A DNA stretch of 64,000 nucleotides from the NCBI GenBank assembly GCA_944324845.1, contig CALUXX010000001.1, positions 248,001 through 312,000 on the forward strand, given 5' to 3'. Numbering within the stretch: position 1 is the stretch's first letter; each line of letters starts with the position of its first letter. The translations under genes and the position numbers were made by a program. The notes below the pieces were generated by a model. That model was not told the origin of the DNA. It searched no databases and was given only the letters and a program-made list of their open reading frames with translations. This document shows positions 1 through 64,000 of the stretch, piece after piece. This DNA comes from Candidatus Gastranaerophilales bacterium. Lineage in GTDB: Bacteria; Cyanobacteriota; Vampirovibrionia; Gastranaerophilales; Gastranaerophilaceae.

Positions 1-63
1 GCAGGTAATTATATCTATAATGCAATCAATATAAATGCTTCGATTGCATCTTTAAAAGGTTAA
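1..63 (+). CDS. C-terminal end of an unidentified protein (partial)
   Basis: From base 1 a frame stays open for 20 codons and ends with TAA at 61-63; the visible tail reads AGNYIYNAININASIASLKG. It runs tail to tail with the next gene, the two stop codons overlapping on the shared TTAA. The fragment is too short to assign a family, and it is called mainly because the convergent layout leaves no room for another explanation. It could still be a chance open frame. Confidence 0.35.
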   Translation, partial: AGNYIYNAININASIASLKG

Positions 64-1619
64 ACAGCTTCACCTTTTCTCATTTTTCGTTTTAAGATTT
101 CATCCAGATTTCCGCTGGCTATTTTTTCCTGTTTCTTTTCAACTTCAGTTTTCTTATCGTCTGTTATGTTGGATTCTTCTTTTTCGGCTTTTTTCATTAA
201 GGTTTCTGTTTTGGCTATATCTGTGTTGGTTTTAGAATTTGGATTTGTTTTATCTGTTGCTTTTTCTCCGGTTTTTGTATTTTGAGTTCCTGTATTTTGA
301 CCTGTCGTTGTAGTTCCGTTTTGTTCAGCTAATCGGTTATCGCCTGATACTTCTCCTGCTGATACTCCGGTTGTATTATAAATGTTTGTTTGACTGTCTT
401 GAATGGTACTTCTGTTTGCGTTGTTTTTATCTGATATTATTGCTCCATTGTCCTGCAAACCTTTTCCGGCACTTACTGCATATTTGCCTATGCTTTCTAA
501 GCTTATAATGATAGGAATGTTGAATAAGATATTTTTTACTTCTTTTTTTAAGTCTATTGTTGTATTTCCATAGTCTTGTGTTTCAACTCCAATGGTTGTT
601 CCGTCATTTATAGTTGCTTGATATAAATTTAAATCTGTATCGTAACCTAAGGCTACATTTTGCCCTGTTGTTCCGAGATTTTTTAATTCATCTTCTATTT
701 GTAATGCCTTTGCAAAATCTGATTGATTTTTATTTCCTTTATTTTTTATGTTATTTAATTGTGATTTAAGGTCATTTGCTTGCCCTAATAAATCACTCAT
801 ATAGCTGTCCAAACTTGCTATTGCGTTGTCTGAAGCTTCTCCGATTGTTGTTAAATCGTTGGACTTTTCGTTTGCGGTATTTCCTTTGTTAGAACTTTCG
901 CTGATAAATGTTTTAGCTATAGAAATTATATCTTGACCTTCTTCTTCCATTTTTTTTCGTTTTTCATCAGCGGTCATTTTTTCTTCTTGTTCTTCTTCTG
1001 TTTCTGTTCGGGGATTTGTTTCTGTGGGTTCTCCTCCTTCGGTTGAATTTGTCGTTTGGGTTTGTTCTGTCGTTGTGTTTGTTGTTGGTGTAGTATTATT
1101 TGTTTCTTGTTGTTGCTGATTTTGGACAAGTTGAGTTTGTTGGACTGTTTGATTTTGTCCATTTTGCTCAACGCCTTGTAGTGTTTCATTATTTTGTTGA
1201 AGGTTATTATATGTTTGTATAGCTTGAGATAGCTGTGTTGGTCTTACGTTCTCTTCTTCATTTCGTATCGGTTGTTGTGTTGTGGCTGGGGTGTTTGATG
1301 TCGTTTGTTCAGGTTGATTTGGTTGAGATTCTGGCTCAACTTCATTATTCTGTGCATTGTTATTTTGTTCTGGTAATGGGGCTTGTGTAGGGGTTTGAGT
1401 TTGGTTATTTTGTGGGGTCGTTGGTTTTGAGATTGCCATTTCGTATGTGGTTTCATCTGTGTCATTTTTTTCTAAATCTACACGAAATGCTCTTGCCCAA
1501 GACAAATATTCCTGGGGTACATTTATTCCCTCATTATCGTATTTTATTATTTCTTTTGCTGTTAACCTCCGCCAATCAATGATTTTGGGAGTTGTCATAC
1601 TTATTCTTGATACGTCCAT
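60..1619 (-). CDS. Q/N/T-rich hypothetical protein
   Basis: This 519-residue protein is not recognised. The first 60 residues look like a folded, charged segment (IIDWRRLTAKEIIKYDNEG). Residues of roughly 65-215 are low-complexity and dominated by Gln, Asn, Thr and Pro. A charged helical stretch follows (EEEQEEKMTADEKRKKMEEE), then a mixed segment with one hydrophobic patch near residue 365 (ILFNIPIIISLESIG), and finally a Lys/Glu-rich tail. There is no signal peptide at the start. AGGAA lies about 7 bases before the ATG. The long alternate-frame ORFs on the same strand are by-products of the low-complexity region. The function is unknown; a surface, scaffold or disordered-linker role would fit the composition but is only a guess. 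Confidence 0.75.
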   Translation of the reverse strand: MDVSRISMTTPKIIDWRRLTAKEIIKYDNEGINVPQEYLSWARAFRVDLEKNDTDETTYEMAISKPTTPQNNQTQTPTQAPLPEQNNNAQNNEVEPESQPNQPEQTTSNTPATTQQPIRNEEENVRPTQLSQAIQTYNNLQQNNETLQGVEQNGQNQTVQQTQLVQNQQQQETNNTTPTTNTTTEQTQTTNSTEGGEPTETNPRTETEEEQEEKMTADEKRKKMEEEGQDIISIAKTFISESSNKGNTANEKSNDLTTIGEASDNAIASLDSYMSDLLGQANDLKSQLNNIKNKGNKNQSDFAKALQIEDELKNLGTTGQNVALGYDTDLNLYQATINDGTTIGVETQDYGNTTIDLKKEVKNILFNIPIIISLESIGKYAVSAGKGLQDNGAIISDKNNANRSTIQDSQTNIYNTTGVSAGEVSGDNRLAEQNGTTTTGQNTGTQNTKTGEKATDKTNPNSKTNTDIAKTETLMKKAEKEESNITDDKKTEVEKKQEKIASGNLDEILKRKMRKGEAV

Positions 1620-1761
1620 ATTTATTCCTGTTTTTGTTTTTATCGGCTTGGTTTCTTAAAATCTTTAATTTTATTATTTTATGTGTATATAAGTTAACAA
1701 AAATTAATAATTGTATTAAATATGAAAAATGTGGTTATAATAGGAGAAAGAGGGTTTTAAA

Positions 1762-2148
1762 ATGAAGTATGAAGAATTAATGCAAAAAGCGATTGAAGTT
1801 TCAAAGAACTCATATTCACCGTATTCGAAATTTGCGGTGGGAGCTTGTGTTTTAGCTGAATCTGGTGAAGTTTATTGCGGATGCAATTTTGAAAATTCCA
1901 GTTTTGGGTTATCAATTTGTGCTGAACGTAATGCTATTGGTTCTGCGATTGCAAATGGTGAAAAGAAAATAAAAGCTATTGCTATTTATTCACCTAATCA
2001 AGATAATTGTTTCCCTTGTGGAGCTTGCAGGCAAGTTATTCACGAATTTTGCGAAAGTGATGATACTTTTGATGTCATCGTTAAAGATGGTGATGAAGTT
2101 AAGGTTTATACACTTGCATTTTTGCTTCCTGAAAGTTTTTCATTATAA
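1762..2148 (+). CDS. cdd: Cytidine deaminase
   Basis: Deaminates cytidine and deoxycytidine to uridine and deoxyuridine in the cytosol, as part of pyrimidine salvage. The 128-residue length is normal for the homotetrameric form. Both zinc-site motifs are present: ICAERNAI (the Cys ligand and the catalytic Glu of the C-A-E segment) and PCGACRQV (two more Cys ligands). The substrate-binding NFENSSFG segment precedes them. A TATAAT box at about 1736-1741 and an AGAGGG site just before the ATG suggest its own promoter. A CNT-type nucleoside transporter encoded at 27.4 kb could supply the substrate. Confidence 0.95.
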   Translation: MKYEELMQKAIEVSKNSYSPYSKFAVGACVLAESGEVYCGCNFENSSFGLSICAERNAIGSAIANGEKKIKAIAIYSPNQDNCFPCGACRQVIHEFCESDDTFDVIVKDGDEVKVYTLAFLLPESFSL

Positions 2149-2163
2149 AATTTTATTATAATT

Positions 2164-2382
2164 ATGTATATTTTAGAATTGTTAGCTAACGCATTCAAAT
2201 CAAAGAAATATCATCGGTTTGAATATTCAGAATCTGTTAATTCAGACTCGGATGTTAAGGTTGATGATTGTGAACATTGTTTTTTGCCTTTAGATAGTAC
2301 CAATACAATGTTTGCCTGCAAGTATTGCGGTCTGATTGTTCCTCGAGAAAAATTGAAAGATAAAAATATTTTTAGAAATTAG
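2164..2382 (+). CDS. Small zinc-ribbon-like protein
   Basis: A 72-residue protein starting 15 bases after cdd and probably co-transcribed with it. The C-terminal half carries two paired-cysteine knuckles, CEHC and CKYC, 17 residues apart, which is the arrangement of a treble-clef or zinc-ribbon site. The N-terminal half (LELLANAFKSKKYHRFEY) is basic and amphipathic. The family is not recognised; a small zinc-binding regulatory or nucleic-acid-binding role is inferred from the knuckles alone. Confidence 0.7.
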   Translation: MYILELLANAFKSKKYHRFEYSESVNSDSDVKVDDCEHCFLPLDSTNTMFACKYCGLIVPREKLKDKNIFRN

Positions 2383-2393
2383 CTTATCTGTTT

Positions 2394-2411
2394 TCCACTT
2401 GGTGGATTTTT
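2394..2411 (+). terminator. Weak intrinsic terminator after the zinc-ribbon gene
   Basis: TCCAC-TTG-GTGGA forms a 5-bp stem with a 3-base loop and is followed by five T residues. The stem is short, so read-through into the next gene is likely. Confidence 0.5.
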
Positions 2412-2456
2412 CTATGTTTAATCTTATTTATACTCTTCATTGATAAAGGAGGTTAT

Positions 2457-2750
2457 ATGTCTAAATCACTTGGAGAGGCTATAAATAATATTATGGAAGA
2501 AAATTCCACAAGTAGAGTTTTAATTTTGACCGATAGATTGCATATTATTGGTACTATTCATGACTATTCTAACGATTGTGTTGATTGTCACGATTGTTTA
2601 ATTTCCCTAAAGGACGTGAAAATCGCCAGAATTGAAGATCTTTGTAACTGTAAAATGGAAGATTGTGAGTGTAATTTGGAAGCATTTATGGAATATAAAT
2701 GGTTTAATATAACTGCAAATTCTATTGTTGGTTTTAGTATTTTAGGTTAG
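2457..2750 (+). CDS. Cysteine-rich small hypothetical protein
   Basis: A 97-residue protein with a strong ribosome binding site (AAAGGAGGT) 6 bases before the ATG. The central part holds clustered cysteines (DCVDCHDC, then LCNCKMEDCECN). The N-terminal half (SRVLILTDRLHIIGTIHDYS) resembles a small beta-barrel fold with alternating hydrophobic residues. The pattern suggests metal or Fe-S binding, but no known family is recognised. It is followed at once by a strong bidirectional terminator shared with rpsU. Confidence 0.75.
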   Translation: MSKSLGEAINNIMEENSTSRVLILTDRLHIIGTIHDYSNDCVDCHDCLISLKDVKIARIEDLCNCKMEDCECNLEAFMEYKWFNITANSIVGFSILG

Positions 2751-2765
2751 TATATTTATATAACG

Positions 2766-2802
2766 AAAAAAGAGGAATGTCTTATGACATTCCTCTTTTT
2801 TA
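2766..2802. terminator. Bidirectional intrinsic terminator
   Basis: AAAAAAGAGGAATGTC-TTAT-GACATTCCTCTTTTTT is a near-perfect hairpin with A and T runs on both flanks. It therefore terminates both the plus-strand Cys-rich gene and the minus-strand rpsU gene. Confidence 0.9.
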
Positions 2803-2816
2803 TTAAAGTATTATAT

Positions 2817-2990
2817 TTATACTTTTCTTTTTCTAGCAGCTTCAGATTTATGTTTTCTTTTTACGCTAGGCTTTTCGTATCTTTCACGTTTTTTAACTTC
2901 AGAAAGAATACCAGCTTTTTGGATTTTCTTTTTGAAACGTCTTAAGGCGCTTTCGATACTTTCGTTTTCGCCAACTTTAACTTCTGCCAT
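2817..2990 (-). CDS. rpsU: 30S ribosomal protein S21
   Basis: A 57-residue basic protein of the small ribosomal subunit, involved in translation initiation. The sequence begins [19 protein letters not shown] and continues with the [20 protein letters not shown] core and a Lys/Arg-rich tail ([13 protein letters not shown]), which is diagnostic of bS21. A strong AAAGGTGGTGA ribosome binding site precedes the ATG. The gene is monocistronic, ending at the bidirectional hairpin at 2766-2802. Confidence 0.96.
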
Positions 2991-3104
2991 TTATATTTTC
3001 ACCACCTTTATTGCTTTTTACTAGAGTGATATATTTAATTATATATCAGAAACTCTAAAAATGCAAGTAGAAAGCTTTTGAGGTGTAGCAAATTATGATT
3101 TGTG

Positions 3105-3338
3105 TTAATTTTTAAAATAATCACAAATTAATTTTTCTTGTTTTGGTAATAAATGTTTTATTCTACTAAGTATGGATTTTCCTTTTAGTTCTTCAAGTTG
3201 TTTTGATAGGATGGCTTTTTCGATTAGTATTTTGTTGTATAAATCTGAACAAACTTCACTTTTATCAATGTGCTCTTTTAGTTTAGATAATTGTATTTCT
3301 TTTTCTCTTATTGAAGAAATAATGTTTTCACGTTTCAC
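3105..3338 (-). CDS. Small coiled-coil hypothetical protein
   Basis: A 77-residue, highly charged protein predicted by eye to be almost wholly helical (IISSIREKEIQLSKLKEHI, then EKAILSKQLEELKGK). The start codon is GTG at 3338, supported by GAGGT nine bases upstream. It stands between rpsU and the oxidoreductase operon, on the same strand as both. No family is recognised. An overlapping plus-strand frame (3172-3435) is judged to be its shadow. Confidence 0.6.
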   Translation of the reverse strand: MKRENIISSIREKEIQLSKLKEHIDKSEVCSDLYNKILIEKAILSKQLEELKGKSILSRIKHLLPKQEKLICDYFKN

Positions 3339-3420
3339 TTTACTTAAACCTCTTAAATGTCACATGATAAGAATAAACTTTTCGCTCAAATTTAAAATCA
3401 ACTTTTTAGGTGATTTTGAA

Positions 3421-3969
3421 CTAAACAGCCAATAAATCATACTCATAACCGAGTTTTAGAGCTTCAATATTTTTAGGTATAAGATTCTTTTTGTTCGGTG
3501 GAATTACATTATCAAGCGCTTTTTCAAGTGTTTGAATGCTTATTAATTTGCTAACTTTTGAAACGATACCTAATGCTAATATATTAGACATTTTTATATT
3601 ACCTAATTTTTCTTGCGCAATTTCTGTTATTGGTGCAAAAACATAGTTTATATCATTTCTAAGTTTTTGAATTTTTGCAAGAGATGAATTAACGATAATA
3701 GTTCCGCCTTTTCTTACTTTTGATGTGAATTTATCGAAAGATGCTTGATTTAAAACAATAATAAAATCCGCAGCAGACTTTTGAACCGCGCTGACTTCTT
3801 CGTCAGCTGCAACAACTGTACAATTAACGGTTCCACCTCTCATTTCAGCTCCATAAGATGGATACCATGTTACGTTCTTGTTATCCAGCATAAAACCGTT
3901 TGCTAAAACTTCTCCTGCTAACAAAACGCCTTGTCCACCAAATCCTGCTATTATAAAATCTTTTTCCAT
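3421..3969 (-). CDS. korC: 2-oxoacid:ferredoxin oxidoreductase, gamma subunit
   Basis: Gamma domain (182 residues) of a CoA-dependent 2-oxoacid:ferredoxin oxidoreductase; in this family it helps form the CoA-binding side of the active site. Diagnostic features are the N-terminal GFGGQGVLLAGEVLANG motif and the WYPSYGAEMRGGTVNC segment. It is the last gene of a tight D-A-B-C operon, 13 bases after the beta subunit, with AAGGATAG before the ATG. Separate four-subunit enzymes of this layout include the 2-oxoglutarate (Kor) and branched-chain 2-oxoacid (Vor) types; the sequence alone does not settle the substrate. Confidence 0.9.
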   Translation of the reverse strand: MEKDFIIAGFGGQGVLLAGEVLANGFMLDNKNVTWYPSYGAEMRGGTVNCTVVAADEEVSAVQKSAADFIIVLNQASFDKFTSKVRKGGTIIVNSSLAKIQKLRNDINYVFAPITEIAQEKLGNIKMSNILALGIVSKVSKLISIQTLEKALDNVIPPNKKNLIPKNIEALKLGYEYDLLAV

Positions 3970-3982
3970 GAACTATCTATCC

Positions 3983-4738
3983 TTATTTTAATCCTTCTGT
4001 TACGTCTTTATATATTCCCGGTTTAAATATATTGCACATTTCGTTTCTAACTCTTTCGTGAGCTTGAGCCGGTGTCATTTTCCAGTTTGTCGGGCAACTT
4101 GATAGTATTTCGACAAAGCCAAGACCTAAGCCATGTATTTGAACTTCAAATGCTTTTTTAATTGCTTGTTTTGCTTTTCTAATATTTGCAACGGAATCAA
4201 GTGAAACTCTTGCACTGAATGCTGTTCCTTCGCATAAAGCGATATGTTCTGCAATCTTTATAGGATAACCATAATATTCAAGGTTTCTTCCTGTTGGGGA
4301 TGTTGTTGTTACTTGTCCAACCATTGTTGTTGGTCCAAGTTGACCGCCTGTCATTCCAAATGTTGTATTATTTATACATATTGCCGAAATTTTTTCGCCT
4401 CTTAATGCTGCATGTAAACTTTCAGCAAGCCCTATAGATGCAAAATCGCCATCTCCTTGGTATGTAAATACAAATTTGTCAGGTCTTGCTCTTTTTATTC
4501 CTGTAGCTTCTGCCATTGCTCTTCCGTGAGGAGCTTCTAGTGCATCTATGTTTAAAAAATCATATATTGTTACAGAGCATCCGATTGAGGCTGCTACTAT
4601 TGCATTTTCACGAAGTCCCAATTCTTCTAATACTTCTGCTACTAATCTTATTGCAACACCATGGTCGCAACCCGGACAAAATGTGTATTTGAAATCCTTC
4701 CTGAAGGTTTCAGGTATTTTGAATACTTGTGTTGCCAT
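3983..4738 (-). CDS. korB: 2-oxoacid:ferredoxin oxidoreductase, beta subunit (TPP-binding)
   Basis: The 251-residue thiamine-diphosphate-binding subunit. CPGCDHG near residue 21 and GDGDFASIG near residue 95 are the cluster/TPP-contact and Mg-TPP motifs; NNTTFGMTGGQ follows as expected. Together with the alpha, gamma and ferredoxin-like subunits it oxidatively decarboxylates a 2-oxoacid to an acyl-CoA and reduces ferredoxin, in the cytosol. The single base separating it from the alpha gene indicates translational coupling. GGAGTTAG lies before the ATG. Confidence 0.93.
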   Translation of the reverse strand: MATQVFKIPETFRKDFKYTFCPGCDHGVAIRLVAEVLEELGLRENAIVAASIGCSVTIYDFLNIDALEAPHGRAMAEATGIKRARPDKFVFTYQGDGDFASIGLAESLHAALRGEKISAICINNTTFGMTGGQLGPTTMVGQVTTTSPTGRNLEYYGYPIKIAEHIALCEGTAFSARVSLDSVANIRKAKQAIKKAFEVQIHGLGLGFVEILSSCPTNWKMTPAQAHERVRNEMCNIFKPGIYKDVTEGLK

Positions 4739-4739
4739 A

Positions 4740-5807
4740 TTATACTAACTCCTCAATTTGTGAAACAATTTCTTCAGGTGATGGTGGTGTGCCAACTCCT
4801 TTGTGTATCAACTCTACCGGAACCTTTCCGTTAACAGCAAGTTTTACATCGTTAACCATTTGTCCCATATTTACTTCAACTGTAATTATTTTCTTAACCT
4901 TTTGTGCTAGTTCGGCTAATCTTTTATTTGGGAATGGGAATAAGGTTATTGGTCTTAAGGTGCCAACTTTTAGTCCTTTTTCTGCGCATATTTTTGCTGC
5001 TGTTCTTACGTTTCGTGATGTTGAACCAAAACTTACAAGTAAAATATCAGCATCTTCTGTATTGTGTTCTTCCCATTCTACTTCGTTTTCTTCTATTTGT
5101 TTGTATTTGCCAAATAAGTTTTCTAAAAATTCGCATCTGTCTTCCGCTAATGGTCCATAAGATCTGATAACCCTTCCGTCTCGACCTTTTGCTCCTGTTA
5201 AACACCATGCTGAATTGTCAATTTCAGGGTATGGGTATTCTTTCATTTCTACAGGTTCCATCATTTGTCCTAAAAATCCATCTGCTAACAATACTGTTGG
5301 ATTTTTGTATTTGTGGGCAAGATAAAATGCTTTATAAGTTAAATCAAAACATTCTTGAACGTTTGAAGGTGCCAGTACTATCATTTTGTAATCCCCATTA
5401 CCGCCGCCTTTTAACGTTTGGTTGTAATCTCCTTGTGATGGGTAAATGTTTCCTAAGCCCGGACCACCTCTCATTACGCTTATTAAAACAACAGGTAACT
5501 CGTCTGTACAAGCATATGATAATCCTTCTTGCATAAGTGCAACTGCACAAGAAGATGATGATGTCATCGCTTTTACACCCGTTGAACAAGCTCCAATAAC
5601 CATGTTTATTGCTGCAAGTTCACTTTCTGCTGAAACATATCCTCTGCCTAATTCTTGCATTTTTCCGCTCATAAATTCGCCAATTTCACTTTGCGGTGTA
5701 ATCGGATATCCAAAATAACATTGGCAACCTGCCATTACTGCTGCGTTTGCTATAGCATAATTTCCTTTTATAAGTACTTTTTTTTCTGTGATTGTTTCTA
5801 ATGCCAT
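4740..5807 (-). CDS. korA: 2-oxoacid:ferredoxin oxidoreductase, alpha subunit
   Basis: The 355-residue pyrimidine-binding (alpha) subunit. It opens with GNYAIANAAVMAGCQCYFGYP-type sequence leading into ITPQSEIGEFM, the usual N-terminal signature. SESELAAINMVIGAC and the SSSSCAVALMQEGLSY segment form the cofactor cavity. A C-terminal transketolase-like domain follows (DILLVSFGSTSRNVRTA). Length and order (D-A-B-C) match the VorB/KorA group. A ribosome binding site TAGGGG precedes the ATG, and only two bases separate it from the upstream ferredoxin gene. Confidence 0.93.
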   Translation of the reverse strand: MALETITEKKVLIKGNYAIANAAVMAGCQCYFGYPITPQSEIGEFMSGKMQELGRGYVSAESELAAINMVIGACSTGVKAMTSSSSCAVALMQEGLSYACTDELPVVLISVMRGGPGLGNIYPSQGDYNQTLKGGGNGDYKMIVLAPSNVQECFDLTYKAFYLAHKYKNPTVLLADGFLGQMMEPVEMKEYPYPEIDNSAWCLTGAKGRDGRVIRSYGPLAEDRCEFLENLFGKYKQIEENEVEWEEHNTEDADILLVSFGSTSRNVRTAAKICAEKGLKVGTLRPITLFPFPNKRLAELAQKVKKIITVEVNMGQMVNDVKLAVNGKVPVELIHKGVGTPPSPEEIVSQIEELV

Positions 5808-5809
5808 GT

Positions 5810-6022
5810 TTAACCCCTATAAACTTCTGTTATCGCTAAATCCGGACATCTTGTTGCACACATTGCACATCCCAGACATTCTTTTTTCTCATCGCAAAAT
5901 TCTACTGTGCGATTTCCCAAAGAATTTGTTTTATCACTTACTCTTATCAAATTTTTCGGGCATTCTCTTATGCATAAATAACATGCCTTGCATCTGTTTT
6001 CATCAATTACAATGTGGCTCAT
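5810..6022 (-). CDS. korD: Ferredoxin-like delta subunit of 2-oxoacid:ferredoxin oxidoreductase
   Basis: A 70-residue protein with two complete [4Fe-4S] motifs, CKACYLCIRECP and CLGCAMCATRCP. It should pass electrons from the TPP-bound intermediate to soluble ferredoxin. It is the first gene of the four-gene operon. GAAAGAGGAAG precedes the ATG, and the 163-base gap to the divergent giant gene must hold the promoters of both. Confidence 0.93.
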   Translation of the reverse strand: MSHIVIDENRCKACYLCIRECPKNLIRVSDKTNSLGNRTVEFCDEKKECLGCAMCATRCPDLAITEVYRG

Positions 6023-6185
6023 AATCTTCCTCTTTCAAATACTCTATTCTGTATCATAGCACTAATAAACTTTTAGGGTAGAAAATCTTAACATTTGTAA
6101 TAAATATTATAAAATCATTTTACTTAAGTGTGTGAACTTGCTAATATTAAAAATGTAGGGATATAGTTTAAGGATAATTAAGGGA

Positions 6186-9100
6186 ATGGCTCAAGAACTA
6201 GATTTAATCTTTGAAACGTTGAGGGAGATAAAAAGAGCAAATGCAAACAGCAGTGAGAGTTTTGAAAGACTCTTAGTCAGCATTGCTAATAAATTGGAGT
6301 TGATTGATAGAAATTCTGCTTCGTCTGAATTTATTAAATCATATTTGGCAGAAGTTACTAAAAATGCAGATGAACGTTATCAAACAGCTTTAGTGAAATT
6401 TACTGATATTGAAAAAGCTTTGAAAGCTATTTTTAATGGTCTTGATGAGCATGTTAAAACTCCTGAACTTAAAGAGTTTTTTGATGTCTTTTCTACTAAT
6501 ATGAATTCGACTTATTCCGAAATTCGCCAGCAAAAAGCTCTTCTTGCTGGTATTGAAAATAAAATTTCTGAAATTTCTTCTAACAAATCCGACAAAGAAG
6601 ATATTCTTAGAACTATTACCCTTTTAAGAAATGATTTTGAAAATCTTAATCACAGTTATAAATATACCATTGATACTGTAAGTTCTGAACTTAAAACAAT
6701 TATTAACGGTATTATTCAGACCGATCAAACTGCTATTAATCAACAGTTAAATGAACAAACCGTTAATATTCAGAAAACAATTTCTGAAATCCTTAATTAT
6801 TTAGCAAGTATCGAAAAACGCGATGCTCAATTAGAACTTTTATTGGCTGGAGTTGCAACCGGTGAGAGTTTGAAATTTACGCAGTCTGTAATCGATTCTA
6901 TTGTACAAAAAGCTGAAGATATTTCTATTAAACTTTCCGACACTGCAGATAAGTCTGAAGTAAAAGAAGTTTTGGCTTCTACTGATTTTATCAAACAAAA
7001 ATTAGATGAATCAGTAACTAAAGATATGTTTGCCAATGTTGTAGAAATTTCTAATTCTATAGTTGCTCAAACTGATGATTTGAAAAAACAACTGGCCATT
7101 GTTACTAAAAATATTGAAACTATTCCTGATACGACTTATCTTGAACAAACTATCAAAAAGTTGTATGAAAAATTAAGTTTAATAGATGAAGAAATCGATA
7201 AATTCGATTCTCGTGATATTTTAGAAGATTTAACTCATAGTATAAAGGACGTATCAGGGGAATTAAGTGTTTGTAAAAATATAATTATCGACCTTAATGA
7301 AGTTGTTAAATCAGATGTTCTTGCTGCTATTGATAAAATTTCGTTTGCAAATGAGGCATATGATATAAAAAATCATGTAACAGAAATGCTAAAAAAATTG
7401 CCTCAAAAAGATGATGTAGATAGAATTTTGGATTCTTATCATAGTGCTAATAAAACATTGAAAGAATTATTATCTCATACAGATAAAATTCTTGATACGG
7501 TTGAAAAGCTTCCTACCCATAGCGATATGGAAAGTTTAAATAATAATCAGTTAAGTCTTGTGGAAAATTTGCAAGAAGTTGCTGATAAGTCAGATATTTC
7601 TGAACTTTCTTCAAAAATTGATGATGTAAAAAATGATGTTAATAATATAAATTTTGATAAAGAGTTCGAAAACCTTTATGATAAATCTTCATCTATTGAA
7701 AATTGGCTTACTAATTCAAAGCTGAAAGAAAATGCTGAAGAAATTGTCGATCAAATTAAGGATAAACCATCTAGAGGTGAAGTTTTCAAAATATTGGAAA
7801 CTATGGAGTCTGTAATCAGTTGTGTTGAAGAACTTTCTCAAAATGCTGATGCTAAAAAAGTTAGAAATACTCTTTCTGATGTTTATCAAATGATTGAGGA
7901 TTTGAAAAATGACTTTATTATTACTGCAGAAATGCATAATGATACTGTTATTGTTAATTTGTCAGAAATTCAAAATAAAATTGATTCTATTGTAACAGGT
8001 GATGAATTTAATTCATTTGTGGATGAATTAAAAGATTTCTTACAAAAATTGCTTTCAGCTTACGATAAGTCTGAAGAAGGTTATAATGCAATATATGAAT
8101 ACCAACAAGCTGTTCTTAATCAATTAGAAGCTATTAATACAGATGTTGTAAAAGATATTTTAGATATTAAAGAACAAGTTGTCGAAGTTAAATCACATGT
8201 TGCTTATGTTCAAAATTGGTTGAATAATTCTAAAATTAAAGAAAATACAAAAAATATTCTTTCAATGATAAGCGGAAAATCTGATAAAGATGATGTGCTT
8301 AAGATTTTGGAAGGTGTTGAGTCTATAGTCGGTGAATTGAGCGAAATTGCTCAAAAAGATTCCACTCAGCCTGTTCTTGATGCTATTTGGGATGTAAGCG
8401 ATAAATTAGATAGTATTAAAAATGATCTTTTAGCAAATTCAGATTCGCAAAATGATGTTTTAATTACAAATATTTCAGGACTGCAAGAAAAACTAAATAC
8501 TGTTGTTTCCGGTGATGATTTTAATTCATTTGTTACTGAATTGAAAGAATTTTTAGATAAATTACTTTTAAATTGTGACAAAACTGAAGAAGGCTACAAT
8601 GAACTTGTTGAGTATCAAAAAGTTGTTGCCGGCAAATTAGAATCATTTAATTCTGATGTAGTAAAAGATATTTTAGATTTAAAAACTCAGGTTGGGTCAG
8701 TAGAATCTAAAGTTTCTTCTGTTCAAGAATGGTTGAATGGTTCAAGTTTAAAAGAAAATACAGAATCTTTAATATCAAAAATGGATGAAAAATCTGATAA
8801 AGAAGATGTTTTGAAGGTTCTAAATGTTGTTGAAAATATTGTCGCAGAATTAGGTGCACTTTCTGAAAAAGATAATACAAAGACTGTTGTAGATACAATC
8901 TCAGGTATTGGCAATAAAATTGACGAACTTAAAAATGATCTTGCTAAAGATTCTAATATTCATAATGAAAATATTATTGCTAATTTGTCTGGTTTGAAAG
9001 ATAAAGTTGATAATATTGTTACCGGCGAAGAATTTAGTTCTTTTGTAGATAATTTAAAAGAATTATTAAATAATTTATCAGCAGGTGTTGATAAAAATAG

Positions 9101-12100
9101 TGAAGATTATAAGCAGATTTCAGATTATCAGCAAAATGTTGTTGAGAAGTTGGATAATCTAAATACTGATATAGTAAAAGATATTTTGGATTTGAAAGAA
9201 CAAGTAGGAAATGTTCAAACTACATTATCTTCAGTTCAAGATTGGTTGACAAATTCAAATCTGAAAGAAACTTCACAGGATATTTTGTCTCAACTAAAAG
9301 AAAAATCTGATAGGGATGATGTTTTAAAAGTATTAAAAGTTGTTGAATCTATTGTTGGTGAATTGAGTGAGATAACCGCAAGAGATAATACTAAGGCTGT
9401 TATTGATACTATATCTGTTGTTAGTGAAAAAATTGATGATTTGAAAACTGATATAGTTAGTAATTCAAATATTCAAAATGAAGCTATTATTACAAATTTA
9501 TCAGAGCTGCAAGACAAGGTTGATAATATTGTAACAGGTTCAGATTTTAATGCTTTTGTCGAAGAGTTGAGAGGTTTTTCAGATAAACTTTTGGCAAATT
9601 ATGACAAAACAGAGTCCGGTTATAAAGAACTTTCTGAATATCATCAGCTTGTGCTTGATAAATTGGAATCTTTTAATTCTGATATTGTAAAAGATATTTT
9701 GGATATAAAAGAACAGTTTGGCGAAGTTAAAGCAAAAGTTGCGTCAATTCAGGATTGGTTAACAAATTCAAGAATTAGAGAAAATGCTGAAGAACTAATT
9801 TCCAAAATAGATGAAAAATCTGATAAAGAAGATGTTTTGAAGGTTCTAAAGGTTGTTGAATCTATTGTTGGTGAACTGAGTGAAATATCTCAAAAAGATA
9901 ATACTCAAACTGTTACAGATACAATTACCGATGCTTGTAAAAAAATTGAAGACTTAAAAGCTGAGTTTATAAAAACTTCAGAAGTTCAAAATGATGCGGT
10001 TGTTGAGCATTTATCTGATATTCAATTAGCTGTTGAAAATATTATTACAGGTAATGAATTTGAAACTTTCACTGATGAAATAAAGCATTTATTAGATGTA
10101 ATAGTTTCAAATACTGATAAAATAAATTCTGATTATATTGCGATAAAAGAATATCAATTAGCAATCCTTGAAAAATTAGATGCTATAAATATTCAAGCAA
10201 TAAAAGATATTGTTGAAAAACGTTCTACTGTTGTCGAAGATACTTTGACTAATATTTCAGAATATTTGACAACGGTCAGCAAAGTAGATACTCAAGAAAT
10301 TAAAAATTCTATTTCTGAAATTAAAGAAATTTTGGAAAATAGAAAAGGTACTTTTGACGAATTTGAAAATAATAGTGAAGAAACTATTGAAATTTTGCAA
10401 AATTATTTGGGTGAAATCAAACGAATTCTTGATTTATCAGATTTTGCAGTTGCTGAAAATGTAAAAAATAAACTCTTAAAAATAGAAGAAGATTTGCTTT
10501 TATATCAAGGTCAAAATGAAAATGCCTTAACTGATATTATTGCAAAATTAAATGAGTACCAGGATTATACAAAAACTTTAGATGAGCCATATTCTAATCA
10601 AGATTTAAAAGCCTCAATGAGGGAAATTTCTGAAATAAAAGATATGATTTATACTCTTGGAGAAACTTATAAATCATTGCAATATGAAGAAGAATCTAAA
10701 GAAAAAACAGTTGCTGATTTTCTAACAGACAGATTGGATGATTTGGGTAGAAATCTTGAGGAATTAACAGCAAGTATTGATACTCAACTTCAACAAGGTT
10801 TTGCATATAATGCTGCTCTTTTGGAAGAAAAGACTTCTATGTTGTTAGAATTTATTCAAGATGTTAGAAATTCAAATTCTCAAAATTCAGAATTATATGA
10901 ACAATTAGGAGATACTGATAATAAGTTATCCGATTATAAACAAGAATTGGAGTTGATTAATACTGATGTCGTTAGTGCAATTAACGCAAAGTCTGACAAA
11001 TTGTTGGAAGAACTTACTCCAATTCGACAAATGTTGGAGAACTTGACTAATAGTACTGATTTTACTCAAAATATAAATTCAGACTTGAAAGATTTGCATG
11101 AATCTTTAAATGAAGAATTCAAAGATGAAAATCTTATATCTCAGGCTACGCTTAGTCGTTTAGATTATACATATGAACAAATTGCGAATGACTTAAGCTC
11201 TATTGAAGAAAATATAAAAACTTTTGTATTAACTGATGTTGATTCTGTATTGAGAAAGATGGATGAGTTGCAAGATACAGTTGTTGGAACTCTGGATAAG
11301 ATCGTTCCTCCAAATACAGACGAAATGCTTGAAATAAAAGAATTTGCAGCTCAAATTTCTGAATTTAAGAAATCCCAAAGAGAAGTTCTTAATGAAGTTG
11401 CGGATGATATAAAAGCTCAAATGCAAGAGCAGCATGAAGAACTTAAATCATTACTAACTGTTTCAATGAATAATGATAAAATTATCAGTGCTATTGATGA
11501 TTTAAGAAATAGTATTCTTGGAAATGCTCAAACAATAAGACAAATACAAGAATATGCAGATAGTAAAGAACAAAAAGATGAAAACTCTAAACAACCTGAT
11601 GCAATATCATTTAATGAATTACGTAATCAACATGATGATGTAAGCTTATTAACAAGACAAGTATTGGTTGACGTTAGAAGTGATTATAACAAATTTGCAG
11701 GAATCGTTCGAGAATTGTCAGGCGAGAATGCTGAAATCAAAAGTATTCTTAAATCAATTCAAGAAAAAATGAATAATATAGTTGTTCGCAGAGTTCAGGA
11801 AACTACGGATTCTAGAGATGTTAAAGACACTACTCAAGAATCCGGCGGTGATACTATTATTACGGTGGAAGAGAAAAAATCTGATAACCTTACAGATTCT
11901 TTGCCATCTTTAGATAATGATATTAATAAAGATGTTTTAACAGGTGAAAATGATTTTAACTTTATAGAAGCTTTGGATTGTTTCAAATCTGATGTTAAAC
12001 ATTTACATAAGAATGTAGAAAAGGTATTAACACCGGAAGAGTGTAAAACAACAATAAATGCTGTTGGTTTCCCTGTAAATATTGATCCTGAAGAATTTGC

Positions 12101-14624
12101 AGAGGTTTCTAGAAAAGTTAATAGAATTTTAAAACGTATAAGCAGTGGCGAATGGCTTGAAGATTTAAAATCATATCTTGCTAATGGCAAACTTGGAACA
12201 ACATTAGAGTTAATTCTTGGGAAATTAGATATTCTTGCATTAACTGATAGTTGTGATTGGGTTAAAGACGTTAAGGCTCTTGTAAGCCAATTAAAAGATG
12301 GATCTTTATCAAGTACTCTTGATCCAAAAATTGGCACAATGATTGAGTTGTTGAACGCAAAAGTCGATATTTTAGCGGAATCTGATGATTACGAATTGTT
12401 TGAAGAATTGCGAGATATGCTTGCAAATATTCAATTCGCAAATAATATTGAAACTACTGATTTGTTAAATCTTATCAATAAAAAACTTGATGTTTTGGCA
12501 AATTCAGATGGTGACTTTGATCTTGAAGATTTAAAAGATAAGTTAAATATAATTGAAGAAAAAATTAATTTTATAGTAGGTGCTGATAATTCTTCAGATA
12601 ATTCTGATAATGCAGGTTATGTCGATGATTTGATGTACACTTTATTGAATGTAGAAGATAAGGTGGACAAAATTCATATAGGTTCAGGTATTGAAGGTGT
12701 TGAGGATATTAAGCAAAAAGTTGAAAATCTTACTAAAAAATTAGATGAATTCGCCAAAATTGCCGGAGTATCTATTGCTGATGAAGTAAAAGATAAATTA
12801 GAGCTTATTGAAAGTAAAGTAGATATTATTGCATCTTCAGACAATGAAGGTCTTGTTGCTGAATTGAAAGATAAGCTGGGACTTATTGAAAGTAAAGTTG
12901 ATGTTATTGCAGAATCAGATAATGATGAACTTGTTGCTGAATTGAAAGATAAGTTAGGGCTTATTGAAAGCAAGGTTGATGTCATTGTTGAATCAGGCAG
13001 TGATGAACTAATAGAAGAATTAAAAGAAAAATTAGCTCTTATCGAAAACAAGGTTGATATTATTGCTGAATCAGGTAATGATGTTTGGGCTGATGAAGTA
13101 AGAGAAAGATTTGAAGTTTTAGAAGAAAAACTTGATAGTAATTCTCAAGTTATCAATCCAGATTTTGAAGATTCCTTAAATGAAAGATTTGATATATTAG
13201 AAGAAAAAATCAGCAATACTGATTCTTTAAATACTCCTCAATTTGTGGACGAGATTAAGCAAAAATTAGACTTGTTAGATGCAAAAGTCGATATTGTTGC
13301 AAATACTGATACTTCTGCAGATTTGGATGAAATTAAAGAATCTTTGGAAAATGTTGAAGAACATATTTCTGCGGTTAAGAAATATTCTGATTCTGATTTA
13401 AAAATTACTGCAATTTTAGAAGTTATTAATAATAAAATAGATTCGCTTTCTAAAAACGGTAATGAATATTCACAAAAAGAATTCAAAGATGTAAAAGATT
13501 TGATAATGGCTCAAATGGATTACATTGATAGTCTTGAGCATAATCAAAAAACTGAAGCGGTTAAAAAATGTTTGAAAGAATTAACTGTCGAAGTTAGCAA
13601 TTTAAATACTGTTCAGAATACAAAACAAATTCAAAAAACTATAAAAGAAATGAAAGAATCAATTATGGCAACAGTTGTTGCGGTATTTGAACAAGTTTCT
13701 TTTGTAGAAGAATCAGAAGATATTAAAGGTTTTGTAGAAGAAAAAACAGATGAAATTAACCAAAATCTTGCTCTTGTTACTGATCAATTAAAACAAATTA
13801 CAAGTGCAGAAGATGAGTCTGATTATACATATTCAATGCAAGATATAGAGTCTGATTTAGCAAAATTAAGACTGGCATTGAAAGATTTGCAAACAAATGA
13901 ACAAGAAGCTCAAACTGCTCAGCTTTCATCTTTGTTAGAAAATATTAACAAAATTGGAAGTTCAGTTTCAGAGTTGCAAGATTCACTGTCAAAAGAAGAA
14001 CTTCTAAGTCTTCAATTAAATTTTGATAGAATTAATAATGATATTGAAGGTTTGACCGCACTATCAAAACATATGGTAGTGACTTCCGGTGAAACATATA
14101 ATGCTATAAATAATAATATAGAAAACTTTAGCAAAACTCTAACAGAACAATTAACTTCAAAAGTTGATAAGGTTACAAAATTATTGGAACATTCAAACGC
14201 ATCAGATGCAGTAATGCGTCAAGCTTTGATTTATGTTGGAGAATGGATTGATTCTGCAAGTGCCAGCATGAATAAAATTTCAACAAATTCAGAAGAAATT
14301 GTTGAGGTTAAAGCTGTAATTGAAAGTCTGAAAAAAGATTTGCCTGAACAAACAGTTATTCTAAATTCTTTGGAAGAAAAATTTGATGAGCAACAGGAAC
14401 GTTTAGCGTTCTTCGAAAAACAAATTTCAAAACTTTCAGGAATAGAGGATAAATTTGAAGAACAACAAGAAAGAATTGACAGATTAGAAATGACTATTGA
14501 AAAAATTCTTTCAGCGGTAGAAGATATGGATGACACAAAAGTTACAAGAAAGATTGATAAAATCGATAAGCAAATTGCGAAATTGAGTATCAATATAGAA
14601 AAACTGGCATCTTATGTTGACTAA
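6186..14624 (+). CDS. Giant repetitive coiled-coil protein (2812 residues)
   Basis: One uninterrupted frame encodes a protein with no signal peptide and no obvious membrane segment, so it is probably cytosolic. It is rich in Lys, Glu, Asp, Leu, Ile, Ser and Asn, with almost no Pro and few Cys or Trp. Long heptad-like helical stretches run throughout. Residues of about 480-1360 are tandem units, with W-L-x-N-S anchors at residues 507, 678, 849, 1020 and 1191, exactly 171 residues apart. Each unit carries KSDKEDVLKVL, NIVTGxEF and DIVKDILDLKEQ. Residues of about 2190-2300 hold four 26-residue units (LKDKLGLIESKVDVIAES). The final residues form another coiled coil. Translation starts at the ATG after AAGGATAATTAAGGGA. 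The 3' end overlaps the next gene by 11 bases. No family is recognised; a filament, tether or molecular-ruler role is a guess from shape. Confidence 0.88.
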   Translation: MAQELDLIFETLREIKRANANSSESFERLLVSIANKLELIDRNSASSEFIKSYLAEVTKNADERYQTALVKFTDIEKALKAIFNGLDEHVKTPELKEFFDVFSTNMNSTYSEIRQQKALLAGIENKISEISSNKSDKEDILRTITLLRNDFENLNHSYKYTIDTVSSELKTIINGIIQTDQTAINQQLNEQTVNIQKTISEILNYLASIEKRDAQLELLLAGVATGESLKFTQSVIDSIVQKAEDISIKLSDTADKSEVKEVLASTDFIKQKLDESVTKDMFANVVEISNSIVAQTDDLKKQLAIVTKNIETIPDTTYLEQTIKKLYEKLSLIDEEIDKFDSRDILEDLTHSIKDVSGELSVCKNIIIDLNEVVKSDVLAAIDKISFANEAYDIKNHVTEMLKKLPQKDDVDRILDSYHSANKTLKELLSHTDKILDTVEKLPTHSDMESLNNNQLSLVENLQEVADKSDISELSSKIDDVKNDVNNINFDKEFENLYDKSSSIENWLTNSKLKENAEEIVDQIKDKPSRGEVFKILETMESVISCVEELSQNADAKKVRNTLSDVYQMIEDLKNDFIITAEMHNDTVIVNLSEIQNKIDSIVTGDEFNSFVDELKDFLQKLLSAYDKSEEGYNAIYEYQQAVLNQLEAINTDVVKDILDIKEQVVEVKSHVAYVQNWLNNSKIKENTKNILSMISGKSDKDDVLKILEGVESIVGELSEIAQKDSTQPVLDAIWDVSDKLDSIKNDLLANSDSQNDVLITNISGLQEKLNTVVSGDDFNSFVTELKEFLDKLLLNCDKTEEGYNELVEYQKVVAGKLESFNSDVVKDILDLKTQVGSVESKVSSVQEWLNGSSLKENTESLISKMDEKSDKEDVLKVLNVVENIVAELGALSEKDNTKTVVDTISGIGNKIDELKNDLAKDSNIHNENIIANLSGLKDKVDNIVTGEEFSSFVDNLKELLNNLSAGVDKNSEDYKQISDYQQNVVEKLDNLNTDIVKDILDLKEQVGNVQTTLSSVQDWLTNSNLKETSQDILSQLKEKSDRDDVLKVLKVVESIVGELSEITARDNTKAVIDTISVVSEKIDDLKTDIVSNSNIQNEAIITNLSELQDKVDNIVTGSDFNAFVEELRGFSDKLLANYDKTESGYKELSEYHQLVLDKLESFNSDIVKDILDIKEQFGEVKAKVASIQDWLTNSRIRENAEELISKIDEKSDKEDVLKVLKVVESIVGELSEISQKDNTQTVTDTITDACKKIEDLKAEFIKTSEVQNDAVVEHLSDIQLAVENIITGNEFETFTDEIKHLLDVIVSNTDKINSDYIAIKEYQLAILEKLDAINIQAIKDIVEKRSTVVEDTLTNISEYLTTVSKVDTQEIKNSISEIKEILENRKGTFDEFENNSEETIEILQNYLGEIKRILDLSDFAVAENVKNKLLKIEEDLLLYQGQNENALTDIIAKLNEYQDYTKTLDEPYSNQDLKASMREISEIKDMIYTLGETYKSLQYEEESKEKTVADFLTDRLDDLGRNLEELTASIDTQLQQGFAYNAALLEEKTSMLLEFIQDVRNSNSQNSELYEQLGDTDNKLSDYKQELELINTDVVSAINAKSDKLLEELTPIRQMLENLTNSTDFTQNINSDLKDLHESLNEEFKDENLISQATLSRLDYTYEQIANDLSSIEENIKTFVLTDVDSVLRKMDELQDTVVGTLDKIVPPNTDEMLEIKEFAAQISEFKKSQREVLNEVADDIKAQMQEQHEELKSLLTVSMNNDKIISAIDDLRNSILGNAQTIRQIQEYADSKEQKDENSKQPDAISFNELRNQHDDVSLLTRQVLVDVRSDYNKFAGIVRELSGENAEIKSILKSIQEKMNNIVVRRVQETTDSRDVKDTTQESGGDTIITVEEKKSDNLTDSLPSLDNDINKDVLTGENDFNFIEALDCFKSDVKHLHKNVEKVLTPEECKTTINAVGFPVNIDPEEFAEVSRKVNRILKRISSGEWLEDLKSYLANGKLGTTLELILGKLDILALTDSCDWVKDVKALVSQLKDGSLSSTLDPKIGTMIELLNAKVDILAESDDYELFEELRDMLANIQFANNIETTDLLNLINKKLDVLANSDGDFDLEDLKDKLNIIEEKINFIVGADNSSDNSDNAGYVDDLMYTLLNVEDKVDKIHIGSGIEGVEDIKQKVENLTKKLDEFAKIAGVSIADEVKDKLELIESKVDIIASSDNEGLVAELKDKLGLIESKVDVIAESDNDELVAELKDKLGLIESKVDVIVESGSDELIEELKEKLALIENKVDIIAESGNDVWADEVRERFEVLEEKLDSNSQVINPDFEDSLNERFDILEEKISNTDSLNTPQFVDEIKQKLDLLDAKVDIVANTDTSADLDEIKESLENVEEHISAVKKYSDSDLKITAILEVINNKIDSLSKNGNEYSQKEFKDVKDLIMAQMDYIDSLEHNQKTEAVKKCLKELTVEVSNLNTVQNTKQIQKTIKEMKESIMATVVAVFEQVSFVEESEDIKGFVEEKTDEINQNLALVTDQLKQITSAEDESDYTYSMQDIESDLAKLRLALKDLQTNEQEAQTAQLSSLLENINKIGSSVSELQDSLSKEELLSLQLNFDRINNDIEGLTALSKHMVVTSGETYNAINNNIENFSKTLTEQLTSKVDKVTKLLEHSNASDAVMRQALIYVGEWIDSASASMNKISTNSEEIVEVKAVIESLKKDLPEQTVILNSLEEKFDEQQERLAFFEKQISKLSGIEDKFEEQQERIDRLEMTIEKILSAVEDMDDTKVTRKIDKIDKQIAKLSINIEKLASYVD
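7704..10268 (+). repeat. Tandem 513-bp coding repeats in the giant gene
   Basis: The TGG codons of the WL(T/N)(N/G)S motif fall at 7704, 8217, 8730, 9243 and 9756, a spacing of exactly 513 bases each time. A sixth, degenerate copy has Tyr in place of Trp at 10263, two codons short of the period. Five units are thus clearly alignable; boundaries are arbitrary. Confidence 0.9.
12780..13092 (+). repeat. Four tandem 78-bp coding repeats in the giant gene
   Basis: The CTTATTGAAA (or CTTATCGAAA) word, encoding LIES/LIEN, starts at 12804, 12882, 12960 and 13038, so the period is 78 bases (26 residues). Looser relatives of the unit (KxDILAxSD) occur upstream near residues 2010-2110. Confidence 0.88.
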
Positions 14625-15996
14625 GGAATTAATAGCTAATATATATAAAAAAGTACCCAAGCAAAACGTGCTGTCCAAAATTGAAGAACGGTATGTCTAT
14701 GCTTTTGATGCAAGTGATTTGCATGAAAAAGTTCAAATCCCTGATGCTGTAGTTTTTGTTGAAAGTGTAGAACAGGTTCAAGAAATTGTTAAGCTTGCAA
14801 ACAAATTTAAAACACCAATAATCTGTCGCGGTGCAGGTACAAATACCGTTGGAGCTTGTGTTTCTGTTCATGGCGGAATTGTTTTGAATTTTTCTAAAAT
14901 GAATAAAATTTTAGAAATAAATCCTGTTAATATGACAGCTCGCGTTCAACCCGGTGTTGTTGTTGGTGATTTGCAAAAACAAGTAGAAAAAATTGGACTT
15001 TATTATCCACCTGATCCTTCTAATTTGAAAGTTTCAACGATTGGCGGAAGTGTTGCTCAAAATTCAGCAGGTGCAAGAGGTTTTAAATATGGCACAACAA
15101 GAGATTATGTTATAGATATGCTTGTTGTTATGGCTGACGGTTCTGTTATTCGTACTGGTGCTAATACTATTAAAAATGCCGCAGGATATAATCTTGGAAG
15201 TCTTTTTATCGGTTCAGAAGGAACTTTAGGTATTGTGGTTGAAGTTACTGTTAAATTGATAACAAAACCCGAAGCCTCTGAAGTTTTACTTGCTTATTTC
15301 GATAGCGTAGAAGAAGCAGTTAATTCAGTTAACCAAATTATTAAACACCAAATTTGTCCTACAACTATTGATTTGATGGATAATAATGCAATTAAAACTA
15401 TTGAAGAATATAAAAATTGTGGATTGCTTTGCGATAAGCAAGCTGCATTAATAATAGAAGTTGATGGTTTCAAAACAGTAATTGAAGCTCAAATGAAATT
15501 AATTTGTGACATTCTAAATAAAAATAATGCACAAAATATAAAATATGCTAAACAAAAAGAAGAAGCCGATGAAATTTGGGATGCAAGACATTCTTCCATG
15601 GCTGCTTGTGCTCAGTTAAGACCAAATGTTACAACTGATGATGTCATTGTTCCAAGAGAAAATCTTTCAATATTGATAAAAGGTATTCAAAAAATTTGTT
15701 CAAAATATGATTTGATTATGTGTATGGTAGGTCATGTAGGCGATGGCAGTGTTCACCCTCAAATCCCTATTGATATGAATGATAAAGATGAATATACCAG
15801 ATATAAATTGGCAAAATCAGAAATCTATGATTTAACCGCAAGATTGGGCGGAATAATCTCCGGAGAGCACGGTATAGGGTTGGTTAAAAAGCCGTTTTTG
15901 CCAAAAGTTATTGACAATGGTGCAATAGATTATATGCGCCAAATAAAAAAGATTTTCGATCCTAATAATATCCTCAATCCATATAAAATATTCTAG
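14614..15996 (+). CDS. glcD: FAD-linked 2-hydroxyacid dehydrogenase (GlcD family)
   Basis: A 460-residue flavoprotein of the glycolate oxidase GlcD/D-lactate dehydrogenase family, which oxidises a 2-hydroxyacid to a 2-oxoacid. The FAD-binding PCMH domain shows CRGAGTNTVGACVS, PPDPSNLKVSTIGGSV and NSAGARGFKYGTTRDYV; FIGSEGTLGIV follows. The C-terminal domain carries GHVGDGSVHP and SGEHGIGLVKKPF, which hold metal and substrate residues. The ATG lies inside the last codons of the giant gene (11-base overlap), suggesting translational coupling. No separate Fe-S subunit (GlcF) is adjacent; in some anaerobes homologues instead partner EtfAB, which is encoded at 43.6-45.4 kb. Substrate is not decided by sequence. 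Confidence 0.88.
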   Translation: MLTKELIANIYKKVPKQNVLSKIEERYVYAFDASDLHEKVQIPDAVVFVESVEQVQEIVKLANKFKTPIICRGAGTNTVGACVSVHGGIVLNFSKMNKILEINPVNMTARVQPGVVVGDLQKQVEKIGLYYPPDPSNLKVSTIGGSVAQNSAGARGFKYGTTRDYVIDMLVVMADGSVIRTGANTIKNAAGYNLGSLFIGSEGTLGIVVEVTVKLITKPEASEVLLAYFDSVEEAVNSVNQIIKHQICPTTIDLMDNNAIKTIEEYKNCGLLCDKQAALIIEVDGFKTVIEAQMKLICDILNKNNAQNIKYAKQKEEADEIWDARHSSMAACAQLRPNVTTDDVIVPRENLSILIKGIQKICSKYDLIMCMVGHVGDGSVHPQIPIDMNDKDEYTRYKLAKSEIYDLTARLGGIISGEHGIGLVKKPFLPKVIDNGAIDYMRQIKKIFDPNNILNPYKIF

Positions 15997-16037
15997 TGTG
16001 TTGCTTTTAATTATTATAAATTCCTAAGGTATAAGAA

Positions 16038-16305
16038 GATTCCGAAATAAATTCGGAATGACATATTTAAGACGTAATGAAATCAGTTTTTCCAAGTTTG
16101 TTATCCTGAACTTGTTTCAGGAACTTGAAAAAAGACAAATAACATTTACTCCAAATGTGTCATGCTGAAATCGTTTCAGGATCTTCATTGAACTTCTGTA
16201 GAAATTTAAAGAGAATAAGATTCCGAAATAAATTCGGAATGATGTATTTATGACGTAATGAAATCAGTTTTTCCAAGTTTGTCATCCTGAACTTGTTTCA
16301 GGATC
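16038..16305. repeat. Palindromic repeat array left of the GIY-YIG gene
   Basis: This gene-free stretch holds five 25-bp imperfect palindromes of two kinds. Type A (ATTCCGAA-N5-TTCGGAAT) lies at 16038-16062 and 16219-16243; type B (TCCTGAA-CTTG-TTTCAGGA) lies at 16100-16124, 16159-16183 (variant) and 16281-16305. Each palindrome has a GTCAT side and a GATC/GATT side, giving it a direction: A copies point left and B copies right. A segment of about 90 bp containing A and B is directly duplicated with a 181-bp offset. Open frames across these repeats are not genes. Confidence 0.9.
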
Positions 16306-16317
16306 TTTAAAACTTAA

Positions 16318-16611
16318 TTACTGCTCCAAATCTAATGACAAATCTTTAAATTCAGGGTTTATTTCCTTTATTAAGTTAATTTTCCAATCTCTATGCCAAT
16401 TTTTTAATTGTTTTTCTCTAATAATTGCTGATTCAATGGAATCAGTAATTTCATAATAAACTAATTTATTAATGTTATATTTTTCAGTGAAACCTTTGAC
16501 TACTTTATTTTTATGTTCCCAAACTCGTCTTTGCAAGTTACTTGTAACACCAATATATAAAGTAGTATTTTTATAATTTGTCATAATATATACGGCACAA
16601 GTCTTTTTCAT
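16318..16611 (-). CDS. Small GIY-YIG endonuclease (URI-type)
   Basis: A 97-residue single-domain GIY-YIG nuclease. VYIMTN and LYIGVTSNLQRRVWEHK match the GIY and YIG strands plus the catalytic Arg helix. IIREKQLKNWHRDWK supplies the family's metal-binding Glu in the EKxLK segment of the URI subgroup. The ATG at 16611 is preferred; the frame extends further upstream from a TTG, but that extension runs into a type B palindrome. The gene sits alone between two arrays of the same palindromic repeats, which point in mirror-image directions on its two sides. The known family cuts DNA; whether it acts on these repeats is inference. Confidence 0.88.
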   Translation of the reverse strand: MKKTCAVYIMTNYKNTTLYIGVTSNLQRRVWEHKNKVVKGFTEKYNINKLVYYEITDSIESAIIREKQLKNWHRDWKINLIKEINPEFKDLSLDLEQ

Positions 16612-16640
16612 GTTTTGATTATAGCACATAACTTTGAGAA

Positions 16641-16849
16641 GATCCTGAAACAAGTTCAGGATGACTTTTGGGGAAATTTTATTTGCTAACTGTAAAAGAA
16701 TGTGTCATTGCGAATTTATTTCGGAATCTATTCCTCTTAAAAGTTTCACAGAAGTTCAAAATGGATGCTGAAACAAGTTCAGCATGACACTTTCAGAAAT
16801 TTTATTTCCTAACTGTAAAAAAGTGTCATTCCGAATTTATTTCGGAATC
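16641..16849. repeat. Palindromic repeat array right of the GIY-YIG gene
   Basis: Type B at 16641-16665 and 16764-16788, type A at 16704-16728 (one arm mutated) and 16825-16849, alternating B-A-B-A. Directions are opposite to those of the left array. The B-linker-A-linker unit is about 123 bp and includes the linker word TTTTATTTGC and the word GAAGTTCAAAAT before the next B. The same unit recurs at 24.1-24.4 kb. Confidence 0.9.
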
Positions 16850-16863
16850 AAATCCCCTTAAAT

Positions 16864-16895
16864 AAAAAAACATTCGATAAATTCGAATGTTTTAA
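16864..16895 (-). terminator. Terminator of tRNA-Leu
   Basis: The stem ACATTCG/CGAATGT with an A/T loop is followed, on the minus strand, by a run of seven T residues. It lies directly downstream of the tRNA 3' end. Confidence 0.75.
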
Positions 16896-16896
16896 A

Positions 16897-16978
16897 TGGT
16901 GGGCGTGAAGAGACTCGAACTCCCATGCTTTCGCACTAGTTCCTAAGACTAGCGTGTCTACCATTCCACCACACGCCC
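16897..16978 (-). tRNA. tRNA-Leu (anticodon TAG)
   Basis: The minus strand folds as a cloverleaf. The acceptor GGGCGTG pairs with CACGCCC, followed by discriminator A and an encoded CCA. The anticodon stem CTAGT/ACTAG encloses the loop CTTAGGA, giving anticodon TAG. A variable-arm hairpin (TGCGAAAGCA) of class II type and the T-loop TTCGAGT are present. Length is 82 bases with CCA. Confidence 0.95.
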
Positions 16979-17092
16979 TTGTGTAGTTTCAGTTCTATTA
17001 TTTAGAACCTCGGTATGTTTAGATTACAATAACCAATTCTTTTTGTCAATATTTTTGTTGTAAAATTATAGTTATTATAGAAGAGATGAAGT

Positions 17093-18055
17093 ATGCTTGT
17101 TAATAGAGTTCAACAAAATTATTATTACTCAATAAACTCTAAGGGGGGATTTAGTAAAGTCAGTTATCCTTTGGATATTTGCCAACAATCAAAAGGAGAT
17201 GTTTTTCTTCGTTCTGATAGTATTGATGATGTTAGTTTTGAAGGTGTGGCATTTGTTGAAAAGATTTTTTGTGATTATTTAAAACAAAAGTCTTATAAAA
17301 CTTCAATTAAAGGTTCAAAAAGACCATATCTTTCTATTGATAAAGATTTAGAACCATTTATTACCCCTGTAAAAATTCCTGTTACTAAAGATGAAAGAAT
17401 TAATGCTTGGGATATTAATCCAAAAAATTCAAAAGATTATGTTATTTTTCTGCACGGATTTTCTCAAAATATAACGAATAATCAGCCATTATACAAAGAA
17501 CTTGCCAAAACCAGATTTGGAATTTTGGCGATAGATTATAGAGGGTATGGTAAAAATCCGCGTTCTATACATGTAAAAGAAGATGATATGGTGCAAGATG
17601 TTAATGCTTCCATAAAATATTTAAAAGATAAAGGTATTGAAAATATTGGTTTAATTGGTCATAGTTTTGGTGCTTATTTAGGAGCAAAGGTTTCCTCTCA
17701 AATACAACCTGCATTTTTAGTAATGGTATCGCCTATAAGTTCATTAGAATTTTGGTTGCGAAATGTTCTGTTGCATCCTAAAAAATATAAATTAGAAATG
17801 AATTTAATAAAATATATTAAAGATTTCAAAGAGCAGTATTCAAAGGTTTTTAAAATTTCGGATTATTTAAAGAATAACAAAACCGATATGTATGTTCTTC
17901 AAACAAGTAATGACAAGTATGTTAAAACAACAAGTGTTGATGATGTAGTGAATAATATTGAAAATCTCAAACAATATACCAAGATAAAACTTGGCGGACA
18001 TCGCATGGATGATAATAAAATAAGTGCAATAAAAACTATACTTGAAGGTTTGTAA
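17093..18055 (+). CDS. Alpha/beta hydrolase
   Basis: A 320-residue protein whose residues of about 115-310 form an alpha/beta hydrolase domain. FLHGFSQN is the oxyanion-hole segment, GHSFG is the nucleophile elbow with the catalytic Ser, and SNDKYV and GGHRMD can supply the acid and His. The first 110 residues are unassigned and lack a signal peptide; they include KKSYKTS-like basic sequence. The substrate cannot be told. The promoter probably lies in the AT-rich 110 bases after tRNA-Leu, which is divergent. Confidence 0.8.
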   Translation: MLVNRVQQNYYYSINSKGGFSKVSYPLDICQQSKGDVFLRSDSIDDVSFEGVAFVEKIFCDYLKQKSYKTSIKGSKRPYLSIDKDLEPFITPVKIPVTKDERINAWDINPKNSKDYVIFLHGFSQNITNNQPLYKELAKTRFGILAIDYRGYGKNPRSIHVKEDDMVQDVNASIKYLKDKGIENIGLIGHSFGAYLGAKVSSQIQPAFLVMVSPISSLEFWLRNVLLHPKKYKLEMNLIKYIKDFKEQYSKVFKISDYLKNNKTDMYVLQTSNDKYVKTTSVDDVVNNIENLKQYTKIKLGGHRMDDNKISAIKTILEGL

Positions 18056-18108
18056 ATCCGTGTTTTTTATGTAATACTTAATACATAGAATAGGGAGTAT
18101 TAGGTGAT

Positions 18109-19926
18109 ATGGATTATAAGTTAAAAAATACAGTTTCGAAGGATGCTTTTAGATATGGTTATTTATCAAAAAAGATTGCGCCATTTTTAAAACCGCATGT
18201 GCCAAGAATTTTATTAAACATGTTATTGGCAATTCCTTTAGGTTTGCTTGATGGTGTTGTTGCTTATGCGCTAAAACCTTATATGGATTGTGTAATTAAC
18301 GGTCAGGCTTGGAAAATTTTTGGTTTTACTATTGAACAAAGTGTTTTGGCAACAGCTATACCTTTTGCGATAGTTTCTTTTGCGATTATTCAAGGTTTAT
18401 TGAGATATTCAAATAACTATTTGACGGATTGGACTGGAAATAAAATTTCTAATTCATTAAAAATTGAACTGTTTAAAAAACTTACATCTCTTGATCCTGT
18501 TTTTTATGATATAAACTCTTCGGGTTTAGTTTTAGCAAGATTTTTTACCGATCCTGAAACGGCTTCTAAAAATATTATCAATACGATAAAAACTTTTGTA
18601 ATGACAAGTTTTGGAATTGTCGGTTTGGTAGGTGTGCTTTTGTATAACTCTTGGAAACTTGCAATTATTGGTGTTGGAATAATGGCTATTGCTATTACTC
18701 CTGTTACATTGATTAGAAAAAGAGTTAAAAAAGTTTCCAATGCAAATATGGTTGTTGGCGGAAGTATGACAACTAATATTAACGAAACTTTTGCAGGGAA
18801 CAAGATTATGACAGCGTATAATCTTCAAGATATGCAAAATGCTAAGTTTGAAAAACAAATAAAAGAACAATTTAATCTTACTATCTCATTGACAAAAAGA
18901 GTTGGTTGGATGTCACCGATAATGTATTTTGTATGTTCTATCGGAATTGCACTGGTTATGTTTTACGGTAATCACTTAATAATAACTGGTGAAATGACAG
19001 CTGGAAGTTTTGCATCATTTGTAACTTCATTGTTATTACTATATAAACCGGTAAAAGATTTAGGAAGAACATTAACAGATATTCAAACAACTTTTGTCGC
19101 TTTAGGACGTGTATTTGAATTGTTTGATTTAATGCCTAATATTAAAAATTGCGATAATCCGATTAAGATGAATGATTTGCAACATTCTATTGATTTTGAG
19201 CATGTATTTTTTGAATATGAAAAGGATGTTCCTGTATTAAAAGATTTCTCATTGCATGTTAATAAGGGAGAAACTATTGCACTTGTTGGAAATTCAGGTG
19301 GTGGAAAAAGTACGATTGTGAATTTGTTGCCAAGATTTTATGATATAAAAAGCGGTTCTATAAAATTTGACGGTATTGATATCAAAAATTTTGATATTAA
19401 ATCTTTGAGAAATAATATTTCTTTTGTATTCCAAGATAATTTCTTATTTACAGGAACTATCAGAGAAAATATTCTTATGGGAAATAGAAATGCGACAGAA
19501 GAAGAACTTCAAAATGTTATAAAAATGGCTCATCTTGACGAATTTTTATCAACTGTTGAAAATGGTGTTGATACTCAAGTTGGAGAAAGAGGAACTTCTT
19601 TATCAGGAGGTCAAAGACAGCGTGTTGCAATAGCAAGAGCAATGATTAAAAATGCTCCGATAGTAATTCTTGATGAAGCAACTTCGGCACTTGATAATGA
19701 ATCTGAAGCTATAGTTCAAAAAGCTTTGGATAATTTGATAAAAAATAAAACCGTATTTGTAATCGCTCATAGATTATCAACAATTAATAATGCCGATAGA
19801 ATTGCGGTGATAAACGAAGGTGAACTTGTTGAATTAGGTACTCATGAGCAATTAATGCAAATTAATGAAGGTTATTATAAACACCTTTACGAAATGCAAT
19901 TTAAAAATCAAGAAATTAATGTTTAA
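18109..19926 (+). CDS. msbA: ABC exporter of the MsbA lipid/multidrug type
   Basis: A 605-residue half-transporter combining a six-helix membrane domain (about residues 35-330) with a nucleotide-binding domain. The ATPase has Walker A GNSGGGKST, a Q-loop in FVFQDNF, the signature LSGGQRQRVAIARA, Walker B VILDEATSALD and the switch His in VFVIAHRLST. The fold and length fit MsbA-like flippases that export lipid A core or other lipids from the inner membrane. An outer-membrane lineage would need such a protein, but a multidrug role cannot be excluded. GGGAGTATTAGGTGAT precedes the ATG. Confidence 0.87.
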   Translation: MDYKLKNTVSKDAFRYGYLSKKIAPFLKPHVPRILLNMLLAIPLGLLDGVVAYALKPYMDCVINGQAWKIFGFTIEQSVLATAIPFAIVSFAIIQGLLRYSNNYLTDWTGNKISNSLKIELFKKLTSLDPVFYDINSSGLVLARFFTDPETASKNIINTIKTFVMTSFGIVGLVGVLLYNSWKLAIIGVGIMAIAITPVTLIRKRVKKVSNANMVVGGSMTTNINETFAGNKIMTAYNLQDMQNAKFEKQIKEQFNLTISLTKRVGWMSPIMYFVCSIGIALVMFYGNHLIITGEMTAGSFASFVTSLLLLYKPVKDLGRTLTDIQTTFVALGRVFELFDLMPNIKNCDNPIKMNDLQHSIDFEHVFFEYEKDVPVLKDFSLHVNKGETIALVGNSGGGKSTIVNLLPRFYDIKSGSIKFDGIDIKNFDIKSLRNNISFVFQDNFLFTGTIRENILMGNRNATEEELQNVIKMAHLDEFLSTVENGVDTQVGERGTSLSGGQRQRVAIARAMIKNAPIVILDEATSALDNESEAIVQKALDNLIKNKTVFVIAHRLSTINNADRIAVINEGELVELGTHEQLMQINEGYYKHLYEMQFKNQEINV

Positions 19927-19985
19927 TTTCTAATAAATTATGTTTGTTATATAATCTATTTGTGTATAGTCCGTTAGGGGAGAAC

Positions 19986-20708
19986 ATGAAAGTTATTGAA
20001 CTGGAAAATATTGATTCTACGAACAGTTACGCAAAACTAAATATTGATACCCTTGAAGATAAAACCGTTGTTTTTGCACATCGTCAAAATAATGGCAGAG
20101 GCAGACTTAATCGTTCTTGGGTTGACTTAGGAGAAGGTAATCTTTTCATAACTTTTGTTCTTAAACCGGCTGATATTTATAGAAAAATTTTACCGAATTT
20201 AACTCAATATTTATCAGTTTGTTTGTGTAAAGTTTTAGAAACTTACGGATTGAAAACTCAAATCAAATGGCCAAATGATGTTTTGGTTAATGGTAAAAAA
20301 ATTGCCGGAATTTTATCAGAATCTGTTATGCAAGGGGCTGGATTAAAAGGTCTTGCTCTTGGTATTGGAGTTAATTTAAACGCTAAAAAAGAAGATGTTG
20401 AGAAAATTCCAAATAGAATTGTAACGGCTCTTAATCTAGAAATTAGTCAGAGTGTTGATTTAGATAAATTTTTCAACGAGTTAACTAAAGAGTTTTTTAA
20501 AGGTTATGATAGTTTTTTAACAAACGGTTTTGTTCAAATTAAAGATGATTATATTCAACGAAATTGTTTTATAAATAAAGAATTAAATGTTCAAATATTT
20601 AATAAAGTAGAAAAAGGACTGGCAAAATCCGTTAATGATAGCGGAGAGTTAGTCCTTTTAAATAGTGAAAATAAAGAAGTTGTACTTACAATAGGAGATA
20701 TTTTATGA
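19986..20708 (+). CDS. birA: Biotin--protein ligase (no DNA-binding domain)
   Basis: Activates biotin with ATP and attaches it to the lysine of a biotin carrier domain. The 240-residue protein has GRGRLNRSW (biotinyl-adenylate loop), KWPNDVL and KIAGIL. There is no N-terminal helix-turn-helix, so this is the monofunctional form, not the biotin repressor. The ATG at 19986 is chosen over an upstream in-frame ATG because TTAGGGGAG lies just before it. Its last four bases overlap oadG (ATGA), which places it in the same operon as the biotin-dependent decarboxylase that it presumably modifies. Confidence 0.92.
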   Translation: MKVIELENIDSTNSYAKLNIDTLEDKTVVFAHRQNNGRGRLNRSWVDLGEGNLFITFVLKPADIYRKILPNLTQYLSVCLCKVLETYGLKTQIKWPNDVLVNGKKIAGILSESVMQGAGLKGLALGIGVNLNAKKEDVEKIPNRIVTALNLEISQSVDLDKFFNELTKEFFKGYDSFLTNGFVQIKDDYIQRNCFINKELNVQIFNKVEKGLAKSVNDSGELVLLNSENKEVVLTIGDIL

Positions 20709-20941
20709 ATGAACAATTAGCAAACGGGTTAGTATTACTCGGAACGGGCATGGGTTTTGTCTTGTGCTTTTTAGTTATTATGATTTTTGTTATGGGAATA
20801 ATGACACTTGTTGTGTCATATCTTAACAAAATCTTTCCGGAGGCTGTAGAAGAAGTAAAATCTACGGCTAAAAAAGTCAGTGCAAATGTAGACGAAGCAA
20901 TAGCACTTGCTATTGCAGCTGTTAAGGCTAGAAGAAGTTAG
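20705..20941 (+). CDS. oadG: Oxaloacetate decarboxylase gamma-type subunit
   Basis: A 78-residue protein with a single N-terminal membrane helix (VLCFLVIMIFVMGIMTLVV) followed by a short charged cytoplasmic tail (EEVKSTAKKVSANVDEAIA). This matches the small gamma subunit that joins the alpha and beta subunits of Na+-pumping carboxylate decarboxylases. The ATG overlaps the birA stop codon, and oadA starts 27 bases downstream. Confidence 0.82.
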   Translation: MNEQLANGLVLLGTGMGFVLCFLVIMIFVMGIMTLVVSYLNKIFPEAVEEVKSTAKKVSANVDEAIALAIAAVKARRS

Positions 20942-20968
20942 TTTTGTTATATAAGAAAGGACTTAAAA

Positions 20969-22771
20969 ATGGGTAAAAAACTTATTAAAGTTATGGATAC
21001 ATCTTTCAGAGATGGTTTCCAGTCAATTTACGGGGCAAAGGTTCTTGTTGAAGACTTTATCCCTGCATTAAAAGCAGCAGTAGATGCCGGTATTAAACAC
21101 TTTGAAACTGCAGGTGGTGCTAGATTTCAGGCTCCGATATTCTTCTGCAATGAAAACGCTTTTGAAACTATGGACAAAATCAGAGAAGCTGTTGGTCCTG
21201 ATGTAAAATTACAATCTTTAGCTCGTGGTGTTAACGTTGTAGGTTTAAATTCTCAACCACGTGACGTTATTGATTTACACGCAAAAATGTTTGCAAAACA
21301 CGGTGTTAACGTTGTTAGAAACTTCGATGCTTTGAATGATGTTAACAACTTGATTGATTCAGCTAATTCAATTAAAAAACACGGAATGCAACATGAAGTT
21401 ACTATTACAATGATGGAATTACCTTATGGTTGTGAAGGTGCTCATGATGTTGCTTTCTATGAAAGAGTTTTGAGAAATATTTTAGACTCTGGTTTACCAT
21501 TTGACAGTTTAGCATTCAAGGATGCTTCAGGAACTTCTCACCCAAGAAAAGTTTATGAAACTGTTAAAATGGCTCGTGAACTTTTAGGTGCTGATGCTCA
21601 TATCAGATTCCATTCTCACGAAACAGCAGGTACCGGTTTGGCTGCATATTTAGCAGCATTAGACGGTGGTGCTGATGGTATCGACCTTGCTATGAAACCT
21701 GTTTCTGGTGGTACCGGTCAACCTGATATTATTTCTATGTGGCACGCTTTAAGAGGCACTGAATATGATTTAGGTTTAGATATTAAGAAAATTATGGAAA
21801 CTGAAGAAATCTTTAAAGAATGTATGAAAGATTATCCAATTTCTCCAATTTCTCTAGCAGTTAACCCAATTCTTATTCAAGCTCCGTTACCTGGTGGTGC
21901 TACAGCAACAACAGTTAACCAATTAAAAGATATGGGTATGTTAGACAAATTCCCTAAACTTATTGCAAATATGAAAGAAGTTGTTGAAAGAGGCGGTTTT
22001 GCAACATCTGTAACTCCTGTTTCTCAATTCTATGCTCAACAATCTTTCTTGAACGCAATATCTGAACACCCTTGGGAAAAAGCTAACCCAGGTTATGCAA
22101 AAATGTTGTTAGGTTACTTTGGTAAAACTCCTTGTGAACCTGATCCAGAACTTGTTAAATGGGCAGAAGAAAAAACCGGCTTACAACCTACTACAGAAAA
22201 AGTTGTTGACTTAAACGAAAAAGATCCTGAAAAAGGTTTGAAGGCTGCTGAAGAAAGATTGAAGGCTGCAGGTCTTCCTGTAACTGATGAAAATCTATTT
22301 ATCTCAGCTGCATGTAAAGACGGTAATGTTGATAAAGGTATCGATTTCTTACTTGGTAAAGGTAAAGTTTCAGTTAACAAAACTGCTAATAAACCGGCTG
22401 AAGCACCTGTATCTTCAGATTCTAATGAATATACAGTTACAGTTAACGGTAAAAAATATGCTATCGCATTTGATGGTGATAAAGCAACTGTTAACGGTAA
22501 AGCATACGACTTTAATGTTAAAGCAGGTATTGAACATGCACATGCTGCAGCAGGTTCAGGTGAAGAAGTCACTGCGGGTGTTCCGGGCAATGTCTTGAGA
22601 ATTGAAGCATCAGAAGGCGACTCCGTAAATGAAGGCGATGTAATTCTTGTGCTTGAAGCAATGAAAATGGAAATAGAAATTAAGGCACCTAAAGCAGGTA
22701 CCATTCAATCTATCCTTGTTACCCAGGGTGAAAAGGTTGTTACAGGTCAGGCTTTGGTTGTAGTAGGTTAA
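20969..22771 (+). CDS. oadA: Oxaloacetate decarboxylase alpha subunit (carboxyltransferase-biotin carrier)
   Basis: Transfers the carboxyl group of oxaloacetate (or a related acid) to biotin. The 600 residues comprise an HMGL-like carboxyltransferase TIM barrel (about 5-270) with MDTSFRDGFQS and the metal site HIRFHSHETAGTG, a conserved PYC/OADA domain (about 290-460), a short Ala/Pro linker and a C-terminal biotinyl domain with EAMKMEIEI, whose Lys is biotinylated. A GAAAGGA site precedes the ATG. It lies between oadG and oadB, so the intact Na+-pump complex is encoded here. The codon choice is more C-ending than in neighbouring genes, which suggests high expression. Confidence 0.94.
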   Translation: MGKKLIKVMDTSFRDGFQSIYGAKVLVEDFIPALKAAVDAGIKHFETAGGARFQAPIFFCNENAFETMDKIREAVGPDVKLQSLARGVNVVGLNSQPRDVIDLHAKMFAKHGVNVVRNFDALNDVNNLIDSANSIKKHGMQHEVTITMMELPYGCEGAHDVAFYERVLRNILDSGLPFDSLAFKDASGTSHPRKVYETVKMARELLGADAHIRFHSHETAGTGLAAYLAALDGGADGIDLAMKPVSGGTGQPDIISMWHALRGTEYDLGLDIKKIMETEEIFKECMKDYPISPISLAVNPILIQAPLPGGATATTVNQLKDMGMLDKFPKLIANMKEVVERGGFATSVTPVSQFYAQQSFLNAISEHPWEKANPGYAKMLLGYFGKTPCEPDPELVKWAEEKTGLQPTTEKVVDLNEKDPEKGLKAAEERLKAAGLPVTDENLFISAACKDGNVDKGIDFLLGKGKVSVNKTANKPAEAPVSSDSNEYTVTVNGKKYAIAFDGDKATVNGKAYDFNVKAGIEHAHAAAGSGEEVTAGVPGNVLRIEASEGDSVNEGDVILVLEAMKMEIEIKAPKAGTIQSILVTQGEKVVTGQALVVVG

Positions 22772-22783
22772 GGAGGATAGGTT

Positions 22784-23992
22784 ATGAATATACATGACGG
22801 TTTAATTGAACTCTGGAATACTACAGGTTTGATGAACTTTGTATTAGATCCGGATCCGGCACTTAAAGGTTTTGAGCAGGTATTGCACATGCACGGACAA
22901 TGGATTATGATTTTAATCTGCTTGTTCCTGTTGTGGCTCGGTATTAAAAAGCAATTTGAACCATTACTTCTGGTTCCGATTGCATTCGGCGGATTATTAT
23001 CGAATATTCCTATGCCGCCGGGGGAAGAAATTGCAGGCCCTGCAGGCTTCCTTGGAATTATATTTGAAGCAGGTATTCACAAAGGGATATTCCCGTTGAT
23101 TATCTTTATGGGTGTTGGCGCAATGACAGACTTCGGGCCGTTAATTGCAAACCCTAAAACCGCACTTTTAGGCGGTGCCGCTCAATTTGGTATATTTGGC
23201 GCATTGCTTTTAGCACTGGCACTTGCACCGGTTATGACCGCTATGGGCATGGAACCATTTACAATTCAACAGGCTAGTGCTATCGGTATTATCGGCGGTG
23301 CTGATGGTCCGACTTCAATCTACGTTACTACAAAACTTGCTCCTGAATTATTAGGTGCTATTGCAGTTGCTGCATATTCATATATGGCACTTGTTCCTGT
23401 AATTCAGCCGCCAATTATGAAACTATTGACAACCGAGGCTGAAAGAAAAATCAGAATGGTACAATTAAGAGAAGTTTCAAAACGTGAAAAAATTGTATTC
23501 CCTCTGATGGTACTGCTTCTTTGTATTATATTTTTACCAAGTGCCTGCCCGCTTGTCGGTGCGTTCTGCTTCGGTAACTTATGCAGAGAATGCGGAGTTG
23601 TTGAAAGATTATCAGACACTTTGCAAAACGCATTAATCAATATTGTTACAATATTCTTAGGCTTAACAGTCGGTTCAAAACTTTCAGCAAGCCAGTTTTT
23701 AACAGGTCAGACACTGTTTATTCTCTTTTTGGGAATTATGGCATTTTCACTTGCCACAGCAGGCGGTGTTTTGATGGCAAAACTTATGAACCTGTTTTCT
23801 AAAACAAAAATCAACCCGCTTATCGGTTCTGCAGGAGTTTCCGCAGTTCCGATGGCAGCACGTGTATCAAACAAAGTTGGTCAGGAGGCTGATCCTCAAA
23901 ACTTCCTGTTGATGCACGCAATGGGGCCGAATGTATCAGGTGTTATCGGTTCTGCCGTTGCTGCAGGTGTATTGCTTGCTCTTTGTAACTAA
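22784..23992 (+). CDS. oadB: Oxaloacetate decarboxylase beta subunit (Na+ pump)
   Basis: The 402-residue polytopic membrane subunit that decarboxylates carboxybiotin and exports Na+. Family segments are [13 protein letters not shown] near the N-terminus, [29 protein letters not shown] (the ion-site region with a key Asp) and a C-terminal [19 protein letters not shown]. The start is 12 bases after oadA behind a strong AAGGAGG site. The operon ends at the hairpin at 24018-24056. An intact pump converts decarboxylation energy into a Na+ gradient. Confidence 0.95.
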
Positions 23993-24017
23993 GGTTTGAT
24001 TTTAATTAGTAATATAC

Positions 24018-24056
24018 AAAAAATCACTTATTGAAATTTCAATAAGTGATTTTTTT
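24018..24056 (+). terminator. Terminator of the birA-oadGAB operon
   Basis: AAATCACTTATTG-AAAT-TTCAATAAGTGATTT forms a long hairpin followed by T7 on the plus strand, starting 26 bases after the oadB stop. Confidence 0.92.
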
Positions 24057-24075
24057 ACCTTTTAATGTTAAATAA

Positions 24076-24372
24076 GATGCTGAAACAAGTTCAGCATGAC
24101 ACTTTTGGAGATTTTATTTGTTTCTATAAAAGAATATGTCATTCCGAATTTATTTCGGAATCAAATTCTCTTAAATGTTTCCCGGAAGTTTAAAATAGAT
24201 GCTGAAACAAGTTCAGCATGACACTTTTGGAGATTTTATTTGCTTCTATAAAAGAATATGTCATTCCGAATTTATTTCGGAATCTAATTCTCTTAAATTT
24301 TTCATAGAAGTTCAAAATAGATGCTGAAACAAGTTCAGCATGACAGTTTTTGAGTAAAAAGTTCAGGATGAC
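24076..24372. repeat. Second palindromic repeat array (122-bp units) beside tRNA-Lys
   Basis: Type B palindromes (GCTGAA-ACAAG-TTCAGC variant) start at 24076, 24198 and 24320; type A palindromes at 24138 and 24260. Both series have an exact period of 122 bp, and a half B copy lies at 24361-24372. Linkers match those of the array at 16641-16849. The gene-free 412-bp gap between oadB and tRNA-Lys contains only this array and the oadB terminator; the short open frame across it merely translates the repeats. Confidence 0.92.
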
Positions 24373-24404
24373 GGGTTTAGACAATATTTTTAGACATAAA
24401 AAAT

Positions 24405-24477
24405 TGCGCTTGGCGCGATTCGAACGCGCGACCTATCCCTTAAAAGGGGAGTGCTCTACCTGCTGAGCTACAAGCGC
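24405..24477 (-). tRNA. tRNA-Lys (anticodon TTT)
   Basis: On the minus strand, acceptor GCGCTTG pairs with CAAGCGC, followed by discriminator A. The D-arm contains TAGCTCAGCAGGTAGAGC. The anticodon stem CTCCC/GGGAT (end pair mismatched) encloses loop CTTTTAA, giving anticodon TTT. The T-arm has GTTCGAATC. CCA is not encoded, unlike in the tRNA-Leu of this window. Confidence 0.94.
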
Positions 24478-24590
24478 AAATATCTATTTATACTTCCTAG
24501 TGACGATGTTACCATCGCATAACTAGATAGTAACAAGAACAAAATTTATTGTCAACTCTTTTTTATAATAAATTTTTATTTTTTATTTTT

Positions 24591-24614
24591 AAGGCTCAAG
24601 AAAACTTGAGCCTT
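24591..24614. terminator. Hairpin downstream of the HTH regulator
   Basis: AAGGCTCAAG-AAAA-CTTGAGCCTT is a perfect 10-bp stem just after the stop of the minus-strand regulator. No good T-run follows on the minus strand, so termination may be partial and could allow read-through to tRNA-Lys. Confidence 0.55.
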
Positions 24615-24620
24615 AATTTA

Positions 24621-25181
24621 TTATTCTATATTACTGAATTTTCTTGCGCATTCAAACATTGTATTCAAAAGTGCGGCGTTACTGTTTAGGTTCATGCCAT
24701 TTGCTTCCAGAACTTGTTTTATTCGATCTTCCCATAGTGTATAAATATCATTTTTATCAAGTTCCAGAACTTGTCCTATTGTGGATAATTCTTTATAATC
24801 TATTGGAATCGGATAGGCTCCTCTTAGCATATCAACCATATCGACTCGTCTTTTTCTTGGAAAAGCCTTTAGAAATGTTATTATACTTATTCCTTTTTCT
24901 GCGATGACACTTTTCAATAGTTCAAGTGTATCATCTTGGAGTATTGGTTCTTGCGGAATTTTGTATTCTTCAAATTCTTCAGGGGAAATGTTCATTACTG
25001 TTGCAATTCTTTCTATTGTAGTTCCTCTTGTTGAGAATGGTATTGTTTCATCTATCAAGTTATATATATAAGAAAGGGTTACGCCTATCATTTCTGCAAA
25101 GTCTTTTTTGTGTAATTGATTTTCTTCTAAGAATTTTGCAACTTTTTCTGAACTTTTTAATGTTTTTGTTTCGTGTTTCAT
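24621..25181 (-). CDS. HTH-domain protein (XRE-like)
   Basis: A 186-residue protein with an N-terminal Cro/C1-type helix-turn-helix (about residues 12-70): VAKFLEENQLHKKDFAEMIG, then VTLSYIYNLID as the turn and recognition helix. The C-terminal 110 residues are helical and unassigned (VIAEKGISIITFLKAFPRKRR, NDIYTLWEDRIKQVLEANG). The ATG has a GAGGT site upstream. Targets are unknown. The divergent neighbour, pth, shares a 136-bp intergenic region with it. Confidence 0.75.
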   Translation of the reverse strand: MKHETKTLKSSEKVAKFLEENQLHKKDFAEMIGVTLSYIYNLIDETIPFSTRGTTIERIATVMNISPEEFEEYKIPQEPILQDDTLELLKSVIAEKGISIITFLKAFPRKRRVDMVDMLRGAYPIPIDYKELSTIGQVLELDKNDIYTLWEDRIKQVLEANGMNLNSNAALLNTMFECARKFSNIE

Positions 25182-25317
25182 TTCAGATACCTCATTTTTT
25201 TATAATTTAATAATTAGTTATCTTTTTGTTAAGCATACGGTTGATATACCATTTTGGTAATTTTTATTTAAGTTAAAATATTAAATATAATGTAACTTGT
25301 ACAATAAAGGATTAGTT

Positions 25318-25875
25318 ATGAAATTAATAGCAGGTTTAGGAAATATTGGTGATAAATATTGTTTTACCCGTCATAATGCAGGGTTTATGGTAGTTGATAA
25401 GATTGCACTTGATAAAGGTGTTTCTTTTAAAGAAGAAAAGAAGTTTAAATGTTTTCTTACAAAATACAAATCAGGTAGTGAAGAATATATGTTGATTAAG
25501 CCAACAACCTTTATGAATTTATCAGGAGAGGCTGTTCAATTAGTTATGAATTATTATAAAATCTCTGTGAATGATATTATAATTGTTTTTGATGATTTAT
25601 CTTTAGATGTTGGTAAAATGAGATTTAGGGCAAACGGTTCCGATGGCGGTCATAACGGTATAAAATCGGTGATTAAATCATTAGGGACAAAAGATATTGC
25701 AAGGTTAAAAATCGGGATAGGACCTCAACCTCCAATTCCGTCAGAGGCTTTTGTTTTGCAGAATTTCACGGCGGAACAGTTAGAATTGTTAAAGCCTGTT
25801 ATAAAAAAATCTGTTGATGCTGTTGAGTATTATTTTGAAAACGGAATTAGTAAGGCTCAAAATATGTATAATTAA
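25318..25875 (+). CDS. pth: Peptidyl-tRNA hydrolase
   Basis: Releases tRNA from prematurely dropped peptidyl-tRNA. The 185-residue protein has GLGNIGDKYCFTRHNAGFM with the catalytic His and the conserved Asn, KPTTFMNLSGEAV, VFDDLSLDVGKMRFRANGS and GGHNGIKSVI, all standard. The ATG at 25318, preceded by AAAGGA, is chosen over a start seven codons upstream because the protein family begins with MKLIAGLGN. Confidence 0.96.
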   Translation: MKLIAGLGNIGDKYCFTRHNAGFMVVDKIALDKGVSFKEEKKFKCFLTKYKSGSEEYMLIKPTTFMNLSGEAVQLVMNYYKISVNDIIIVFDDLSLDVGKMRFRANGSDGGHNGIKSVIKSLGTKDIARLKIGIGPQPPIPSEAFVLQNFTAEQLELLKPVIKKSVDAVEYYFENGISKAQNMYN

Positions 25876-25943
25876 CGGGTTTGTATATTTATTTGTTTGG
25901 TGTTATAATTTCGAAAGACTTAGGGTATTAAGGAGTGAAATAA

Positions 25944-27350
25944 ATGAGTTTACAGTTGGCGGAGCAGTTTGAAGCTAATGAACAATATGAACAAGCATTA
26001 GAAGAATATAAAAAAGAATATGAGAACAATAATAAAGATATTTCTATTTTAGAACGTATGGGACATTTATCTTTAGTTTTAGAGCGTCCTGAAGAGGCTG
26101 CAAAATATTATTATGAAATTTTGCAAATAGATGTAGCTAACACACTTGCATTTGAACAGTTAATGCAAATTTATGAAGAAACTGACAGGTATAAATATTA
26201 TATTTATCGTGGAAATAAAAATACATTAGAAGGTAAATTAGAGTTTGCGATAAATGATTATAAAAAAGCTTTAACTTGTTGTGCTGATGATGAAACCGGT
26301 CAAATTATGACAAGACTTACTCTTGCTAATTTATATTTGAGTGTCGGCAAAAAAGATAAAGCTATTGATGAATATAATTTGATTTTAGAGCACGAAAATT
26401 TGAATGAAGAAATATATCTTCAATTAGCAGATATCTATCTTAAAGATGAGGCTTATTCAAGTGCAATATATGTATTAAATCGTGCAAAAGAAAGAGGCTT
26501 GGATAACGATAGAATTAGAGAAGCTCTTGCTGCTGTTTATTTAAAAAGTGGTGATAGCGAGCATGCAATTGAATATACAAAAGATGAATTACTTAAAATT
26601 CAATGCTTGTTGGAGCAAGGCAAATTATCAGAAGCAAATGATAAACTTCTTAATTTGCCTGAGGAATATAAACAAGTTCCAAGATATTTAACTTTAATGG
26701 CTCAATATTATTATTCAGACAAAGAATTTGATAAATCGCTTGAATATGTTGAAGAATTTAATAAGAAACAACCTAATTCTCCATTAACATATCAAATGAG
26801 AGCATTAATATATGAAGAAAAGAATGATGATTATAATGCTCATTTAAATTGGGGTCGATATAATATGCTAAGAGGTAACAGAGATGTTGCTGTTAATGAA
26901 TTGCTTCAGGCTGTAAAAATTAATGATAAAGATGTTAATGTTTTATTTACACTTGCTGATATGTTGACTGAAAGTAATGAAATTAACCATGCTGCTGAAT
27001 ATTATGAAAAAATTGTGAAAATTGATCCTAAAAATAAAGAAGCCTTGAGAAAACTTGCTGATTATAGAGAAAGTATCGGAGATTATCACAAACAGACTGA
27101 TTATCTTGAAATGTTATATGTAGCAGATAAAAGAGATTTAGATTCATTGAAAAGACTTGCTGCAGCGTATGAAAAAATTAAATCAAAACAAAATGCTATT
27201 GATGCTTATACAAAATATATTGAATTATCTAATGATGATGTTGAAATTAAAAAGGCTCAACATAAATTGGATAAACTTCAAAATCTTGCAGGTGACTCTG
27301 AAGATGTTGGTTTAATCGATAAGATTATGTCAATGTTTTCTAAAAAGTAA
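25944..27350 (+). CDS. Tetratricopeptide-repeat protein
   Basis: A 468-residue, almost entirely helical protein made of about a dozen TPR-like units. Typical ones are LAEQFEANEQYEQALEEYKK, LANLYLSVGKKDKAIDEYN, LADIYLKDEAYSSAIYVLNR and LAAAYEKIKSKQNAIDAYTK. There is no signal peptide or membrane helix. It is likely a cytosolic scaffold for protein interactions; the partner cannot be deduced. AAGGAGTG precedes the ATG, and a TTATAAT box lies about 40 bases upstream, so it has its own promoter after pth. Confidence 0.85.
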   Translation: MSLQLAEQFEANEQYEQALEEYKKEYENNNKDISILERMGHLSLVLERPEEAAKYYYEILQIDVANTLAFEQLMQIYEETDRYKYYIYRGNKNTLEGKLEFAINDYKKALTCCADDETGQIMTRLTLANLYLSVGKKDKAIDEYNLILEHENLNEEIYLQLADIYLKDEAYSSAIYVLNRAKERGLDNDRIREALAAVYLKSGDSEHAIEYTKDELLKIQCLLEQGKLSEANDKLLNLPEEYKQVPRYLTLMAQYYYSDKEFDKSLEYVEEFNKKQPNSPLTYQMRALIYEEKNDDYNAHLNWGRYNMLRGNRDVAVNELLQAVKINDKDVNVLFTLADMLTESNEINHAAEYYEKIVKIDPKNKEALRKLADYRESIGDYHKQTDYLEMLYVADKRDLDSLKRLAAAYEKIKSKQNAIDAYTKYIELSNDDVEIKKAQHKLDKLQNLAGDSEDVGLIDKIMSMFSKK

Positions 27351-27379
27351 TGTTCATTAACTTTTATCACATTTTTATC

Positions 27380-27409
27380 AAAAAGAAGTCTTTTATGACT
27401 TCTTTTTTT
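27380..27409 (+). terminator. Terminator after the TPR gene
   Basis: AAAAGAAGTC-TTTTAT-GACTTCTTTTTTT forms a strong stem followed by T7. Confidence 0.9.
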
Positions 27410-27443
27410 GTATAATAAAATCATAGTTTAAATAAGGGGCATT

Positions 27444-28730
27444 ATGAGCAGATTTATTGGAATTCTAGGAATAGTTTTAATTTTCGCTATTGCATATTTT
27501 ATGTCTAATAATAAAAAATTGATAAATTATAAAACTGTAGGCATGGGGTTTTTATTGCAAATCTTGTTTGCAGTTTTTATTTTTAAGGTTAAATTTGGTC
27601 AAGATTTATTTAAGTTGATTGGTAAATTCATCCAAAAACTTCTTGTTTTTGCAAGCCAAGGCGGAGAATTTGTTTTTGGCGGTTTGATGAATGAAAAGTT
27701 TGGAGAAATGTTTTTACATCATGGAGGGGCAATCTTTGCATTACAATTAATTTCTTCAATGATATTTATGATGATTTTAGTTAATATTTTATATCATTAC
27801 GGAATAATGCAAAGAGTTGTAGCTTTTTTAGGTAAGGGAATGAATAAATTGTTGGATGTTAGCGGAGCTGAGGCTTTGTCTAATGTTGCCAGTGCTTTTG
27901 TTGGTCAGATTGTGGCTCAAATTATGATTAAACCTTATCTTTCAAATTTAACCCGTTCTGAACTTTTGGCTTCTATGGCTGGTTCTTTGGCTTGTATTTC
28001 AGGATCTATTATGCCTATTTATATTAAAATGGGAATTCCTGCTGAATACTTGCTGGCCTCATCTATTATGGCAGCACCTGGAGCTCTTGTTATTTCAAAG
28101 ATTGTTTATCCTGAAACAGGTGATCCTGAAACCAGTAAAGATTTTAAAATTTCGGTTAGTAAACGCAACAGACAGCACGTGAATGTTTTTGATGCAATTT
28201 CGTCAGGTGCTTCTGAAGGTATGAAAGTCGGAATAAATGTTGTTGCAATGATTTTAGCTCTTGTGGCGCTTGTTGCAATGATTGATTGGTTCTTGGGCGG
28301 TTTTGGTAATTTAATCGTTAAATATTTACATTTTAATTTAACTTCTATTGGTTTTGATTTGACTCAATTATCAATGAAGATGATTTTGGGTAAGATATTT
28401 GCATTGTTTGCTTTTGCAATGGGGGTTCCTCTTCATGAAGCTACTACTGTTGGTGGTTTGATGGGAACAAAACTTGTTTTGAATGAAATGGTTGCTTATA
28501 TGGATTTGACTAATCCTGCTTTACACCTTTCTCAAAAATCTTTCCTTATTGCAAGTTTTGCATTATGCAGTTTTGGAAATTTTGGTTCTATTGCAATTTT
28601 ATTAGGTGGTATTGGAGAATTGGCACCTAACCAACGTAAAAACTTGGCAAGATTGGGAGTTAGAGCCTTGATTTGCGGTACTTTGACTTGTTATATGTCA
28701 GCTTGTATTGTTGGTATTTTATTTAATTAA
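27444..28730 (+). CDS. nupC: Concentrative nucleoside transporter (NupC/CNT family)
   Basis: A 428-residue inner-membrane symporter that imports nucleosides with H+ or Na+. Family segments include GGEFVFGGLM, ISSMIFMMILVNILYHYGIMQ, GAEALSNVASAFVGQ (substrate-binding helix region), MAGSLACISGSIM and the C-terminal SFALCSFGNFGSIAILLGG. About ten hydrophobic helices are visible. AAGGGGC lies before the ATG. It could feed the cytidine deaminase encoded at 1.8 kb. Confidence 0.9.
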   Translation: MSRFIGILGIVLIFAIAYFMSNNKKLINYKTVGMGFLLQILFAVFIFKVKFGQDLFKLIGKFIQKLLVFASQGGEFVFGGLMNEKFGEMFLHHGGAIFALQLISSMIFMMILVNILYHYGIMQRVVAFLGKGMNKLLDVSGAEALSNVASAFVGQIVAQIMIKPYLSNLTRSELLASMAGSLACISGSIMPIYIKMGIPAEYLLASSIMAAPGALVISKIVYPETGDPETSKDFKISVSKRNRQHVNVFDAISSGASEGMKVGINVVAMILALVALVAMIDWFLGGFGNLIVKYLHFNLTSIGFDLTQLSMKMILGKIFALFAFAMGVPLHEATTVGGLMGTKLVLNEMVAYMDLTNPALHLSQKSFLIASFALCSFGNFGSIAILLGGIGELAPNQRKNLARLGVRALICGTLTCYMSACIVGILFN

Positions 28731-28752
28731 ATAATTAGGGTATAATTTTGAT

Positions 28753-29655
28753 ATGGAAATAATAAGAGAGTTAAAAGAAATTCCAAATTTATCTTTGGCA
28801 TTAGGTTTTTTTGACGGATTACATCTTGGTCATCAGGCCGTTATCGGTTGCGCAGTGAATTTTGCGCAGGAAAATAATTGTTCTGCTGCTGTTGTTACTT
28901 TCAGACATCACCCTTTTTGTTATTTCCAAGATGTTAAGGCTCCTAAATATATTTGGACATTAGATGAAAAATATAGATTGATGGAAAATTTAGGTGTTGA
29001 TTATGTTATTGAACTTGATTTTGATAAAGTTAAAGACTTAACAGCAGAAGAATATATGCAAGATGTTTTGGTGAAATATTTTTCGCCAAAAGCAATTTCA
29101 ACTGGATTTTCTCATTACTTTGGAAAGGGTAAATCCGGTAATGTAGGATTATTAACTGAGTGGCAAAAAAAATATAATTACACATATTTTGCAACTCCTG
29201 CTCAAATGCTTTATGGCGTGAAAATTAGTTCTACTGCGATTAGAAATTATATTAAGGAAGGTAATGTTGATTTGGCAGAAACCCTTTTAGGTAGAAAATT
29301 TTCGGTTAGGGGAACTGTTCAAAAAGGAAAAAGAAAAGGGCATAAATTGGGATTTCCTACTGCTAATCTTTTTTATCCTTTGGAAATTATTCAACCTCCC
29401 CGTGGGGTTTATGATGTTAATGTTATTTTGAAAAATGGTTCTCGTCATCGCGGGATTGCTAATTATGGTATTTGCCCTACGGTTTCTTCTTCAGGGATTA
29501 CTACTTTTGAAGTTCATATTTTGAATTTTGATGAAAATATTTATGGTCAAGAAATTAAGGTCGAATTTAATCGTAAAATTAGAGATGAAATTAAGTTTGA
29601 AAATGTTGATCAGCTCAAACTTCAAATTGCTATTGATATAAATTCTTTAAGATAA
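28753..29655 (+). CDS. ribF: Bifunctional riboflavin kinase/FAD synthetase
   Basis: Makes FMN and then FAD from riboflavin. The 300 residues show the FAD-synthetase nucleotidyltransferase motif [11 protein letters not shown] near residue 18 and [10 protein letters not shown] near 160. The riboflavin-kinase domain follows with [11 protein letters not shown] and RGVYDV. Many flavoproteins in this window depend on it. No ribosome binding site is seen; TATAAT ends six bases before the ATG, so the mRNA may be leaderless. Confidence 0.96.
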
Positions 29656-29720
29656 ATTCTGATACAAATTTTTCGTTGATTTTTTATCTTTGTTATATAA
29701 TGTCTGTAGAGGATATTATA

Positions 29721-30077
29721 ATGTTATTAGAATTTTTACAATCAAAAATACATAGAGCAACAGTAACCGATGCTAATCTTAATTATGTTGGCTCTATTAC
29801 TATAGATGAAACCCTTTTAAAACAAGCGAAAATGAGAGAATGGCAAAAAGTTGAAATTCTTGATGTCAATAATGGGGAACGCTTTCAAACTTATATTATA
29901 AAAGGTAAGGCTGATTCAGGTGAAATTTGCTTGAATGGTGCTGCTGCCAGAAAAGTTCAAAAGGGTGACAAAATTATTATCGTGACTTATGGTCAATTTG
30001 AAGAAAAAGAACTTCAAAATTACAAACCAACTATTGTAATAGTTGATGATAATAACAAAATTGTTGAAACTAAATAG
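29721..30077 (+). CDS. panD: Aspartate 1-decarboxylase proenzyme
   Basis: Forms beta-alanine for pantothenate and CoA. The 118-residue proenzyme has the self-cleavage site G24-S25 in YVGSITID, which gives the pyruvoyl group on the new N-terminal Ser, and the catalytic Lys in [30 protein letters not shown] is the usual C-terminal segment. The ATG at 29721 with GAGGATATTATA upstream is preferred over an earlier in-frame ATG. Confidence 0.95.
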
Positions 30078-30130
30078 TTTTGTTAAGTTTGTAAATATAG
30101 TAGGTTTTGAAGTTTTATTGTTGTTTTTTG

Positions 30131-30158
30131 ACTACTTGCTTTAATGTAAGTAGTTTTT
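30131..30158 (+). terminator. Terminator after panD
   Basis: ACTACTT and AAGTAGT form a 7-bp stem around a 10-base loop, followed by T4-5 on the plus strand. Confidence 0.75.
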
Positions 30159-30265
30159 ATATATGTTTTTGTTTAATTTTTTTTGTTTTTAGAAAAATAT
30201 TTATTGCTTTTTTCTGTTTGTTAAAATTTTAAGTTCTCTTTATATAATCTTTATACTTAAATCTC

Positions 30266-30294
30266 TTGACCTTTGGGGAAAATCTTTTTATAGT
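30266..30294 (+). promoter_or_regulatory. Sigma-70-type promoter of glnA
   Basis: TTGACC (30266-30271), a 17-base spacer and TATAGT (30289-30294) lie 50 bases before the glnA ATG. The predicted leader of about 43 bases ends in AGAAAGAGG. No riboswitch fold is evident in such a short leader. Confidence 0.75.
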
Positions 30295-30343
30295 AAAAAA
30301 GTAATCTTAAGTAAAAGATAGGCACAGACAGAAAGAGGTTAGT

Positions 30344-31708
30344 ATGACAGAGTTTACACACGTTAGACTTGATGGAAAGAAATTTACAGAAAAAGAGATT
30401 AAAGAGATTATCAAAGAGCAGAACGTAAAATTTATCAAACTTCAGTTCGTTGATATAAATGGGCAAGTTAAAAATATGTCTATTCCTTCAGAACATATTG
30501 ATAAGGCGTTGAATAATGAAATCATGTTGGACGGTTCATCAATAAAAGGTTTCAGAAGCATTGAAACTTCTGATATGTTTTTCCATCCTGATATCAATAG
30601 TTTTCAGATATTACCTTGGAGAGGTACTAATGGTGTAAATTCAGCAAGATTAATTTGTGATATTTATAATGCTGATGGAACACCATTTGAGGGATGTCCA
30701 AGATGCAATTTAAAACGAGTTATGCAAGAAGCAGAAAAAATGGGCTTTTCTATGAATATCGGTCCTGAAGCTGAGTTTTTCTTATTCTCAAAAGATAAAG
30801 ACGGAAATGTAACAACTAATACTCAAGATAGTGCAGGATATTATGATGTTGGACCTGAAGATTTAGGTGAAGATGTCAGATCTGATATTGTATTAACATT
30901 ACAGGATATGGGGTTTGATATAGAAGCATCACACCACGAAGTTGCAGATGGTCAGCATGAAATTGATTTTAGATATGCTGATATATTAACTGCTGCTGAT
31001 AATGTTACAACCTTTAGAATTGCAGTAAAAGCGATTGCTGCAAAACATAATTTGCATGCTACATTTATGCCTAAACCAATTTTTGGTATAAACGGTTCAG
31101 GTATGCACTGTAACGTATCTTTGTTTAAAGACGGTAAAAATGCTTTTTATGATGAAAAAGGTGAATATCAATTATCAGATACAGCTAAATATGCTATAGG
31201 TGGAATGCTTAAACATGTTAAAAGTATTACTGCAATTACAAACCCTGTTGTTAACAGTTATAAACGATTGGTTCCGGGGTATGAAGCTCCTGTATATTTG
31301 GCTTGGTCATTAGCAAACAGAAGTGCATTATTAAGAGTTCCTGCTAAACGTGGTGTATCAACAAGAGTTGAATTACGTTCACCTGATCCTGCTTGTAACC
31401 CTTATCTTGCTTTTGCTGCTATTCTTGAAACTTGTTTGGATGGTATCCGAAATCAAATTGATCCTCCAGCACCTGTTGAAAGTAATATTTATAAGTTGAC
31501 TTCTAAGGAACGTAAAAAACAAAGAATAGATGCACTTCCTGGCAGTTTGGCTGAGGCTCTTGATAGTATGGATAAATCTCTTGTTGCAAAAGCTGCTTTA
31601 GGGGAACATATTTTCAAAGAATTTATGACAGCTAAGAAAAAAGAATGGGATTCATTTAGAACATTTGTTTCTCAATGGGAATTGGATAGATATTTGGAAA
31701 GATATTAA
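30344..31708 (+). CDS. glnA: Glutamine synthetase, type I
   Basis: ATP-dependent condensation of glutamate and ammonia, the main ammonium-assimilating step. The 454 residues show beta-Grasp LQFVDINGQVKNM, the DGSS latch, the metal-site segment GPEAEFFLF, the ASHHEVADGQHEIDFR stretch, GSGMHCNVSLF, and the ATP/glutamate loop NRSALLRVP with VELRSPDPACNPYLA. The length and the absence of the larger beta-type insertion fit the shorter GSI-alpha group. A Tyr is present in NIYKLT, the region that carries the adenylylation site in GSI-beta, but no adenylyltransferase is visible here. Confidence 0.96.
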   Translation: MTEFTHVRLDGKKFTEKEIKEIIKEQNVKFIKLQFVDINGQVKNMSIPSEHIDKALNNEIMLDGSSIKGFRSIETSDMFFHPDINSFQILPWRGTNGVNSARLICDIYNADGTPFEGCPRCNLKRVMQEAEKMGFSMNIGPEAEFFLFSKDKDGNVTTNTQDSAGYYDVGPEDLGEDVRSDIVLTLQDMGFDIEASHHEVADGQHEIDFRYADILTAADNVTTFRIAVKAIAAKHNLHATFMPKPIFGINGSGMHCNVSLFKDGKNAFYDEKGEYQLSDTAKYAIGGMLKHVKSITAITNPVVNSYKRLVPGYEAPVYLAWSLANRSALLRVPAKRGVSTRVELRSPDPACNPYLAFAAILETCLDGIRNQIDPPAPVESNIYKLTSKERKKQRIDALPGSLAEALDSMDKSLVAKAALGEHIFKEFMTAKKKEWDSFRTFVSQWELDRYLERY

Positions 31709-31730
31709 TCTTTTAATAGTAGTATAAGTA

Positions 31731-31769
31731 AAAACTCTTTCAGATTGTTTCTGAAAGAGTTTTTTTTTG
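31731..31769 (+). terminator. Terminator after glnA
   Basis: AAAACTCTTTCAGA-TTGT-TTCTGAAAGAGTTTT is a long hairpin followed by T9 in total. Confidence 0.92.
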
Positions 31770-31785
31770 ATTATTTTATTTTGTT

Positions 31786-32385
31786 CTATTTAATGACTTT
31801 AAAAAATTCATTAGCGATGAGTTGAGAATATTTTTCTTTTTCATTAACTGATACTAATATTTTGTCATTACCGTTGTTGTCTTTTGCAACTGAAATAATT
31901 CCTGAAATTTCACCGATTGGAAGTTTTTTTATTCTTGCACAGAATTTAACATAAGGAACTGTTTGTCCATAAGAGGTCATTGTGCCTTTTTCTGTTACTC
32001 TAAATTCTTCCAAAGCGTCTGATTGGTATTTAACTTTATTAATTGCATTTTTTATACGCGTTTCGGCATCATCAGCTTTTATATCTTCTTGGGTTAAAAG
32101 TTGTTTTTTACCTGAATCCACGACAACCATTTTTTGTCCGGTTGCTTTATGTTCTGCAAGTACAGCGTTATAACCCATTACACCTGCGGCTTTTTCTATT
32201 TCAAATTCTTTATCTATTTTGGAAAAATCGCCGACTTTTTGAGCTCTTTCAAGCACAACATCGTGGCTTGGGTTAACAAAGTTTTTGAATTGTGTCATTA
32301 GGAATTCTTTTCCGCCTAACGCTACAAAACCTACAATTATCCCTGTTAAAATAATTGCTCGTGTTACGTTTTTTAAACAACTCAT
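31786..32385 (-). CDS. Membrane-anchored hypothetical protein
   Basis: A 199-residue protein with one N-terminal membrane segment (AIILTGIIVGFVALGG, about residues 10-25) preceded by basic residues, so the remainder probably faces the periplasm. That domain (about 50-195) alternates strands and helices and ends VSVNEKEKYSQLIANEFFKV. GAGAGGA precedes the ATG. The start lies only 36 bases from the divergent mutS start. No family is recognised. Confidence 0.75.
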   Translation of the reverse strand: MSCLKNVTRAIILTGIIVGFVALGGKEFLMTQFKNFVNPSHDVVLERAQKVGDFSKIDKEFEIEKAAGVMGYNAVLAEHKATGQKMVVVDSGKKQLLTQEDIKADDAETRIKNAINKVKYQSDALEEFRVTEKGTMTSYGQTVPYVKFCARIKKLPIGEISGIISVAKDNNGNDKILVSVNEKEKYSQLIANEFFKVIK

Positions 32386-32421
32386 GTTGAAATCCTCTCA
32401 TTTTTATATGAATATTATAAT

Positions 32422-35001
32422 ATGAGCAAGTCTGAAATCAATCACATAAACAGCTGGGAAGTTAACCTTGATGATACTACTCCAGTTATGCAACAGTATT
32501 TAGCTATAAAAAAAGAAAATCCGGATATTTTATTGTGGTATCGTTTGGGAGATTTTTACGAAACTTTTTTTGAAGATGCTTTGATTATGTCAAAAGAGTT
32601 AGAATTAACATTGACTGGTCGAGATGCGGGTCCAAAATTGGGTAGAGTTCCTTTGGCCGGGATTCCTGCAAAATCTGCTGATGCTTATCTTGAAAAACTT
32701 GTTCAGAAAAATTATAAAGTTGCTATTTGTGATCAACTTGAGGATCCTAAATTTGCTAAAGGTCTTGTAAAACGTGGAGTTACTCGTGTTATTACTGCAG
32801 GAACTTTAACTGAAAGTAATCTTTTAAATCAGAATTCTAACAATTATATTTGTGCAATTTATAAAGATGAAAAACAAGATATTTATGGATTTTCTTATAC
32901 CGATATTTCAACAGGTGAGTTCAAAACTACTCAGGCTAATTTGAATTTAATTTTAGCAGAATTGGCAAGACTTTCTCCGTCTGAAATTGTTGCACCAAGT
33001 TTTAAGCAGGATATAAAGCCTTTTCAGATTGTTCCTGATGAGGTTATTAATCTTCCTGAGGAAATTACTAAAAAATATAATTGTTCCAAAATTCCGGCAT
33101 CTGTTTTTGAACAGAATTTTGCAGAAAATAATTTAAAAACAATTTTTAAAACTCAAAGTTTGGAAAGTTTTGGATATTCAAAGTATAAAACAGGTTTCAG
33201 AGCAGCAGGAGCTTTGCTTGCTTATGTTTGGGAAACTCTTAAAGGTAATATGCCAAAGTTTGAACGTATTGAGTCTTATGAATTGTCTGAATATATGATT
33301 TTAGACAGTTCAACCAGAAAAAATCTTGAGCTTGTTGAAACTTTGAGAGAAAAAAATAAGTATGGTTCACTTCTTTGGGCTGTTGATAAAACTAAAACAA
33401 ATATGGGGGCAAGACTTATTAAAAATTGGATTTGTCAGCCGTTAAAGAATGTTTCAGATATTCTTGCTCGTCAAAATTCCGTATCTGAATTGATTGAAAA
33501 AGAATATGTACGTTATGCTTTGAGTGAACATTTGGAAAAAATTTATGATATTCAAAGACTTTCTACAAGAATGAGTAATGGTTCTGCCAGCCCAAAAGAT
33601 TTTGTAAGTTTGAAATTATCTTTGAGTATTTTGCCGCAAATTCTTGAAGTTACTCAAGATTTGGAATATGACATCTTTTTAAGTATTAGAGATTATAGTG
33701 AACAAATTCAAGATTTGGTTTCTATGATTGAAAATACTATTGTTGATAATCCTCCTATTTTATTAAAAGATGGTGGAATTATTAAAGAAAGAGTTAGCGG
33801 AGAATTAGATTATTTTAGAGATTTGCTTACCGGTGGCGAGCAATGGTTGAAAGATTTTGAAGAATCTGAAAAAGAACGTACAGGTATAAAAAATCTTAAG
33901 GTCGGTTATAACAAAGTTTTTGGTTATTATATTGAAGTAACTAATTCATTTTTAAATTTGGTTCCCGAAAGTTATATTAGAAAACAAACACTTACAGGTG
34001 CCGAAAGATTTATTACTGATGAATTGAAAAAACATGAAGATGATGTTTTATCTGCTAAATTTAAGTCTGCTGAACTGGAATATAAATTGTTTAATGATTT
34101 TAGAGAATATTCAAAAGAATATGTTTCTAAAATAAGAGAAATTGCGGATGCTATTGCGAGGGCTGATGTATTAAATTCTTTGGCAGAAGTTGCTGTTGAA
34201 AATAATTATTGCAGACCTGAAATTGATGATTCTGATGATTTGTTTGTAAAAAATGGCAGACACCCTGTGTTAGAAAAAATATTACCTTTAGGTGAATATG
34301 TTTCTAATGATTTGGAATTGAAGTCAAATTCAACCGATACTACTCAATTTATGATTTTAACAGGTCCTAATATGGCTGGGAAATCAACTTATATGCGCCA
34401 AAATGCGTTGATATTAATTCTTGCTCAGATTGGATCTTGGGTTCCTGCGGATTATGCTAAAATCGGTGTTGCAGATAAAATATTCACTCGAGTTGGCGCT
34501 AGTGATGATTTGACTTTGGGTCAGTCAACTTTTATGGTTGAAATGATTGAAACGTCTTATATTCTTAATTCAGCTACTGAAAAAAGTTTTATTCTTTTGG
34601 ATGAAATCGGTAGAGGCACAAGTACGTATGACGGTGTTGCGATAGCTTGGTCTGTTGCTGAATTTATTGCTACAAAAATTAAGGCAAGATGTATTTTTGC
34701 GACTCACTATCATGAACTTAATGTTATGACTAAAACTTATCCGCAAATTAAAAACTATAGAATTACTATAGCTGAACAAAATGGAGAAATAGAGTTTCTT
34801 CGTAAAATTGTTCAAGGTGGAGCAAGCAAAAGTTACGGTATTCAAGTTGCAAAGATGGCAGGGTTGCCAACTTCTGTTATTAAACGCTCAGAAGATTTAA
34901 TGTTAAAAATGCAAAAAGATTTTTCTAATAACCTTGCAACTCGTAAGAAAATGAGTAATAATGAAGATGGCGTTCCGCAATTATCATTGTTTGGGATGTA
35001 A
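32422..35001 (+). CDS. mutS: DNA mismatch repair protein MutS
   Basis: Recognises mispairs and starts mismatch repair. The 859 residues contain the mismatch-binding domain with WYRLGDFYETFF (the conserved Phe-x-Glu near residue 40), connector and lever domains, a clamp, and an ABC-type ATPase with Walker A GPNMAGKSTYMRQ, the DDLTLGQSTFMVEM signature and Walker B FILLDEIGRGTSTYDG, followed by ATHYHEL. PQLSLF near the end resembles a beta-clamp-binding motif. The chosen ATG has no ribosome binding site and abuts a TATAAT-like box, so the exact start is uncertain. Confidence 0.95.
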   Translation: MSKSEINHINSWEVNLDDTTPVMQQYLAIKKENPDILLWYRLGDFYETFFEDALIMSKELELTLTGRDAGPKLGRVPLAGIPAKSADAYLEKLVQKNYKVAICDQLEDPKFAKGLVKRGVTRVITAGTLTESNLLNQNSNNYICAIYKDEKQDIYGFSYTDISTGEFKTTQANLNLILAELARLSPSEIVAPSFKQDIKPFQIVPDEVINLPEEITKKYNCSKIPASVFEQNFAENNLKTIFKTQSLESFGYSKYKTGFRAAGALLAYVWETLKGNMPKFERIESYELSEYMILDSSTRKNLELVETLREKNKYGSLLWAVDKTKTNMGARLIKNWICQPLKNVSDILARQNSVSELIEKEYVRYALSEHLEKIYDIQRLSTRMSNGSASPKDFVSLKLSLSILPQILEVTQDLEYDIFLSIRDYSEQIQDLVSMIENTIVDNPPILLKDGGIIKERVSGELDYFRDLLTGGEQWLKDFEESEKERTGIKNLKVGYNKVFGYYIEVTNSFLNLVPESYIRKQTLTGAERFITDELKKHEDDVLSAKFKSAELEYKLFNDFREYSKEYVSKIREIADAIARADVLNSLAEVAVENNYCRPEIDDSDDLFVKNGRHPVLEKILPLGEYVSNDLELKSNSTDTTQFMILTGPNMAGKSTYMRQNALILILAQIGSWVPADYAKIGVADKIFTRVGASDDLTLGQSTFMVEMIETSYILNSATEKSFILLDEIGRGTSTYDGVAIAWSVAEFIATKIKARCIFATHYHELNVMTKTYPQIKNYRITIAEQNGEIEFLRKIVQGGASKSYGIQVAKMAGLPTSVIKRSEDLMLKMQKDFSNNLATRKKMSNNEDGVPQLSLFGM

Positions 35002-35070
35002 ACTTTTATAAATAGGTAGCAAAAAAATTTTATTTAGTGTTTTCTAATAATTCAAAAGGAGTGTGTAAAT

Positions 35071-36072
35071 ATGAAAGTTGATTTCAGTCCTGTGAGTTTT
35101 AAAGCCGCCAATTCGGTGCAAGATGTTAATAATATTAACAATCAAGTAGTTAATGATCCGTTTATGCAAGCCTTGAAAATTGATCAAGATCATGTTGCTA
35201 AGTCCAAAAATAAACTTGAATTATTTAATTATAGATTACACGATGATAATTGGAGCAAATCCTATGATTTCGCTACCAATACATTAAGAGTTAAATTCCC
35301 TAACTGTAAAGATGGTATTGAATATGATGTTACTCAAGAGGGTAAAGTTATAGAATCTAATGGTTGGACTTCTCCTGTTGTAATTGTTGATAAACATGAA
35401 GGTTTAGCAAAATATGTAAAAGATATGAAAGATTACCAACTTAAGGCAAGTGGTGTCGAAATAACTTATTCAAATAACAAAAAAGATGTTGCCTTTGGCT
35501 CAGGTAGTTCTGTGTGGGATGGATTTACGATTCCATCATCTCCAGCTTATACAGCTTCTGGTTCTAATAGATCTGTAGAAACTAATATGCCTGATGTTAG
35601 TGAAACATCTAATAATTCACAAAAAATAAATGCTGAACCGTCAAAAGTTGAAACAGAAAATGTTGTTGTTTCAGATAATCAGGAAGTTCAGCAGAATTCA
35701 CAACAGGTAAATCCAAAACCAAAAACTACATTAAAAGAAAAATTTGCTAATGTTTGGAAATTCTTTACTAATTTAGGACAAATGACAAAAGCTACCTTGT
35801 ATGGTATTGGCTATGGTGCTGCTACTGCTGCTACTTTATTGGCTGGTTCGTGGTTTTTTAATACTTTACCTAAAGCTTTTTCTAAAGAAGGTCCTAAATT
35901 TTCACAGGTATTTAGGCATCCGATCAGCAATATAAGTAAATCCGGAAAAGTTATCGCAGGTATTGGCGCTGCTATGGTATTTGCTTATCACCTTGTAGTT
36001 GGAAGACTTAATGCAAACCAAAAGACCGCTGTTATTGATCATAAATTACATGTCGGTCATCGTGACGTATAA
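35071..36072 (+). CDS. Hypothetical membrane protein with MKVDFSPVSFKA start
   Basis: A 333-residue protein. The N-terminus MKVDFSPVSFKA is a pattern I associate with many uncharacterised Gastranaerophilales proteins. Residues 40-130 look like a small folded domain (NYRLHDDNWSKSYDFATNTL). Residues of about 150-225 are Ser/Asn/Gln-rich and probably disordered. Two hydrophobic helices lie near the C-terminus (GIGYGAATAATLLAGSWFF and VIAGIGAAMVFAYHLVVG). AAAGGAG lies 8-12 bases before the ATG. No function can be assigned. Confidence 0.78.
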   Translation: MKVDFSPVSFKAANSVQDVNNINNQVVNDPFMQALKIDQDHVAKSKNKLELFNYRLHDDNWSKSYDFATNTLRVKFPNCKDGIEYDVTQEGKVIESNGWTSPVVIVDKHEGLAKYVKDMKDYQLKASGVEITYSNNKKDVAFGSGSSVWDGFTIPSSPAYTASGSNRSVETNMPDVSETSNNSQKINAEPSKVETENVVVSDNQEVQQNSQQVNPKPKTTLKEKFANVWKFFTNLGQMTKATLYGIGYGAATAATLLAGSWFFNTLPKAFSKEGPKFSQVFRHPISNISKSGKVIAGIGAAMVFAYHLVVGRLNANQKTAVIDHKLHVGHRDV

Positions 36073-36101
36073 AATATTATTACTCAATAATTTACAAATA
36101 T

Positions 36102-36127
36102 AGACGGAATTTTTATTCCGTCTTTTT
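36102..36127 (+). terminator. Terminator after the VSFKA-type gene
   Basis: AGACGGAAT-TTTT-ATTCCGTCT is a perfect 9-bp stem followed by T5. Confidence 0.92.
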
Positions 36128-36277
36128 CTTTATTTTCTTTCTAATTTTAACTTGACATTAGGTTTTGTTAGTTTTAAAACTTAATTGTAAGTAAATTTAT
36201 GTCGAAAGAATAAATAGGAAGTTATAATTTTATATTCAGACTGAGAGAATTATTATTATAGATTAAGGTGGAGAAGA

Positions 36278-38266
36278 ATGAATAATTTTTTTATTGGGAT
36301 ATTTACCTTGTTATTTAGCGGCTTTGTTGTCGGTTTATTTGGAAAAAATTTCAAAACAGGTATATTATCATTTTTAGTTGCTATCGGATCTGTTTTTTGT
36401 GCAATTCCCGCAGTTAAGGTTTTGTTTTCAGGAACAGATTTAGCTAAGACTTTTGAATTTAATGCGTTATTTGGTAATGTAACTTTTGGTATTGACCATT
36501 TAAGCGCATTTTTTATTCTGATAATCACGATAATGAGTTTGATTTCTGTTATTTATTCAAACGGATATTTAAAACCTTATCTTGATTCAAAAAATATAAA
36601 TTCTCATCTTGTATTTTTGCCTGTATTAATAGCTTCTATGTTGGCTGTTGTTACTTGTCAAAATGCTTTGATGTTTTTAATTTGCTGGGAAGTGATGTCT
36701 TTAAGTTCTTTCTTTTTGGTTATTTTCGAAAGTGCTAAAAAGGAAGTTTTAAAAGCCGGTATTAAATATTTAGTATTTATGCATATTTCGGTTTTATTTA
36801 TTATAATGGCTTTTGCTTTTATGGCTATCAAGTCCGGTAGTTTTGATTTTGAATCATTTAAATTGGTTCTTCAAAATAATAAATCTTTTGCAAATATTGT
36901 ATTTATATTGGCATTTATCGGCTTTGGTACAAAAGCAGGATTTGTTCCATTTCATAACTGGTTACCTGATGCACACCCTGCTGCACCTTCTCATGTCAGT
37001 GCGATTATGTCTGGTGTGATGATTAAAACCGGTATTTATGGGATTATCAGAATGATAATGCTTATAGGTACTCCTAATAAGTTTGTAGCTTATGGATTTC
37101 TTGTAATTGCTGTTATTTCTTCTTTATACGGAGTTTTATATGCAATTACTCAGCACGATTTGAAAAGACTTCTTGCTTATCACAGTATTGAAAATATTGG
37201 TATTATCGGTATTGGTTTAGGTATCGGTATGTTGGGTTTAACTTATCATAATCCGTTAGTTACTTTGTTAGGTTTTTCCGGTGGTATTTTGCATATTCTT
37301 AACCACTCTATATTTAAAGAGTTGTTATTCTTATCTGCAGGTAGTGTATATTTAAAAACTCATACTAAAGATATTGAAACTTTAGGTGGTTTAATTAAGG
37401 CTATGCCTATCACTGCAATATTATTTTTAATCGGTTCTGTTGCAATATGCGGTTTACCTCCTTTTAACGGTTTTGTAAGTGAATTTTTGATTTACTTAGG
37501 TATGTTTAGAGGTTTGGAAATTCATCATTTCCTTGCTATGTTGCTTATTTTCTTAGCAATATCAGGACTTGCTTTAGTTGGTACAATGGCTATTTTGTGC
37601 TTTAGCAAGGCGTTTAGTATAATGTTTCTTGGTTTGCCAAGATCTGAAAAGGCTGCTAATGTTTCAATTGATTGCGGATATGTGATGACAATTCCTATGG
37701 GAATATTAGCTTTATTTACTTTACTTATTGGTATTTATCCTCAGTTTGTATTTTACGAATTGAAATTGATTGTACTTAGCATATTCCCTTCTTTAAAACT
37801 TGATTTAGTTCAGGTGTGCGCTATTCCTTTGAATATTATGCAGGTTGTTGCGTTCTTTGCAATAATGTTTATTTTATTTATGACAGTTTTAGTTGTTTTG
37901 AAACATTATTTGTTAAAGGGAAAAGTTGTATTTCATGATACTTGGGGATGTGGCTATAATAGAGCTAATAATCATATGCAATATACAGCTTCATCTTATG
38001 CGGGACCATTTTTATCAATGTTGAAACCTTTGTTTAAAAAAGTTTTTGATATCGAAAAACCTAAAAAATTGTTCCCAACAAGTGCTCATTTCCACTTACA
38101 AATCGAGGATATTGAAGAAGCTTATGTTTTAAATCCATTATTAAAATTTGATGAATGGTTTTTAACTAAGTTCGAAAGTTTGCAAAGCGGTAATATTCAA
38201 TCTTATTTGAAATATGGTTTGATATTTTTATTAGTAGTTATTATAGCAAGTTTGTTTATAGGATAG
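36278..38266 (+). CDS. Hydrogenase-4-like antiporter subunit (HyfB/NuoL type)
   Basis: A 662-residue polytopic membrane protein of the NuoL/MrpA-like antiporter family, closest in style to HyfB/HycC. ICWEVMSLSSFFLV carries the conserved helix-5 Glu, GFGTKAGFVPFHNWLPDAHPAAPS the helix-7 Lys and quinone-family loop, and HDLKRLLAYHSIENIGI the helix-8 Lys. These residues conduct ions in complex I relatives. It is the first gene of a six-gene operon for a membrane oxidoreductase; AAGGTGGAG precedes the ATG. It should move H+ or Na+ driven by electron transfer in the peripheral arm. Confidence 0.9.
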   Translation: MNNFFIGIFTLLFSGFVVGLFGKNFKTGILSFLVAIGSVFCAIPAVKVLFSGTDLAKTFEFNALFGNVTFGIDHLSAFFILIITIMSLISVIYSNGYLKPYLDSKNINSHLVFLPVLIASMLAVVTCQNALMFLICWEVMSLSSFFLVIFESAKKEVLKAGIKYLVFMHISVLFIIMAFAFMAIKSGSFDFESFKLVLQNNKSFANIVFILAFIGFGTKAGFVPFHNWLPDAHPAAPSHVSAIMSGVMIKTGIYGIIRMIMLIGTPNKFVAYGFLVIAVISSLYGVLYAITQHDLKRLLAYHSIENIGIIGIGLGIGMLGLTYHNPLVTLLGFSGGILHILNHSIFKELLFLSAGSVYLKTHTKDIETLGGLIKAMPITAILFLIGSVAICGLPPFNGFVSEFLIYLGMFRGLEIHHFLAMLLIFLAISGLALVGTMAILCFSKAFSIMFLGLPRSEKAANVSIDCGYVMTIPMGILALFTLLIGIYPQFVFYELKLIVLSIFPSLKLDLVQVCAIPLNIMQVVAFFAIMFILFMTVLVVLKHYLLKGKVVFHDTWGCGYNRANNHMQYTASSYAGPFLSMLKPLFKKVFDIEKPKKLFPTSAHFHLQIEDIEEAYVLNPLLKFDEWFLTKFESLQSGNIQSYLKYGLIFLLVVIIASLFIG

Positions 38267-38272
38267 AGAAAA

Positions 38273-39190
38273 ATGATATTAAAGATGTTAAATTTAATAG
38301 TACTTTTATTTGTTCCTTTCTTGATGATGGGACTCATAAAAAAGACAAAGGCTTTTTGGGCAGGAAGAAAGGGTGTTTCTATATTCCAACCTATGTATGA
38401 CTTTGTAAAATTAATAAAGAAAGATTTTGTAATTAGTAAAACAACATCTGTTGTATTTAATATTGCTCCGTTATTTGCAATAGCTACAGTATTATTTGCA
38501 TCAATGTTTGTTCCTCTTGCAACAGGAAAGGCTTTAATAATTATTCCTGCCGGAGTAATTGTTTTTGCATATACTTTAGGACTTGGTAAATTTATGTCTT
38601 TAGTTGCAGCAATGGATACCGGTAGCAGTTTCGAGGGAATGGGAGCATCTCGTGAAGCTTGTTTCACTTCGATTGTTGAACCTGCATTTTTCTTGTTGAT
38701 TGCTTCTGTTATGGTATTAACTGGTAATTATACTTTCGGAAGTTTATCTCACATTATTGAAAGTGCCGGTAGTTATGGTATTTTAATTACTATTTTTGCA
38801 GTTATTGTTTTATTTATAATGATGTTAGTTGAAGGTTCCAGAGTTCCGGTGGATGATCCGGCTACTCATTTGGAATTAACTATGATTCATGAAGTTATGA
38901 TACTTGATAATTCAGGATGTGATTTGGCATTATATTCTTGGGCTAACGGAATTAAAATGCTTTTAATCTCTTCTTTGATTGCTTGTATGGTTATTCCTCA
39001 TAATCTTCCAATGTTGTTGCATATATTATGTTATCTTTTGGTTATGGGAATAATTTCTATTGCTGTCGGAACTGTTGAATCAGGTATGGCTAGAATTAGA
39101 ATGTCACATGTGTTTGAATTTATATTTGTTATGAGTTCTTTATCACTTGTGGTTATGTCGCTTGTGATGGCGAAAATGTTTGGAGGTTAG
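38273..39190 (+). CDS. HyfC/NuoH-like membrane anchor subunit
   Basis: A 305-residue membrane protein of the complex I ND1/NuoH and HyfC/EchB family, the subunit that docks the peripheral arm. FWAGRKGVSIFQPMYDFVKL and VEGSRVPVDDPATHLELTM are family signatures with conserved acidic residues at the start of the ion channel. Eight helices are visible. The gene starts six bases after the antiporter gene. Confidence 0.9.
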   Translation: MILKMLNLIVLLFVPFLMMGLIKKTKAFWAGRKGVSIFQPMYDFVKLIKKDFVISKTTSVVFNIAPLFAIATVLFASMFVPLATGKALIIIPAGVIVFAYTLGLGKFMSLVAAMDTGSSFEGMGASREACFTSIVEPAFFLLIASVMVLTGNYTFGSLSHIIESAGSYGILITIFAVIVLFIMMLVEGSRVPVDDPATHLELTMIHEVMILDNSGCDLALYSWANGIKMLLISSLIACMVIPHNLPMLLHILCYLLVMGIISIAVGTVESGMARIRMSHVFEFIFVMSSLSLVVMSLVMAKMFGG

Positions 39191-39198
39191 ATTTAAAT

Positions 39199-39849
39199 AT
39201 GGCAACTGGTTTTATAATTCTATTTGGATTAACAATGTTATATTTAGCAGCTACAAGCAGAATTATTGCACATATTAGAATTCTTATTGTTCAAGGTGTG
39301 TTATTGTTTCTGATTAGTTGCTGCGGGGCTGAGCATACTAATTTGTTTAACCTTATTTTCTTAGCTGTTGAAACTCTTATTGTTAAATCAATCGTTATTC
39401 CTTGGTTTTTGTATAAGGTTTTAAAACAGACTCATTCTAATAGAGATGTGGCTGCTAATATTCCGCATTTTTATTGTTTAGTTATTTCAAGTATTGTTTT
39501 GCTTGCAGGATTTTTAGTTTCTAATTATTTCATTTCTTCTGTGAAAATGATTGCTCCAATTTATTTTGGAGTTTCTGCAGCAACAATTATTATTAGCTTG
39601 TGGTTAATTACTATTAAGCATAAAATTATTTCCAATGTAATTGAATTTATTACTATGGAAAATGGTATTTTCTTGTTGTCTTTATCAGTTGCAAAAGAAA
39701 TGCCTATGCTTGTTAATTTGGGTGTTTTACTTGATGTGTTCATTGCTGTTTACATTCTTGGATTGTTTGTCAATGAAATTAACAAAGAGTTTAATGACCT
39801 GGAAGTTTCTCATTTATCAGATTTAAAGGACTATGAATACAATGATTAA
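39199..39849 (+). CDS. HyfE-like membrane subunit
   Basis: A 216-residue protein with about seven membrane helices. Like HyfE it is a longer relative of NuoK/MrpC. ILIVQGVLLFLISCCG and ITMENGIFLLSLSV correspond to the conserved helices; the latter carries the Glu of the NuoK-type channel. Its position between HyfC- and HyfF-like genes matches the hyf operon order. Its last 17 bases overlap the next gene. Confidence 0.87.
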   Translation: MATGFIILFGLTMLYLAATSRIIAHIRILIVQGVLLFLISCCGAEHTNLFNLIFLAVETLIVKSIVIPWFLYKVLKQTHSNRDVAANIPHFYCLVISSIVLLAGFLVSNYFISSVKMIAPIYFGVSAATIIISLWLITIKHKIISNVIEFITMENGIFLLSLSVAKEMPMLVNLGVLLDVFIAVYILGLFVNEINKEFNDLEVSHLSDLKDYEYND

Positions 39850-41272
39850 TACGATTTTAATTTTCCCTATAGTAGCATGTATTTTGGTATTGCTTATTAA
39901 AAATAGAACATTTAATACTTGGATGGTTAATATTTATGCCCTTTTGCATTTTATATTTAGTATAATGCTAGTTTGGGGTAAGGATTCTTGTTTAAGTATT
40001 CCGTATTTTGCTGTTGATCATACTAATAGTATTTTTCTGTTAGTTTTATCTTTGGTTTATTTGATGGTAGCAATTTATAATACCGGATATGTTAAAAATA
40101 TTGATGTACCTGATAGACGTATAAGTCATTATTCTTTTATGATTTTAATTTTTGTGCTTTCAATGACAGGAACTATTCTTAGTACAGATTTAGGAATTTC
40201 TTGGGTATTGGTTGAGGCTACTACTTTATCAAGTGCTTATTTAATTTATTTTAATAAGACAAAACATTCTATTGAAGCCGCTTGGAAGTATGTATTTATA
40301 TGTTCTATTGGTATTGCGATGGCTTTTGTTGGTATAATTTTATTAAATGTTTCATCTGGCGATGTTAATTCATTAAACTTTGCTCAGTTATATCAACATG
40401 CAGCAAGTTTCGATGTTTCATTTTTGAAATTAGCATTTATATTTATGTTATTTGGTTTTGGAGCAAAAATGGGGCTTGCGCCGGTTCATTTCTGGTTGCC
40501 TGATGCCCATTCTGAAGCTCCTTCTCCTATATCAGCTTTATTATCTGCTGCTTTATTGAATTCTGCTTTTCTTGTAATTGTCAGAGTTTTCAAAATTATG
40601 GAAATTGCGGATTGCACAAGTTATGCAAGATTGATTCTTATGATTATGGGATTTCTTTCTTTGTTTGTTGCAACTGTATTTATTTATCATATTAAAAATT
40701 ATAAGAGAATGCTTGCGTATTCATCTATTGAAAATATGGGAATTTTAGCAATCGGACTTGCTTTAGGCGGTGTTGCTTATTATGCTGTTGTTCTTCATTT
40801 GATTGGACACTCTTTGGCTAAGGCTTCATTCTTTTTAACTTCAGGTAATGTATTAGAATTATTCGATTCTAAGAGAGTGAAATCAGTAAGCGGTTTGGTT
40901 AGTGCGGATGGTAAATCAGGATGGTTATGGATTGCTTCATTTTTAGCAATTTGTGCTTTCCCTACATCTTTGCTTTTCATAAGTGAGTTTTTGATTATTA
41001 AAACAATGATTGCTGATAAACATTATATATTGTGTGCAGTATTTGCTCTATTGTTAATGATTATTCTTTTCGGTATTGGTAGAGTTGTTATAAAAATGGC
41101 GTTTGGTGAATTGAGCGAAGATAAAGCTAAACTTATTCAAAATACTAAAAATAAAGTTTCTATATGGATGTATGTTCCTCAATTCATAATGTTAATTTTG
41201 GTTTTTGTACTTGGAATTTATATTCCTGAATGCATAAATCAAGTTATAAAATTGGCAGCTGGAGCATTTTAG
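39833..41272 (+). CDS. Second antiporter-like subunit (HyfF/NuoN type)
   Basis: A 479-residue polytopic protein of the MrpD/NuoN group. VLVEATTLSSAYLIYF carries the helix-5 Glu, GFGAKMGLAPVHFWLPDAHS the helix-7 Lys and loop, and NYKRMLAYSSIENMGIL the helix-8 Lys. The complex therefore has two independent ion-translocating modules. Two ATG codons, at 39833 and 39842, both lie inside the end of the preceding gene, so translation is coupled; either could be the start. Confidence 0.88.
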   Translation: MNTMINTILIFPIVACILVLLIKNRTFNTWMVNIYALLHFIFSIMLVWGKDSCLSIPYFAVDHTNSIFLLVLSLVYLMVAIYNTGYVKNIDVPDRRISHYSFMILIFVLSMTGTILSTDLGISWVLVEATTLSSAYLIYFNKTKHSIEAAWKYVFICSIGIAMAFVGIILLNVSSGDVNSLNFAQLYQHAASFDVSFLKLAFIFMLFGFGAKMGLAPVHFWLPDAHSEAPSPISALLSAALLNSAFLVIVRVFKIMEIADCTSYARLILMIMGFLSLFVATVFIYHIKNYKRMLAYSSIENMGILAIGLALGGVAYYAVVLHLIGHSLAKASFFLTSGNVLELFDSKRVKSVSGLVSADGKSGWLWIASFLAICAFPTSLLFISEFLIIKTMIADKHYILCAVFALLLMIILFGIGRVVIKMAFGELSEDKAKLIQNTKNKVSIWMYVPQFIMLILVFVLGIYIPECINQVIKLAAGAF

Positions 41273-41292
41273 GATAAAAGGACAGAGTTATT

Positions 41293-42762
41293 ATGGCTAA
41301 ATGGATAAAAGTAAAGAATAATACAAAAATAAATTTATCAGATATTCCTGGAATGGGAATAGACGAATTAAGAAGACAAATCATTGAACTTGCAAAACGT
41401 CCTATTGGATTTTTCGGCAAGGATTGGGGGTTTGGTTGCGTAAGATTATTTGTTATTTTGGCTGATGATGCTAATGGAGATTTGTATTTATCATCTGCAA
41501 TTTTTGGCCCAAATGACAAATCTTATGAATCTATTACTCAAGATGTTCCTGCATTTCATATGTTTGAAAGAGAATTTTATGAACAGTTCGGAATTGAACC
41601 TTTACATCATCCTTGGTTAAAGCCTGTAAGGTTAAACCAAGATAAATATCCATTTTTTGAAATGGAAGGTGAAGAAGTCCATCAGGTTGCCGTTGGACCT
41701 ATTCACGCAGGAGTTATCGAACCAGGGCATTTCAGATTTATGTGTAATGGTGAAACTGTTTACCACTTAGAAATAATGCTTGGATATCAGCATCGTGGAG
41801 TTGAAGATATGATGTTGAAAAATCCTTCAAATCAACTTGCTGAATCTATAAACGGTGATAGTGCAATCGCTTATAATATTGCTTATTCTCAGGCTATTGA
41901 AGCTTTAAAAGGAATTGAAATTTCTAATAAAGCTCAGTTAATTAGAAAAGCAGCATTAGAAATGGAGAGAATGGCAATTCATATCGGGGATTTGGGTGCT
42001 ATCGCAGGTGATATAGCTTATTTGATGGGAGCTGCTGTTTTTGGCGCAACTAGAACACTTGTTATAAATACGATGTTATCATTTTGCGGAAGTCGTTTTG
42101 GTAGAGGTTTAGTTACTGTTGGCGGTGTTAATTATGATTTATCAGAAGCTGCTATTCAAGATGCGTTAAAAACTTTTGATAAGGTTGGCAAAGATGTTGA
42201 TAGAATGGTTAATACGATGCTTAAAAATTCAACAGTAATGTCAAGACTTGAAAAAACAGGTACTGTAAGTATGGAAAGAGCAAAGGAAATTGGACTTGTT
42301 GGTATGGCGGCAAGATCTTCTGGTGTTGATATCGATACAAGATTTGATTTTCCTGACAAGTGGATGGGCGAACTTGATATAAAAAGAAAACCTTTTAAAG
42401 CTTCAGGAGATGTTAATTCAAGATTTAAACTTAGATATAAAGAAGTTAAAGAGTCTTTATCAATGATAAGAAAAATTTTTGATAAATTAAAAGAGTATAA
42501 AGATGAACCTATTATTGCTGAAGGTGTAAATAATAATTATTCATCTGATGCTATGGTAATTTCATTGGCAGAAGGTTGGCGAGGTGAAATTGTTCATATT
42601 GTTATGACTGATATTAACCGTAAAATATCAAGGTATAAAATAAAAGATCCATCTTTTAATAACTGGTATGGATTAGCGTTAGCTGTTCGTAACAATGGGG
42701 TTTCTGATTTCCCTCTTTGTAATAAAAGTTTTAATTTATCATACTCAGGAAATGATTTATAA
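41293..42762 (+). CDS. Ehr-type large subunit (HyfG/NuoCD-like, no Ni ligands)
   Basis: A 489-residue fusion of a NuoC-like N-terminal domain (about 1-125) and a NuoD/[NiFe] hydrogenase large-subunit domain. In true hydrogenase-4 the Ni-Fe centre is held by CxxC motifs near LGYQHRGVE and at the C-terminus. Here the first region reads AESINGDSAIAYNIAY and the second ends FPLCNKSFNLSYSGNDL. Only four cysteines exist (in GFGCVRL, RFMCNGE, LSFCGSR and FPLCNKS) and none forms a CxxC. The protein therefore cannot bind a standard NiFe centre. This is what defines the energy-converting hydrogenase-related (Ehr) group; its substrate is unknown. The name hydrogenase should not be transferred to it. Confidence 0.9.
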   Translation: MAKWIKVKNNTKINLSDIPGMGIDELRRQIIELAKRPIGFFGKDWGFGCVRLFVILADDANGDLYLSSAIFGPNDKSYESITQDVPAFHMFEREFYEQFGIEPLHHPWLKPVRLNQDKYPFFEMEGEEVHQVAVGPIHAGVIEPGHFRFMCNGETVYHLEIMLGYQHRGVEDMMLKNPSNQLAESINGDSAIAYNIAYSQAIEALKGIEISNKAQLIRKAALEMERMAIHIGDLGAIAGDIAYLMGAAVFGATRTLVINTMLSFCGSRFGRGLVTVGGVNYDLSEAAIQDALKTFDKVGKDVDRMVNTMLKNSTVMSRLEKTGTVSMERAKEIGLVGMAARSSGVDIDTRFDFPDKWMGELDIKRKPFKASGDVNSRFKLRYKEVKESLSMIRKIFDKLKEYKDEPIIAEGVNNNYSSDAMVISLAEGWRGEIVHIVMTDINRKISRYKIKDPSFNNWYGLALAVRNNGVSDFPLCNKSFNLSYSGNDL

Positions 42763-42773
42763 GGAATAATAAT

Positions 42774-43523
42774 ATGTTAGATACTTTAAAAGCTAGAATT
42801 TATCAAGGTAAACAATTTATAAAAGATATAGAAAATGCACCAATGCGTGAGCAATTTAGAGGCTTTCCGGTGTTGAAAAAAGGTATTGATACTTCAGTTT
42901 GTGAAGGAATTTGTCCAACTGGCGCTTTGAATTTGAATCCTTTATCTATTGATATGGGAAAATGTACTTTTTGTGGTGCTTGTGAAAGAGCTTGTAAAGC
43001 TATTGATTTGACTAATGGTTATAAATTAGCTTCAACAAGTAGAGAAAAACTTATTGTTACACCGGAAACTACATATGAAGATTATTTAAAATCAGCTGTT
43101 GAAGTAAAAAAAGAAATAGTTAAAATGTTTGGAAAATCTTTAAAATTACGTCAGGTTTCAGCAGGTGGATGTAACGGTTGCGAAATGGAATTAAATGCTT
43201 GCTCTAATGTTAATTTTGATATGGGCAGATTTGGAATTGATTTTGTAGCATCTCCAAGACACGCTGATGGAATTGTTATTACAGGGCCTATTTCTGAAAA
43301 TATGGCTTACGCTCTTGAGGATTGTTATAAATCTGTTCCTGCACCAAAATTAGTAATCCTTTGCGGAGCTTGTGCTATTTCTGGTGGGGTGTTCCAAGAT
43401 AGTGAGCATATTAATAGAGAATTTTTAGATAAATATCCTATTGATTTGTATATTCCTGGATGTCCTGTTCATCCTTTGACATTTATTAATGCTATTTTAT
43501 CTTATATAAAAGATAAAAAATAA
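42774..43523 (+). CDS. Ehr-type small subunit fused to a ferredoxin domain
   Basis: A 249-residue protein. Residues of about 30-85 form a ferredoxin-like domain with CEGICP and CTFCGACERAC. Residues 120-249 form a NuoB/[NiFe] small-subunit domain whose four proximal [4Fe-4S] ligands look intact: GGCNGCEME, LCGACAISGG and PGCPVHP. Hyf operons usually encode these as two proteins (HyfH and HyfI), so this is a fusion or a compact Ehr form. The domain would carry electrons from ferredoxin to the cofactor-less large subunit. It is the last gene of the operon. Confidence 0.88.
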   Translation: MLDTLKARIYQGKQFIKDIENAPMREQFRGFPVLKKGIDTSVCEGICPTGALNLNPLSIDMGKCTFCGACERACKAIDLTNGYKLASTSREKLIVTPETTYEDYLKSAVEVKKEIVKMFGKSLKLRQVSAGGCNGCEMELNACSNVNFDMGRFGIDFVASPRHADGIVITGPISENMAYALEDCYKSVPAPKLVILCGACAISGGVFQDSEHINREFLDKYPIDLYIPGCPVHPLTFINAILSYIKDKK

Positions 43524-43552
43524 TATTATGTATTTTAACTTTAATGTTTTAA

Positions 43553-43597
43553 TTAAAAAATAAAGGTATTTTCAAAGAAAATACCTTTATTTTTTTA
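43553..43597. terminator. Bidirectional terminator between Ehr and Etf operons
   Basis: AAAAAATAAAGGTATTTTC-AAA-GAAAATACCTTTATTTTTT pairs almost completely and has A and T runs on both sides. It serves the two convergent operons; the etfA stop codon lies inside the right arm. Confidence 0.9.
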
Positions 43598-44582
43598 AGT
43601 ATTCATTAAGAATTTCAAACACATCGCCGACAATTCCAGTATCTGCGATTTCAAAAATTGGTGCACTATCATCGTTATTTATTGCAATGATATGTTCAGA
43701 ACCTGTCATACCTATCGTATGTTGGATTGCTCCTGAAATTCCGCAAGCGATATAAATTTTTGGAGCAACGGTTTTACCGGTTTGTCCTACTTGAATATTT
43801 GATGGCGCAATTCCCATTTCTACGGCACCTCTTGATGCTGCGATTGTGCCTCCAATTTTGTTAGCAAATTTTTTGAGTAGAGCAAAACCTTCTTTGTTTT
43901 TTAACCCTTTTCCGCCTGCTACAATAATTTCAGCTGAATCCAATTCATCAATATTTGAATCAATTGTCTTTTTAAAATCTAAAATGCTGTATTTGTCGCT
44001 TGTAATATCAAAATTTACAGGGCAATTTATAAATTCTGTCTGAACAAACATATCATCAGGCGTAACTTTAAAAACTTTTGGTCTAACGGTTGCCATTTGA
44101 GGATATGTTTTACATAATATTGTTGCCATTAACTGTCCGCCAAAAGTTGGACGGGTTGCTGCTAATTTTCCGTTTTCATTTATGTCTAAATCTGTGCAAT
44201 CTGCGGTTAAACCAGTTCCTAATGAGCTTGCTATTCTTGGTGCTAAATCCCTTCCTTGATTGGTTGCTCCAACAAGCATTATTTCAGGTTTTATTTGTTT
44301 TATAAGGTTTATTATAAGTTTTGAATAGTGTTCATTATTATAATTCTTAAAATTTTCATTTTCAAAATAGTAAACCTTGTTGATCCCTCGATTTTCAAAG
44401 GCTTCTTTGTATTTGAAAACTATATTTGGTCTTGTTAGGATTACAGCATTAACATCTACATTGCCTAATTTTTTCGATAATTCTTTTGCTTTTTCTGCCA
44501 ACTCAAAAAACACGGTATGAATATATTCATCCCTTGTCAGTTGCGCATATATAAGAATTCCGGAATGTTCTAAATCAGGCAT
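43587..44582 (-). CDS. etfA: Electron transfer flavoprotein alpha subunit
   Basis: A 331-residue FAD-binding subunit of EtfAB. The C-terminal FAD domain has IIVAGGKGLKNKEGF, IAASRGAVEMGIAP, QVGQTGKTVAPKIYIACGIS and GAIQHTIGM, followed by NNDDSAPIF. EtfAB shuttles electrons between flavin dehydrogenases and other carriers, and in anaerobes it can bifurcate NADH electrons toward ferredoxin. It is the last gene of a four-gene operon and overlaps etfB by eight bases, with AGGAGAG before its ATG. Confidence 0.94.
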   Translation of the reverse strand: MPDLEHSGILIYAQLTRDEYIHTVFFELAEKAKELSKKLGNVDVNAVILTRPNIVFKYKEAFENRGINKVYYFENENFKNYNNEHYSKLIINLIKQIKPEIMLVGATNQGRDLAPRIASSLGTGLTADCTDLDINENGKLAATRPTFGGQLMATILCKTYPQMATVRPKVFKVTPDDMFVQTEFINCPVNFDITSDKYSILDFKKTIDSNIDELDSAEIIVAGGKGLKNKEGFALLKKFANKIGGTIAASRGAVEMGIAPSNIQVGQTGKTVAPKIYIACGISGAIQHTIGMTGSEHIIAINNDDSAPIFEIADTGIVGDVFEILNEYLKK

Positions 44583-45372
44583 TCTTGTTCTCTCCTAATG
44601 TTTGTATTCTTTCTTTTAATAAATTTACACTATCTGTTGTGTTTAAATTAAATTTTTGAGCATTGTGAGTAGGTATATTTCTAAATGCTTTGCTTACAAA
44701 TGTTGGAGAGCCTCTTAACCCTACCTTATTGGCATCAAAACCTATATCATCCAAAGTGCAGATTTTTATTTCTTTTTTTGAAGCCTTTATTATACCTGCA
44801 ATTTTTGCTCTTTGAGGTTCAAAATTTTGCTGTAAGACACAAATCAATGCCGGAAGTTTTACTTTTACTGTTTCAACCCCATCTTCCATTTCTCTTGTAA
44901 GTGTCAATGTTTTATTTGTTCCGTGTATTAAGTCTTTTACATATGTTACTTGTGGAATATCTAAAAAACTTGCTATATTTGGACCCGTTTGAGCGGTATC
45001 GCCATCAACAGCAAACTGACCGCATATTATAAGGTCAAAATTCGGAAGGTATCTTCTTATTGCTCCAGAAATTGTTGTTCCTGTCGCATAGGTATCTGCT
45101 CCTGAAAACTTTTTATCAGAAATCAAAACTGCATCATCACAACCTAACGCCAGAACCTTTCTAAGCATATCACTAGCTTGGGGAGGTCCCATTGTAAATA
45201 CTGTGATTTCAGTGTTTTCAATTTCTGATTTAAGTTTCAATGCAAATTCAACTGCATAAACATCATAAGGATTAATAATACTTTCAACACCTTCTCGCTG
45301 AATGGTATTATTCTCCGTCCACCTGATATCTGTTGTATCAGGAACTTGTTTTATACATAATGCGATTTTCAT
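44575..45372 (-). CDS. etfB: Electron transfer flavoprotein beta subunit
   Basis: A 265-residue beta subunit. CIKQVPDTTDIRW at the N-terminus, NPYDVYAVEFALKLK, TMGPPQASDMLRKVLALG, the GADTYATG segment and CGQFAVDGDTAQTGP (nucleotide/FAD pocket) are diagnostic. The AVDGDTAQTGP form resembles EtfB of strict anaerobes with bifurcating systems, but bifurcation is not proven by it. It follows a Cys-rich small gene by 14 bases; no clear ribosome binding site is visible. Confidence 0.94.
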   Translation of the reverse strand: MKIALCIKQVPDTTDIRWTENNTIQREGVESIINPYDVYAVEFALKLKSEIENTEITVFTMGPPQASDMLRKVLALGCDDAVLISDKKFSGADTYATGTTISGAIRRYLPNFDLIICGQFAVDGDTAQTGPNIASFLDIPQVTYVKDLIHGTNKTLTLTREMEDGVETVKVKLPALICVLQQNFEPQRAKIAGIIKASKKEIKICTLDDIGFDANKVGLRGSPTFVSKAFRNIPTHNAQKFNLNTTDSVNLLKERIQTLGENKNA

Positions 45373-45386
45373 GTTTTTTTATATTT

Positions 45387-45572
45387 TTATTGTTGAGTCT
45401 GTCTAGCTTTTTGTTTTTGATTTGCATCTAATAATGCGTTATATCCTATTAAGTACATAGCACATTTTTGTACATTAGGTAGATACCATGCACATTTCTT
45501 TTGGCTGCAAACCATATCAATACCAGACCCAATACTGATTAAAGGACATACAGGAATATCGTTTTTACCCAT
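45387..45572 (-). CDS. Cys-rich small protein between sudB-like gene and etfB
   Basis: A 61-residue protein, MGKNDIPVCPLISIGSG..., with four cysteines in the pattern C-x12-C-x4-C-x9-C, ending in a basic Gln/Lys-rich tail. The spacing could bind a metal ion or Fe-S cluster. AGGAGAA precedes the ATG, and it sits 11 bases after the upstream gene and 14 before etfB, so co-expression is very likely. Similar Cys-patterned tiny proteins exist near redox genes in other anaerobes, but I cannot name a family. Confidence 0.75.
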   Translation of the reverse strand: MGKNDIPVCPLISIGSGIDMVCSQKKCAWYLPNVQKCAMYLIGYNALLDANQKQKARQTQQ

Positions 45573-45583
45573 TTGTTATTCTC

Positions 45584-46429
45584 CTACACTTTCTCATTTG
45601 CTTGTTTTAGTAAATTACAATTTTCAGAACGTTTGCGTTCTTGATCTTTATAGATTTTGGTTCTGTTAATAACTTCATCAAAATCAATTTTGTGTGCATC
45701 AAAATCCGGTCCATCTACACAGGCAAATTTTGTTTCTCCGCCAACAGTAACTCGGCATGCTCCACACATTCCGGTTCCATCTACCATAATTGGGTTCATA
45801 CTTGCTTCTGTGTAAATTCCCTTATCTCTTGTTAGTTCTGCAACTGCTCTCATCATAGGCATTGGACCTACTGCAATAACATAGTCTACTTTTTCTCTTT
45901 CTATAATGTCTTTTAATACGGTTGTACCAAAACCTTTTATTCCATATGAACCATCATCTGTTGTTAAATATAATTCTGTTGAAGCTTCTTTCATTTTATC
46001 TTCCCAGAATAGTAAATCTTTTGTTCTTGCGCCTGCTATCATATATACCTTGTTGCCTGCTTCTTTTAATGCTTTTGATATTAAATAGCAAGGTGCTGCT
46101 CCATATCCGCCTGCTACACATACTGCTGTTCCATATTTTTCGATATGTGTTGGTTTGCCTAATGGTCCTACTATATCTACTAATTCATCGCCAACTTCCA
46201 GTTGAGCTAATTTTTTTGTAGAGTATCCAACTGCCATAAATACCAGTGTTAATTCGCCTTTTTCCTTGTTTACATCTGCTATTGTTAGCGGCACTCTTTC
46301 GCCATCTTCTTCTACTCTGAAAATGATAAATTGTCCTGCTTTTGCATTTCTCACTACGTAAGGAGCATCTATAGTTATTTCATACTGATTTGGACATATT
46401 TCATTTTTGGATAATATTTTATAACCCAT
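45584..46429 (-). CDS. NfnA/SudB-like ferredoxin--NAD(P)+ reductase subunit
   Basis: A 281-residue FAD/NAD(P)- and [2Fe-2S]-binding flavoprotein of the dihydroorotate dehydrogenase electron-transfer family. GQFIIFRVEEDGERVPLTI binds FAD, VGPLGKPT and CVAGGYGAAPCYLISKAL bind the nucleotide, and GTGMCGACRVTVGG with a later Cys in FACVDGPDFDAHKIDF binds the 2Fe-2S cluster. The ATG at 46429 behind AAGGAGAG is preferred over an upstream start. The large partner (NfnB/SudA, GltD-like) is absent from the window. As first gene of the operon with etfBA it suggests a flavin-based electron-transfer system. Confidence 0.88.
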   Translation of the reverse strand: MGYKILSKNEICPNQYEITIDAPYVVRNAKAGQFIIFRVEEDGERVPLTIADVNKEKGELTLVFMAVGYSTKKLAQLEVGDELVDIVGPLGKPTHIEKYGTAVCVAGGYGAAPCYLISKALKEAGNKVYMIAGARTKDLLFWEDKMKEASTELYLTTDDGSYGIKGFGTTVLKDIIEREKVDYVIAVGPMPMMRAVAELTRDKGIYTEASMNPIMVDGTGMCGACRVTVGGETKFACVDGPDFDAHKIDFDEVINRTKIYKDQERKRSENCNLLKQANEKV

Positions 46430-46520
46430 TTTTCTCTCCTTATTCTCAACCATATTTGGATTATACAACAAATTTCAATTTTATGCCACTGTTTTACATC
46501 TCCTTTACATTTATATATCA

Positions 46521-46552
46521 AAAGCGATTGAGATGTTATGTCCCAATCGCTT
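46521..46552. terminator. Hairpin downstream of the 56-residue small gene
   Basis: AGCGATTG and CAATCGCT form an 8-bp stem around a 13-base loop, with short T runs on either side. It probably ends the small minus-strand gene. Confidence 0.5.
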
Positions 46553-46580
46553 ATATCTTTTTTACTTATTTTTGCGGTGT

Positions 46581-46751
46581 TTATGCTAGTAATGCTTCTA
46601 GTGTTTTTGCGTTACTTTCTGCTCTTTTTACGCTTAATAAGTATTTTTCAACTTCTTGTTCTATTGATTTGTCGTTTAGTGAGATTACTCTTTTTTCATC
46701 TAGGTTGTCTAAATAAGATTTTAGTGTAATCATTTCATAATTCTTTTTCAT
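46581..46751 (-). CDS. Small hypothetical protein (56 residues)
   Basis: The minus strand carries ATG at 46751 behind AAAGGGGAAT and an open frame ending in TAA at 46581-46583. The protein begins MKKNYEMITLKSYLDNLDEK and ends in a helical ESNAKTLEALLA. It is mostly charged and helical. The good ribosome binding site and downstream hairpin support a real gene; larger frames on the other strand here lack such signals. Confidence 0.6.
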   Translation of the reverse strand: MKKNYEMITLKSYLDNLDEKRVISLNDKSIEQEVEKYLLSVKRAESNAKTLEALLA

Positions 46752-46888
46752 TTTATATTCCCCTTTGGTATAATTTTTATTTTCCCTTACATATTTATAA
46801 AGTATTTTTGACTCAAAAAATTGCTAAATTATAGATATATAATATATATTTTTTACATTAATTTACAATAACTTTTGGGAATAATACT

Positions 46889-46920
46889 AAAAAGTCCGGA
46901 GTATGTTCTCCAGACTTTTT
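46889..46920 (-). terminator. Terminator of the PBP1A gene
   Basis: AAAAAGTC-C-GGAG/CTCC-A-GACTTTTT forms a stem with one internal mismatch and A/T runs on both sides, just after the PBP1A stop. Confidence 0.85.
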
Positions 46921-46928
46921 GTATTTTA

Positions 46929-49202
46929 TTATCGTAAACTTTCAGGAACTGCCATTGGTATTGGCGCTCTATTTACCGAGTTTCCACCTCCTGCGGGTAC
47001 CGGTGCTGTTGTTGGTTTTGAAGGTTGCACTGGTGCTTGAGGTTGCGTTTGTGTTTGTAAAGGTTTTGGCTGGTTTTCAGGTTGTTTTGGCTCTGAAATC
47101 TTTTCTTTTATAGGTAACGGAATTATTGTTTTTACTTTTTGTACCGGTGTAGCTGGTTGTGTTTCAGTTAGTGGTTCCGGTTTTTGACTTTCTGTTACTT
47201 CTGTTTGTGTTCCTTCAGGTGTTACAGATTTTCCTTCATTAGAAGGGTTTTCATCATCTGCTATAACTTTTGTTTTTCCAAATGTAAGTGTATAATTATC
47301 CAATTTTATTTCAGGATAATCAAAATCTCTAGGTTCCAGATCTTTTGATGCTGTTGCCATTACATCTTTCCATATTCTTGCAGGAATTGTACCTCCTGTT
47401 AGACCGCCCATTTTTTTATTATTATCATCTCCTACCCATACGCCTGTTACGATGTCAGGTGTATAGCCTACAAAATAAGCATCCTTATAGTCATCTGTTG
47501 TTCCTGTTTTTCCTGCTGCTGGTCTGCCGATATTTGCGGCTGTTCCTGTTCCTGACAGAATTACGGTTTTCATCATTGCTGTCATTTCTGCGGCTGTTTT
47601 TAAGCTAAGTTGGTGTGATATTTTTGTTTTTCCTGCTCTATATATAATCCTGCCACGAGAATCTTCTATTCTTTGAATTGCATATGGTTCAACTACGAAG
47701 CCACCATTAGCAAACGCTCCGTATGCTCTTACAAATTCAAATAGTTTTACTCCGTTTGAACCAAGTGAGATTGTATAGTCATATTGTAATGGAGTTGTAA
47801 TTCCTAAAACTTTTGCTAATTGCCTTACAGGGCTAACTCCAACATTTTGAATCATTCTTGCTGCACATACGTTAGAAGATACCATAAGTGCTTTGTATAT
47901 TGGAATTTTCCCTCTGTATCTGTGGCTATAATTGTGTGGCGACCAATTCCCGATTGTAACAGGGCTATCATCAATTATGTCGTTAGGAGTAAAGCCTTTT
48001 TCCATTGCAACTGCATATACAAAAGGTTTGAAGGCTGAACCTGGTGGTCTTATTGCTTGAGTTACCCTATCATATTGAGATTCAGCGTAATTTTTCCCGC
48101 CTGCATAGACTAGTATTCTTCCATCCAGCGGGCTGAATGAAAATACTGCCGCTTGTTGGGATTTGTTTGTTAGTCCCCAAGAGCGCATGTGTTTTAATAT
48201 TGCTTCATTTGCTGCTGCTTGGGCTTTTGAATCAAGTGTTGTTATAACTTTATAGCCACCATGGATAATGTCAGTTTCATCAAATCCAAGTTTTTGCATT
48301 TCTTTTACAACATAGTCACTGAAATATGGGGCTTTATTTGTTGTATATATTGTTGGTACTGAGCTTAATTTAACATCTGCTTGGATTGCTTTTTCATAGG
48401 CATCTTGTGTGATGTATTTCATAGTCAGCATTCTTTTTAGAACTTGATTTCTTCTTTGAATTGCAAGTTTTTTGTTATTGTATGGACTATATACTGATGG
48501 TGCTTGAGGCAAGCCTGCAATTAGTGCCAATTCAGGCAGCGTTAATTGATTTAAGTTTTTATTGAAATAAATCTTTGATGCTGCAGATACTCCATAGGCG
48601 CCAGAACCTAAATATACATTATTTAAGTACATTTCTAAAATTTGATCTTTAGAAATTGTTTTTTCAATTCGTGCAGCAACTTCAAGTTCTTTAATTTTTC
48701 TTGTTATAGTACGTTCATTTGATAAGAATAATATTCTTGCTAATTGTTGAGTTAATGTACTTGCACCTTGAACGGCATGTCTTGCTATTACGTTTTGAAT
48801 TGAAGAACGCACAATACCTAAAATATCATAGCCGTTATGTTTGTAGAAGTTTTTATCTTCAGTTGCAATTAGTGCATTTTTAAGATCTTCCGGAACATCT
48901 TCTAATTCAACTTTTTCATAAGTATATGCGGTAAAGGTTTTTATAACTTCCCCGTCTGCTGAATAGAATTTTGTAACAATATTTGGTTTATAATCTTCAA
49001 GATTTTCTATTGGCGGTAATGATGATAAGTATAAGTTAAAAGCTACAAAACCCGCTAAAAAAAGTGCAGTAACCGTTAGTACAAACATTTTTAAATTTGT
49101 GAAAAATCTTGATTCCGGTTTTCTTCTGCGTGGTGCAATATTTTCTCTTGCAATATCACGTGCTGCTCTTTGTCTTTTATATCTTTCATAAGAACTTGAC
49201 AT
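46929..49202 (-). CDS. pbpA: Penicillin-binding protein 1A (bifunctional)
   Basis: A 757-residue class A PBP that polymerises and cross-links peptidoglycan at the outer face of the inner membrane. After a basic N-terminus and one membrane helix (about 37-60), the GT51 domain shows EDKNFYKHNGYDILGI (catalytic Glu) and QGASTLTQQLARILFL. The transpeptidase domain has PPGSAFKPFVYA (Ser-x-x-Lys), SSN and KTGTTDDYKDAYFVGY. The last 130 residues are a Pro/Gln/Thr-rich tail. AGGGAG precedes the ATG and TATAAT lies further upstream. Confidence 0.94.
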   Translation of the reverse strand: MSSSYERYKRQRAARDIARENIAPRRRKPESRFFTNLKMFVLTVTALFLAGFVAFNLYLSSLPPIENLEDYKPNIVTKFYSADGEVIKTFTAYTYEKVELEDVPEDLKNALIATEDKNFYKHNGYDILGIVRSSIQNVIARHAVQGASTLTQQLARILFLSNERTITRKIKELEVAARIEKTISKDQILEMYLNNVYLGSGAYGVSAASKIYFNKNLNQLTLPELALIAGLPQAPSVYSPYNNKKLAIQRRNQVLKRMLTMKYITQDAYEKAIQADVKLSSVPTIYTTNKAPYFSDYVVKEMQKLGFDETDIIHGGYKVITTLDSKAQAAANEAILKHMRSWGLTNKSQQAAVFSFSPLDGRILVYAGGKNYAESQYDRVTQAIRPPGSAFKPFVYAVAMEKGFTPNDIIDDSPVTIGNWSPHNYSHRYRGKIPIYKALMVSSNVCAARMIQNVGVSPVRQLAKVLGITTPLQYDYTISLGSNGVKLFEFVRAYGAFANGGFVVEPYAIQRIEDSRGRIIYRAGKTKISHQLSLKTAAEMTAMMKTVILSGTGTAANIGRPAAGKTGTTDDYKDAYFVGYTPDIVTGVWVGDDNNKKMGGLTGGTIPARIWKDVMATASKDLEPRDFDYPEIKLDNYTLTFGKTKVIADDENPSNEGKSVTPEGTQTEVTESQKPEPLTETQPATPVQKVKTIIPLPIKEKISEPKQPENQPKPLQTQTQPQAPVQPSKPTTAPVPAGGGNSVNRAPIPMAVPESLR

Positions 49203-49368
49203 TCTACAATTTCTCCCTAATCTTTTGACCTATATATTATAGCACCTTAAAATATATATCAAGTTATTAAGCAAATAAGGTTAAATTTTACAAAAATCTT
49301 TACAAATTCTTTAAATAAAAGTTTGTTCATTTTATACTTAAAAGGTTGAGAAAAACGGAGATATGAAA

Positions 49369-50745
49369 ATGATGTATAACGTAGCAATAATTGGTGCTGG
49401 ACCTGCAGGGATTTTTGCAGCACTTGAAATTATGAAGTTAAAACCTGAATGGAAAGTTGTTCTTATCGAAAAAGGACAAAGAATTGAAAAAAGAAAATGT
49501 CCTATTCGTGAAGGTTCTCCAAAATGTGTTAACTGTCGCAGATGCGGTTTGTTATGCGGTTGGGGTGGTGCTGGAGCATTCTCTGACGGTAAGTTAACTT
49601 TAACACCTGATGTTGGTGGTCACTTGGTTGATTACGTTCCAAGAAAAGAAGCGGAAAACTTAATCGATTATGCTGATAAACTTTATTTAAAATATGGTGC
49701 TACTGATGAAGTTTTCGGTACTGATATGAAAGTTTTTGAAGAAATTGCACACCAAGCTGTTTTGGCTGAATTAAAACTTGTTCATTCACCTGTTAGACAT
49801 CTTGGAACTGAAAGAAGTCTTGATGTTTTGAAAAATATGCAAGATTATCTTGATGAAAGAATTACTATTTTGAACAATGTATCAGCTGAATCTTTAATTG
49901 TTGAATGTGAACAAGTTAAAGGAATTAAGCTTGATAACGGTGATGTAATTTGTGCAGAATATACAATTATTGCTCCGGGTAGAGAAGGAGCTGATTGGCT
50001 TACTCAAGAATTTGCTAAGCATAAAATCGGCATGGTTAATAACGCAGTTGATGTTGGTGTTCGTGTTGAACTTCCTGCTCCTGTGTTTGAACCTCTAACT
50101 TCTAAATTATATGAATCTAAACTTATATATCATTCGCCAACTTTTGGTGATGAAGTTAGAACTTTCTGTATGAACCCTAATGGGGAAGTTGTTCAAGAAA
50201 ATTATAACGGTATTGCAACTGTTAACGGTCACAGTTACGCTAATTATAAAACTCCAAATACTAACTTTGCATTGCTTGTTAGTGAAAAATTTACCGAACC
50301 GTTCAAAGAACCTATTCAATACGGTCAACATATTGCAAGACTTGCTAATATGCTTGGCGGAGGTATATTGGTTCAAAGATTTGGAGATTTGTTAGACGGT
50401 CGCCGTTCAACTCCTGAAAGAATTAAGTCAAGCGTGATTACGCCAACTCTTTCTTGTGCTGTTCCTGGTGATTTGAGCCTTGTTATTCCTTATCGTCAGA
50501 TGACAAGTATTATCGAAATGCTTCAGGCTCTTGATAAAATTGCTCCTGGTACTGCTTCACGATATACTCTTCTTTATGGTATTGAAGTTAAGTTCTATTC
50601 AGCTAGAGTTAAGTTGACTTCTAAGTTAGAAACTGAAGGTGTTAAAAATCTGTTCACTATTGGTGACGGCGCAGGTGTTACAAGAGGTCTGTTGCAGGCT
50701 TCTGCATCTGGTGTTTACGTTGCTAGAACTATTTGTGAAAGATAA
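49369..50745 (+). CDS. FAD-dependent dehydrogenase (COG2509 type)
   Basis: A 458-residue flavoprotein. The N-terminal Rossmann motif is IIGAGPAGIFAALE. It is followed by KRKCPIREGSPKCVNCRRCG, a Cys-rich insertion that could bind an Fe-S cluster, and by GWGGAGAFSDGKLTL. The C-terminal FAD segment reads FTIGDGAGVTRGLLQA. This layout matches the uncharacterised FAD-dependent dehydrogenase family COG2509; the substrate is unknown. ATGs at 49363, 49369 and 49372 are in frame; GGAG eight bases before the second favours 49369. Confidence 0.85.
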   Translation: MMYNVAIIGAGPAGIFAALEIMKLKPEWKVVLIEKGQRIEKRKCPIREGSPKCVNCRRCGLLCGWGGAGAFSDGKLTLTPDVGGHLVDYVPRKEAENLIDYADKLYLKYGATDEVFGTDMKVFEEIAHQAVLAELKLVHSPVRHLGTERSLDVLKNMQDYLDERITILNNVSAESLIVECEQVKGIKLDNGDVICAEYTIIAPGREGADWLTQEFAKHKIGMVNNAVDVGVRVELPAPVFEPLTSKLYESKLIYHSPTFGDEVRTFCMNPNGEVVQENYNGIATVNGHSYANYKTPNTNFALLVSEKFTEPFKEPIQYGQHIARLANMLGGGILVQRFGDLLDGRRSTPERIKSSVITPTLSCAVPGDLSLVIPYRQMTSIIEMLQALDKIAPGTASRYTLLYGIEVKFYSARVKLTSKLETEGVKNLFTIGDGAGVTRGLLQASASGVYVARTICER

Positions 50746-50766
50746 GTTATATTTTTATAAACAAAA

Positions 50767-50793
50767 GGGGGCGGGAATACAATTCCCGCCCCC
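50767..50793. terminator. GC-rich bidirectional hairpin
   Basis: GGGGGCGGGAAT-ACA-ATTCCCGCCCCC is a 12-bp stem lying between convergent genes. It has T-rich flanks only in part. Confidence 0.8.
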
Positions 50794-50796
50794 TTC

Positions 50797-51138
50797 TTAT
50801 CTACTAACCTCAGATTCTGGGGTTTTATTCATACAATCTCCAAATTGGCAGTTTGCATCATAGCCTTTTGGGTTTTGTGTTGGTCTTGTTTCTGTGTTTA
50901 TCGTTGTTGGTAGTTGCGGTTGAGTTGTTTCAGGTCGCATATCCATTGTGTTGGGCGGTTTAATTAGTATTTCTAAGTTGTTTGGTTTTGTTTTATTTTG
51001 AATGTTGGTTTTTATGCCCCCGCTTATGTCTGCTTTACAGGCTCCAAATGACTCAATCGGACATGCTGCATATATGTAGGTCGGTTGCAGGCATGTTCCG
51101 GTTATGAATAGAGCCATTAATATTATAAATTTTTTCAT
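50797..51138 (-). CDS. Small exported hypothetical protein
   Basis: A 113-residue protein with a clear signal peptide (MKKFIILMALFITGTCLQPT, cleavage probably after YIYA). The mature part holds paired cysteines (ACPIESFGAC and NCQFGDC) and a Pro/Thr-rich stretch (TTQPQLPTTINTETRPTQNP). It is probably periplasmic, possibly disulphide-bonded. No family is recognised. Confidence 0.72.
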   Translation of the reverse strand: MKKFIILMALFITGTCLQPTYIYAACPIESFGACKADISGGIKTNIQNKTKPNNLEILIKPPNTMDMRPETTQPQLPTTINTETRPTQNPKGYDANCQFGDCMNKTPESEVSR

Positions 51139-51233
51139 TATTTTAATTTCTCCTAAATGTATCTACATGTCTAATATAATTGTTTGTATGTAGTTTTACA
51201 TTGGAGAAAAGTATAATATTTTAGTGTTAAAAT

Positions 51234-51665
51234 TTAACTTCTTATTATACGCTTCTTTTCTTTTTTTTCTAAATCTTGCATAACTTTTTTGAATGGTATT
51301 ATAGGTTCCATTTTGTATCCGCAAGTTTCAGATAAAGTTCCACCCATTGTGAAAAGTTCTTCTTGAGGGTAGCGTCTGCATATTCCTGGTCTTTTGTAAT
51401 GAATTTTGCATTTCTTTGTTTCAGGGTCTAAATGTGTACATTCAAATATTAACCCCAAATCATCTTTGCCTATAATTTTTAGTCCTGCGTAAAAACTGTG
51501 GATATATTGTATTTTCTCAAATTCTTTTTCATCTTTTAGAACGTGTCTGAAATGTTTTACATAAATATGTGTGCAGCATTGTCCGCATCCTTTGCATTTT
51601 CCTGTTCTATAGTAATGTTTGTGCAAAATTTTTGATAATATAAACTTTTTAATCTCCAAAAACAT
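51234..51665 (-). CDS. YkgJ-family CxxCxxCC cysteine-cluster protein
   Basis: A 143-residue protein with CKGCGQCC near residue 24, then ECTHLDPETKKCKIH and RPGICRRYP. These are the cysteine motifs of the YkgJ/CxxCxxCC family, thought to bind an Fe-S or zinc centre. The molecular role of the family is not well established. The ATG at 51665 (MFLEIKK) is preferred over an upstream TTG. Confidence 0.85.
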   Translation of the reverse strand: MFLEIKKFILSKILHKHYYRTGKCKGCGQCCTHIYVKHFRHVLKDEKEFEKIQYIHSFYAGLKIIGKDDLGLIFECTHLDPETKKCKIHYKRPGICRRYPQEELFTMGGTLSETCGYKMEPIIPFKKVMQDLEKKEKKRIIRS

Positions 51666-51779
51666 AATCCCATGATAGTACAATTTATCTGTCTTTCACG
51701 AGTATTGTTAACTTTTGTAAATCTTTATATCAAAAAACGCAAATAATATTCTTGAGGGGAATTTAACAATATGGAAATT

Positions 51780-51808
51780 TTGAAATATACAACCCCTTAA
51801 AATATATT
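51780..51808 (+). promoter_or_regulatory. Candidate promoter of a small RNA
   Basis: TTGAAA (51780-51785), a 17-base spacer and TATATT (51803-51808) lie on the plus strand with no plus-strand gene downstream before the terminator at 51885-51908. Confidence 0.45.
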
Positions 51809-51814
51809 AACCTA

Positions 51815-51908
51815 TACAACCTATATACCTATAACAGTTTTAAACTGACATAATACTATAACATAACCAAAAATAACCAACCTTGACCTCTAATGAGGTC
51901 TTTTTTTT
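51815..51908 (+). ncRNA. Candidate small RNA of about 93 bases
   Basis: The stretch contains no ATG-started frame of useful length. It ends in a strong plus-strand terminator that no plus-strand protein gene can account for. The body is C/A-rich with repeated CCTATA words and carries the 13-base palindrome CAGTTTTAAACTG at 51835-51847. The start is inferred from the promoter-like boxes at 51780-51808. The RNA family is not recognised. Confidence 0.42.
51885..51908 (+). terminator. Strong plus-strand terminator without an upstream plus-strand gene
   Basis: GACCTC-TAAT-GAGGTC is followed by T8 on the plus strand. On the minus strand the same hairpin is followed by AAGG, so it does not end the minus-strand XRE gene. 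Confidence 0.85.
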
Positions 51909-51918
51909 ATGTTGTTTT

Positions 51919-52224
51919 CTATTTACTGAATTTTAAACATTTGTATAAGTATAGAATGTTTTTATCATTATTAAGCGAGTTTATAATCTCTTCTTTCATC
52001 TGTTCATAAGGTATTTTGTTGAAAACAAAAAGCTCATAAATATCAACTTCAAGAGCATTAGCTATGGCCGTTAGAGTTTCTGCAGCCGGATAATTGTTCC
52101 CGTTTTCAATCTTGCTTATGTTTTTTTGATCTATTCCGACAAGTTCAGCCAAGGCTTCTTGTGTAAGTTTCTTTTCTTTACGCAAGTATTGTATCCTCTG
52201 TCCCAAGTCTTGTTTTAGTGCCAT
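51919..52224 (-). CDS. XRE-family transcriptional regulator
   Basis: A 101-residue protein with a canonical Cro/C1 helix-turn-helix over residues 8-65: IQYLRKEKKLTQEALAELVG, DQKNISKIENGNNYPA and LTAIANALEVDIYELF. The short helical C-terminus may mediate dimerisation. AAGGGA precedes the ATG. Its gene is divergent from the prepilin gene, and the shared 200-bp region contains repeats suited to a dimeric repressor, so it may control itself and the pilin. Confidence 0.9.
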   Translation of the reverse strand: MALKQDLGQRIQYLRKEKKLTQEALAELVGIDQKNISKIENGNNYPAAETLTAIANALEVDIYELFVFNKIPYEQMKEEIINSLNNDKNILYLYKCLKFSK

Positions 52225-52241
52225 GCTAATTATCCCTTTTT

Positions 52242-52277
52242 TATTGAATATAACAAATGAATTATTAAATATAACAA
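52242..52277. promoter_or_regulatory. Two direct repeats, candidate operator of the XRE regulator
   Basis: TATTGAATATAACAA (52242-52256) and TATTAAATATAACAA (52263-52277) differ at one base and are 21 bp apart, two helical turns. They lie 18-53 bp upstream of the regulator's start, over its likely promoter. Confidence 0.55.
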
Positions 52278-52316
52278 TCTGTTAGGTATAAAAAATGGTG
52301 ATTTCTGTTTCATGGA

Positions 52317-52345
52317 TTGACAAAATTCTATTCATTAGATATAAT
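52317..52345 (+). promoter_or_regulatory. Consensus sigma-70 promoter of the prepilin gene
   Basis: TTGACA (52317-52322), 17 bases, TATAAT (52340-52345): both hexamers and the spacing are perfect. The inverted repeat CTATTCATT/AATGAATAG (52328-52336 and 52364-52372) brackets the -10 box and the start site, suggesting repressor control. The predicted leader is about 75 bases. Confidence 0.88.
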
Positions 52346-52425
52346 TATTATATAGTTCTATACAATGAATAGAAAAATTGTCGTTTTGTAAGAACATCTG
52401 TTATCAGAAATGGAAGTTATAGATT

Positions 52426-53163
52426 ATGAAAAAAGAAAGGAATTTTGAGATGATGACAAAAAAATTCGGTTTTACTTTGGCAGAAGTATTGATTACTCTG
52501 GGTATTATTGGTGTAGTTGCGGCAATGACTATTCCGACATTGATTTCAAACACAAACAGTGCAAAGTTTAAATCACAATACAAAAAGACATTATCAACAT
52601 TGAACCAAGCAGCATTGATGGGTACCGCTCAATATGATTTGGATTACGCATCATTAACAACAGAATGCAATACTACAACTGGTGGTACCGAAAAACCTGA
52701 TGTAACAGCATCTATGTGCGCATTGATTAACGGTACTTTATCAGGTGCTACATTTCATGGCGTAGTTACAAACATGAAAATACCTGGTTCAACAGCTGCA
52801 TATGCAATCCAATCTGCCCCTTCTGGTGTTCCTAAAGAAACAATGTATGCATATCAACTGGCTGATGGTTCAGTTGTAGCATTTGATCCAGGATTAAAAA
52901 GTTGTACCTTAGCTCCTGGTGATCCTATTACAGGTTTAGCTGATACATGTCAAGGCTTTATTGATGTAAATGGGCCAACACTACCTAACAAAGAAGTTGC
53001 TTGTGGTGGCGGAGGCACAACTGCAAAAGCATCTACTGTTGGTGATTGTATTGTAAGAAACAACGCAGCAGATATGGGAGATATTTTCCCTGTAGTATTC
53101 CATGACGGAACAGTTGAACCAATTACAAATGCTGCAAGATATGTTCTTAATCAATCAAAATAA
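52426..53163 (+). CDS. Type IV prepilin-like protein
   Basis: A 245-residue pseudopilin or pilin. The short basic leader ends at Gly before FTLAEVLITLGIIG, with Glu at position +5 of the mature protein, the prepilin peptidase/N-methylation signature. VVAAMTIPTLI completes the hydrophobic helix. The remainder is a globular, Cys-containing head (ATECNTTTGGTEKPD, SMCALING, LKSCTLAPG, DTCQGF, VACGGGG, VGDCIVRNN). Starts at 52426 and 52450 both have plausible ribosome binding sites (GGAAG and AAAGGA). It is a lone gene, with no pilus assembly genes near it, and a strong promoter. Confidence 0.9.
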   Translation: MKKERNFEMMTKKFGFTLAEVLITLGIIGVVAAMTIPTLISNTNSAKFKSQYKKTLSTLNQAALMGTAQYDLDYASLTTECNTTTGGTEKPDVTASMCALINGTLSGATFHGVVTNMKIPGSTAAYAIQSAPSGVPKETMYAYQLADGSVVAFDPGLKSCTLAPGDPITGLADTCQGFIDVNGPTLPNKEVACGGGGTTAKASTVGDCIVRNNAADMGDIFPVVFHDGTVEPITNAARYVLNQSK

Positions 53164-53171
53164 TTGAAATA

Positions 53172-53249
53172 TCATCCTGAACTTGCTTTAGGGTTTTGAT
53201 GACAACATTAACGTACACAAGTACGTCATCCTGAACTTGTTTCAGGATC
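53172..53249. repeat. Two type B palindromes after the prepilin gene
   Basis: A degenerate copy (ATCCTGAACTTG, 53172 onward) and a perfect one at 53225-53249 match the type B repeats at 16 kb. No protein gene is visible from 53164 to 53596 (433 bp): it holds these copies, a weak type A-like trace near 53300 and the C and D repeats listed separately. Confidence 0.8.
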
Positions 53250-53446
53250 TATATGATAGCAAGTTTCAGAATCTACAAGAAATACGAACAAATTCGCAGT
53301 GACGTATTACGAAAAAACTTAATAATAGTCAAGTGACCGAATCACTTGATACGCTTTACAATTAATGCACCTCGAAATTCACCTTTCTGGGTGCTTTCCC
53401 TTTGTTCATTTCCTCTCACTCATCAGAGAGGACGCAAAACCATCAA

Positions 53447-53573
53447 CCCTCACCCCAACCCTCTCCCACGGGAGAGGGCGCAAGATATAACATTTCTTCA
53501 CCTACCAAGATAGAATTTCTTTTGTCTAGTGTTTCTTGTTCCCTCCCCAACTTGGGGAGGGTAAGGGTGGGGA
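53447..53573. repeat. C and D palindromic repeats left of the DUF559 gene
   Basis: C repeat at 53447-53480: CCCTCACCCCAACC followed by the palindrome CTCTCCC-ACG-GGAGAG. A degenerate C copy precedes it at about 53410. D repeat at 53541-53573: the palindrome CCCTCCCCAA/TTGGGGAGGG followed by TAAGGGTGGGG. Both are much more GC-rich than the surroundings. Confidence 0.85.
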
Positions 53574-53596
53574 ACGATTTGTGATAAAATAAAAAT

Positions 53597-53935
53597 ATGA
53601 ATATTATACAAAGAGCAAGAACTCTTAGAAAAAATATGACTAAACAAGAAAGAATACTTTGGCAATTTTTAAGAAAGAAAAGTATTAATAATCTTAAATT
53701 CAGACGTCAATATCCGATAGGAAAATATATAGTCGATTTTATTTGTAATGAAAAAAAGATAATTATTGAAATTGATGGCGGGCAACATAATGAAGTTAAA
53801 AACATAGCCTATGACAAAGAAAGAACAAAATACCTTGAATCAAAAGGTTATAAAGTAATCAGATTTTGGAATAATGATATTGATAATAATATAGAAGGGG
53901 TTTATCAAGAAATATTGAAATTTTTGGCAGATTAA
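53597..53935 (+). CDS. DUF559 endonuclease-like protein
   Basis: A 112-residue protein of the DUF559 group, related to very-short-patch-repair (Vsr) and PD-(D/E)xK nucleases. ARTLRKNMTKQERILWQFLR is the N-terminal helix pair. The core carries FRRQYPIGKYIVDFIC, then IIIEIDGGQHNE with the acidic and GQH residues, and GYKVIRFWNNDI. It is flanked on both sides by C and D repeats. TAAAAT ends six bases before the ATG and no ribosome binding site is seen, so it may be leaderless. DNA cleavage is inferred from the family. Confidence 0.9.
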   Translation: MNIIQRARTLRKNMTKQERILWQFLRKKSINNLKFRRQYPIGKYIVDFICNEKKIIIEIDGGQHNEVKNIAYDKERTKYLESKGYKVIRFWNNDIDNNIEGVYQEILKFLAD

Positions 53936-53955
53936 TTAAAATCTTTGAATATTGT

Positions 53956-54162
53956 CCCCCATCCCAACCTTCCCCAAGTTGGGGAAGGTGTGTTGTAAAG
54001 TAATCTATGTCAAGAATTTTTATTATAGGTACGTGCCCTCACCCCAACCCTCTCCCATCGGAGAGGGAACAAGGAAATCAACCCTCACCCCAGCCCTCTC
54101 CCACAGGAGAGGGAGCAAAACCATCGCCCCTCTCCCCAGCCCTTTTCCCTCTGAGATGGCGC
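53956..54162. repeat. D and C palindromic repeats right of the DUF559 gene
   Basis: D repeat at 53956-53988 (CCCCCATCCCAA then CCTTCCCCAA/TTGGGGAAGG) in the opposite direction to the left D copy. C repeats at 54036-54068 and 54082-54115, and a degraded one at about 54126-54162, in the same direction as the left C copy. They fill the 303-bp gap before tatD. Open frames over them (SPQPSPIGEG-type peptides) are not genes. Confidence 0.85.
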
Positions 54163-54225
54163 TAGATATCACACTTCCCTAGTCGCGCCCATTTCATATA
54201 TTTTCCCCCCTTGTTTTTTATGTGA

Positions 54226-54231
54226 TATAAT
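54226..54231 (+). promoter_or_regulatory. -10 box immediately upstream of tatD
   Basis: TATAAT ends seven bases before the tatD ATG, and no Shine-Dalgarno sequence lies between. Transcription would start at or next to the ATG, implying a leaderless mRNA. Confidence 0.6.
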
Positions 54232-54238
54232 CTGTTTT

Positions 54239-55018
54239 ATGAAAGACACTTATATTATAAATACTCATTCTCACGCTAATATGCTCAAAGAAACTAATAT
54301 TGATGATGCAATGGCTAATGCTTATAACAATAAAATAGTGACCATTGTTCCTGCAAGTAGTGGTGAAGATATTTTTGAAGTTGATAAATTTATTAACAAA
54401 TACCCTGATACTTATGGGTATTTAGGTGTTTTTCCTGAAGAAGTTAAGACTTTTACCGATAAGACATTATCTGATATGGAAGGTATCATAAAACAAAACA
54501 AAAAAATTGTTGGAATTGGTGAAGTCGGTTTAGATTATTATTGGGACAAAACATATAAAGAACTTCAGAAGGAGATATTTATAAAACAAATAGATTTTGC
54601 TAATCAAATGAATCTTCCGTTAAATATTCATTCAAGGGAAGCTCATTTTGATACATTGGAAATATTAAAAAAATACAACAAAAATTCAGTGGCTATATTG
54701 CATTGTTTTTCAGGCAGTTTAGAGTTTGCCAAAGAATGTATAAGAGAAAATATTTTTATAGCTTTGGGTGGTGTTGTGACTTTCAAGAATGCGGTTAAAG
54801 CAAAAGAAGTTGCGCAGAATATTCCGCTTGAATATTTGCTATTAGAAACTGATGATCCTTATTTGGCACCTGTTCCGTTTAGAGGAAAAGAAAATCAGCC
54901 AATGTATGTGAAGTATGTAGCAGAAGAAATTGCAAGACTTCGTGGAATTACAACTGATGAAGTTGCAAGAGTTACTACCGAAAATGCAGAAAGGATATTC
55001 AACTTTTATGCAGAATAA
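54239..55018 (+). CDS. tatD: TatD family metal-dependent deoxyribonuclease
   Basis: A 259-residue TIM-barrel hydrolase. Metal ligands are visible in NTHSHANM, GEVGLDYYWD, NIHSREAHFD, LHCFSGSLE and LETDDPYLAP. Family members act as 3'-5' DNA/RNA exonucleases and D-aminoacyl-tRNA deacylase relatives. Its last 11 bases overlap tlyA, so the two are co-translated. Confidence 0.92.
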   Translation: MKDTYIINTHSHANMLKETNIDDAMANAYNNKIVTIVPASSGEDIFEVDKFINKYPDTYGYLGVFPEEVKTFTDKTLSDMEGIIKQNKKIVGIGEVGLDYYWDKTYKELQKEIFIKQIDFANQMNLPLNIHSREAHFDTLEILKKYNKNSVAILHCFSGSLEFAKECIRENIFIALGGVVTFKNAVKAKEVAQNIPLEYLLLETDDPYLAPVPFRGKENQPMYVKYVAEEIARLRGITTDEVARVTTENAERIFNFYAE

Positions 55019-55820
55019 GGAGCGTCTTGACAAATATTTGACTGATTTAGGGTATTTTGAAACCAAGAGTAAGGCAGCTGCTGCAATTTTAGCGGGAAAT
55101 GTCAAAATTAATGATGAATATATTACCAAAGCCGGTTTTCAGGTTAATTTGACAAAGGAATATGATATTCAAGTTAAATCAATGCCTTATGTTTCACGTG
55201 GCGGATTTAAACTGAAAAAAGCAATAGATACTTTTAATCCTGTAATAAAAGATAGGGTTTGTTTTGATGCCGGTGCATCAACAGGAGGGTTTACTGATTG
55301 TTTGCTTCAACAGGGGGCAAAATATGTTTATGCTGTTGATGTTGGTTATGGTCAATTAGATTGGAAAATTCGTTCTGATAACAGGGTTAAGACGATTGAA
55401 AAAACTAATTTAAAAATTTGTTCTTTTGATGAAATTTATTCTCAAGGTGATGAAATTGCCGATTTATTGGTTAGTGATTTGTCTTTTATTTCGTTGACCA
55501 AAGTGCTTGAGAATTTGAAAAAACTTTTAAATCCTGAATTTCATGAAATGATTTGTCTTATAAAACCTCAATTTGAGGCTGGAAAAGACAAAGTTGAAAA
55601 GGGTGGCGTTGTTCGAAGTAAGAATACTCATGTTGAAGTTATTACAAATATTATTGATTTTGCTGTTAATCTTGGGTATTCGATTAAAGGTTTAACATAT
55701 TCTTCTATCAAGGGGCCTGCCGGAAACATTGAATACTTGGTTTGGTTAACAACACAAGATAATCCTGCGACTTATGATATTTCGCAAATTGTTGATGAAG
55801 CTTTTGAAAAGTTAAACTAA
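55008..55820 (+). CDS. tlyA: TlyA family RNA 2'-O-methyltransferase
   Basis: A 270-residue protein with an S4 RNA-binding domain (ERLDKYLTDLGYFETKSKAA, residues 4-65) and an FtsJ-like methyltransferase domain (VCFDAGASTGGFTDCLL for S-adenosylmethionine, LVSDLSFISLTKVL, LIKPQFEAGKDKVEKGG). In other bacteria TlyA methylates 16S and 23S rRNA. The start at 55008, inside the end of tatD, matches the family's N-terminus; an earlier in-frame ATG would add 26 residues unlike the family. Confidence 0.93.
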   Translation: MQNKERLDKYLTDLGYFETKSKAAAAILAGNVKINDEYITKAGFQVNLTKEYDIQVKSMPYVSRGGFKLKKAIDTFNPVIKDRVCFDAGASTGGFTDCLLQQGAKYVYAVDVGYGQLDWKIRSDNRVKTIEKTNLKICSFDEIYSQGDEIADLLVSDLSFISLTKVLENLKKLLNPEFHEMICLIKPQFEAGKDKVEKGGVVRSKNTHVEVITNIIDFAVNLGYSIKGLTYSSIKGPAGNIEYLVWLTTQDNPATYDISQIVDEAFEKLN

Positions 55821-55821
55821 A

Positions 55822-56241
55822 TTAGAATACGACAGCTTGTTTTTTGTTTAAGTTTAAATCTATATATCTGAAAATGTTTAAACAAATTCCCGGTTGAAAA
55901 TAGTATGAACCGTCAGCAGGTGTTATTTTTAGCATACCTTGGTTTGTATTCACGTTTGAAATGTTTGCTATAAATTGTTTGTTTACTGCCGTAAACATAA
56001 TATAACCTGATGAGGATTGAATTTCTGTAATATCAAACCTGTTAGCATTTATTGCTGCTATTGTCAGATAAAATAATGATGTATTATCAGTATTAAAAAC
56101 TTTTGTACAATTTTCAAACGGTACATTTTGTGTGGTAATCAGAGTGCTTAGACTCATAATTTCTCCTGATGAATATGCAGGTGATATTAAACTGCATATC
56201 AGACAAAATGTTACAACAAAATATTTTAAGATTCTTTCCAT
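55822..56241 (-). CDS. Exported hypothetical protein downstream of polA
   Basis: A 139-residue protein with a signal peptide (ILKYFVVTFCLICSLISPAYS, cut after about residue 24). The mature part is mainly beta (SLFYLTIAAINANRFDITEI, YIMFTAVNKQFIANIS) and has two cysteines. Its start overlaps the end of polA by 16 bases, so it is expressed with polA, which is unexpected for an exported protein. No family is recognised. Confidence 0.72.
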   Translation of the reverse strand: MERILKYFVVTFCLICSLISPAYSSGEIMSLSTLITTQNVPFENCTKVFNTDNTSLFYLTIAAINANRFDITEIQSSSGYIMFTAVNKQFIANISNVNTNQGMLKITPADGSYYFQPGICLNIFRYIDLNLNKKQAVVF

Positions 56242-59108
56242 GATTCACCTGTATTAACATCTATTAACAGTGGAACTCGAAGCGGTTGACCTAATTCCAT
56301 TGCGTTTAGTACCAGTTTTTTTACTTTATCTAATTCATCTTTTGCTACTTCTATCACAAGTTCATCGTGTACTTGCAATATTAGTTTAGATTTACAATTA
56401 TTATCTTTCAAACTTTTTGCAAAATCCACCATCGCAAGTTTGATTAAATCTGATGCAGATCCTTGCATTGGATGATTTATTGCTGCTCGTTTTGCAAATT
56501 CTCTAATCATTCCGTTTGGACTATTAATTTCATTTTCAAGATATCTTTTTCGACCTGAAATTGTTTCTACGTATCCTTTTTCTTCTACTAAGGTAATCAT
56601 ATTTTCCATATAGGTTTTGATTTTCGGGTAGGTTTCAAAATATTTGTTAATGAAATTTTCAGCTTCATCCGCGCTAATTTGAAGAGCTTTGGCAAGTCCG
56701 TATTTTGTTTGTCCGTAAACTATTCCAAAATTCACGGCTTTTGCTTTGTAGCGCATGTCTTTTGTGACTTCTTCTATAGGAACTTCAAAAACTTTTGACG
56801 CTGTTAAGGTATGAACATCAACTCCTGTTTTGAAGGCCTCTATTAAATGTTCATCACCTGATACGTGGGCAAGTAATCTTAATTCTATTTGTGAATAATC
56901 TGCGGACATTATAAGATAATTATTTTTGTCACAAGGTACAAATGCACGTCTGATTTTGTTGCCTTCTTCTGTTCTAATTGGTATATTTTGCAAATTTGGA
57001 TTTGAAGATGACAATCTGCCTGTTGTTGTTACTGTTTGATTAAATGATGTATGTATTCTATTATCTTTTAAATCTACAAGTTCTGGCAGAACTTCTGTGT
57101 AAGTCGATTTTAATTTTGAATATTTGCGATGTTCCAAAATGTGTTTTGCAATTTCGTATTCTTCTGCAAGTTGATTTAAGACTTCTGCGCTTGTTGAATT
57201 TTTTGACTTTCCTCTTTTCTTTTTTGTTTTTAATTCAAGTTTTTCAAACAGAATACTCGCAACTTGTTTTGGTGATTTTATGTTAAATTCTTCTCCTGCT
57301 TCTTGGTAGATTTCTGTTTCCAGAACTTTTAGTTTAGAATCAAAATCTGCAGTTAAAGAATTTAGGTAGTCTTTATCTATTGAAACTCCTGTAATTTCCA
57401 TATCGGCAAGAACTTTTGCTAATGGAATTTCGATATCTGTCATTATAGAATATTCTTTTCTATCAAGACTGTTTATCCAATGTTTTGTCAGCATAAATAG
57501 TGATGCTGTTAGGTTTCCGACATAATCTTTGACATCTTCTATTGAACTGTCTAAAAATTTTGATGTTTTATTTTCTGTTACCATTGTTGGCAAAACATGA
57601 TTGATTTGTTCCATACATTGAATATCAAATGATGAATTAGCATTAGAATCCTTAATATAGCAGGCAAGCATTGTGTCGACAATTACACCTTTAATATCAA
57701 TTCCGTAATGTTTTAAGATACAATCTTCAATTTTTAAATCGTGTGTTATCTTTTTAATACTTTCGTTTTCTAAAATTTCTTTTAAATTATTTAAGGCGTC
57801 TTGCACTGTTAGTGTTTGTGTAATGTTTTTCCCTTCAAATGGAATATAATATGTTTTTGTTGAAGTTTCGTTGTCGTTTTCAAATTTGATAACTCCATTA
57901 TCTAATTTTAGGGTGTTATTTATGCCTATAAGTAATCCATGAATTTTAAAATTTACTGCGTTTTTAAATTCTGAAAGAAATTTTATTGAAAAAATTTGCT
58001 CTGATTTTAGTTTTTCCAGTAATGTTTTTAAATCTTGGTCTGAATTTATTAAAGTTGCATTGTAAGAATATTCAACTTTATTCACATTTTCTTGAACGGC
58101 TTGTGCAAAAAGTCCTAATTGTCCGTTTTCATTTGCTTTTATTGGTTCATGTGTTGATGATTTGATTTCGGGGGTTGTTATTTTCATTTTAGCTTCAATA
58201 GTTTCATCCTTGTTGAAAAGTTTTAGGATGTATTCGATATTTTTTAAAAAGCTATAAAATTGCATAGCTCGTAAAAATTCTGTTACTTGAGCAATATCAG
58301 GTAATTCAATTTTAGTATTATCGAAATTGAAATCAATATCTACATCTTGTACTATTGTTGCCAAAAACTTACTTAATTTTGCAATTTCAACACCGGTTTC
58401 AATTTTTTCTTTGATTGATTTTCCGCTTATTTTATCAACATTTGCAAGTACGTTATCAACTGTACCAAATTCTTCTAATAATTTTACTGCTGTTTTTTCA
58501 CCGATTCCCTTCACTCCCGGAATATTATCAGAAGTATCTCCCCTTAAGGCTTTATAATCAATAACTTGGTTTGGGTAAACTCCTAATTTTTCATGAACTT
58601 TTTCCCAATCGTATTCAATCAATTCACCTTTTGACGGTATTATAACCTTTATACATCCGTTTTGTCTTATTAATTGAAAAGAGTCTTGATCGCCTGTTAA
58701 GATGTAAACTTTATGACCAAGTTCGCAAGCTTTTCTTGATATTGTTCCAATAACATCATCGGCTTCAAAACCTTCTTTTGTGTATATTGGAATGTTAAAA
58801 GCTCTTAAACCCTCATATATCAGTTCCATTTGTATTCGCATAGGATCAGGCATTGCTTCTCTATTTGCCTTATAATCTTCGAACTGTTCAGTTCTAAATG
58901 TGTGATGCGAAACGTCAAATGCTACACCTATTGCATTAGGAGATAGATTGTCGTTTTTAAGTAAATCAAATAAGGCTTTAAAAAAGCCATATACTGCCCA
59001 CGTAGGGGTTCCGTCTTTTGTTTTCATGCCGGTTCTTTCAAGTGCATAATACTGACGAAATGCAAGTGCATGACCATCTATCAATATTAATGTCTTTGAC
59101 TCTCCCAT
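56226..59108 (-). CDS. polA: DNA polymerase I
   Basis: Repair and Okazaki-fragment polymerase of 960 residues. The 5' nuclease domain (1-290) has LIDGHALAFRQYYAL and ALRGDTSDNIPGVKG. The polymerase domain has motif A DYSQIELRLLAHVSGD, motif B KAVNFGIVYGQTKYG and motif C QVHDELVIEVA. The central 3'-5' exonuclease-like domain seems inactive: the usual DTET stretch is replaced by SIKFLSE, the second motif reads HDLKIED, and the third Tyr-x3-Asp reads YVGNL. GGGGGT precedes the ATG. Confidence 0.95.
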   Translation of the reverse strand: MGESKTLILIDGHALAFRQYYALERTGMKTKDGTPTWAVYGFFKALFDLLKNDNLSPNAIGVAFDVSHHTFRTEQFEDYKANREAMPDPMRIQMELIYEGLRAFNIPIYTKEGFEADDVIGTISRKACELGHKVYILTGDQDSFQLIRQNGCIKVIIPSKGELIEYDWEKVHEKLGVYPNQVIDYKALRGDTSDNIPGVKGIGEKTAVKLLEEFGTVDNVLANVDKISGKSIKEKIETGVEIAKLSKFLATIVQDVDIDFNFDNTKIELPDIAQVTEFLRAMQFYSFLKNIEYILKLFNKDETIEAKMKITTPEIKSSTHEPIKANENGQLGLFAQAVQENVNKVEYSYNATLINSDQDLKTLLEKLKSEQIFSIKFLSEFKNAVNFKIHGLLIGINNTLKLDNGVIKFENDNETSTKTYYIPFEGKNITQTLTVQDALNNLKEILENESIKKITHDLKIEDCILKHYGIDIKGVIVDTMLACYIKDSNANSSFDIQCMEQINHVLPTMVTENKTSKFLDSSIEDVKDYVGNLTASLFMLTKHWINSLDRKEYSIMTDIEIPLAKVLADMEITGVSIDKDYLNSLTADFDSKLKVLETEIYQEAGEEFNIKSPKQVASILFEKLELKTKKKRGKSKNSTSAEVLNQLAEEYEIAKHILEHRKYSKLKSTYTEVLPELVDLKDNRIHTSFNQTVTTTGRLSSSNPNLQNIPIRTEEGNKIRRAFVPCDKNNYLIMSADYSQIELRLLAHVSGDEHLIEAFKTGVDVHTLTASKVFEVPIEEVTKDMRYKAKAVNFGIVYGQTKYGLAKALQISADEAENFINKYFETYPKIKTYMENMITLVEEKGYVETISGRKRYLENEINSPNGMIREFAKRAAINHPMQGSASDLIKLAMVDFAKSLKDNNCKSKLILQVHDELVIEVAKDELDKVKKLVLNAMELGQPLRVPLLIDVNTGESWKES

Positions 59109-59174
59109 AGTACCCCCTGTGGTTTTATTATGCCATAAAATATTAACCCTTGCAATTTAGGTATTTCGTTTAAT

Positions 59175-59822
59175 TTATTTGTTTTCTTCTGTTAGAGTTT
59201 TTTCTTCATCCATTACTTGTTTTATATGTCTATATACATATAATCCTGCTAAGATAAGACATACTGCTATAATTACGATATCAAATTTTGACCATATAGC
59301 TTTTAATTTATCAAGATTTTCACCAAGTTTAACTCCCACATATACAAGTAAGTAACTCCAAATTAGCGAGCCTACAAATGTTAATGTGAAAAAGGTTCTT
59401 TTTCTTGCTTTTAATATTCCTGCCGGAAATGATATGAATGTTCTTACAACAGGCAACATTCTGCATAAGAAAAATGCCCAATCTCCATATTTATCTACCA
59501 GTTTGTCTGCTTCATCCAAGTCTTTTCTTGTTACAAGTACATATTTACCATATTTTTCAAAGAACTTTCTGCCGCCAAAATATCCCAAGTAATATGATGG
59601 GATTGAACCTATTACACATCCTAATGCTCCTGCAAAAGATGCTACATGGAAGTTCATTTCTCCTTTTGATACAAGGTACCCTGCAAATGGTAATACAGCT
59701 TCTGATGGTAATGGAATATTACATGATTCTATAGCCATTAATATCATTATACCAACAGGTCCTGTTGCACTGATAACACTTTCTATCCATCTTACTAATT
59801 CAGCTATAATATGTTCCAACAT
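59175..59822 (-). CDS. DedA family membrane protein
   Basis: A 215-residue inner-membrane protein with about five hydrophobic segments. AIESCNIPLPSEAVLPFAG and the Arg-containing FFLCRMLPVVRTFISFPAGI are DedA/SNARE-associated family signatures. DedA proteins affect membrane homeostasis, and some act as undecaprenyl-phosphate or phospholipid translocases. TATAAT and GGGGAGAG lie upstream of the ATG. Confidence 0.92.
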   Translation of the reverse strand: MLEHIIAELVRWIESVISATGPVGIMILMAIESCNIPLPSEAVLPFAGYLVSKGEMNFHVASFAGALGCVIGSIPSYYLGYFGGRKFFEKYGKYVLVTRKDLDEADKLVDKYGDWAFFLCRMLPVVRTFISFPAGILKARKRTFFTLTFVGSLIWSYLLVYVGVKLGENLDKLKAIWSKFDIVIIAVCLILAGLYVYRHIKQVMDEEKTLTEENK

Positions 59823-59893
59823 AAATCTCTCCCCTATTTTTTGTTATTATACCAAAAACAGTAAAGGATTTGCATATTTGTAAATTTTTAAGT

Positions 59894-59925
59894 AAAAAAG
59901 CGCCTCTGCAAAATGCAGAGGCGCT
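59894..59925 (-). terminator. Terminator of the HU gene
   Basis: AGCGCCTCTGC-AAAAT-GCAGAGGCGCT is an 11-bp stem followed on the minus strand by T6. Confidence 0.92.
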
Positions 59926-59946
59926 CAATCCTTTGTTATTCAAAAA

Positions 59947-60225
59947 TTATTTGCCGTTAACAGCTGTTTTGAATTTTTTACCAGCAGAAAATGCAGGAAC
60001 TGTTTTTGCAGGAATTTTGATTTCCTTACCAGTTTGAGGGTTTCTACCAGTTCTAGCTGCTCTTTTACGTGGTTCAAAAGTTCCAAATCCAACTAATGTA
60101 ACTTTTTTACCTTTAGAAACTGTTTTTTGAATGGTATCGATTAATGAAGATAATACTTCTGCAGCTTCTTTTTGTGTTACGTTTGCTTTTTTTGAAATCT
60201 CTTGTACTAATTCTTCTTTGTTCAT
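59947..60225 (-). CDS. hup: HU family nucleoid DNA-binding protein
   Basis: A 92-residue histone-like protein: MNKEELVQEISKKANVTQ, VTLVGFGTFEPRKRAARTGR and NPQTGKEIKIPAKTVPAF are the HU/IHF core with the DNA-binding arm. It binds and bends DNA. The ATG at 60225 with AGAAGGAG upstream is preferred over a longer in-frame extension. Codons are more optimised than in neighbours, consistent with abundance. Confidence 0.96.
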   Translation of the reverse strand: MNKEELVQEISKKANVTQKEAAEVLSSLIDTIQKTVSKGKKVTLVGFGTFEPRKRAARTGRNPQTGKEIKIPAKTVPAFSAGKKFKTAVNGK

Positions 60226-60342
60226 AATTAAACTCCTTCTTCTTGTGTACCACTTCATTATATTAAAAATTTCAATATATGCAAGACTTTTAACGAATTT
60301 TTACATTTTTTCTTATAAAAAACCCCTGTATAGTTGATATTC

Positions 60343-60675
60343 CTATTTTATCTTTTTCAATATGCAGTATGAAATAGCGATTATTATTGATGCTATAAAT
60401 GCACTTATTCCATTTTCCAGTTTGTATTGCGGTATTATTGCACTTACTCCGTATAATATCCCAAAGTTAATCAGTAAGTTAAATATCCCAAACGTGACTA
60501 TATTGATAGGAAATGTTAAAAGCTTTATTATAGGCTTGATAAATAAATTAACAAGCGTTAAAACTAATGCAATAAGCATTGCATATCCAAAATTCTCAAC
60601 CTCAATCCCCGGAAGATAACAGGTTCCCATTATTATTCCGGCAAATATAAGCCATTTTACTATTAGCTTTTTCAT
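60343..60675 (-). CDS. Small membrane protein, phage_holin_4_2 type
   Basis: A 110-residue protein with four hydrophobic helices (LIVKWLIFAGIIMGTCYLPG, ALVLTLVNLFIKPIIKLLTFP, IVTFGIFNLLINFGILYGVS and ISAFIASIIIAISYCIL). ALVLTLVNLFIKPIIKLLTF is the hallmark of the widespread PF04020 family, which despite its name is mostly chromosomal and of unknown function. It follows the exported-protein gene on the same strand by 11 bases. Confidence 0.85.
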   Translation of the reverse strand: MKKLIVKWLIFAGIIMGTCYLPGIEVENFGYAMLIALVLTLVNLFIKPIIKLLTFPINIVTFGIFNLLINFGILYGVSAIIPQYKLENGISAFIASIIIAISYCILKKIK

Positions 60676-60686
60676 AAACTATCAAC

Positions 60687-61043
60687 CTATTGTGCGTTTT
60701 TAATACGGATTTTTCCGTTTTCATCTCTAACAAATTGAATATTGTTAGAGCCAGGTCTTGGTTGACTTGTTTGGTATTGATTTTTTACTGATGGTGATAA
60801 GTCAACTTTTCCTTCTTGATAGTCAAGATATTTGTTCTTCTTGTCTCTTCTTTGTTTGTATTGTTCAGGTTCTTTTACAAAATCTAACGTTTCTTCTTTG
60901 TTAAATTGATATTGTTGGATTCCTGAAATGTTTCTTGTGCCTTCACTTGTTCCCATAGGCAAGCCAGGAGCCGCCAATACAGAATTTGTCGTTAGTAACC
61001 CTGCAAATAGTACTGCAGATAATGCGATTAGTAACTTGTTCAT
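60687..61043 (-). CDS. Exported hypothetical protein
   Basis: A 118-residue protein with a signal peptide (MNKLLIALSAVLFAGLLTTN, cut probably after VLA). The mature part is charged and hydrophilic (NKEETLDFVKEPEQYKQRRD, KKNKYLDYQEGKVDLS). The ATG at 61043 has AGAAGGAG upstream and is preferred over a longer frame. It is probably co-transcribed with the downstream small membrane protein. No family is recognised. Confidence 0.75.
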   Translation of the reverse strand: MNKLLIALSAVLFAGLLTTNSVLAAPGLPMGTSEGTRNISGIQQYQFNKEETLDFVKEPEQYKQRRDKKNKYLDYQEGKVDLSPSVKNQYQTSQPRPGSNNIQFVRDENGKIRIKNAQ

Positions 61044-61218
61044 AATACATACTCCTTCTCTATCCTGTAATATTTTACATGTTTTTCTAAAAAAAATCAA
61101 CGAGTCAAGCCTTTTTGCTAATATTTTCTTAAGATTTATTACTATTTTAGACAATGAAACTTTCTAAAATCACGATTATTATATATTTGTAAATCCTCAA
61201 CTCTTCTGATTGCTTTGT

Positions 61219-61248
61219 GCCTCTCTTGCGAGAGGCTTTTCTTTTCTT
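61219..61248 (+). terminator. Plus-strand terminator without an upstream plus-strand gene
   Basis: GCCTCTC-TTGC-GAGAGGC is followed by TTTTCTTTTCTT on the plus strand; on the minus strand no T-run follows. The nearest plus-strand gene upstream ends at 55820. It could end a small RNA starting within 61044-61200 or insulate the PilZ promoter. Confidence 0.75.
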
Positions 61249-61254
61249 AACATT

Positions 61255-61283
61255 CTGACTTATTCTTTAATTTATTGTATAAT
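61255..61283 (+). promoter_or_regulatory. Promoter of the PilZ gene
   Basis: CTGACT (61255-61260), a 17-base spacer and TATAAT (61278-61283) lie 35 bases before the ATG. Confidence 0.65.
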
Positions 61284-61317
61284 ATTTCATATTTATTTAT
61301 GTTGAGAAAGGTTGAAA

Positions 61318-61905
61318 ATGAGAGAATTAGTTGTTGAAAATCAAGAAATATTAGTTATTCCTAATGACTTTAAAAAAGCATGTAAAGGTAAAGTGACATC
61401 CGTTAGTGCAGGTGATTTTACTTTGGAATTGGACAAAGAGCCTGAAGGTATGCTTGTTAATGTATTTTGTGAGTTTTATACTCAAACAAGTCATGGCAAA
61501 TTGTACTTTGATTCTTTCCCAAAATCTATTGATGGTAAAACTCTTGTTATTGCAAGTCCTGCTAAACACAAATTTCTACAGCGCAGACAATATACTCGTA
61601 TAAAATATTATAATGATTTGACTATTTATAAGGATGAAAAGGCTCTTCCTGTGACTGTTTTGGATATTTCTGCAGGTGGTATGAAGTTGAAAACTTCTCA
61701 AAATTTGGATATCAATGCTGTTTATTCACTAAAGTTACCGCTTACTGATACTGTTTTGTTAGATTGTAAATTTGAGCCAATTAGAATTGAACGTAATAGT
61801 GAAGGTTATACTGTTTCAGGTCAATTTGTTTATAATGAACCTCGTGATCGTATGATTTTAGTTCAGTATTGTGCAAAAAGAAGTGTTGAAATTAAGAATA
61901 AATAG
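61318..61905 (+). CDS. PilZ-domain c-di-GMP-binding protein
   Basis: A 195-residue protein with an N-terminal YcgR-N-like beta domain (about 1-90, IPNDFKKACKGKVTSVSAGD) and a C-terminal PilZ domain. QRRQYTRIK provides the RxxxR motif and DISAGGMKL the (D/N)xSxxG motif that bind cyclic di-GMP. This two-domain form often regulates motility or surface functions. The ATG at 61318 follows GAGAAAGG; an in-frame TTG two codons earlier is rejected. It is followed nine bases later by the decarboxylase-like gene. Confidence 0.9.
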   Translation: MRELVVENQEILVIPNDFKKACKGKVTSVSAGDFTLELDKEPEGMLVNVFCEFYTQTSHGKLYFDSFPKSIDGKTLVIASPAKHKFLQRRQYTRIKYYNDLTIYKDEKALPVTVLDISAGGMKLKTSQNLDINAVYSLKLPLTDTVLLDCKFEPIRIERNSEGYTVSGQFVYNEPRDRMILVQYCAKRSVEIKNK

Positions 61906-61914
61906 GATTGAATT

Positions 61915-62952
61915 ATGAGTCTTGTAGAATTGCTTTCTCAAAAGCCTTCAAAAATACTTTATACTACCCCAAGTCATGGGCAGAAGTTTTTTATTTATGA
62001 ACCATTGAAAGAAATGTATAAAATTGATATTTCTGAAACGGATTGCCAAGATCCGCAAGTTGCTCTTGCTGATGCTGAAAAGTATGCAAGTAGTATTTAT
62101 CAGACTTATTCAACTACTTTTTTAGCAAACGGTTCATCAAGCGGTATTATTGCGGCTGTACTTTCTTGTACTTCTGTCGGGGATAAAGTTTTAATTGCTT
62201 CTAATTCGCATCCTTGCCATTTTAACGCTGTTAAATTGGCGGGAGCTAGAGCTTTGACTTATAATTTGGATATTGATCCTGATTGGGGTGTGCCTTTAGA
62301 AGTTAAGCCGGAGCAAATTGATTATTATTTGAGCCGTTATAATATTAGAACGGTTATTATTACTTCTCCGACTTATGAAGGTATTATTTCTGATATTGAG
62401 GAAATTAAGTTGATTTGTGAAAAGCATGAGGCCTTTTTGATTGTGGATGAGGCTCATGGTGCTTTATATCCGTTTTGTAATTCTTTACCTTTGTCTGCTG
62501 TTAATGTGGCTGATTTTACTGTTCAATCTTTGCATAAAACAGCCGGCGGACTTAATCCTACTGCTTTGTTGCATTGTAATTGTGAAGTTGATGTTAAACC
62601 TGCTTTAAATATGATTACTACAACATCACCTTCTTATCCTTTACTTGCATCTATTGAGGCTAATATCAGTTATTTGAATTCAAGAGAAGGTAGAAAAGAA
62701 ATTTATACTCTTGTTGAAAAACTTGATAAAATTAGAGATAAATGTCACGGTTGTGAATTTTTCGGGGATGATCCTACTAAAGTGCTTATAAGAGTTCCTG
62801 GGGTTTCTGGATATGAGCTATCTGAAATGTTATATAGTGACTTTGGTATAGAAGACGAAAGAACTAATGAAAAATCTACAATGCTATTGTGTGGCATCGG
62901 TACTGATTCTAAAAAAATCGATAAGCTTTATCATGTTCTTTCTAAATTATAG
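61915..62952 (+). CDS. Orn/Lys/Arg decarboxylase-like PLP enzyme (short form)
   Basis: A 345-residue fold-type I PLP protein. TTPSHGQKFF and FLANGSSSGIIAAVLSC hold the substrate and phosphate loop, IITSPTYEGIISDI leads to the IVDEAHGALYPF PLP contact, and QSLHKTAGGLNPTALLH has the Schiff-base Lys. These are motifs of the arginine/lysine/ornithine decarboxylase group. The protein is about 120 residues shorter than standard members and appears to lack most of the C-terminal domain. Substrate is unresolved. Its end overlaps the convergent transglycosylase gene by six bases. Confidence 0.85.
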   Translation: MSLVELLSQKPSKILYTTPSHGQKFFIYEPLKEMYKIDISETDCQDPQVALADAEKYASSIYQTYSTTFLANGSSSGIIAAVLSCTSVGDKVLIASNSHPCHFNAVKLAGARALTYNLDIDPDWGVPLEVKPEQIDYYLSRYNIRTVIITSPTYEGIISDIEEIKLICEKHEAFLIVDEAHGALYPFCNSLPLSAVNVADFTVQSLHKTAGGLNPTALLHCNCEVDVKPALNMITTTSPSYPLLASIEANISYLNSREGRKEIYTLVEKLDKIRDKCHGCEFFGDDPTKVLIRVPGVSGYELSEMLYSDFGIEDERTNEKSTMLLCGIGTDSKKIDKLYHVLSKL

Positions 62953-63648
62953 ATAATTGGCAAGAATATTTTTTACATAATTTTGGGTTTCTTCATATGG
63001 AGGAACCCCTGAATATTTATCAACGGCTCCAGGGCCTGCATTGTACGCTGCCAGTGCCAATATTATATTGCCATTATACTTATTTAACATTGATTTTAAG
63101 TATTTTACTCCACCTTCAACATTTTGAACTGGGTTATATGGGTCTTTTACACCCAGAGCTTTTGCTGTTGAAGGCATTAATTGCATTAGCCCCATTGCAC
63201 CAACTTTTGACTTCGCATCAACTTTAAATCTTGATTCTTGGTTTATTACTGCTTGTACCAGTTTTTCATCCACTCCGTATTTTTGTGATATTTGATTTAT
63301 AATGCCAAGTATTTGTGCCTTGTTGGGAGTTGTTGCAGTATCATCAATATCTGCATCGTAACCTTGCATCAACTGTTGCATTGATATATTAGTAACAGGG
63401 TTATTATTGTATATTCGGCTGTTGTTATCAAAAGATGTGTTGTTGATTAGTAATGATCCAAAGTTTGCTGCTGTTGTATTTGAAAGTACTTTTTCAAAAG
63501 ATTGTACTTTATTGGTGCTATTTGGGTACAATGTATTTATTTCTGCAAGATTTGCTCTATCTACATAATTGTTTAATTTTGCTGCTCTTTGCATAGCAGC
63601 TGCTTTTCCACCTGTATTTAATAAACTTTGAATCATTTCTGAAAACAT
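62947..63648 (-). CDS. Lytic transglycosylase (SLT domain)
   Basis: A 233-residue protein. Residues of about 105-233 are a soluble lytic transglycosylase domain: VNQESRFKVDAKSKVGAMG with the catalytic Glu, GLMQLMPSTAKALGV, and LALAAYNAGPGAV. It cleaves peptidoglycan between MurNAc and GlcNAc. The N-terminal 100 residues are Asn/Ser-rich (NNTSFDNNSRIYNNNPVTN), and there is no classical signal peptide, so export may use another route. The ATG at 63648 with GGAGGCAGGTAG upstream is preferred. Confidence 0.9.
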   Translation of the reverse strand: MFSEMIQSLLNTGGKAAAMQRAAKLNNYVDRANLAEINTLYPNSTNKVQSFEKVLSNTTAANFGSLLINNTSFDNNSRIYNNNPVTNISMQQLMQGYDADIDDTATTPNKAQILGIINQISQKYGVDEKLVQAVINQESRFKVDAKSKVGAMGLMQLMPSTAKALGVKDPYNPVQNVEGGVKYLKSMLNKYNGNIILALAAYNAGPGAVDKYSGVPPYEETQNYVKNILANYL

Positions 63649-63778
63649 GATTTCTACCTGCCTCCCATACATTCTCAGTTTAACCTATTTTCTAAGATTA
63701 TGTATCCACCAAATGATTTAAGGTTTTTTTGTAAAATGTCAATTTAGTTTGGCTGGTTTTGTTGTTTATGTTTATTTA

Positions 63779-64000
63779 TTATTTTATTAGCATGCAATCG
63801 CCATAACTGAAAAATCTGTATTCTTCTTTTATCGCTTCTTTATAGGCTTCAAATATAAAATCTTTTCCAGCTAATGCGCTTACTAACATTAGTAAGGTTG
63901 ATTTTGGCAGGTGAAAGTTTGTTATAAGGTTATCAATTACTTTAAATTCATATGGCGGGTATATGAAAAGTTCTGAATGATCTTTGCAAGCTTGTATCTT
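63779..64000 (-). CDS. queA: S-adenosylmethionine:tRNA ribosyltransferase-isomerase, C-terminal part (partial)
   Basis: The minus-strand frame entering from the right edge encodes 73 residues ending in TAA at 63779. [37 protein letters not shown] and [13 protein letters not shown] match the QueA C-terminus closely. QueA forms epoxyqueuosine in tRNA wobble positions. The rest of the gene lies beyond the window. Confidence 0.93.

Follow-up and report, generated by a model that had tools for sequence, protein, structure and literature searches.

A Hydrogenase-Related (Ehr) Complex of Gastranaerophilales with a Conserved Replacement of the Ni-Fe Site

The DNA analyzed here, referred to as the window, is a stretch of 64,000 nucleotides from the 1.96-Mb, 99% complete genome of a Candidatus Gastranaerophilales bacterium. 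It carries a six-gene operon on the forward strand (36278–43523) that encodes HyfB-, HyfC-, HyfE-, and HyfF-like membrane proteins together with a large and a small subunit, and thus contains the subunit set of Ehr complexes (NuoL/NuoH/HyfE-like membrane proteins plus large and small subunits). All six genes lie on the plus strand: a HyfB/NuoL-like antiporter module of 662 aa (36278–38266; Pfam Proton_antipo_M, 2.4e-57; hydrogenase 4 subunit B, 7e-172), a HyfC/NuoH-like membrane anchor of 305 aa (38273–39190; Pfam NADHdh, 3.6e-33), a HyfE-like membrane subunit of 216 aa (39199–39849; NCBIfam hydrogenase 4 membrane subunit, 8e-18, under its cut-off), a HyfF/NuoN-like antiporter module of 479 aa (39833–41272; Pfam Proton_antipo_M, 2.9e-44), the large subunit EhrL of 489 aa, a fused NuoC+NuoD/HyfG-like protein (41293–42762; Complex1_49kDa and 30kDa), and the small subunit EhrS of 249 aa, a ferredoxin domain fused to a NuoB/HyfI-like protein (42774–43523; Oxidored_q6, 1.3e-27, and Fer4). 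Charged residues of the membrane subunits are retained in nearly all related sequences: E138, K219, K250, and K347 of the HyfB-like protein in 99–100% (n = 97), E136, E187, D194, E201, E207, and E269 of the HyfC-like protein in 98–100% (n = 99), and E128, K212, K330, and E385 of the HyfF-like protein in 97–100% (n = 106).

A comparison of the neighborhoods of relatives found no acceptor or donor gene fixed beside the operon. On the minus strand of the window (43587–46471), genes for EtfAB and for a reductase subunit of the NfnA/dihydroorotate-dehydrogenase type point toward the operon. EtfAB was rejected as a conserved operon partner, as the EtfAB/NfnA-like adjacency is found only in the closest relatives.

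The EhrL gene is an uninterrupted reading frame from ATG to stop. The protein contains no CxxC motif, and its cysteines are scarce (e.g., 151, 265, and 476). Residues ~180–195 read NQLAESINGDSAIAYN, and the C-terminal end reads CNKSFNLSYSGNDL, followed by the stop codon. Alignment with E. coli HyfG and HycE places N187, S190, S483, and G486 at the four Ni-Fe ligand positions, none of which is cysteine. The N-terminal former site, N-G-D-S at 187–190 (41851–41862, +), occupies the place of hydrogenase C-G-x-C, and the C-terminal former site, S483-Y-S-G-N-D-L489 with the stop codon (42739–42762, +), that of C-Y-A/S-C-x-D-R. A sequence-only reading of this DNA had quoted the two sites of the large subunit as AESINGDSA and LSYSGNDL and had claimed that every CxxC motif and all four ligand cysteines were gone; the position and both quotations are exact, and the intact frame and the alignment bear the claim out. 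The same alignment showed that EhrL has no C-terminal maturation extension, its chain ending where the mature hydrogenase ends. E143 (41719–41721, +) is the counterpart of the proton-transfer glutamate of hydrogenases (MbhL E21); it is invariant in the aligned Ehr set and has no equivalent in complex I. The alignment with complex I Nqo4 further matched the quinone-binding H38 and Y87 to I142 and G188, and the quinone His/Tyr pair is therefore absent; the comparison that had been proposed as a check thus found hydrogenase ligands and quinone residues alike replaced. The nearest solved structures are E. coli FHL HycE (7z0s), then MbhL (6cfw), and then complex I, with MBS weaker. An AlphaFold model of EhrL (pLDDT 80, pTM 0.84; best match 7z0s_E) confirmed the fold; the pocket region (residues 119–164 and 473–489) is of low confidence in this model, which was built without the small subunit.

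Several results indicated that the gene is real and that its product is not a hydrogenase. At all four ligand positions, the residues are identical in relatives of 96%, 90%, and 81% identity that come from other assemblies. The dN/dS of EhrL is 0.037–0.088, with 0.037 being the value against the 96% relative, and the six operon genes range from 0.03 to 0.17. A frameshift or misassembly, named in advance as what could refute the claim, is thus excluded by the open frame, the residues shared with independent relatives, and the low dN/dS. The second such possibility, another Ni-binding subunit, finds no place either: a family search of the genome found no PF00374 large subunit and a single PF00346 locus. 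HypD is absent from all 30 family genomes tested (the window genome and 29 others), while the control searches were positive in 13 of 14 genomes from two other families of the same class. That a working [NiFe] hydrogenase has its cysteines masked by an error would agree with annotation models calling the membrane subunits hydrogenase 4, but the intact frame, the agreement of other assemblies, and the absence of HypD and of the C-terminal extension rule it out for practical purposes. Because all metal-holding residues are lost, the complex is not a hydrogenase. The sequence comparisons support filing it under Ehr, as had been suggested, with no Ni-Fe ligands, extension, or HypD and with the energy-coupling residues kept.

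The emptied site is conserved in its own right. Among 87 close orthologs, position 483 is Ser and position 486 is Gly in every one, and position 190 is Ser or Thr with the exception of one Met. Position 187 is Cys in 78 of the 87, and position 485, adjoining the fourth ligand, is Cys in 62. Most close orthologs therefore have one cysteine per site, whereas the window lineage lacks both Cys187 and Cys485 and has none at either. Cys187 is missing from nine of the 87, all of which also lack Cys485. A paired loss of the two cysteines was rejected: locus L113 is an exception, and independent-pair tests are not significant (3–4 concordant, p 0.125–0.25). It is unsure that Cys187 is an inherited hydrogenase cysteine; the nearest outgroups have Ala, Ser, or Val at that position.

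Beyond these orthologs, the signature x-G-[DE]-[ST] with a C-terminal NKSF..SY.G.DL is common to complexes of Variovorax, Rhizobium, Azospirillum, Methylovirgula, Paraburkholderia, and Meiothermus, apart from a partial deletion of x-G-[DE]-[ST] in Meiothermus and a Ser483-to-Asn change in Paraburkholderia. The Variovorax complex shares 43.6% identity and exactly the six-gene order of the window operon. At the two sites, families of the same class made up of large-genome relatives show ASD/AGD and LSY.G.DL. G188, D189 (nearly always), S483, Y484, G486, D488, and L489 are conserved. This family-wide conservation of the replacement site means that it was rebuilt and kept, rather than merely lost by decay.

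Within Gastranaerophilaceae, an EhrL ortholog (~50% identity or more) is found in 45 of 146 genomes, and its operon is patchily present even within the genus. Other genomes of the family carry a gene cluster for an 11-subunit complex I, and both complexes occur together in some. In a tree rooted on E. coli, all sequences without Cys ligands form one clade (SH-aLRT 99) beside two families, f10 and f13. Placement in this tree was against E. coli HyfG/HycE and proteobacterial and Thermales homologs only; the two trait columns were removed, and several branches are long, which leaves the deep order unsure. Some Ehr-like operons are plasmid-borne, in rhizobia, Thermales, and Variovorax (L136, L141, L138, and L135), where they are labeled "NADH-quinone oxidoreductase subunit C" or "hydrogenase 4"; this suggested transfer between distant bacteria. 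Some arrangements differ from that of the window. Plasmid 3 of Variovorax sp. PBL-E5, an aerobic soil bacterium, has a second hydrogenase-4-like set (L135, 14433–19260) ~3.4 kb past the first. In one subclade (L077, L087, L091, L100, and L176), the genes for the large and small subunits occur by themselves, with unrelated genes upstream in place of those for membrane subunits. In L119 (10065–11522 and 5876–7671), the large subunit has no adjoining small-subunit gene, and EtfAB, encoded on the same strand, lies ~2.4 kb downstream.

The iron–sulfur clusters of EhrS were assigned by the established NuoI/HycF cysteine pattern. The medial (N6b-type) ligands C47, C64, C67, and C70 (42912–42983, +) are present in 87–88 of 88 orthologs, and the proximal ligands C133, C136, C200, and C230 (43170–43463, +) in 86–87 of 88. 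The proximal ligands have the hydrogenase-type CxxC spacing of MbhJ and HycG, and MbhJ (6cfw_J) is the nearest solved chain. Two cysteines of the N6a-type distal cluster are missing from the ferredoxin domain; this distal-type motif is complete in 28 of the 88 orthologs and incomplete in 60. The sequence-only reading had taken the remaining subunits to be intact, and this holds for the Lys/Glu residues of the antiporter and NuoH-like subunits and for the proximal cysteines, but not for the distal-type motif of EhrS.

Families f10 and f13, which belong to the same class as the window, are the mirror image of the window complex. In all nine of their loci (L169–L172, L175, and L180–L183), the large subunit has CGMC/CGLC and a C-terminal CYAC/CYSC without an extension, and the small subunit lacks the proximal-cluster cysteines (GSCNAEEAEL, GDGAC, PGNPP); HypD was found in none of the 12 genomes tested. 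The four cysteines are kept while the proximal cluster and HypD are lost, and four cysteines are therefore not enough for calling a hydrogenase; these complexes are likely mis-annotated as such. A Meiothermus relative (L138, 9986–12135, on an Allomeiothermus silvanus plasmid) has a large subunit without Ni-Fe cysteines and a small subunit without any proximal cysteine. Loss of the proximal cluster in f10/f13 and Meiothermus implies that a redox function is not shared by the whole family. A speculative and rather unlikely extension would be that the Ehr/hydrogenase-4 lineage sheds its redox chemistry stepwise and that at least some members transport ions and have a peripheral arm that is non-redox or senses metals. 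Such a function is not known for relatives of complex I that have a NuoD/NuoB arm.

The host genome encodes PFOR along with two FeFe hydrogenases, an A6-like and a B1-like one, and a family search did not find RnfD in it; these results make ferredoxin a likely carrier. Neither complex I nor Rnf nor a [NiFe] enzyme turned up in the genome besides the window complex, which may therefore be its main redox-linked ion pump. The genome has a MenA-like prenyltransferase that scores under every curated cut-off, and searches of the genome gave no match to MqnA/D and no MenD over the cut-off.

The reading that we prefer, with about even confidence, is a ferredoxin-linked ion pump that would hand electrons to a small acceptor in the vacated pocket. 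In its favor are the replaced ligands, the missing extension and HypD, the single PF00346 locus without PF00374, the conservation of the replacement site, cluster ligands, proton glutamate, and membrane charges, the low dN/dS, the presence of EhrL in 45 of 146 family genomes, and a host with PFOR and FeFe hydrogenases but no RnfD. Against it are the lack of a fixed acceptor or donor gene beside the operon, the loss of the proximal cluster in related complexes, and the low confidence of the AlphaFold model in the pocket region. Electrons of low potential, most probably supplied by PFOR-reduced ferredoxin, would first reach the medial [4Fe-4S] cluster of EhrS, the distal cluster being gone, and from there the proximal cluster. 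The acceptor would sit where the Ni-Fe center used to be, in a pocket formed by E143, G188-D189-S190, and S483-Y484-G486. In the manner of MBH, MBS, and complex I, movements of the loops around this pocket would power the passage of H+ or Na+ through the HyfC, HyfB, and HyfF subunits. Such a machine could run either way, oxidizing ferredoxin with pumping or, as Di Rienzi et al. proposed, reducing ferredoxin at the expense of the gradient. The latter, in which an ion gradient drives the formation of reduced ferredoxin from a weaker donor, was suggested for gut Melainabacteria in the 2013 report (PMC3787301) and would suit a genome without Rnf; as the main function it is very doubtful, since the operon has no linked donor gene and PFOR already makes reduced ferredoxin.

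The main rival to the ferredoxin-linked pump is a non-redox complex, in which the peripheral arm would serve as a cap with a structural or regulatory role, and the membrane subunits would work as an Mrp-like cation/proton antiporter. The Mrp-like membrane subunits, an operon without an identified acceptor site, the distal motif incomplete in 60 of 88 orthologs, the loss of proximal cysteines in the nine f10/f13 loci, and the loss of both Ni-Fe and proximal cysteines in Meiothermus all fit this rival, which we nevertheless consider unlikely: each of the eight medial and proximal ligands is retained in 86–88 of 88 orthologs of the window clade, which is hard to account for if no electrons are transferred. 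An MBS-like activity, in which the proximal cluster would reduce a sulfur compound such as sulfane sulfur, polysulfide, or a disulfide, is more doubtful. Both complexes have lost the Ni-Fe site, and the two residual cysteines of MBS are non-catalytic, their mutation being without effect (PMC7684303); the absence of both residual cysteines from the window lineage is consistent with such dispensability. However, the shortened loop that gives MBS/Mbx a three-Cys proximal cluster is not found in EhrS, whose MbhJ-type spacing predicts four ligands; EhrL keeps the proton glutamate that MBS lacks; and HycE and MbhL are closer matches than MBS. A minimal complex I, acting as a ferredoxin:quinone oxidoreductase, could draw on the homology to NuoD and on the MenA-like prenyltransferase, but with I142 and G188 in place of Nqo4 H38 and Y87, a prenyltransferase below curated cut-offs, and, in a search for menaquinone genes, neither a MqnA/D match nor a MenD above its cut-off, it is highly improbable.

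Ehr complexes occur widely, with gut bacteria, rhizobia, and nitrifiers among their hosts. An automatic label such as "hydrogenase 4" would lead to a false prediction of H2 metabolism; the warning that such annotation would be wrong here was justified. The conserved replacement site and the natural variants without residual cysteines provide concrete residues and sequences for testing.

The kind of complex described here is already known from this lineage, as Ehr in Melainabacteria. Di Rienzi et al. (2013; PMC3787301) described in gut Melainabacteria a six-subunit NiFe-like complex without binding motifs, and Matheus Carnevali et al. (2019; PMC6349859) named the Melainabacteria complexes Ehr. 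In lineage, subunit number, and defect, the complex described in the former study corresponds to that of the window, and the two are very likely the same. The accessible text of that study gives no residue-level or evolutionary account; new here are the conserved replacement site, the stepwise cluster loss, and the mirror-image sister clade. Ehr complexes without CxxC motifs and of unknown function have been reported repeatedly (PMC10284858, PMC4378227, PMC10432482). Those of Geobacter, comammox Nitrospira, Sulfobacillus, and Melainabacteria have the same subunit set and no Ni-Fe CxxC (PMC6349859, PMC10284858, PMC4378227, PMC7894505), whereas the window lineage differs in a ferredoxin domain fused to the small subunit, a mostly incomplete distal motif, and no linked formate dehydrogenase. 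EhrL of D. ruminis has all four cysteines (PMC3569383), and in Geobacter the abundance of Ehr is higher with formate (PMC7894505). Ehr is presumed to couple redox reactions to ion translocation.

Compared to E. coli hydrogenase 4/FHL (HyfG, HycE), the window complex shares the fold, the HyfB-C-E-F-G-H/I order, the proton glutamate, and the membrane charges, while CGIC and CYSC (DPCYSCTDR), a cleaved 32-aa extension, HyfD, and Hyp maturation belong to the E. coli enzymes. Of the features of group 4 [NiFe] hydrogenases, it has the proximal [4Fe-4S] ligands and lacks the four ligand cysteines and the Hyp machinery. MBS of Pyrococcus furiosus likewise retains the ion-pumping module with a Ni-Fe site partly gone, but differs in keeping two large-subunit cysteines, in its three-Cys proximal cluster, and in having no proton glutamate (PMC7684303). 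Complex I has homologous peripheral and membrane subunits (~25% identity) and a quinone-site His/Tyr pair that the window complex lacks, whereas the small subunit of the latter carries the hydrogenase-type CxxC.

Follow-up and report, generated by a model that had tools for sequence, protein, structure and literature searches.

The segment at positions 53541-53989 of the window (the whole stretch of DNA analysed, 64,000 nucleotides of a Gastranaerophilales genome) is probably a selfish element built as hairpin, tag, nuclease gene, tag and hairpin, whose PD-(D/E)XK nuclease we propose to cut its cognate palindromes, with repair spreading them. A wider claim, which we regard as evenly balanced between true and false, is that PIT/TM-type palindromes are the ends and cast-off copies of an unrecognised class of DUF559-driven mobile elements, a non-HUH, non-DDE counterpart of REP/RAYT systems that also lives fully translated and unspliced inside essential proteins, PriA, IspE, Mfd and ValS among them. 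Such a class would give a role to DUF559, still listed as of "unknown function" in Pfam. Through its in-frame copies it would also offer an unusual example of a selfish nuclease that is translated as part of a host protein and needs neither intein nor intron, with the intermediate states visible between closely related genomes.

The nuclease gene (Table 1) aligns with PF04480 over residues 2-110 at 146.9 bits in a profile search (cut-off 20.6), and its Pfam matches are PF04480 and PF18741 only. Its neighbours are a type IV pilin-like gene and a TatD gene with nothing else encoded between them, so that the nuclease is the only gene of the block, as the original prediction had stated. That prediction had also placed the gene between D palindromes in opposite directions, with C palindromes on both sides, an arrangement confirmed by the coordinates, by the inverted repeat and by a chance expectation of about zero. 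Tags included, the D palindromes make up an inverted repeat of 38 nt that is 82% complementary, and in the 64-kb window the D pattern is confined to the two sites flanking the gene (0.01 expected). When up to 3 mismatches are allowed, the same two sites are the only ones in the whole 1.96-Mb genome. The left D end folds at -10.6 kcal/mol. For the C palindromes, 0 are expected in the window based on 100 shuffles.

Table 1 Features of the DUF559 unit and the surrounding repeats (positions in the window)
Feature	Positions	Strand	Details
Degenerate, weak C-like hairpin, left edge of cluster	53411..53432	+	stem 7
C repeat (PIT/TM motif), left of unit	53447..53480	+	palindrome 53459-53478
Left unit end: D hairpin 53541-53561, tag facing gene (TAAGGGTGGGGA)	53541..53578	-	inverted partner of 53951-53988
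DUF559 PD-(D/E)XK (Vsr/EDxHD-like) nuclease gene	53597..53935	+	112 aa; PF04480, E 2.3e-43
Right unit end: tag CCCCCATCCCAA facing gene, then D hairpin 53967-53989	53951..53989	+	inverted repeat
C repeat (PIT/TM motif), first right of unit	54036..54069	+	palindrome 54048-54067
C repeat (PIT/TM motif), second right of unit, 46 bp past first	54082..54115	+	palindrome 54094-54113
Degenerate third right C repeat, same 46-bp register	54128..54162	+	2 mismatches

All but one of the window's seven pyrimidine-armed hairpins fall within 53411-54113, and each hairpin of this cluster, folded as single-stranded DNA, reaches -8 to -11 kcal/mol (z -2.6 to -4.4). The C and D palindromes had been described as unrelated families; instead, in both a C-rich, G-poor tag (CCCTCACCCCAA / CCCCACCCTTA) leads into a hairpin whose 5' arm is made up of pyrimidines. 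Genome-wide, C repeats occur in about seven places. The second good DUF559 gene of the genome is also found among them, with hairpin-tag before it and tag-hairpin after it, and the gene-less C sites consist either of inverted pairs, with some 100-200 bp between the copies, or of about 48-bp tandem arrays. A search of Rfam gave no match above the gathering score for the window repeats. Below that threshold, the C repeats at 54035-54069 and 54081-54115 (minus strand) resemble whalefall-1 (RF01762; E 0.011, about 21 bits against a gathering score of 37), an RNA family that may include or resemble PIT/TM repeats. To the left of the unit, a block at 53172-53410 contains copies of TCATCCTGAACTTGTTTCAGGATCT and a CAAGTGACCGAATCACTTG hairpin, and recurs reverse-complemented by another C-repeat pair of the same genome (L038, 1880-2020).

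The association extends to many other bacteria. We assembled 122 distinct DUF559 domains from the same order, from hand-picked long-ORF cases and from a search across many phyla that gave 80 loci in named genomes. Selection was by similarity to the window nuclease and so covers its less distant DUF559 relatives, and most of the genomes used are metagenome-assembled. Of 117 DUF559 genes from many phyla, 74 have pyrimidine-armed hairpins within 300 bp on both sides, and 94 have them on one side or both; outside the Gastranaerophilales, 34 of 50 genes have them on both sides. Among controls, both-sided hairpins were found at 0 of 178 positions shifted by 1.5 kb, 0 of 28 UPF0102 genes and 0 of 26 TatD genes (Fisher P = 3e-39). 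The enrichment of palindromes near DUF559 genes, on which the original prediction had been made to depend, is therefore present (63% against 0%). At about 20% of the DUF559 loci, both 300-bp flanks are free of pyrimidine-armed hairpins, which counts against a nuclease-driven model.

The two flanks of a locus also match each other. The best inverted match between left and right 300-bp flanks has a median score of 48; the corresponding scores are 19 when the flanks are taken 1 kb further away and 21 when they come from different loci (a single masked locus was later removed from this comparison). Tag orientation is symmetric in 47 of 52 scorable pairs, 36 of them with tags inward, as in the window, and 11 outward. 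In some tags-inward units (e.g., L165, L181 and L185), a G-rich tag ends no more than a few bases from the start of the nuclease domain and could act as a ribosome-binding site of the nuclease. Across 241 genomes of the order, the C-type pattern (at most 1 mismatch) is carried by 69 of the 84 that have a strong DUF559 gene and by 30 of the 157 that lack one; mean copy numbers in these two classes are 10.5 and 0.7. The odds ratio is 19.5 (P = 7e-22), and the within-genus Cochran–Mantel–Haenszel (CMH) z is 5.4. The 30 genomes that have C repeats without a strong DUF559 gene count against a nuclease-driven model.

The type of end is coupled to the nuclease. Among free-standing units, nuclease similarity correlates with end-hairpin similarity (rho 0.40 in the Gastranaerophilales; 0.52 elsewhere, a value that host GC and relatedness may confound in part; 0 of 1000 permutations). 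The window D unit recurs in a congener (G247) with 79% identity from hairpin to hairpin; the locus there is a different one and lacks C repeats. Three further genera have related nucleases whose ends resemble in type those of the D unit. The left end CCCTCCCC is common to L265, L041, L046 and L043, and the right end CCTTCCCC, where preserved, is kept in L265, L047 and L043. Two D-type units of other species (L265, about 2191-2270, and the right flank of L046) lie near a tRNA-like sequence with the 3' part GTGTCG..GGGACTCGAACCC.

Copies that occupy other loci in two other genera (g4 and g15) share 86% identity with the window nuclease. DUF559 copies fixed inside PriA, which are kept vertically, share 61-72% identity between genera, i.e., they differ by 28-39%, and for a conserved segment of the PriA helicase, identity between g1 and g4 is 84%. 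By these comparisons, the D unit has most likely moved between genera. The original prediction had argued from the GC-richness of the repeats that they spread from outside. Movement between genera supports part of that view, but the GC argument itself fails. The GC content of DUF559 genes follows that of the host (rho 0.83), and hairpin GC is high in all hosts (0.69 in low-GC hosts and 0.75 in high-GC hosts). Since the hairpins are GC-rich in every host and the gene has host composition, we attribute the GC content to structure and not to foreign origin. Near-identical nuclease copies within one genome were not seen, most being at most 72% alike; transposition of the gene is thus rare, and this counts against a nuclease-driven model.

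In many relatives, the DUF559 domain and both palindromes lie in frame within another gene. The hosts include PriA, IspE, a UvrD/AddAB-like helicase and an M14 peptidase, and in Rickettsiales Mfd and ValS (Pfam confirms most); elsewhere the domain is a C-terminal extension of a radical-SAM-like ORF. A unit can survive in frame because its ends are free of stop codons in some reading frames. The insertion point in PriA, just before the Walker A motif, accounts for 10 of the 20 fetched loci. These 20 loci were picked for long frames; in the 80-locus sample, which was not, 8 are embedded or N-terminal. Empty, filled, solo-repeat and eroded PriA alleles coexist. In one pair, the helicase parts are identical over 480 aa in a filled allele (G224) and in an allele with one chimeric repeat left and the frame kept (G060); in another, they are identical over 480 aa in a filled (G161) and an empty (G172) allele. 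Each pair is compatible with gain or with loss of the unit. No target-site duplication is obvious at the PriA junctions, nor was a clean recent empty site found there. In other species (G031, G001 and G117; loci L215, L221 and L226), the PriA linker carries a repeat of an unrelated kind in frame, GRQEDKPVSDEEEQRA..., which suggests that more than one type of insert is tolerated there.

The main rival explanation treats the palindromes as independent and of other origin, with DUF559 as a homing-type gene for which they are preferred insertion sites, within the repeat or beside it. The palindromes would then be targets of the gene and not its ends. We consider this explanation unlikely. The window unit does lie within C repeats, at a place where a sister genome has a C array, gene-less arrays exist, and the relative I-Bth0305I is a homing endonuclease, all of which this explanation would accommodate. 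It is harder to reconcile with units in those host genes that are free of palindromes in their empty alleles. Also against it, D ends are found only with this gene in the genome and accompany the gene at a C-less locus in another species, and end type tracks nuclease lineage. A comparison with empty sites in sister strains had been suggested originally; within the genus there is no clean one for the window locus, because gene order upstream of tatD is not conserved and a C array is where the sister contig breaks off.

The putative catalytic residues D47, E58, D60 and H64 are invariant in 113 of 113 copies (82 free and 31 embedded or fused). Values of dN/dS are mostly 0.06-0.21 for free and embedded copies, with one little-diverged pair at 0.29, indicating that the nuclease is under purifying selection. 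An AlphaFold model of the window nuclease (pLDDT 89.8) matches the folds of 3HRL (N. gonorrhoeae NGO0050) and of the I-Bth0305I catalytic domain (PDB 3R3P; E 1e-5, TM score 0.69-0.78) and, more weakly, that of E. coli Vsr. The sequence search agrees on 3HRL and I-Bth0305I (E 3e-4 for the latter). NGO0050, E. coli YcjD and Caulobacter VsrA belong to the same family and have the same fold as the window nuclease, but the published passages on DUF559 that we consulted mention no link to palindromes. In one such account, VsrA triggers the SOS response in cells without a methyltransferase, an indirect hint of DNA cleavage, and is proposed as a short-patch repair enzyme (PMC12907096); another assigns a DUF559 gene to the EDxHD homing endonucleases (PMC9403480).

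These properties could also be expected of a domesticated repair factor, that is, a Vsr-like host enzyme that processes hairpins or triplexes, with its genes lying beside repeats for regulation and without mobility. The Vsr fold, the proposal made for VsrA, the low dN/dS and the rarity of DUF559 on phages (5 of 50,697 records) and plasmids (46 of 72,556) are consistent with such a role. Nevertheless, we think it decidedly unlikely given the patchy presence of the gene between genomes with identical PriA segments, the horizontal D units and the in-frame copies inside unrelated enzymes.

A third explanation, which concerns the embedded copies, is that helicases and other enzymes benefit from them as nuclease domains, with the palindromes serving as linkers. 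The nucleases at the PriA site and at the HydE site are each monophyletic by site and have intact catalytic residues, as this would predict; the monophyly fits inheritance as well as homing. Trees of embedded DUF559 domains and of PriA are partly incongruent, weakly so given only 110 aa. Functional fusion is nevertheless very improbable, since IspE, ValS and a peptidase need no nuclease, the palindromes encoded in the linker are those of the free units, and lost alleles leave a single chimeric repeat in frame. Moreover, the same loops of IspE, of the M14 peptidase and of the UvrD-like gene appear to have been entered by different nuclease lineages. Finally, an accident of composition that puts GC-rich repeats near small genes has nothing further in its favour than that the repeats are common in some genomes, and it is ruled out for practical purposes by a chance expectation of about 0 and by both-sided hairpins at none of the 178 shifted positions and none of the 54 control genes.

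We therefore return to the selfish element as the preferred explanation. By analogy, it is best read as a REP/RAYT-like selfish system with a PD-(D/E)XK nuclease in place of the HUH transposase. As in REP/BIME/REPIN repeats with RAYT (TnpA-REP), a gene is bounded by inverted tagged palindromes, gene-less copies are dispersed, genes are few and gene-less palindromes many, and palindrome type tracks enzyme lineage. In contrast, the window enzyme is a PD-(D/E)XK nuclease and not an HUH Y1 transposase, and the window tags are CCCTCACCCC / CCCCACCC and not GTAG or CGTC. Membership in REP/RAYT was rejected, there being no HUH gene and no GTAG/CGTC tag. With the family of I-Bth0305I, an EDxHD/Vsr-like homing endonuclease, the units share patchy presence and the location of some copies within genes. 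Unlike that family, they have no recognised intron or intein around them, carry their own palindromic ends and are most commonly free-standing and intergenic. Rickettsia palindromic elements (RPE) are likewise palindromic and in frame in protein-coding genes, here Mfd and ValS of Rickettsiales. Unlike DUF559 units, RPEs are not known to carry a gene, and the likeness drawn here is one of layout.

The data establish the unit with its matched inverted ends, its recurrence, the link between end type and nuclease lineage, the in-frame copies with their states of loss, and the selection on the gene. From these we infer that the nuclease recognises and cuts palindromes and so drives mobility. Its substrate would be the class of pyrimidine-armed palindrome that bounds its own gene, probably folded into a hairpin or triplex while the DNA is briefly single-stranded, with the cut made in the palindrome or next to it. 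During repair, palindromes would be copied or inserted at new places, with or without the nuclease gene. The expected outcome would be dispersed gene-less repeats (C/PIT/TM arrays and inverted pairs) and few, divergent nuclease genes. No exact cut site or target-site duplication could be fixed for the units, which counts against a nuclease-driven model. In the open-access literature we found no report of a DUF559 protein cutting PIT/TM-type palindromes.

The C-repeat type corresponds to the published PIT/TM (TM_ECO) potential intrastrand triplex repeat (Holder et al. 2015, PMC4666352), on which earlier work by Hoyne and Maher is cited there. The window C copies match the E. coli TM sequences of Table 1 of that paper, with a CCCTCTCCC-loop-GGGAGAGGG hairpin followed by a G-rich third strand. 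The C repeats share this hairpin and the GGGGTGAGGG tag, and it is as hairpins that they are predicted to fold here. An E. coli inverted TM pair is ordered hairpin-tag...tag-hairpin, like the window unit. The describers of PIT/TM considered its origin unclear and never found mobility functions nearby in E. coli (PMC4666352), whereas here a cognate nuclease gene is present across many phyla. The repeat is thus already known, and the link to DUF559 appears to be new: no earlier paper on it was found in an open-access collection with few subscription journals or preprints. The DUF559 nuclease is the best candidate yet for spreading the PIT/TM repeat family.

A cognate nuclease makes the question of repeat origin testable in E. 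coli K-12, where one TM repeat (TM #9, 1,351,204-1,351,239) lies 168 bp from ycjD, the K-12 DUF559 gene (1,351,407-1,351,760). Overall, ycjD is present in 3365 out of 5426 E. coli genomes. A ycjD-less strain was considered as a clean empty site and rejected, as an efflux gene cluster occupies fabI-sapF instead. What occupies this place varies among E. coli strains, with ycjD in some and a TetR/RND/MFS efflux cluster in others (L233, NZ_CP018206, fabI-sapF), and the boundary of this difference is close to the TM repeat. The TM pair at alx-sstT in K-12 has the layout of the window unit, with about 28 bp replacing the gene. Other E. coli strains have a single hairpin there, and in some (L307, 1297KP) a different, longer intergenic sequence replaces the TM pair. 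A DUF559 gene of Neisseria also has TM-type repeats on both sides. Beside it (L304, 1389-2084), a unit of about 281 bp with two kinds of TM-like hairpin is tandemly repeated.
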